Origin: Nitrospinae bacterium RIFCSPLOWO2_12_FULL_45_22
GTDB taxonomy: Bacteria > 2-12-FULL-45-22
NCBI GenBank assembly: GCA_001803565.1
Contig: MHDQ01000035.1
Coordinates: 1-8,967, forward strand
Reading direction: 5' to 3'
DNA length: 8,967 nt
In this document: positions 1 through 8,967 of the stretch, piece after piece
Layout: the number at the start of each line of letters is the position of its first letter
Position numbering within the stretch: the first letter of the stretch is position 1
The notes under the pieces: generated by a model
The model's input: only the letters and a program-made list of their open reading frames with translations
Told to the model about the DNA's origin: nothing
The model's database searches: none
Translations under genes and position numbers: made by a program

Positions 1-2
1 AA

Positions 3-134
3 TACATGACCCAGGAAGAGGTCAAGAAATTATTTGACCAGATCAGAGACAAAAGAGACTGGACTTTCTTTGTCTTAATCTATCATTATGGCTTGAGGGG
101 AAGTAAGGCTTGCCGGATCCAAAGGACAAATTAA
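3..134 (+). pseudogene. Tyrosine recombinase/integrase remnant, truncated and cut by the window edge
   Basis: The frame opening at base 3 encodes about 43 residues and ends at TAA 132-134. It reads MTQEEVKKLF, then a hydrophobic helix ending in FVLIYHYGLRGSKACRI. This matches the start of the catalytic domain of phage-integrase/XerC-type recombinases: the helix 'LTxEEVxxLL', then 'YxxGLRxSE', whose Arg (bases 96-98) is the first catalytic residue. The rest of the domain (Lys, HxxR and the nucleophilic Tyr) is absent in this frame. A shifted frame from about base 125 continues with a lysine-rich stretch (LIPKNKRGAIK) that could be the next beta strands after a frameshift, but this is weak. The gene is probably a decayed recombinase whose N-terminal part lies outside the window. 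It is the only coding trace on the plus strand and converges on the carboxylase cluster. Confidence 0.55.
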
Positions 135-138
135 TTCC

Positions 139-177
139 AAAAAATAAGAGGGGAGCGATCAAAAATCTCCCCCCTCT
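139..177 (-). terminator. Rho-independent terminator of the carboxylase cluster
   Basis: Read on the minus strand, bases 177-167 (AGAGGGGGGAG) pair with 155-147 (CTCCCCTCT). Seven pairs are perfect at the base and a two-base bulge lies above. The strand then continues at once as TATTTTTT (146-139). A GC-rich stem followed by a U tract is the classic intrinsic terminator. It lies 77 bp beyond the stop of the last minus-strand gene, so it most likely ends the transcript of the five-gene cluster. Confidence 0.8.
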
Positions 178-197
178 GATAAATGTTTTTACAAAAT

Positions 198-257
198 GTA
201 GGGGCGAACCTATGTGTTCGCCCGAAAAACAGGACAGACACGCAGGTCTGCCCCTAC
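198..257. repeat. Nested palindromic intergenic repeat (three-stem element)
   Basis: The ends form a perfect 8-bp inverted repeat, GTAGGGGC (198-205) with GCCCCTAC (250-257). Two hairpins lie inside: GGGCGAAC (202-209) with GTTCGCCC (216-223) around a 6-base loop, perfect; and GGACAGAC (232-239) with GTCTGCCC (246-253) around a 6-base loop, 7 of 8 paired. The arms overlap, so the element can fold either as a long hairpin with a cloverleaf-like head or as two side-by-side hairpins. From memory, dispersed repeats with the same GTAGGGGCG...CGCCC...CTGCCCCTAC plan are common between genes of environmental bacteria; no copy number can be given from this window. Its right edge contains the TAG stop codon (254-256) of the neighbouring ATPase gene. 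Confidence 0.8.
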
Positions 258-1237
258 TTTTCTGCCTCTTCTGCTAAAGCGGCGGAATCGGTGTTCTTTC
301 TCTGGATATTATCTCCTAATTGCACAAGGATTTTGTCTATGATCTGGTTAACAGACTTAGCGGCTTCACTTTCGGCGAAGGCATGGACAAAGGGTGTCCC
401 ATTATCAGATGCCCTGGCCAGACGGGCATCTAAGGGGATTTTACCCAGGAAGGGGACATCAATCTCTTCAGCCAGGATCTCTCCCCCCCCTTTCTGGAAT
501 ATATATTCTATGCCGCCACATTCTTCACATACGTAACCACTCATATTCTCTATGATCCCCAGGATTCTGATACCGGCCTTTTTAGCCAGCATAGCCGCCT
601 TATATGCTACCCCCTGGGAGACCTGAGAAGGTATGGTGACAATAACCACCCCAGCAGCATCAGGTAGGAATTGGAGGGTATTTGTAGTATCAGAGCTAGT
701 CCCGGGTGGTAAGTCGATCAGCAAGAAATCTCGCTCCCCAAATACCGTATGGGATAAGAATTCCTCGGTTGCATTTCTCCTCATCTCGTGGAACCAGGTC
801 AGTACCTCTTCCGATTTGATGAGATTGGCCATAGATAATATCTGGATCCCCATAGGTCCAGGGATCGGCAGTAACCCATCAGGGGATATCTGCATCTGTA
901 TGCCCATGGTTCCCAGCATCTTGGGGATGCAGGGGCCGTCGAAGTCCTGGTCCAATATAGTAACCTTAAAGTCCCGCATAGCCAGGCCCATCCCTAGATT
1001 GGCCGTAGTAATGCTCTTTCCTACACCACCTTTCCCGCCGGCCACAGGGATCTTATATTTTACCTGCGATAAAGCCGCCTTGGCCTGCTGCATCCTTCGG
1101 CGTTCGTAGATCTTAAACCTCTTGGGATCATCACAATCAAAGAATTTTTCACAAGATTCGCACCACCTGCCACAATTGAAATCTACATTTATCTCTAAGA
1201 TATCTCTCTCTACCGCACTTTCTTTCTTTTCCCTCAT
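254..1237 (-). CDS. Mrp/NBP35-family P-loop ATPase (copy 1, last gene of the cluster)
   Basis: This 327-residue cytoplasmic ATPase belongs to the Mrp/NBP35 (ApbC, MinD-like) family, whose members bind and transfer Fe-S clusters. The deviant Walker A is GGKGGVGKS at residues 67-75, with both signature lysines (69, 74). DQDFDGPCIPKMLG at 96-109 is the family's second motif. DLPPGTS at 175-181 is switch II/Walker B. ENMSGYVCEEC at 230-240 carries the CxxC that holds a bridging cluster in Mrp/Nbp35 dimers. A second cysteine set lies at the N-terminus: C22, C26, C29 and C35 (C-x3-C-x2-C-x5-C), recalling the N-terminal cluster motif of Nbp35, which plain bacterial Mrp lacks. The ATG is preceded by GGAGGAG, 16 bp after the UbiD-like gene, so the two are probably co-translated. 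The tail beyond about residue 305 is longer than in copy 2, and its TAG stop lies inside the adjacent repeat. The role is inferred as a cluster or electron donor, or an ATP-driven activator, for the UbiD partners. Confidence 0.9.
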   Translation of the reverse strand: MREKKESAVERDILEINVDFNCGRWCESCEKFFDCDDPKRFKIYERRRMQQAKAALSQVKYKIPVAGGKGGVGKSITTANLGMGLAMRDFKVTILDQDFDGPCIPKMLGTMGIQMQISPDGLLPIPGPMGIQILSMANLIKSEEVLTWFHEMRRNATEEFLSHTVFGERDFLLIDLPPGTSSDTTNTLQFLPDAAGVVIVTIPSQVSQGVAYKAAMLAKKAGIRILGIIENMSGYVCEECGGIEYIFQKGGGEILAEEIDVPFLGKIPLDARLARASDNGTPFVHAFAESEAAKSVNQIIDKILVQLGDNIQRKNTDSAALAEEAEK

Positions 1238-1253
1238 AATAACTCCTCCATTT

Positions 1254-2750
1254 TTACTTCTTCTTCCATGAAGCCCGTTCTTTTCCCTCTTCCCATACCC
1301 TTTTCATATCCTGAGGATAACCCCACTCCTGCCATTTATTACATATCTTCTCTATGGTCCTTTCTGCGTACATATCCCAAAAAGTTCCCCTGACAGGAAT
1401 ATCTCTAGTTGGGGACCATTCTAAGGGCCAGGTACAATCGAAGACCACTTTGGTAGTCCTTCCCAGGAGCCTATCCTCATAGCTAAGGTGGGGTAGGAGA
1501 GGTGTTGCCGGCTGATTATCGTAATAAGTTATCCCTTTTTTAGGATGGCACTTGGTAGCAAAGGCATGCAGAACTTGCTTGATATCGAATACATCTATAT
1601 CCTCATCGCAGACGAAGAGCTGCTGAAGATTCATACCGGTATTTTTGGTACCGAATAAAAGGGTAGCTATTCTATTAGCCACATTGCTATGGGGTTTTCC
1701 CACAGAGACTATGGCAGCATGAGAGACCATCTGGGGGGGTATGCTTATATCTACCACCGGGATACCATTAATCTCCATGGTGGTAAGCATATCCGACCTA
1801 GCCAGGACCGCAGCCATCATATCTGAATCATCTGTGGGGACACCCAGGCACGCAACACAATTGATGGGGTTATTTCTAAAGGTTATAGCAGTGACGCGAT
1901 AGGCTACCCGGGGCATCCGTGGTGAAGTCCTATAGCCCGTATATTCTCCCACGGGTCCTTCATAGAGCCGGAGGACATCCGGATCTACCACCCCTTCAAT
2001 GATAATCTCCGCATTAGCCGGGACGTATAATGGCTGTGAGACGCATTTAACCAGCTCAACGGGCTCCAGCCGCAGACCACCCGCCCAGTCTACCTCGCTC
2101 TTTCCCCGGCCATAAGGGGCAGCCGATACTATTGTGGTAAGGGGTTCAGTCCCTATGACAGCCGCCCAGGGCATGGGTTTCTTATTGGGAAGATACTTTC
2201 CATAAAACATAATACCTATATCTTCTTGCGGCAATAAAAGCCCCCCCAAAGTCGTCTCATTGTGGACCATAAGGTGGCACATGCCCCAATTAATCCAATC
2301 CGTATCGTAATCAGGAGTTGCTATGAACTGCCAGCTACCCAGGTAGCGGCCCCCATCACCCTCATGGATATAAGGGGCACAGAGCTCCAAAAGGTTGATA
2401 TCATCACCAGTAATGACATTCTCCTGGCAGGGAGCCTTATCTACAATTAGGGACTTTATAGGGTGTTTAGACCTCCTATGATATAGGTTCAATATTTCCG
2501 AAGGATGGAGGTCGGGGTCCAGGCCTATGGCAATAGCTGCCCGCCGGTAATTAGAGAATAGAGCCCCGGCTAAGCTACAGCCCGGGTAGTCCTTTATATT
2601 TTCCATGATAGGTGCTGGTGATCCTAGCTGATTAGCTAGCCTAACAATAGCTGAGGCCCCCAGGTCCCAGTCTATCTCCTCTTTTATCCTGATTGCCTCG
2701 CCGGAATCTACTAATGATGAAATATATCCTCTTATATCTCTAAAGGCCAT
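1254..2750 (-). CDS. UbiD-family (de)carboxylase-like protein, copy 1, with altered catalytic arginine
   Basis: This 498-residue protein has the normal UbiD length. UbiD enzymes use prenylated FMN to add or remove CO2 on aromatic or alpha,beta-unsaturated acids. Aligning by eye to the fungal Fdc1 numbering gives constant spacing. N154 matches N168 and E219 (SEVDWAGG) matches E233, both metal/cofactor ligands. E264 and E269 (YEGPVGEYTGY) match the catalytic E277 and E282. The catalytic R173 position is H159 in NWGMCH (codon CAC at 2274-2276), and the ligand H191 position is D177. Copy 2 in this window keeps the Arg. The two copies share QFIATPDYDTDWINWGM (141-157) and about 60% of the first 57 residues (35 of 57 counted). 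The C-terminal WPLEWSPTRDIPV segment is typical of the family. A strong AAGGAGGTGA site precedes the ATG, 21 bp after the 125-residue gene. It may be a structural or substrate-binding subunit rather than an ordinary decarboxylase. No signal peptide or membrane segment is seen. Confidence 0.92.
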   Translation of the reverse strand: MAFRDIRGYISSLVDSGEAIRIKEEIDWDLGASAIVRLANQLGSPAPIMENIKDYPGCSLAGALFSNYRRAAIAIGLDPDLHPSEILNLYHRRSKHPIKSLIVDKAPCQENVITGDDINLLELCAPYIHEGDGGRYLGSWQFIATPDYDTDWINWGMCHLMVHNETTLGGLLLPQEDIGIMFYGKYLPNKKPMPWAAVIGTEPLTTIVSAAPYGRGKSEVDWAGGLRLEPVELVKCVSQPLYVPANAEIIIEGVVDPDVLRLYEGPVGEYTGYRTSPRMPRVAYRVTAITFRNNPINCVACLGVPTDDSDMMAAVLARSDMLTTMEINGIPVVDISIPPQMVSHAAIVSVGKPHSNVANRIATLLFGTKNTGMNLQQLFVCDEDIDVFDIKQVLHAFATKCHPKKGITYYDNQPATPLLPHLSYEDRLLGRTTKVVFDCTWPLEWSPTRDIPVRGTFWDMYAERTIEKICNKWQEWGYPQDMKRVWEEGKERASWKKK

Positions 2751-2771
2751 TCTCTATTCACCTCCTTTGGA

Positions 2772-3149
2772 TTAGGTTAATACACCGGTCGTATGAGCAA
2801 CCCACTGCAGATCTTTACTCATCTCCAGTATTTCTATGGACCAATTTCCCGGAAATAGTAGACCCCGCTGGGATCGTACCAATAATATATCCTTATATTT
2901 CTTAGGCTCCTGACTTATCTTGGCCTTTACCATCCGGAAACAATACTTCATGCGCCGATTTTCTGGCGCCAATAATCTAATAGAGAAAGTTACCTCCTTA
3001 TCTTGTTCCCCCAATAGCTTGTCCCGGCTATCGTCAAGGATTATGGTGTCATAGACCTCTCTACCTTCCTTCTTTTTTATCTCATAGGGATCCTCGCCCC
3101 AGCTAAAACCCTTATGGACTGCTAAACGCCTGTTTGGTCTCTCGTGCAT
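2772..3149 (-). CDS. Unrecognised 125-residue protein within the UbiD/Mrp cluster
   Basis: I do not recognise a family. The protein is small, charged and soluble-looking, with no signal peptide, membrane helix or cysteine cluster (a single Cys at about residue 70). The N-terminal half is polar (LAVHKGFSWGEDPYEIKKK, then TIILDDSRDKLL). The second half alternates hydrophobic and charged residues in a beta-rich pattern (VTFSIRLLAP, YKDILLVRSQRGLLFPGNW, SIEILEMS), which could be a small beta-sandwich or a subunit-interaction domain. The ATG at 3147-3149 has a GGGAGG ribosome-binding site 8-9 bases upstream, and the gene ends 21 bp before a UbiD-like gene, so it is surely part of the operon. Heteromeric UbiD carboxylases such as phenylphosphate carboxylase contain small extra subunits, so an accessory subunit is a reasonable guess, but no homology supports it here. 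Confidence 0.8.
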   Translation of the reverse strand: MHERPNRRLAVHKGFSWGEDPYEIKKKEGREVYDTIILDDSRDKLLGEQDKEVTFSIRLLAPENRRMKYCFRMVKAKISQEPKKYKDILLVRSQRGLLFPGNWSIEILEMSKDLQWVAHTTGVLT

Positions 3150-3190
3150 TATGACTCCCTCCCTTTCTTCCAGTAATTAACTTGACAATG

Positions 3191-3335
3191 AATTTTCTTT
3201 TTGGACGCCGATGAGCGCAGATTTAGCCGATTTTAGGATAAAAAGTAAGCAGACAACTGGTTACGGCTTACTGCTCCCTATTTTCACTTTAATTTTATCT
3301 GTGTGAATCTGCGGGGCTCCGCGTCCTATAAAATT
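3191..3335. repeat. Long imperfect inverted repeat filling the 200-bp gap inside the cluster
   Basis: This is most of the 200-bp gap at 3150-3349. Left arm: AATTTT (3191-3196), GGACGC (3203-3208), CGCAGATT (3216-3223) and GATAAAA (3237-3243). The right arm carries their complements in reverse order: TTTTATC (3293-3299), AATCTGCG (3306-3313), GCGTCC (3321-3326) and AAAATT (3330-3335). The 21-base cores 3203-3223 and 3306-3326 match at 16 of 21 positions. A further 7-bp stem, AGTAAGC (3244-3250) with GCTTACT (3266-3272), sits near the centre. The phrases GACGCCGATGAGCGCAGATTTA and TGTGTGAATCTGCG, split here by bases in between, resemble from memory a dispersed intergenic repeat type of environmental bacteria. 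No ORF, recognisable terminator with a U tract, or convincing promoter was found inside. Confidence 0.65.
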
Positions 3336-3349
3336 TAACTTAGGGTATA

Positions 3350-4843
3350 TTATTCCCAGGAAACCAGCTTTTTGCCGGTTTCCCAAACCTTCTTCATATC
3401 TTCTTTGTAACCCAGCCTCTGCCATTGATGGCATACCCCTTCTATAACCCGCTCCGAGTATATATCCCAGAAGGAAGACCTAACGGGGATATCCCTGGTG
3501 GGAGACCAATCCAGGGGCCAGGTGCAGTCATAGACATTCCTGGCCGACTTCCCCCAGATCCTCTCCTCCATACTCAGATAAGGGGTCAAGGGCATGCCGA
3601 CCTGATTATCATAAAAGGTCGTTCCTCTCCGGGGATGCCATTTGGTAGCCAATACATGCAGGACTTGGTCTAGGTCATAAACATCAACATCCTCATCACA
3701 TACAATGACATCACGGATAGCCATGCCGGTATTTTTTGTCCCGAAGAGCAGACTGGCTATAAGATTAGCCAGGTTGGATTGGGGCTTCTTAATGGATACC
3801 ACCACAGTATGGCCCACCATTTCCGGGGGGACATGGAGCCCTAGCACCGGAATAGCATTGTCTTCCAGGACATTTAACATATCAGAGCGGCAGAGGATAG
3901 CGAAGGCCATATGGGAATCATCTACCGGTACTCCTAGAGGCGAGTGGGTATGGATCGGGTTATTCCTGTAGGTTATAGCTGTCACGTGGAAGGCGGTTCT
4001 GGGTGCCCGTGGAGATGTTCTATAACCGCTGTATTCACCCCAAGGTCCTTCATAAGCCCTATCCTCCAGCGTGGGGTTAACATACCCCTCGATGATAAAC
4101 TCGGCATTAGCAGGGACATAAAGGGGTTGAGTGACACACTTTACTAGCTCTACTGGCTCAAGCCTCAATCCCCCGGCCCAATCTACCTCGCTGCGGCCTA
4201 TACCATAAGGTGCCGCCGAGACAATAGTCGTTATCGGCTCTGTCCCTATAACAGTGGCCCAGGGCATCGGTTTTTTATTGGGCAGGTATTTAGTATAAAA
4301 CTGGTACCCTATATCTTGCATGGGCATTACCAGTCCGCCCAATATCCTTTCATTTTGGATCATCTGGCGGTACATCCCCCAGTTTATCCAATCGGTATCG
4401 TAATCTGGTGTAGCAATGAATTGCCAGGTAGCAATATAGCGGCCAGCATCACCATCATGGGGCATGGGTGACACAATATCAAATAAGTTTACCTCGTCCC
4501 CGGTTATAACATTCTCCTGACAGGCGCCACGATTTACTATTATAGGCTTTATAGGATGCTTAATCCTTTGATGGTAAGCATCCAGGACCGTTGCCCGGTC
4601 GGAATCGGGGTCTAACCCAATAGCAATAGCTGCTTTACGGTAATTAGAAAAATATCCCCCCATCATCCTCTGGCCAGGATAGTCCTTAATATTCTCCATG
4701 AGGGGTGCCGGCGCATTGAGTTGACATGCCAGCCGGATAATGCCCCCGGCCTCCATATCCCAATCTACCTCGTCCTTTATCCTTATTAGTTCTCCATGTC
4801 TTTCTAAAGCATCTAAAAAATCCCTTAAATCTCTATAAGCCAT
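3350..4843 (-). CDS. UbiD-family prenyl-FMN-dependent (de)carboxylase, copy 2, catalytic residues kept
   Basis: This 497-residue cytoplasmic enzyme is a paralogue of the UbiD-like protein at 1254-2750. By spacing against Fdc1 numbering, N154 and R159 (NWGMYR; Arg codon CGC at 4367-4369) match N168 and R173. E219 (SEVDWAGG) matches E233. E265 and E270 (YEGPWGEYSGY) match E277 and E282. The E-R-E catalytic set is therefore complete, and this is the likely active subunit. One departure is D177 (QDIG) where Fdc1 has the ligand H191; it is shared with copy 1. The tail has DCTWPLDWSPTRDIPV. The likely reaction is carboxylation or decarboxylation of an aromatic ring or acid, and the substrate is unknown. 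The ATG follows an AAGGGGGTG site, 15 bp after the Mrp-like gene, so the two are tightly coupled. A 200-bp inverted-repeat gap follows the gene. The prenyl-FMN cofactor must come from a UbiX encoded elsewhere. Confidence 0.94.
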   Translation of the reverse strand: MAYRDLRDFLDALERHGELIRIKDEVDWDMEAGGIIRLACQLNAPAPLMENIKDYPGQRMMGGYFSNYRKAAIAIGLDPDSDRATVLDAYHQRIKHPIKPIIVNRGACQENVITGDEVNLFDIVSPMPHDGDAGRYIATWQFIATPDYDTDWINWGMYRQMIQNERILGGLVMPMQDIGYQFYTKYLPNKKPMPWATVIGTEPITTIVSAAPYGIGRSEVDWAGGLRLEPVELVKCVTQPLYVPANAEFIIEGYVNPTLEDRAYEGPWGEYSGYRTSPRAPRTAFHVTAITYRNNPIHTHSPLGVPVDDSHMAFAILCRSDMLNVLEDNAIPVLGLHVPPEMVGHTVVVSIKKPQSNLANLIASLLFGTKNTGMAIRDVIVCDEDVDVYDLDQVLHVLATKWHPRRGTTFYDNQVGMPLTPYLSMEERIWGKSARNVYDCTWPLDWSPTRDIPVRSSFWDIYSERVIEGVCHQWQRLGYKEDMKKVWETGKKLVSWE

Positions 4844-4858
4844 CTTTACACCCCCTTC

Positions 4859-5818
4859 CTAATAACCAGCGCCATTGACTCCTATGCTTTCCAGTACCTT
4901 ATCAGTAATGATTTTTGTGGCCTTTGCTGCTTCGGTTTCCGGAAAGGCTTTTACAAAAGGTATCCCTTCATCAGCAGTTTTACTCAAAGAACCATCCAAA
5001 GGAATTTTGCCTAAAAAAGGTGCTTCTAACTGCCTGGCAAGGCTCTCACCTCCTCCACTAGCCAGGATATCATTCTTATGGCCACAAAATCGGCAAATAT
5101 GGCCACTCATATTTTCCACCACCCCCAGGATCCTGACATTAGCCTTCTTGCAAAGGAGAGCGGCCTTAAGGGCAATCCCTTGAGAAACTACTGAGGGGAT
5201 AGTAACCACTAAAGCACCATCTATGTCGGGTATGAATTCCATCGTATTTACCGAGTCAGCACTAGTTCCTGGGGGCAGGTCAATGATGAGAAAATCTCGT
5301 TCCCCATAATCTACATGGGACAAGAATTCCTCCGTGGCACCCCGCCTTAGATCGGTATACCAGGTGATGACCTGGTCTTTCTCCACCACATTCCCCATAG
5401 AGATTATCTGTATCCCCAGTGGACCTTCCACCGGTATGACCCCCTTATTGCCGATCTTAAGCCTTTCCCCCACAGTGCCCAACATCTTCGGCACACAGGA
5501 ACCATCAAAATCAGAATCTAATATACTTACCCTGTATCCCCTTAAGGCCAGGTCCATAGAGAAATTAACTGAAACGGTTGTTTTTCCCACCCCACCTTTG
5601 CCACCAACAATGGCGATCTTGTGCTTTATCCTTTTCATCTTTTCCTTAACCAGGCCCATACGGCCGGCATTATATATCTCCCATTTTCTGGGGCTGCGGC
5701 AATCGAAGAATCTCTCGCATTTGTCACACATGATGCCCCCAAATTCATTCACCGGGCAAGAGAAATCCACATTAAATCTTTCCACCGTTAGAGTAATTTT
5801 GTTAGATTCCTTCTCCAT
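4859..5818 (-). CDS. Mrp/NBP35-family P-loop ATPase (copy 2, first gene of the cluster)
   Basis: This 319-residue paralogue of the ATPase at 254-1237 has the deviant Walker A GGKGGVGKT at residues 72-80, DSDFDGSCVPKMLG at 101-114, DLPPGTS at 180-186, and ENMSGHICRFC at 235-245 with the bridging-cluster CxxC. The N-terminal extension holds C21, C31, C34 and C40, a C-x9-C-x2-C-x5-C pattern very close to the C-x13-C-x2-C-x5-C ferredoxin-like motif of Nbp35. The last three cysteines (CDKCERFFDC) match copy 1 (CESCEKFFDC), while the spacing to the first differs. The family carries Fe-S clusters between partner proteins using ATP. Here the tight pairing with a UbiD gene suggests a dedicated partner. 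The ATG at 5816-5818 follows AGGAGG about 11 bases upstream. No promoter was convincing in the 111-bp gap before it. Confidence 0.92.
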   Translation of the reverse strand: MEKESNKITLTVERFNVDFSCPVNEFGGIMCDKCERFFDCRSPRKWEIYNAGRMGLVKEKMKRIKHKIAIVGGKGGVGKTTVSVNFSMDLALRGYRVSILDSDFDGSCVPKMLGTVGERLKIGNKGVIPVEGPLGIQIISMGNVVEKDQVITWYTDLRRGATEEFLSHVDYGERDFLIIDLPPGTSADSVNTMEFIPDIDGALVVTIPSVVSQGIALKAALLCKKANVRILGVVENMSGHICRFCGHKNDILASGGGESLARQLEAPFLGKIPLDGSLSKTADEGIPFVKAFPETEAAKATKIITDKVLESIGVNGAGY

Positions 5819-5849
5819 AGGTTATCTTTCCTCCTCTTCATCAATCAGC

Positions 5850-5886
5850 GCAGAAAGCACACCTCTTACACCCTGGCGTTTTCTGC
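5850..5886 (-). promoter_or_regulatory. Possible mRNA hairpin in the leader of the cluster
   Basis: GCAGAAAGC (5850-5858) and GTTTTCTGC (5878-5886) can pair over nine positions with one G-U mismatch in the plus-strand reading. They lie between the PIN-domain gene and the first Mrp-like gene, ending about 10 bases before that gene's AGGAGG site. No U tract follows on the minus strand, so it is not an intrinsic terminator. It may be an mRNA-stabilising or processing stem that separates the toxin-antitoxin message from the carboxylase message, or chance. Confidence 0.3.
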
Positions 5887-5929
5887 CATCGGTAAGTGAA
5901 TAGTTACCACAAAGAATAGCCACACCCTA

Positions 5930-6367
5930 TTAATAAGGGAGTGTTATCATTGGTAATAGAGAACTTAGCACTTCATATGAAGGCTCTTTATGGACAAGGA
6001 TTGCTTTATACCCCATAGCCGACGCCACTATCCATGATTGCGCCGTGGTGAGCCCCAAGCTAGCCTTTATATCCCCGGCCTTTATTGTTATCCTCTCATC
6101 TATACCCACTATCTCTACCGGTAGCACCTTCATATAGAGGTAAAAATCTCGTGCACTTTCTTCGTTTCCTTCCTTCAAGATAGAATGATAACCCTCCATG
6201 ATACTCATAAAAGATGCTAAAACCCTGGCCCTGTTTATATAAGCCTCTCTCAAGATCTTTTCTACCTCATCAGCCCCTTTTTCATTCTCTATGAAGGTCA
6301 TTAACGCCGTTGTATCCAAAAGATATAATCTTTCCCTATCTGAATTATCCCTTGCCTTTCCTTTCAA
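5930..6367 (-). CDS. PIN-domain protein, VapC-like toxin with degenerate active site
   Basis: This 145-residue PIN-domain protein starts at TTG (6365-6367). The start is supported by AAGGAG (6382-6377) at an ideal 9-base spacing, and no in-frame ATG suits the domain. It overlaps the end of the antitoxin gene by 23 bp, the usual layout of coupled toxin-antitoxin pairs. VapC toxins are Mg-dependent ribonucleases using four acidic residues. Here D18 (LLDTTAL) and E58 (IMEGYHSI) are present. In the third motif, TTAQSWIVASA, the usual Asp is Q110. In the fourth, LVHKEPSY, the usual Asp is E128. Activity may therefore be reduced or lost, or D99/E91 nearby may substitute. The stop TAA (5930-5932) lies 111 bp before the Mrp-like gene, with no terminator visible between them. 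Confidence 0.8.
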   Translation of the reverse strand: MKGKARDNSDRERLYLLDTTALMTFIENEKGADEVEKILREAYINRARVLASFMSIMEGYHSILKEGNEESARDFYLYMKVLPVEIVGIDERITIKAGDIKASLGLTTAQSWIVASAMGYKAILVHKEPSYEVLSSLLPMITLPY

Positions 6368-6587
6368 TACCTCTCTCTCCTTCCCGCCCTTCAGATAAGG
6401 ATTTAGAAAGACCGCGTCCCTTATACATACCCCGCACCATAGCGATAGGATCTTCCGGTACAGGAACTACTATCATTACCTTTCCGCCATCTATCCACTC
6501 CAGTTGGGATTTGGAGGTGATGTTAAATTTCTTGCGCATCTCTGTGGGTATAACGGTCTGGAATCTGGCTGATACCTTGGTTTTCAC
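6345..6587 (-). CDS. AbrB/MazE/SpoVT-type antitoxin, DNA-binding
   Basis: This 80-residue protein has a swapped-hairpin AbrB domain over about residues 2-45. VSARFQTVIPTEMRKKFNI is the signature loop-helix, followed by a beta strand GGKVMIVVPVP. Members bind DNA as dimers, repress their own promoter and neutralise the partner toxin with their C-terminus. The C-terminal 30 residues here are charged and low in complexity (SLSEGREGERGIERKGKG), as expected for an unfolded toxin-binding tail. The start is GTG (6585-6587), six bases after an AAAGGGG site. The tail overlaps the PIN gene start, which supports translational coupling. The promoter and palindrome just upstream fit autoregulation. Confidence 0.82.
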   Translation of the reverse strand: MKTKVSARFQTVIPTEMRKKFNITSKSQLEWIDGGKVMIVVPVPEDPIAMVRGMYKGRGLSKSLSEGREGERGIERKGKG

Positions 6588-6639
6588 CGGACACCCCTTT
6601 GCTTTATCGGTTTTCCAATATTAATAGTTGTATACGTTA

Positions 6640-6662
6640 TTTTGCTATTATACAAAGCAAAA
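6640..6662. promoter_or_regulatory. Palindrome over the -10 box, probable autoregulatory operator
   Basis: TTTTGCT (6640-6646) and AGCAAAA (6656-6662) form a perfect 7-bp inverted repeat around a 9-base centre that contains the -10 box. A second small palindrome, GTATAC (6630-6635), lies about two DNA turns away, and its TATAC recurs at 6649-6653. A dimeric AbrB-type antitoxin bound here would block polymerase. Occupancy by that protein is inferred. Confidence 0.5.
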
Positions 6663-6675
6663 ATAAATATTGCAA
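6647..6675 (-). promoter_or_regulatory. Sigma70-type promoter for the antitoxin-toxin pair
   Basis: On the minus strand, TTGCAA (6675-6670) is separated by exactly 17 bases from a perfect TATAAT (6652-6647). The expected start is near base 6640, giving an mRNA leader of about 50 bases before the GTG start of the antitoxin. With no terminator seen downstream of the PIN gene, transcripts from here might run on into the carboxylase cluster. Confidence 0.7.
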
Positions 6676-6702
6676 GACAAATTAATTTTTTATTTTGTCT
6701 TG
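6673..6702 (-). terminator. Weak stem-loop at the end of the cyclase gene, possible terminator
   Basis: CAAGACAAA (6673-6681) and TTTGTCTTG (6694-6702) are a perfect 9-bp inverted repeat with a 12-base loop, spanning the cyclase stop codon. On the minus strand the stem is followed by CAATATTTATTTTT, which is U-rich but not a clean tract. The stem is AT-rich and weak, and its base overlaps the -35 box of the downstream promoter, so a structural or regulatory role is also possible. Confidence 0.4.
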
Positions 6703-8918
6703 AAGGTAAATATACCATCCCAGTCTGTGGGGGGTGGGGATTGGATAAGCTGGTCACAACGGGATAAATAGAGTTGAGAGGGGTGGTCCTGGGGGTTTAA
6801 TTGGAGGGCTTTTTGAAAGAGGGCGATAGCTTCAAGCCAGTTTTTTTGCCGGTAATAGGCCAGGGCCTTATGAAAGAGAGTTACCAATTCCTGGTCTTTA
6901 TCAGGAGCGTCTAGCCGGTTTAGTACTTCATATATCCTTACTGGTTTATCTTTCCCTTTTACCCTTACCAGGTCTAACTCACGGCAGAGGATCTGGTCTT
7001 TAATATTTTCATAGGTAAATTCGCTAATGATAATATTAGTCCCGTATTCTTTATTTAAACCTTCCAGGCGGGAACCCAGATTGACATTATCTCCTAAGAC
7101 GGTATAATCAAACCGGCTCTCTGAGCCCATGTTTCCTACTACCATCCAGCCGGTATTAATTCCTATCCCGGCTGCTAATTTAGGGGTACCGGGTGTTTGC
7201 TCTTCTTTCTGCATTTCATATAATTCCTGAGTCATATCTAAAGCGGCCAGACAGGCCCTTAAGGCATGGTCTTGCTGGGGTAACGGGGCGCCAAAGATAG
7301 CCATAATGGCATCACCCATATATTTATCTACCAGGCCTTCGTGGCGGAAGACAAGATTGGTCATCCGGGTCAGATATTGATTGAGAAAGTGCACCAGGGC
7401 TTCAGGCTCCATCTGTTCAGAGATAGTAGTAAAACCGCGGATATCAGAGAATAATACGGTAAGTTCTTTCTTTTCCCCACCTAAGCGCAGTTGCTCGGGG
7501 TTCTTCAACATCTCGCTTACCACCGAAGGGGCTACATAATACTGGAAGGCCCCCCGGATCTTCCTCTTCTCCCGCTCCTCAGTCATATAGTTAAAGGCTG
7601 TTATCCCCAGATAGACCAAAACTATATTTAAGCCAGGATAGACAATGCCCAACCACTGGTTGAACCGCTGGAAGAAATACCGGTCAATAAAGAAATAGGC
7701 CAGGAACACCAGGACAACAAATAAGAAGCCCCAGGTTGCCCTTATCCTCCCCAGTGTAAGGGAAAGTATCAAGCCGGTTAAGATAATGGCTATGATATTA
7801 AGGATCGCAGTCCAGTTAGGCCGGGTAAGGTAGTCCTGGTGGAGTAAATTATCAATGATATTGGCATGGATTTCTAAGCCCGGGAAGACACTGCTGAACG
7901 GCATGACTCGTAAATCATAAATACCCACCGCAGTAGCACCAATGAGGGCGATCTTATCTTTAAATAAGGTGGGCGAGAGCCGTCCTTTGAGTAGGTCAGA
8001 GAACGAATAATGCGGAAAGGTCTTGGCCTGGCCCCGATAATTAATCAGTAACCGGCCCTGTTCATTGGTAAGGAGGCGATGCTGGCCCAGGCGGATCTCC
8101 TCTACGCCAAAGTCTGCTACCTGGACCGATAAAGTTTCTTCTTCCAGATATTTTTTCACTATTTCTACGGTAAAAGGAGAATAGAGTTGGTCATGGTATT
8201 TAACTACCAGGGGAATGGAGCGGATAGAACCGTCCTGATCCGGAAAGATATTAAAAAAGCCAGAACCACTTACTGCAGCCGCTAATGAGGGTAGGGGACT
8301 CTCGACGGCAAAGGCCTTTACCAGTGGGAAGTCTTTGGCTCTACGGGATTTGAAGCGTGTAAGTGAATAGCCCGTAGGGAGGTCCTGGTCTTTTTGGGCT
8401 ACGGTTTTCTGGCCGGTTAGCTCCTCGGGTGAGGTATAGAAGAAATAGCCCAGCACTACTTTTCCGGCCTTCTTTATGGCCTGGGCTAACAACTCATCGG
8501 GTGAGCGCTCCTTTTCCCAGGACTCTAACCACTGCTCTAATGACGGTTCCTTTAAGCCTAGATCCCGAACTTTCTCTTTAAAAGACTGTACTGTCCTTGA
8601 GTCGCTTTCTTGCTCGGGCTCGGAAAAAACTATATCTATGCCGATGACCTTTACGCCATATTGGCTCAGGAGGTCTAATCCCTGGGCTATCACCCGTCTG
8701 GACCATGGCCACCGGCCTAATTCATCAAGGCTCTTCTCATCTATGGTTACCAGAACTATCTCGCTGCCTGGCTTTTCTGTTCCACGGGCCAGGAACTGTA
8801 AATCCAGGGCCTTTAACTCGATGAATTCCAGGAAGGGTATCTTGAGTAAGTAGAGGCAAACTACACCCAGGGTAATTAAGACCCCTAGCTTAAAGGCATT
8901 TATCCGCCATAGCTTCAT
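6690..8918 (-). CDS. CHASE2-domain class III adenylate cyclase with C-terminal TPR
   Basis: This 742-residue inner-membrane signalling enzyme is predicted to make cAMP from ATP. Residues about 11-28 form a first membrane helix. About 30-350 form an extracytoplasmic CHASE2 sensor domain (IVLVTIDEKSLDELGRWPWSR is typical of its start; DKIALIGATAVGIYDLR and FPGLEIHANIIDNLL of its end). Three helices follow at about 372-390, 395-413 and 422-443. The cyclase domain spans about 485-665. The metal-binding Asp are D492 (FSDIRGF) and D536 (KYMGD). Adenine selection by K532 and D604 favours ATP over GTP. N613 and R617 (NVNLGSRLE) are transition-state residues. All catalytic residues are present. Residues about 677-720 resemble a TPR motif. 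The frame is open back to a TAG at 8958-8960, with no other start codon, so ATG 8918 is chosen, yet no clear ribosome-binding site precedes it. Bases 8919-8967 hold nothing else I can support. The stimulus is unknown, and no link to the carboxylase genes is evident beyond shared direction. Confidence 0.93.
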   Translation of the reverse strand: MKLWRINAFKLGVLITLGVVCLYLLKIPFLEFIELKALDLQFLARGTEKPGSEIVLVTIDEKSLDELGRWPWSRRVIAQGLDLLSQYGVKVIGIDIVFSEPEQESDSRTVQSFKEKVRDLGLKEPSLEQWLESWEKERSPDELLAQAIKKAGKVVLGYFFYTSPEELTGQKTVAQKDQDLPTGYSLTRFKSRRAKDFPLVKAFAVESPLPSLAAAVSGSGFFNIFPDQDGSIRSIPLVVKYHDQLYSPFTVEIVKKYLEEETLSVQVADFGVEEIRLGQHRLLTNEQGRLLINYRGQAKTFPHYSFSDLLKGRLSPTLFKDKIALIGATAVGIYDLRVMPFSSVFPGLEIHANIIDNLLHQDYLTRPNWTAILNIIAIILTGLILSLTLGRIRATWGFLFVVLVFLAYFFIDRYFFQRFNQWLGIVYPGLNIVLVYLGITAFNYMTEEREKRKIRGAFQYYVAPSVVSEMLKNPEQLRLGGEKKELTVLFSDIRGFTTISEQMEPEALVHFLNQYLTRMTNLVFRHEGLVDKYMGDAIMAIFGAPLPQQDHALRACLAALDMTQELYEMQKEEQTPGTPKLAAGIGINTGWMVVGNMGSESRFDYTVLGDNVNLGSRLEGLNKEYGTNIIISEFTYENIKDQILCRELDLVRVKGKDKPVRIYEVLNRLDAPDKDQELVTLFHKALAYYRQKNWLEAIALFQKALQLNPQDHPSQLYLSRCDQLIQSPPPTDWDGIFTFKTK

Positions 8919-8967
8919 CTGGCAAAGCGACCGATTGCTAACAGGGCTGTGATCAACCTATTAATAG

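What the first reader, a model, noticed from the sequence alone, without database searches (positions are those of the whole stretch)
254..5818. Mirror-ordered cluster ATPase - UbiD - small protein - UbiD - ATPase: a candidate heteromeric carboxylase system
Seen: two UbiD paralogues, each directly beside its own Mrp/NBP35-type ATPase, flank an unrecognised 125-residue gene, all on one strand with 15-21 bp gaps apart from one 200-bp repeat-filled gap. A strong terminator ends the set. Known: UbiD enzymes use prenyl-FMN and normally need only UbiX. Multi-subunit UbiD carboxylases (phenylphosphate carboxylase; proposed benzene and naphthalene carboxylases) attack aromatics anaerobically. Inference: the ATPases supply Fe-S clusters, electrons or ATP-driven activation to an aromatic carboxylase made of two different UbiD subunits plus a small one. 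Duplication of an ATPase-UbiD pair alone would give tandem order, not mirror order, so the layout implies rearrangement or separate recruitment.
Basis: partly seen in the sequence, partly recalled or inferred. Interest (0 to 1): 0.8.

Follow-up and report, generated by a model that had tools for sequence, protein, structure and literature searches.

The report
Compact two-UbiD, two-ATPase carboxylase operon
A five-gene operon from a little-known bacterial phylum looks like a stripped-down version of the multi-protein enzymes that anaerobic bacteria use to attach CO2 to aromatic hydrocarbons such as naphthalene, and its small size could make the unexplained role of the attached ATPases easier to test.

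Summary
In detail: on the minus strand, ATPase, UbiD, small protein, UbiD, ATPase, with gaps of 15, 200, 21 and 16 bp and a terminator behind. The "unrecognised" small protein is a phenylphosphate-carboxylase gamma (PpcC)-like subunit. Both ATPases carry an Nbp35-type four-Cys N-terminus plus a CxxC; the housekeeping Mrp proteins examined lack the former. Related ATPases sit beside UbiD genes, often with gamma, in several anaerobes, including the published phenanthrene-degrading culture TRIP. Naphthalene carboxylase of N47 is reported to combine UbiD-like, ParA/MinD-ATPase-like and linker proteins. So this is a new, compact variant of a known kind. The same five genes in the same order occur in the only other genome held of this phylum (82-91% protein identity, synonymous sites near saturation), so the set is under strong selection. 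The UbiDs are sister paralogues. UbiD-A keeps the catalytic residues; UbiD-B has His for the catalytic Arg in both genomes. I propose one catalytic and one structural/regulatory UbiD joined by gamma, with the ATPase pair loading or reducing an Fe-S-dependent component. Carboxylase assignment is likely; the ATPase role is inferred. Whether the ATPases duplicated together with the UbiDs is unresolved.

The parts
4859..5818 (-). ATPase-A: Nbp35/Mrp-type P-loop ATPase, 319 aa, KGGVGKT Walker A, N-terminal CX9CX2CX5C, C-terminal CX2C
   Evidence: PF10609 E 7.5e-71; motifs and clade of UbiD-associated ATPases
3350..4843 (-). UbiD-A: putative catalytic subunit, PpcA-like, 497 aa; N154, R159, E265, E270 kept; Asp177 at the usual His metal-ligand position
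   Evidence: PF01977/20695/20696; TIGR02723 E 2.7e-117 but 392 bits < 564.6 cut-off; residues by alignment
4367..4369 (-). codon of Arg159 in UbiD-A (equivalent of catalytic Arg173 of Fdc1)
   Evidence: alignments
3150..3349 (-). 200-bp gap holding a genome-interspersed imperfect palindromic repeat; in the second genome the same gap is 125 bp and holds a different, very stable foldback
2772..3149 (-). gamma-like small subunit (PpcC family) with about 30-residue N-terminal extension, 125 aa
   Evidence: PF09662 26.9 bits > 25; aligns with small proteins beside UbiD genes of other loci
1254..2750 (-). UbiD-B: paralogue of UbiD-A (64.5% identical), 498 aa, catalytic Arg replaced by His159
2274..2276 (-). 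codon of His159 in UbiD-B (Arg in UbiD-A and in nearly all relatives)
   Evidence: conserved in the second genome
254..1237 (-). ATPase-B: Nbp35/Mrp-type P-loop ATPase, 327 aa, N-terminal CX3CX2CX5C, C-terminal CX2C
   Evidence: PF10609 E 5.2e-70
139..177 (-). intrinsic terminator: G+C-rich hairpin followed by UAUUUUUU
198..257 (-). long hairpin directly behind (and just overlapping the end of) ATPase-B, no other copy found in this genome

Best explanation
The five genes form one operon for a compact ATPase-containing UbiD arylcarboxylase of the naphthalene/phenanthrene-carboxylase kind. UbiD-A binds prenyl-FMN (made by the UbiX encoded elsewhere in the genome) and carries out CO2 addition to, or removal from, an aromatic ring. 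UbiD-B, a duplicate of UbiD-A without the catalytic Arg, is kept as a non-catalytic structural or regulatory partner. The gamma subunit joins or positions the UbiDs. The two Nbp35-type ATPases form a pair with a bridging CxxC [4Fe-4S] cluster and an N-terminal [4Fe-4S] cluster; with ATP they most likely deliver an Fe-S cluster or low-potential electrons needed to mature or activate the carboxylase. Shown: gene content, conservation and purifying selection, family relationships, active-site change, ATPase motifs, recurrent gene neighbourhood. Inferred: complex formation, direction, substrate, and what the ATPases do.
For: Family hits. Same five genes and order in the only other genome of the phylum held, protein identity 82-91% with synonymous differences of 0.66-0.75 per site, and dN/dS about 0.03-0.04 where computable (UbiD-B 0.033, so not a decaying copy). 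ATPases of this type, all with a CX(3-9)CX2CX5C N-terminus, form one clade apart from housekeeping Mrp, which lacks it, and sit beside UbiD genes in most loci examined, several with a gamma gene: TRIP, a Syntrophobacteraceae MAG, a Clostridia MAG, G076, and a second cluster in the window's own genome. Fused double ATPases occur in four loci, supporting action as a pair. Literature: N47 cluster of UbiD-like, two ParA/MinD-like and linker proteins (PMC10570749); proposed 750-kDa complex and apparent ATP need (PMC12016498). UbiX present. BzdN/BzdO-like genes beside the genome's second cluster.
Against: No aryl-CoA ligase gene lies beside the five genes among the neighbours scanned in either genome; the window contig is only 9 kb. 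Equivalog cut-offs for PpcA and PpcC are not met. The cluster lacks the two other UbiD lineages that accompany the ATPases in the TRIP, G076 and Syntrophobacteraceae clusters, so substrate may differ. Two fused ATPase genes (G016, G015) have no UbiD gene in the stretch read. No interaction, expression or activity data.
Confidence: 0.62

Rival explanations
1. The ATPases are dedicated ATP-driven electron donors (NifH-like logic), keeping prenyl-FMN or an Fe-S centre of the complex in the active redox state, not cluster carriers.
For: Same P-loop superfamily as NifH (weak NifH-family hits); extra N-terminal four-Cys site resembling that of NUBP1 (PMC10108433); ATP dependence of naphthalene carboxylation reported but unexplained (PMC12016498).
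Against: Best matches are Fe-S carrier families (MrpORP/ApbC), not NifH; the related phenylphosphoamidate carboxylase of D. anilini is described as ATP-independent (PMC7500099).
Confidence: 0.25
2. A phenylphosphate-carboxylase-like enzyme for a hydroxylated or otherwise activated aromatic, with the ATPases as accessory cluster-loading factors.
For: UbiDs fall in a clade with PpcA-type enzymes (99/99); gamma is PpcC-like.
Against: PpcA/PpcC equivalog cut-offs not met; Asp at the metal-ligand position where PpcA-type rows have His; no phenylphosphate synthase nearby; PpcA-type loci found here carry no such ATPase in the stretch held.
Confidence: 0.15
3. A decarboxylase acting on an aromatic acid in the catabolic direction, not a carboxylase.
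For: Most UbiD enzymes with solved structures are named decarboxylases.
Against: Closest multi-subunit, ATPase-containing relatives are proposed carboxylases; direction cannot be read from sequence.
Confidence: 0.15
4. Chance neighbours: unrelated genes that happen to lie together.
For: None beyond the short contig.
Against: Same order in a second family of the phylum despite GC 47% versus 60% and near-saturated synonymous sites; recurrent ATPase-UbiD-gamma neighbourhoods elsewhere.
Confidence: 0.02

Closest known systems
Naphthalene carboxylase cluster of culture N47 and phenanthrene carboxylase genes (apa) of culture TRIP
   Same: UbiD-like proteins plus ParA/MinD-type ATPases plus small linker proteins in one cluster (PMC10570749, PMC13101529); TRIP ATPases read here carry the same four-Cys signature and fall in the same clade.
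   Different: Published clusters have three to four (N47) or six (TRIP apa) UbiD-like genes, and the TRIP ATPases are a tandem pair of two lineages; here only two sister UbiDs, and two ATPases of the ATP1-containing clade flank them in mirror order.
Phenylphosphate carboxylase (Ppc, Thauera aromatica)
   Same: PpcA-like UbiDs and a PpcC-like gamma.
   Different: No ATPases in Ppc (own knowledge); equivalog cut-offs not met; Asp for His at the metal-ligand position.
Anaerobic benzene carboxylase AbcAD
   Same: Proposed two-gene UbiD-type arylcarboxylase (PMC5852087).
   Different: AbcAD sequences were not compared here; the described cluster has bzlA and ubiX close by, not found beside these genes.
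Nbp35/Cfd1 (NUBP1/NUBP2) and bacterial Mrp/ApbC Fe-S carriers
   Same: Deviant Walker A ATPase, C-terminal CxxC, and a CX2CX5C N-terminal core as in NUBP1 (PMC10108433).
   Different: N-terminal spacing CX3 or CX9 in place of CX13; genomic coupling to UbiD instead of general cluster assembly.

Membership tests
ATPase-containing UbiD arylcarboxylase (naphthalene/phenanthrene carboxylase type) | two or more UbiD-like genes in one cluster | tested here: met
ATPase-containing UbiD arylcarboxylase (naphthalene/phenanthrene carboxylase type) | ParA/MinD-type ATPases in the same cluster, of the same clade as those of a published culture (TRIP) | tested here: met
ATPase-containing UbiD arylcarboxylase (naphthalene/phenanthrene carboxylase type) | small linker/gamma protein(s) | tested here: met
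ATPase-containing UbiD arylcarboxylase (naphthalene/phenanthrene carboxylase type) | the two further UbiD lineages found with the ATPases in TRIP, G076 and Syntrophobacteraceae | tested here: not met
   absent from the five genes; present in the genome's other cluster on C5/C231. Hence filed as a variant, not a member proper
ATPase-containing UbiD arylcarboxylase (naphthalene/phenanthrene carboxylase type) | carboxylation of an unsubstituted aromatic | not testable with these tools
   needs an assay
Phenylphosphate carboxylase | alpha subunit at equivalog level (TIGR02723) | tested here: not met
   403 and 392 bits against 564.6
Phenylphosphate carboxylase | gamma subunit | tested here: inconclusive
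   Pfam gathering score met (26.9 vs 25), TIGR02725 cut-off not met (31.1 vs 135.55)
Phenylphosphate carboxylase | phenylphosphate synthase genes nearby | tested here: inconclusive
   none among the neighbours scanned with Pfam, but the window contig is short and not all neighbours were scanned
prFMN-dependent UbiD enzyme | three UbiD domains and catalytic Arg-Glu-Glu | tested here: met
   UbiD-A meets both; UbiD-B meets the domains but has His for Arg
prFMN-dependent UbiD enzyme | UbiX in the genome | tested here: met
   G000:C6 and G001:C35
Nbp35/Mrp ATPase | deviant Walker A, C-terminal CxxC | tested here: met
Nbp35/Mrp ATPase | NUBP1 N-terminal CX13CX2CX5C | tested here: inconclusive
   CX2CX5C core kept, first spacing 3 or 9

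The most novel reading that the evidence does not exclude
A minimal ATP-driven arylcarboxylase: a pair of four-Cys Nbp35-type ATPases works as a dedicated reductase or activator of a prenyl-FMN carboxylase made of one catalytic and one catalytically dead UbiD subunit, which would explain the reported ATP requirement of anaerobic naphthalene carboxylation.
Probability: 0.2. Interest if true: 0.85.

Novelty: new variant of a known kind. Interest (0 to 1): 0.5.

Why it matters
How anaerobes activate unsubstituted aromatic hydrocarbons, and why ATPases accompany the UbiD carboxylases involved, is open. Cultured examples grow very slowly and have large clusters. A conserved five-gene version with clear sequence signatures (four-Cys ATPases, Asp at the metal-ligand position of the catalytic UbiD, Arg-to-His in its partner) is small enough to express whole, so the role of the ATPases and of the degenerate UbiD could be tested directly. 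It also widens the class to a phylum with only two genomes in the collection.

Tried and rejected
Papers on the N47 subunits (Koelschbach 2019) and mechanism (Heker 2023) are not held, so N47 details come from later papers that cite them. The benzene 'Magic' cluster of ORM2 was considered: the passages read show no UbiD or ATPase parallel. The gap repeat as a gene or regulatory RNA: it is an interspersed repeat with unremarkable folding (z -1.07). The 196-262 hairpin as a repeat family: only one copy in the genome at the threshold used. Fold of the gamma-like protein: model of medium confidence (pLDDT 74.9); no convincing PDB match (best Foldseek E 0.61; best VIA Z 2.6 over 63 residues, rmsd 3.8), so nothing is claimed. 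Sister relation of the two ATPases: unresolved (p-AU 0.405).

Full report
Observation. The five ORFs lie on the minus strand in the order and with the spacing reported: ATPase-A 5818-4859, UbiD-A 4843-3350, small 3149-2772, UbiD-B 2750-1254, ATPase-B 1237-254; gaps 15, 200, 21, 16 bp. A terminator hairpin (177-147) with a T run follows, behind a second long hairpin (257-198). The 200-bp gap holds an interspersed repeat.

What the genes are. Both large proteins hit all UbiD domains; both ATPases hit PF10609. It aligns with small proteins beside UbiD genes of many loci and has an N-terminal extension of about 30 residues. Both UbiDs are closest to PpcA (TIGR02723) but below the equivalog cut-off.

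Conservation. Only two genomes of this phylum are in the collection searched; both carry the small gene. Protein identities from ATPase-A to ATPase-B are 84, 91, 87, 88.5 and 82%, synonymous differences are 0.66-0.75 per site, GC of the stretch is 47% against 60%, and dN/dS is 0.03-0.04 where it can be computed. In a pattern-based scan of 84,980 species genomes no other locus exceeded 44% identity to UbiD-A, so the compact form is known only here; that scan needs a conserved peptide and can miss relatives.

Active sites. By alignment to solved relatives and to 80 UbiDs, UbiD-A keeps Asn154, Arg159, Glu265 and Glu270, the counterparts of Asn168, Arg173, Glu277 and Glu282 of Fdc1 (Fdc1 numbering and roles are from my own knowledge). 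UbiD-B has His at 159 in both genomes. Degenerate sites also occur in single UbiD subunits of the ATPase-associated clusters of TRIP, G076 and Syntrophobacteraceae (Arg to Cys, Glu to His, Ser or Gly). The PpcA-like UbiDs of ATPase-containing clusters share Asp at the position where Fdc1 and the PpcA-type rows have His; two distant UbiDs outside such clusters also have Asp there.

ATPases. All UbiD-associated ATPases read here have C-X3-C-X2-C-X5-C (or C-X4-C in a few partner domains, X9 in ATPase-A and its orthologue) near the N-terminus, and nearly all a CxxC near the C-terminus; the housekeeping Mrp rows lack the N-terminal motif and branch apart (96/88). NUBP1 has CX13CX2CX5C and pairs with NUBP2 over a bridging cluster (PMC10108433). 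In four loci two ATPases are fused into one 638-667-residue ORF, which suggests that they work as a pair. TRIP carries two tandem ATPase pairs next to UbiDs.

History. The UbiDs are sister paralogues that duplicated before the two genomes' families split (100/100) and lie in a clade with other ATPase-associated UbiDs and PpcA (99/99). Both ATPases belong to one clade with ATP1-type proteins (99/98), but whether they are each other's sisters is undecided (p-AU 0.405). The mirror layout therefore neither shows nor excludes joint duplication.

Genome context. The same genome holds a second, fuller cluster on contigs C231 and C5, whose ends overlap by 88 identical bases: ATPase, UbiD, UbiD, UbiD, 97-aa protein, UbiD, gamma, ATPase, beside genes matching bzdN and bzdO. 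The join lies inside similar UbiD copies and is likely but not certain. UbiX is present. PF06050 proteins, the superfamily of class I benzoyl-CoA reductase, number 67 matches in this genome and 29 in the relative. These facts fit an anaerobe that handles many aromatic or similar acyl-CoA compounds.

Comparison with the known. Later papers describe the N47 naphthalene carboxylase complex as three UbiD-like, two ParA/MinD ATPase-like and three linker proteins (PMC10570749); a review counts four UbiD genes among nine and reports a proposed 750-kDa complex and an apparent ATP requirement (PMC12016498); TRIP has similar genes with unknown function for the ATPases (PMC13101529). The window's operon belongs with these in content and ATPase clade but lacks two of their UbiD lineages, so I file it as a new variant. 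Complex formation, substrate, direction and ATPase function remain inferred.

Noticed in passing
G000 (67 places) and G001 (29 places), e.g. L125-L130: Very large expansion of PF06050 proteins (BcrB/BcrC, 2-hydroxyacyl-CoA dehydratase, double-cubane reductase superfamily), mostly in adjacent pairs; those scanned are only distantly like benzoyl-CoA reductase. This may deserve its own study.
   Followed up: partly
L035 (C5) 6378-12505 and L036 (C231) 1-3394: Second, fuller UbiD/ATPase/gamma cluster in the same genome, next to bzdN- and bzdO-like genes; the bzdO-like frame at C231:5340-6494 holds one TGA.
   Followed up: partly
L106 9338-11254, L107 4156-6096, L108 3646-5622, L121 1447-3450: Fused double four-Cys ATPases of 638-667 aa; in L106 and L107 no UbiD gene is in the stretch read; L107's lies between Prismane/CO-dehydrogenase-family and acyl-CoA dehydrogenase genes.
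   Followed up: partly
G008 contigs C35, C38, C41, C52 (L108-L111): One Clostridia MAG carries UbiD/ATPase clusters on four contigs, some with a gamma gene.
   Followed up: no
window 3150-3349 and L050 9495-9619: The only long gap in the operon holds a palindromic element in both genomes, but a different one; in the relative it is an extremely stable foldback (z -6.7). It might tune UbiD-A against downstream subunit levels.
   Followed up: partly
window 5930-6587: PIN-domain toxin and MazE-like antitoxin pair upstream of the operon; a PIN gene is also upstream in the relative.
   Followed up: no
window 6690-8918: CHASE2 - adenylate/guanylate cyclase - TPR protein, apparently unrelated.
   Followed up: no
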